Source: Actinomycetes bacterium
GTDB taxonomy: Bacteria > Actinomycetota > Thermoleophilia > Solirubrobacterales > Solirubrobacteraceae
Direction: 5' to 3'
Length of the DNA stretch: 6,259 nucleotides
NCBI GenBank assembly: GCA_023405705.1
Contig: JAEXXR010000131.1
Span: forward strand, 1-6,259
The notes beneath the pieces are model-generated. The model worked only from the letters and a program-made list of their open reading frames with translations, made no database searches and had not been told where the DNA came from. The position numbers and the translations under genes are program-made. The stretch's first letter is position 1. Each line of letters begins with the position of its first letter. Positions 1 through 6,259 of the stretch are shown in pieces.

Positions 1-836
1 GCGCCGACCTGCGGCAGGGCGCGCGCCGCGATCGGCGCCATCGCCGGCCCGGAGCCGATGCTGAGGACCGGCCGCGCGGCGACCTCGGCGAGCGGCACCG
101 CGCCGCCGCTGGAGGTCGTCATCAGCAACCGGCCGCCGAAGCCCTCGGCGCGCAGGCGCCGCTCGAAGTCGTCGAGGTAGTCGGACATCAGCGGCTTGAG
201 CGACGCGTCGAGCGCGGTCGCGACCGTGCGGCGGTACTCGCGCAGGACCGGGTTGACGCGATGGCCGAGCGAGACCGGCACGCCCGGCAGCGCCTCCGCC
301 AGCAACTGCTCGACGGCCAGCTCGTGCACCGGCTCGACGACCGACCACAGCAGCGAGACGGCGACCGCCTCCGCCCCGCGCTCGACCAGCTCGGCGGCGA
401 CGCGGGCGACGTGGTCGCGGTCGAGCGGCCGCACGACGGCGCCGCCGCGGTCGATCCGCTCGGGGATCTCGTACGTCCACGCGCGCGGCACGAGCGGCGG
501 CGGCGTCGGGGTCGCGAAGTCGAACAGGCTCGGACGGCCGCCCTCGCGCAGCGACAGCACGTCCGGGTGGCCGGCGGTGACGAGCAGCGCCGTCTTCGCC
601 GTGCGGCCCTCGGTGACGGCGTTCAGGGCGCGCGTCGTCGCGTGCAGCAGCAGCTCGCCGCGGCCGAGCAGCTCGGCGCGCGCGCAGCCGTGATCGCGCG
701 CGGCCAGGTCGAAGGCGTCGAGCACCCCGGCGACGGGGTCGGCGTGGACGGTCAGCGCCTTGTAGGCGCGCGTCTCGCCGCCCGCCCCGACGACGAGGTC
801 GGTGAAGGTGCCGCCGCAGTCGATCGCGAAGCGCAT
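1..836 (-). CDS. Hydantoinase A / oxoprolinase-family protein, N-terminal part (cut by the left window edge)
   Basis: The frame is open from an ATG at 836 to the window edge (278 codons). The product begins MRFAIDCGGTFTDLVV, the glycine-rich phosphate-binding start of the HyuA/5-oxoprolinase/acetone carboxylase family. Family landmarks follow in order: HATTRALNAVTEGRTAKTAL (about 65-84), equivalent to the usual HGTT..TNA..ER block; VTAGHPDVL (86-94); an SLLWS strand (161-165); HRVNPVLREYRRTVATALDA (192-211), very typical of the family; TSSGG (241-245); and the SIGSGPAMAPIAA nucleotide-binding loop (259-271). Members are ATP-dependent and hydrolyse cyclic amides such as hydantoins or 5-oxoproline, or serve as subunits of acetone/acetophenone carboxylases; the substrate here cannot be read. 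Full-length proteins are usually 500-700 residues, so over half is missing. The start overlaps the upstream PLP-enzyme stop as TGATG with no strong Shine-Dalgarno sequence, implying translational coupling. A HyuB partner, if present, would lie beyond the left edge. Confidence 0.9.
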   Translation of the reverse strand, partial: MRFAIDCGGTFTDLVVGAGGETRAYKALTVHADPVAGVLDAFDLAARDHGCARAELLGRGELLLHATTRALNAVTEGRTAKTALLVTAGHPDVLSLREGGRPSLFDFATPTPPPLVPRAWTYEIPERIDRGGAVVRPLDRDHVARVAAELVERGAEAVAVSLLWSVVEPVHELAVEQLLAEALPGVPVSLGHRVNPVLREYRRTVATALDASLKPLMSDYLDDFERRLRAEGFGGRLLMTTSSGGAVPLAEVAARPVLSIGSGPAMAPIAARALPQVG

Positions 837-2104
837 CACTCGGCGACGTAGGTCGCTTCGCGCTGGAGCGAGCGGACGCGCCCGGTGCGGGCGTCGGCCA
901 CGGCGGCCTCCAGGTCGGCGAGGTAGCGGTCGACGGTCGTCTGCGGCACCGGTCCGAGCAGCAGGTGCAGGCCCTCGGGCTCGGCGATCCGGGCGGGGTG
1001 CCAGCCGCGGCGGGTCAGCGCCTCGGCGACGTCGGGGATCGCGACGCCGGCCGCTGAGGAGGCGACGGCGAGGACGCCCAGCTCGGGCGCGACGACCGGC
1101 TCCAGCGGCTCCGGCAGCCGCTCGACGATCTGCGCCTGCAGCTCGAGGATCCCGCGCGCGATCTCGCGGTAGCCGTCGGCGCCGAGGAATCTCAGCACCG
1201 CCCAGGCGGCGACGACCGGTGAGGCGGGACGGGAGCCGGTGAAGCCGCGGCGGCTGTAGCTGCCGGTCGGCCAGACCGTCCCGGCGCGGTAGGTGTGGAA
1301 CTCGGCCAGCGCCTCGTCTCTGAGCGACAGCGTCGAGATCCCGTGCGGGCAGAAGCCGAACTTGTGCAGGTCGGCGGAGACCGACCAGACGCCCGGGACG
1401 GAGAAGTCGAACGCCGGCAGGCCGGGACCGACCTCGTCGACCCAGCGGTGCAGGAAGCCGCCGACGCAGGCGTCGACGTGCATCCAGACGCCGTGCTCGG
1501 CTGCGACGGCGGACAGCTCGGCGATCGGGTCGACGACGCCGTGCGCGTACTGCGGCGCGGAGCCGGCGACGAGGATCACGTCGTCGTCGATCGCGGCCTC
1601 GACCTGCTCGGCGTCGGCGCGCCAGTCGGCGCCGACGCCGACGCGCGTGACGGCGAGGTCCATCACCTCGGCGGCCTTGTCGAAGGAGGGGTGCGCGGTG
1701 AGCGGGACGACGAGCCGCGGTCGCGCGATCCCGGGGCGGTTGGCGCGCGCCCAGTCGCGCGCGGCCTTGATCGCGAGGAAGTTGCTCTCGGTCCCGCCGC
1801 CCGTCGGCGTGACCGCGCCCGCGGCCGGGACGCGGAGGATGTCGCCGACCATCGCGCGCAGCTCGGCGTCGATCCGCGCGAGGCTCGGGACGGCCGTCGT
1901 GAAGAAGGCGTTGGCGTGCATGAAGGCGCCGTGCGCGAGCCGCGCGACGCCCTGGAGGTCGGCCGGGAGGACCGGCCACCAGAGGTCGAAGGTGCCGTCG
2001 ACGAGCGGCGGGTCCCCGGCCTGGTAGCAGCCGAGGTCGCGCTCGATGTCGTTCCACCCGCGGCCGCCGTCCGGCAGCCCGTCCAGTCGTCTGTGTTCAC
2101 TCAT
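836..2104 (-). CDS. PLP-dependent lyase/decarboxylase, sphingosine-1-phosphate-lyase-like
   Basis: This 422-residue protein of PLP fold type I resembles sphinganine-1-phosphate aldolases (group II decarboxylase superfamily). Visible landmarks are TGGGTESNFLA (101-111, phosphate binding), TAHPSFDKAAEV (136-147, with His138 expected to stack on the PLP ring), GSAPQYAHGVVDPI (181-194), HVDACVGGF (209-217, Asp211 contacting the pyridine nitrogen), SVSADLHKFGFCPHG (241-255, Lys248 as Schiff-base lysine) and FTGSRPASPVVAAWA (288-302). The order and wording match eukaryotic and bacterial S1P lyases more closely than glutamate or aromatic amino acid decarboxylases. It is shorter than typical lyases and has no N-terminal membrane helix, so it is probably soluble. 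Family chemistry is retro-aldol cleavage of a phosphorylated amino alcohol or amino acid decarboxylation; which applies is unknown. It is the first gene of an operon with the HyuA-like gene. The start ATG lacks a Shine-Dalgarno sequence and sits close behind a putative promoter, so the mRNA may be nearly leaderless. Confidence 0.85.
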   Translation of the reverse strand: MSEHRRLDGLPDGGRGWNDIERDLGCYQAGDPPLVDGTFDLWWPVLPADLQGVARLAHGAFMHANAFFTTAVPSLARIDAELRAMVGDILRVPAAGAVTPTGGGTESNFLAIKAARDWARANRPGIARPRLVVPLTAHPSFDKAAEVMDLAVTRVGVGADWRADAEQVEAAIDDDVILVAGSAPQYAHGVVDPIAELSAVAAEHGVWMHVDACVGGFLHRWVDEVGPGLPAFDFSVPGVWSVSADLHKFGFCPHGISTLSLRDEALAEFHTYRAGTVWPTGSYSRRGFTGSRPASPVVAAWAVLRFLGADGYREIARGILELQAQIVERLPEPLEPVVAPELGVLAVASSAAGVAIPDVAEALTRRGWHPARIAEPEGLHLLLGPVPQTTVDRYLADLEAAVADARTGRVRSLQREATYVAE

Positions 2105-2124
2105 ATGATTGGCGGAGTGAATAC
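2093..2124. promoter_or_regulatory. Inverted repeat, candidate operator over the PLP-lyase start
   Basis: GTGTTCACTC (2093-2102) and GAGTGAATAC (2115-2124) form 10-bp arms with one mismatch around a 12-bp spacer. The repeat covers the start codon of the PLP enzyme gene (2104-2102) and the putative -10 region of its promoter. Its position between two divergent genes, one of which encodes a TetR-type regulator, suggests repressor binding and autoregulation. The segment GTTCACTCATAT (2095-2106) also recurs almost unchanged in the divergent region near 4421. Protein binding is an inference. Confidence 0.5.
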
Positions 2125-2144
2125 GATCGAGGCGCCGGTGTCAA
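2116..2144 (-). promoter_or_regulatory. Putative sigma70-type promoter of the PLP-lyase/HyuA operon
   Basis: On the minus strand there is a perfect TTGACA at 2144-2139. Downstream lie weak -10 candidates: TTCACT (2121-2116) at a 17-bp spacing or TATTCA (2123-2118) at 15 bp. Either would start transcription only a few bases before the ATG at 2104, consistent with the missing Shine-Dalgarno sequence. The -10 part overlaps the right arm of the inverted repeat, so a bound repressor would block it. Confidence 0.4.
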
Positions 2145-2159
2145 CCCTTCCTGTCCGCT

Positions 2160-3206
2160 ATGTTGCGCCCCGTGCCACGCAGACCCAGCGAGCAGACGAG
2201 CGCCGCCTGGCTGTGGCGGCGGATCAGCGAGGACGGCCGCCACGCCTTCTGTCCCCGCTGCGCCGCCACCCGCCGCTTCGCCCCGCAGCGCGGGGACATC
2301 CGCTACGTCTGCAGAACCTGCGGGCTGGCGCTCGACCCGCGTGCGGGGACCGCGTTCGAGGCGTCGCGCACGCCGCTTGGGACGTGGTTCGTGGCGACCG
2401 CGATGCTGCGCGAGGACCCCGAGCTGACCCCGACGGAGCTGGCCGCCGCGGCCGGCGTCTCCTACGCGACCTCGTGGCGGATGCTGCGGCGGCTGCGCGA
2501 GCTGCCGCCGAACGCCTTCGAGCTGCGCGCCGGCGCGGGCGAGGAGCCCGACCGGGAGTCGCCCGCGGGGACCGCACCGCCGGGCGACCTCGTCTCGGAC
2601 CCGAGACTGGCGTCGATCCTGCGCGCCGCGGCGACCGCGATCGTCGCGCGCGGCTTCGCCGACACGCGCATCAGCGACATCGCGCGCGAGGCCGGCGTCT
2701 CGCCCGCGACCGTCCTGCATCACTTCCGCACGCGCGAGGGCGTGCTGCTGGCGGCGCTGAGATGGGCCGGCGCCGTCGCGACGACGCAGCTGACCGAGGA
2801 GCTCGACCCGGACGCCTCGGCGCGCGACTGGCTGCGCGAGTCGATCCGCTCGATCCTGCCGGCCGACGAGCAGCAGCGCGCCGAGGCGGTCCTGCAGCTG
2901 GAGTGCTGGAACGTCGCCGTCCACGAGCCCGAGCTGGTCGTCCACACCGAGGAGATCGCCCGCCGCTGGCGCGAGACGCTCGCAGAGCTCGTCCAGCACG
3001 GCGCCGACCGCGGCGAGTTCGCGACCGGCCTGCCCGCGGCCGACGTCGCCGACATGCTCGCCGCCGCGCTCAACGGCCTCTGGCCGAAGGTCCTGCTCGG
3101 CTTCGAGGACTACCCGCGCGAGCGCTGCATCGCGCTCGCCGACGCCCTGCTCGACACGCTCCTGCCGGCGACCTCCGGCACGACCGACGCCGTGACCGTC
3201 CGCTAG
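2160..3206 (+). CDS. Fusion regulator: IS1595-type transposase zinc-ribbon/HTH module joined to a TetR-family repressor
   Basis: This 348-residue protein has two recognisable halves. Residues 27-116 match the N-terminal DNA-binding region of IS1595-type transposases: a zinc ribbon with CPRC (31-34) and CRTCG (51-55), then GTAFEASRTPLGTWFVA (63-79) and an HTH segment, ELAAAAGVSYATSWRMLRRL (93-112). No DDE nuclease domain follows, so it cannot transpose. A Glu/Gly/Pro-rich linker (about 121-148) leads to a complete TetR protein: an HTH at 149-198 (ILRAAATAIVARGF, ISDIAREAGVSPATVLHHF) and an all-helical ligand/dimerisation domain to the end. It is expected to be a cytoplasmic transcription factor with two DNA-binding modules, probably acting on the divergent PLP-lyase operon and itself. 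No Shine-Dalgarno sequence precedes the ATG; a GTG at 2172 (residue 5) is an alternative start and would not alter the domains. The reading frame is continuous with uniform codon use, which argues against a recent insertion or assembly artefact. Confidence 0.85.
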   Translation: MLRPVPRRPSEQTSAAWLWRRISEDGRHAFCPRCAATRRFAPQRGDIRYVCRTCGLALDPRAGTAFEASRTPLGTWFVATAMLREDPELTPTELAAAAGVSYATSWRMLRRLRELPPNAFELRAGAGEEPDRESPAGTAPPGDLVSDPRLASILRAAATAIVARGFADTRISDIAREAGVSPATVLHHFRTREGVLLAALRWAGAVATTQLTEELDPDASARDWLRESIRSILPADEQQRAEAVLQLECWNVAVHEPELVVHTEEIARRWRETLAELVQHGADRGEFATGLPAADVADMLAAALNGLWPKVLLGFEDYPRERCIALADALLDTLLPATSGTTDAVTVR

Positions 3207-3240
3207 CCGCCCGGTCCCGGCGTCGCCGCCGCGGTCGCGC

Positions 3241-4380
3241 TCAGCCCTGCAGCGCCTTCGCCACGATCACGCGCTGGATCTCGTTCGTGCCCTCGTAGAT
3301 CTGGGTGATCTTGGCGTCGCGCATCATCCGCTCGACCGGATGCTCGGTGACGTAGCCGTAGCCGCCGAGGACCTGGACGGCCTCGACCGTGACGCGCATC
3401 GCGTTGTCGGAGGCGAACAGCTTCGCCATCGACCCGTAGGTCGCGGCGCCGGGCTCGTCGCGGTCGGCCATCGCGCACGCTCTGTAGAGCAGCTCGCGTG
3501 CGGCGGCGGTGCCGGTCGCCATGTCGGCGAGCTTGAACTGGATCCCCTGGAAGGCGGCGATCGGCTTGCCGAACTGGATCCGCTCGCGGGCGTACGCGCT
3601 CGCCACGTCGGTCGCGCCCTGGGCGATCCCGACCGCCTGCGCGGCGGCGCCCAGACGGGTGCGCTGGAGCGTGCCGAGCGCGACCTGCATGCCGCCGCCG
3701 ACCTCGCCGATCACGTTCTGGTGCGGGACGCGGACGCCGTCGAGGAGCGGCGATCCGGTCGGTGAGCCCTTGATCCCGAGCTTGTGCTCGAGCTTGCCGA
3801 CGCTGAAGCCCGGCCGCTCTCTCTCGACGACGAACGCGGTGAAGCGGCGCCGCTCGCGGTCGGTCAGCGCGAAGACGACGTAGAAGTCGGCGACGCCGGT
3901 GTTCGTGATCCAGCACTTGGCGCCGTCGATCACCCACTCGTCGCCGTCGCGGACCGCGCTCGTGCGCATCGCCGAGGGGTCCGAGCCGGCCTCCGGCTCC
4001 GACAGCGCGAACGCCGGCGACCACTCGCCGGTCGCGCAGCGCGGCAGGAACCGCTGCTTCAGCTCGTCGCTGCCGAACAGCTTGATCGGCAGCGAGCCCA
4101 GCTCCTGCACCATCAGGATGCCGGCGCAGGATGCGCAGACCTTCGCCAGCTCCTCGACGGCCATCTGCAGCATCAGCGTCCCGGTGCCGGTGCCGCCGTG
4201 CTCCTCGCCGAACGGCAGCCCCAGCACGTCGTGCTCGGCCAGCAGCGCGCGCACGTCCCACGGGTACTCGGCGGTCGCGTCGATCTCGCCGGCGCGCGGG
4301 GCGATCCGCTCGACGGCGAGCTGACGGATCACGTCGCGGAAGTCGCGGTGCTCCTGCGGGATGTCGTAGAGGTCGGTCAC
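3241..4380 (-). CDS. Acyl-CoA dehydrogenase (FAD-dependent)
   Basis: The 379-residue length is standard for short/medium-chain-type acyl-CoA dehydrogenases, which oxidise an acyl-CoA to the trans-2-enoyl-CoA and pass electrons to electron-transfer flavoprotein. Visible signatures are LPFGEEHGGTGTG (55-67), the FAD/substrate loop ALSEPEAGSDPSAMRT (125-140), WITNTGVADFYVVFA (157-171), IKGSPTGSPLLDGVRVP (203-219), YARERIQFGKPIAAFQGIQF (263-282), QVLGGYGYVTEHPVERMMRD (336-355) and ITQIYEGTNEIQRVIVAKAL (358-377). Glu363 in YEGTNEIQ is in the position of the catalytic base of the short/medium-chain subgroup. The substrate cannot be deduced. The start is a GTG preceded by AGGAG (4393-4389) at 8 nt, a convincing ribosome binding site. 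The gene is divergent from an SDR gene, with a shared operator-like region, and convergent with the fusion regulator, with only 34 bp between the stops. Confidence 0.95.
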   Translation of the reverse strand: MTDLYDIPQEHRDFRDVIRQLAVERIAPRAGEIDATAEYPWDVRALLAEHDVLGLPFGEEHGGTGTGTLMLQMAVEELAKVCASCAGILMVQELGSLPIKLFGSDELKQRFLPRCATGEWSPAFALSEPEAGSDPSAMRTSAVRDGDEWVIDGAKCWITNTGVADFYVVFALTDRERRRFTAFVVERERPGFSVGKLEHKLGIKGSPTGSPLLDGVRVPHQNVIGEVGGGMQVALGTLQRTRLGAAAQAVGIAQGATDVASAYARERIQFGKPIAAFQGIQFKLADMATGTAAARELLYRACAMADRDEPGAATYGSMAKLFASDNAMRVTVEAVQVLGGYGYVTEHPVERMMRDAKITQIYEGTNEIQRVIVAKALQG

Positions 4381-4388
4381 GGGTCTCT

Positions 4389-4393
4389 CTCCT
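4389..4393 (-). promoter_or_regulatory. Ribosome binding site fixing the GTG start of the acyl-CoA dehydrogenase
   Basis: AGGAG on the minus strand lies 8 nt before the GTG at 4380. It supports this codon over an upstream frame extension reaching 4426, which is in another frame and carries no family signature. Confidence 0.7.
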
Positions 4394-4410
4394 GGGACGG
4401 GCGCAGCGAT

Positions 4411-4432
4411 GTATATATACGTTCATTCATAT
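4411..4432. promoter_or_regulatory. Candidate TetR-type operator between acyl-CoA dehydrogenase and SDR genes
   Basis: The site begins with a perfect 10-bp palindrome, GTATATATAC (4411-4420), running into GTTCATTCATAT (4421-4432). Read on the minus strand, TATGAATGAACGTATATA (4431-4414) matches 14 of 18 positions of the palindromic site at 6026-6043. The 12-mer at 4421-4432 matches 11 of 12 positions at 2095-2106. A regulator could control both divergent genes from here; the adjacent TetR genes are the obvious candidates. Confidence 0.5.
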
Positions 4433-4440
4433 CGTGGCAG
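4412..4440 (-). promoter_or_regulatory. Putative promoter of the acyl-CoA dehydrogenase gene
   Basis: On the minus strand, CTGCCA (4440-4435, 4 of 6 matches to TTGACA) is followed after exactly 17 bp by TATATA (4417-4412, 4 of 6 matches to TATAAT). Transcription would start near 4405, leaving a leader of about 25 nt that contains the AGGAG site. The operator-like repeat fills the spacer and overlaps the -10 box, as expected for repression. It is one of the few A+T-rich spots in the window. Confidence 0.5.
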
Positions 4441-4483
4441 ACGCCGGTGCCCGCGCGCCGCGTCCTCGCCCCCTCCGACGAAC

Positions 4484-4489
4484 AGGTGG
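4484..4489 (+). promoter_or_regulatory. Ribosome binding site deciding the SDR start at 4496
   Basis: AGGTGG lies 6 nt before the ATG at 4496. It favours this start over the in-frame ATG at 4409, which has no Shine-Dalgarno sequence, lies within the opposing promoter and would add 29 residues with no SDR similarity. Confidence 0.65.
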
Positions 4490-4495
4490 TTCCCC

Positions 4496-5311
4496 ATGAG
4501 CGCACGGCCGCTCGACTCGCTCCTCGGTCGCCTCGACGGCAAGGTCGCCCTGATCACCGGCACGGCCGGCGGGATCGGCCTGGAGACCGCGAAGCTGCTG
4601 CACGCGGCCGGCGCGACGGTCGTCGGCGCCGACCTCGCGCCGCGCCCCCCGGAGCTCGACGGCGTCGTCGAGGAGGCCGACCACCACGTCGTCGACGTCT
4701 CCGACCCCGACGCGATCGAGCGGCTCGTCGCGGCGACCGTCGCCCGCCACGGCGCGGTCGACATCGTCCACGGCAACGCCGGCATCAACGTCCCCGGCCG
4801 CCTCCACAGCCTCTCGGTCGACGACTACCGGCGGGTGATGGGCGTCTGCTGCGACGCGAACGCCTTCCTCGTCCGCGCCGCCGTCCCGCACATGCGACTG
4901 CGCGGCGGCGTCTTCGTCTTCACCTCGTCGATCAGCGGCATCGCCGCGACGCCGCGCTCACCCGTCTACAACATGGCCAAGCACGCGATGATCGGCCTGG
5001 CGCAGTCGGTCGCGGCCGACTACGGGCGCCAGGGGATCCGCGCCGTCGCGCTCGTCGCGGGCCCGACGCGCACGCCGATGGGCGACAGGCTGTGGCCCGA
5101 GGGCAGCCCGGTGCGCGAGGCGTTCGTGCGCTCGACGGCGGTCGGCCGCCTGGCCGAGCCGAGCGAGCAGGCGCGGGCGGTGCTGTTCGCGGTCCTGCCG
5201 GGCAACGACTCGCTGACCGGCTGCACGATCACCGTCGACGGCGGCGCGACCGGCGGCTGGAACGAGATGGGGCACGGCATGTACGCCGCGCCGCCCTCGC
5301 CTAGCGCTTGA
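4496..5311 (+). CDS. Short-chain dehydrogenase/reductase (SDR), classical type
   Basis: The product has 271 residues from the ATG at 4496. It has the classical SDR pattern: cofactor loop TGTAGGIG (21-28), a GNAG motif (93-96), TSSISG with Ser145 as the likely catalytic serine (143-148), and YNMAK with Tyr158 and Lys162 (158-162). The second strand ends VVGAD (42-46), and an acidic residue there usually indicates NAD(H) rather than NADP(H). VDGGATGGW near the C-terminus is the usual SDR end. Where the catalytic tetrad normally has Asn (VNL..), this protein reads VCCDANAF, so Cys118 or Cys119 replaces it. The likely role is oxidation of a secondary alcohol or reduction of a ketone in the pathway of the divergent acyl-CoA dehydrogenase; the substrate is unknown. 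Its 3' end overlaps the convergent TetR gene by 11 bp. Confidence 0.92.
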   Translation: MSARPLDSLLGRLDGKVALITGTAGGIGLETAKLLHAAGATVVGADLAPRPPELDGVVEEADHHVVDVSDPDAIERLVAATVARHGAVDIVHGNAGINVPGRLHSLSVDDYRRVMGVCCDANAFLVRAAVPHMRLRGGVFVFTSSISGIAATPRSPVYNMAKHAMIGLAQSVAADYGRQGIRAVALVAGPTRTPMGDRLWPEGSPVREAFVRSTAVGRLAEPSEQARAVLFAVLPGNDSLTGCTITVDGGATGGWNEMGHGMYAAPPSPSA

Positions 5312-5966
5312 GGACGCTGTGCAGCGCGAGCTCGGCGTGATGCGCGGCGAGGTCGCCGTGGCCGATCTTCGCGTCCGGCCCGAACGCCTCCGACAGGCGC
5401 ATCGCGACGTTCGCGAGCGCCGTCGCGGTCACCTTCGCCGTGCTGCCGCCCTTCGTGGGCGGCAGCGAGAAGAGGTCCGCCTCGACGCCGTCGGCGAGGA
5501 TCCGCTCCAGCAGCCTGCGGTGTCTGAGACGGCGGTTGATGACCTCTCTGCGCTGCGCCTCCGGCAGGTGGCGGTACTCGAGCGTGCCGACGACCGCCAG
5601 TCTGCGCTCGTCGGAATGGAAGCGCGCGAACGCCGTCACCACCGCCCGCAGCCGCTCGCGCGGGTCCTCGCCGGCCTCCGCCAGCTCGGCGTCGATCCGC
5701 GCGTCGAGGTGGTCGTGCGACTCGGTCACCAGCTCGTAGAGGATGTCCTCCTTGGAGCCGTAGTGGTTGTAGAGCGCTCCCGGCGTGAGGTCGCAGGCGC
5801 CCATGATGTCGCGCACCGTCGTGGCGTGGAAGCCGCGGTCGTAGAACAGCTCCAGGGCCGCGTCGTGGATGCGGTCGCGCGGGTGCCGCGCACGGGCAGA
5901 CGCGCTCGCTCCGCCGCCTCTGGCGGCTCTGCGCGCTCTGCGTGAGCTGGGAGCGGTCGAGGCCAT
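5301..5966 (-). CDS. TetR/AcrR-family transcriptional regulator
   Basis: This 221-residue protein has an Arg/Ala-rich N-terminal tail (1-28) and then a canonical TetR HTH: RIHDAALELFYDRGFHATTV (32-51), RDIMGACDLTPGALYNHYGS (52-71) and KEDILYELV (72-80). The helical C-terminal domain (about 85-221) includes FHSDERRLAVVGTLEYRHL (116-134) and resembles repressors of fatty acid or steroid catabolism of the KstR2/FadR kind; that resemblance is an impression, not a search result. It probably represses the divergent SDR at 6079 and itself, and perhaps the acyl-CoA dehydrogenase/SDR pair, which shares a related site, with an acyl-CoA or pathway intermediate as inducer. The ATG at 5966 lacks a clear Shine-Dalgarno sequence. 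A GGAGGG-preceded ATG at 6003 is out of frame, so the exact N-terminus is uncertain. Confidence 0.92.
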   Translation of the reverse strand: MASTAPSSRRARRAARGGGASASARARHPRDRIHDAALELFYDRGFHATTVRDIMGACDLTPGALYNHYGSKEDILYELVTESHDHLDARIDAELAEAGEDPRERLRAVVTAFARFHSDERRLAVVGTLEYRHLPEAQRREVINRRLRHRRLLERILADGVEADLFSLPPTKGGSTAKVTATALANVAMRLSEAFGPDAKIGHGDLAAHHAELALHSVLKR

Positions 5967-6025
5967 GGCGTTGCAGTCTGGCAGCCGCGGCCGACGCGCG
6001 CATCGGCTCGCCCTCCGACCTCATC

Positions 6026-6044
6026 TATGAACGATCATTTATAT
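6026..6044. promoter_or_regulatory. Near-palindromic candidate TetR operator upstream of TetR and SDR
   Basis: TATGAACGATCATTTATA (6026-6043) agrees with its own reverse complement at 14 of 18 positions around a GATC centre. It lies in the 112-bp divergent region between the TetR start (5966) and the SDR start (6079), the classical place for an autoregulatory TetR operator. The overlapping segment GATCATTTATAT (6033-6044) is the third copy of the 12-mer seen near 2095 and 4421. A -10-like TATATG (6040-6045, plus) or TATAAA (6043-6038, minus) would be covered by a bound protein, but I see no convincing -35 box for either. Confidence 0.6.
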
Positions 6045-6067
6045 GCTGTCGGCGAGAGCAACCGACT

Positions 6068-6074
6068 GGAGGAG
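6068..6074 (+). promoter_or_regulatory. Strong ribosome binding site of the second SDR
   Basis: GGAGGAG ends 4 nt before the ATG at 6079, with its GGAGG core 6 nt away. It is the best Shine-Dalgarno match in the window and fixes the start of the gene that runs off the right edge. Confidence 0.7.
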
Positions 6075-6078
6075 CGAG

Positions 6079-6259
6079 ATGAGGATCGAAGGCACGGCGG
6101 CGCTGGTGACCGGCGCCGCGTCCGGCCTCGGGCAGGCGACCGCGCACGCGCTGAAGGAGGCCGGCGCGCACGTCGTCGCGCTCGACCTGCCGGGGACGCG
6201 CGACGCCGTCCTCGACGCCGGGCTGGCGTTCGCGCCCGGCGACGTCTGCGACGCGGAGG
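6079..6259 (+). CDS. SDR oxidoreductase, N-terminal fragment; 3-hydroxyacyl-CoA dehydrogenase type 2-like (cut by the right edge)
   Basis: Sixty complete codons are visible. The product begins MRIEGTAALVTGAASGLGQA, with the TGAASGLG cofactor-binding loop (11-18), then EAGAHVVALDLPG (27-39) and the start of a GDVCD strand. The Asp in LDLPG at the end of the second strand predicts NAD(H) preference. The wording of the N-terminus (an ALVTGAASGLG start plus LDLP) is like HSD17B10-type 3-hydroxyacyl-CoA dehydrogenases, which oxidise 3-hydroxyacyl-CoA to 3-ketoacyl-CoA. That would fit the nearby acyl-CoA dehydrogenase as another beta-oxidation step. The catalytic Ser/Tyr/Lys lie beyond the window, so the subfamily is provisional. 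It is divergent from the TetR gene, with a palindromic site between. Confidence 0.85.
   Translation, partial: MRIEGTAALVTGAASGLGQATAHALKEAGAHVVALDLPGTRDAVLDAGLAFAPGDVCDAE

Follow-up and report, generated by a model that had tools for sequence, protein, structure and literature searches.

A TetR-type regulator with an IS1595 transposase-like N-terminal head and its conserved fused relatives

Does a single reading frame join the DNA-binding end of a transposase to a complete TetR repressor, and if so, what might the second module do? TetR proteins serve as parts of biosensors and as a rule carry one DNA-binding domain per subunit. In the window analyzed here (the whole stretch of 6,259 nucleotides, GC content 0.74), an earlier note made from the sequence alone had proposed such a fusion, reading the N-terminal half as a domesticated, IS1595-type zinc ribbon and HTH recruited as a second DNA-binding module. 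We examined the frame, its relatives, the kinship of its head, and its gene neighborhood.

The fused regulator and its relatives

The open reading frame is uninterrupted from the ATG at 2160 to the stop codon at 3204–3206 (Table 1), and its translation bore out the single frame of 348 codons with cysteines at positions 31, 34, 51, and 54 that had been read from the letters. Pfam scans matched residues 153–199 to TetR_N (PF00440, E 1.2e-12) and residues 221–335 to TetR_C_6 (PF13977, E 3.2e-25; 89 bits versus a cut-off of 27), both scores lying well above the curated cut-offs, and in the structure model the TetR C-terminal domain was all-helical (helices 192–334). The two hallmarks of the TetR family, a TetR_N HTH domain and an all-helical ligand/dimer domain, are thus both present, in agreement with the proposed intact repressor half. 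The same model placed strands at residues 28–31, 36–42, and 49–51 within the zinc ribbon and gave pLDDT values below 50 at linker residues 122–137. The DDE domain PF12762 was absent from the domain matches of the regulator (the best 25 of 34 Pfam families and 21 of 21 NCBIfam matches), as the earlier note had expected. GC3 was similar over the three parts, giving no sign of a recent fusion, and the codon signal was even.

Table 1. Features of the regulator gene and of the region upstream of it (window coordinates).
Feature	Position	Strand	Size or family
Hydantoinase/oxoprolinase-type subunit, truncated by the end of the window, immediately following the PLP-enzyme gene on its strand	3..833	-	
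PLP-dependent enzyme (sphingosine-1-phosphate-lyase-like/MfnA-decarboxylase-like), divergent, possible target	836..2104	-	
Candidate operator (weak), imperfect palindrome GTGTTCACTC-N12-GAGTGAATAC	2093..2124	no strand	
Fused regulator (zinc ribbon, HTH, linker, TetR)	2160..3206	+	348 aa
IS1595-type zinc ribbon, residues ~28–60 (C31, C34, C51, C54)	2241..2339	+	
HTH in transposase-type head, residues 73–115 (helices 73–85, 91–98, 102–113)	2376..2504	+	
Linker, residues ~117–147	2508..2600	+	
TetR_N DNA-binding domain, residues 148–200	2601..2759	+	PF00440
TetR_C_6 (BetI-type) ligand/dimer domain, residues 201–337	2760..3170	+	PF13977

Residues 1–150 of the query retrieved four proteins of 345–355 amino acids, 74–76% identical over that region, together with one transposase carrying PF12760 and PF12762 (31%, E 4e-7). 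A profile built on the five recovered six further, more distant fused proteins, three of which bear the JGI name "AcrR family regulator/transposase-like protein". When the eleven served as the profile, 7996 candidates were scored and 62 proteins reached E ≤ 1e-25. The three successive searches yielded 63 relatives, or 64 family rows with that of the window. Fused homologues exist, and the refuting condition that the earlier note named first, the lack of any homologue of this architecture, does not hold. PF12762 was absent from the precomputed domain column of the 62 proteins from the last search. The alignment comprised 59 rows including that of the window, with P0059, P0060, P0063, P0064, and P0065 excluded as incomplete or broken. 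The two domains suggested for a joint search were both found in it: PF12760 in 50 of the 59 members (E ≤ 0.01) and PF00440 in all of them, with PF13977 in 58. All rows but P0058 (58 of 59) filled 85% or more of the columns of the head, of TetR_N, and of TetR_C, and Cys31, Cys34, Cys51, and Cys54 were kept in 58, 58, 59, and 59 rows, respectively. Both misses were gaps in P0058, which starts late, and every row that reaches the cysteines keeps them. P0052 and P0056 appear to be off-frame late in the C terminus and P0058 also in the head; the off-frame stretches in these three and in P0064 are perhaps sequencing errors. Start sites agreed in part, with P0002 and P0004 beginning M-x-x-PVPR like the window protein, P0003 four residues later, and P0005 earlier.

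The same fused order ran through the 59 aligned rows, on which ground a chimera, a frameshift at the linker, or a chance juxtaposition was rejected. Given that the order, the cysteines, and the domains recur, and that some members lie on contigs as long as 913 kb, a chimera or a linker frameshift, the latter having been named beforehand as a possible flaw, is very unlikely.

Two subgroups were distinguished relative to the window protein, one close (78–80% identical) and one distant (28–34%). Mean identities between them, computed over all 59 rows with the broken ones included, were 36% for the head, 13% for the linker, 48% for TetR_N, and 23% for TetR_C, so that of the four regions compared the linker had changed most and the two DNA-binding modules least. 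The better preservation of the DNA-binding parts than of the ligand part fits two working DNA-binding modules combined with a changing ligand. A tree of the TetR half with 10 fused rows did not unite the subgroups and gave two changes; a single clade occurred in 10% of the bootstrap trees and was not rejected (p-AU 0.251).

Beyond these collections, scans of species genomes for exact peptide patterns confirmed no case with the window protein (P0001) or alignment A1, a result that says little since exact short patterns were required, and viral contigs scanned with alignment A3 confirmed none. No plasmid record covered 80% of the query (0 of 34 for P0001 and 0 of 14 for P0010). The plasmid records matched by P0001 were mixed (of the 34, seven from Thermus and five from Azospirillum), and 13 of the 14 matched by P0010 came from Actinomycetota.

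Kinship of the head with IS1595 transposases

Judged from the single sequence, the resemblance of the head to IS1595 transposases is weak. PF12760 was not among all 15 Pfam families at E ≤ 1 when the head alone (the first 122 residues) was scanned, and the NCBIfam IS1595 model scored 20.5 bits on residues 68–115 against a cut-off of 75. With the further evidence of tblastn and hhalign it is strong. When the window protein was used as a tblastn query, 34 plasmid records matched, and among the best 30 of these annotated IS1595 transposases from five organisms matched the head only (residues 27–142, 4–112, 30–136, 31–127, and 28–115; E 2e-9 to 7e-6). In hhalign comparisons with seven IS1595-type transposases (alignment A6), the close subgroup matched with a probability of 99.2% (E 1.2e-19, residues 5–115) and the whole family with one of 99.6% (E 7.7e-25), with both the ribbon and the HTH aligned. 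Over residues 5–115 the window protein has in common with IS1595-family transposases (PF12760 with PF12762) the CxxC...CxxC ribbon, the GT.FE.S..PL..W segment, and the HTH; the transposases then carry PF12762, whereas in the window protein this domain was not found and a TetR regulator stands instead. On these alignments we conclude that the head is homologous to the N termini of IS1595 transposases over the ribbon and HTH, minus the DDE part.

In a tree of 14 family heads and seven transposases, the family heads formed one clade (support 73/31), and a transposase from Geminicoccaceae (L003; 36% identity over residues 27–142) grouped on the family's side of a branch with support 93/94. A single origin of the head is tentatively favored by this tree. 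The most economical account would be transfer of the module from transposase to regulator, a direction that the tree does not prove; of the proposed domesticated transposase N terminus, the homology stands and the direction of transfer is presumed.

Two short proteins also resemble the head. On a Sphingobium plasmid (L009:1486–1893), a hypothetical protein of 135 residues lies where an IS1595-type transposase finds a match with its N terminus only; the protein could be either a stand-alone head or a remnant. For the viral protein model A0A8S5VRN3 (125 residues), similarity is confined to the head (E 1.8e-6, TMq 0.64), and this protein is perhaps a stand-alone regulator.

Candidate ligand, target, and operator

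The TetR half fell below the equivalog cut-offs for BetI, the choline-sensing repressor (TIGR03384, 60.3 versus 201.3 bits; NF001978, 56.1 versus 118). Among BetI-type TetRs (PF00440 with PF13977), the nearest solved structures are those from Saccharomonospora viridis (4nel, 4ich, 4jnn, and 4kwa); the 4ich chain has 311 residues, of which about 100 ahead of the TetR part lie outside the match. Thirteen plasmid relatives of the TetR half were chosen, of which ten carried annotation, none of the ten being a fused homologue. Six of the ten had one of the following in the retrieved stretch, and four did not; the genes, at one locus each, were for 3-keto-5-aminohexanoate cleavage, an arginase family protein, agmatinase, agmatine deiminase, glycine betaine transport, and a cytosine permease together with agmatine deiminase. 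On the strength of these neighbors and of the S. viridis ligands, an amine-type ligand is our best guess.

The divergent PLP-dependent enzyme had sphingosine-1-phosphate lyases as its nearest matches in the PDB (E 1.5e-71), followed by an MfnA-type tyrosine decarboxylase (5e-32), and among solved structures is closer to the lyases than to amino-acid decarboxylases. Three of its 12 matching records were actinobacterial (Embleya 2, Nonomuraea 1), that from Nonomuraea having the highest identity (44.8%). The hydantoinase/oxoprolinase-type subunit gave NCBIfam scores far under the curated cut-offs. The regulator is followed by a convergent gene for an acyl-CoA dehydrogenase, for which nine of the best 10 of 1836 records came from Actinomycetota, by a gene for an SDR, and by another TetR gene. 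The SDR gene (4409–5311, + strand) overlaps with its end the end of that second, ordinary TetR gene (5301–5966, − strand; TetR_C_24 type).

Between the regulator and PLP-enzyme genes lies an imperfect palindrome (10-nucleotide arms, 9 of 10 positions complementary, 12-nucleotide gap), the left arm of which extends to the PLP-enzyme start codon. An equally good palindrome arose in 71 of 3000 dinucleotide shuffles of 2080–2169, and 57 arm pairs in the whole window satisfy the same criterion, mostly GC-rich and with overlapping registers counted separately. With as many as two mismatches allowed, the window holds no further copy of either arm. The palindrome is a weak candidate for the operator.

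Possible roles of the second head

Taken together, we consider it probable that the protein belongs to a conserved family of two-headed TetRs with an amine-type ligand, a transposase-type head as second DNA contact, and an operator near the divergent PLP-enzyme gene. The C-terminal, BetI-type half would dimerize and release DNA upon binding a small, probably amine-type ligand. The N-terminal half, an IS1595-type zinc-ribbon and HTH module lacking the catalytic domain and presumably binding zinc, would be tethered by the flexible linker and provide a second DNA contact per subunit, lengthening or sharpening the operator. That operator would probably lie between the regulator and the PLP-enzyme gene, permitting control of the latter as well as autoregulation. 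A broader version, in which a ligand-controlled family reads two DNA elements, one through its TetR head and the other through a domesticated IS1595 head, so that a transposon-end code lies inside a metabolic operator code, is put forward more tentatively, at somewhat less than even chances.

The head may instead have lost DNA binding and become a zinc-dependent domain (structural, protein-contacting, or redox/metal-sensing) that modulates the TetR half. Protein contacts are frequent for zinc ribbons, and the head of the window protein has diverged enough to escape PF12760 when scanned alone. We nevertheless regard this as unlikely: conservation takes in the HTH as well as the ribbon, and Tyr102, Thr104, and Arg107, within the segment aligned to the transposase HTH, do not vary across an alignment of 11 rows and reach at least 90% conservation in that of 59. 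Rather less likely still is an ordinary BetI-like TetR in which the head only adds affinity or stability and leaves operator specificity unchanged. The TetR half is indeed complete and typical, and nine retrieved relatives (L013–L021), TetRs of 187–253 residues, are too short to have such a head; the head, however, retains greater mean identity between the distant subgroups than TetR_C does. The N-terminal part of IS1595 transposases is presumed to recognize the ends of the element, and by its homology the head could do likewise, with the protein silencing or repressing IS1595-type elements and the TetR half acting as sensor; since the scanned genes of the window are metabolic or regulatory, we hold this to be improbable. 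The poorly conserved, disordered linker and a possible internal start would suit an artefact in which two genes are joined or two proteins are made, but that junction recurs through the alignment, in sequences of several origins and on long contigs, and the codon signal is even. The conserved fusion refutes an assembly chimera and leaves only separate expression within a reading to which we give very little credence.

The preferred reading, a TetR with a second DNA-binding head, has parallels. An XRE-type HTH precedes the TetR part in plasmid-borne proteins from Citricoccus (P0066, L002:662–1531), Streptomyces (L010:2450–3337), and Rhodococcus (L011:2492–3295); the latter two cover 88–90% of P0066 in tblastn, and the TetR tree placed all three together (93/85). 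Like the window protein, these carry a second HTH ahead of the TetR part, which is BetI-type by Pfam for P0066, but their head is of the Cro/C1 kind (HTH_31/HTH_3), and the Pfam matches of P0066 include no zinc ribbon. The Citricoccus gene stands before a 3-keto-5-aminohexanoate cleavage gene. By sequence, the XRE-headed proteins are a parallel group of two-headed TetRs on actinobacterial plasmids. According to PMC11667970, Mce3R is a double TetR that binds an asymmetric operator; the paper also quotes a predicted number of 204 double TetRs for Actinomycetes. Mce3R, like the window protein, has two HTH modules per chain, though in Mce3R both are TetR modules (PMC11667970). Two-headed TetRs as such are therefore not unique, and the second DNA-binding module proposed earlier, present here as a homologous head, is less singular than that note supposed. 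No description of the zinc-ribbon/HTH-TetR fusion was found in the open PubMed Central literature, outside of which subscription papers lie; the family has apparently not been described before, in line with the earlier note, which knew of none.

The architecture, the fused relatives, and the profile homology support the overall reading of a transposase-type head on a TetR. TetR proteins are named among the most abundant bacterial regulators in PMC5882156. Judging by the XRE-headed relatives, the heads carried by such TetRs seem to have differed from one lineage to another. As for the conserved family described here, its transposase-type second head would make it a clear example of transposase domestication in bacteria with the catalytic domain left out, and it makes the effect of an extra head on operator length and specificity testable.
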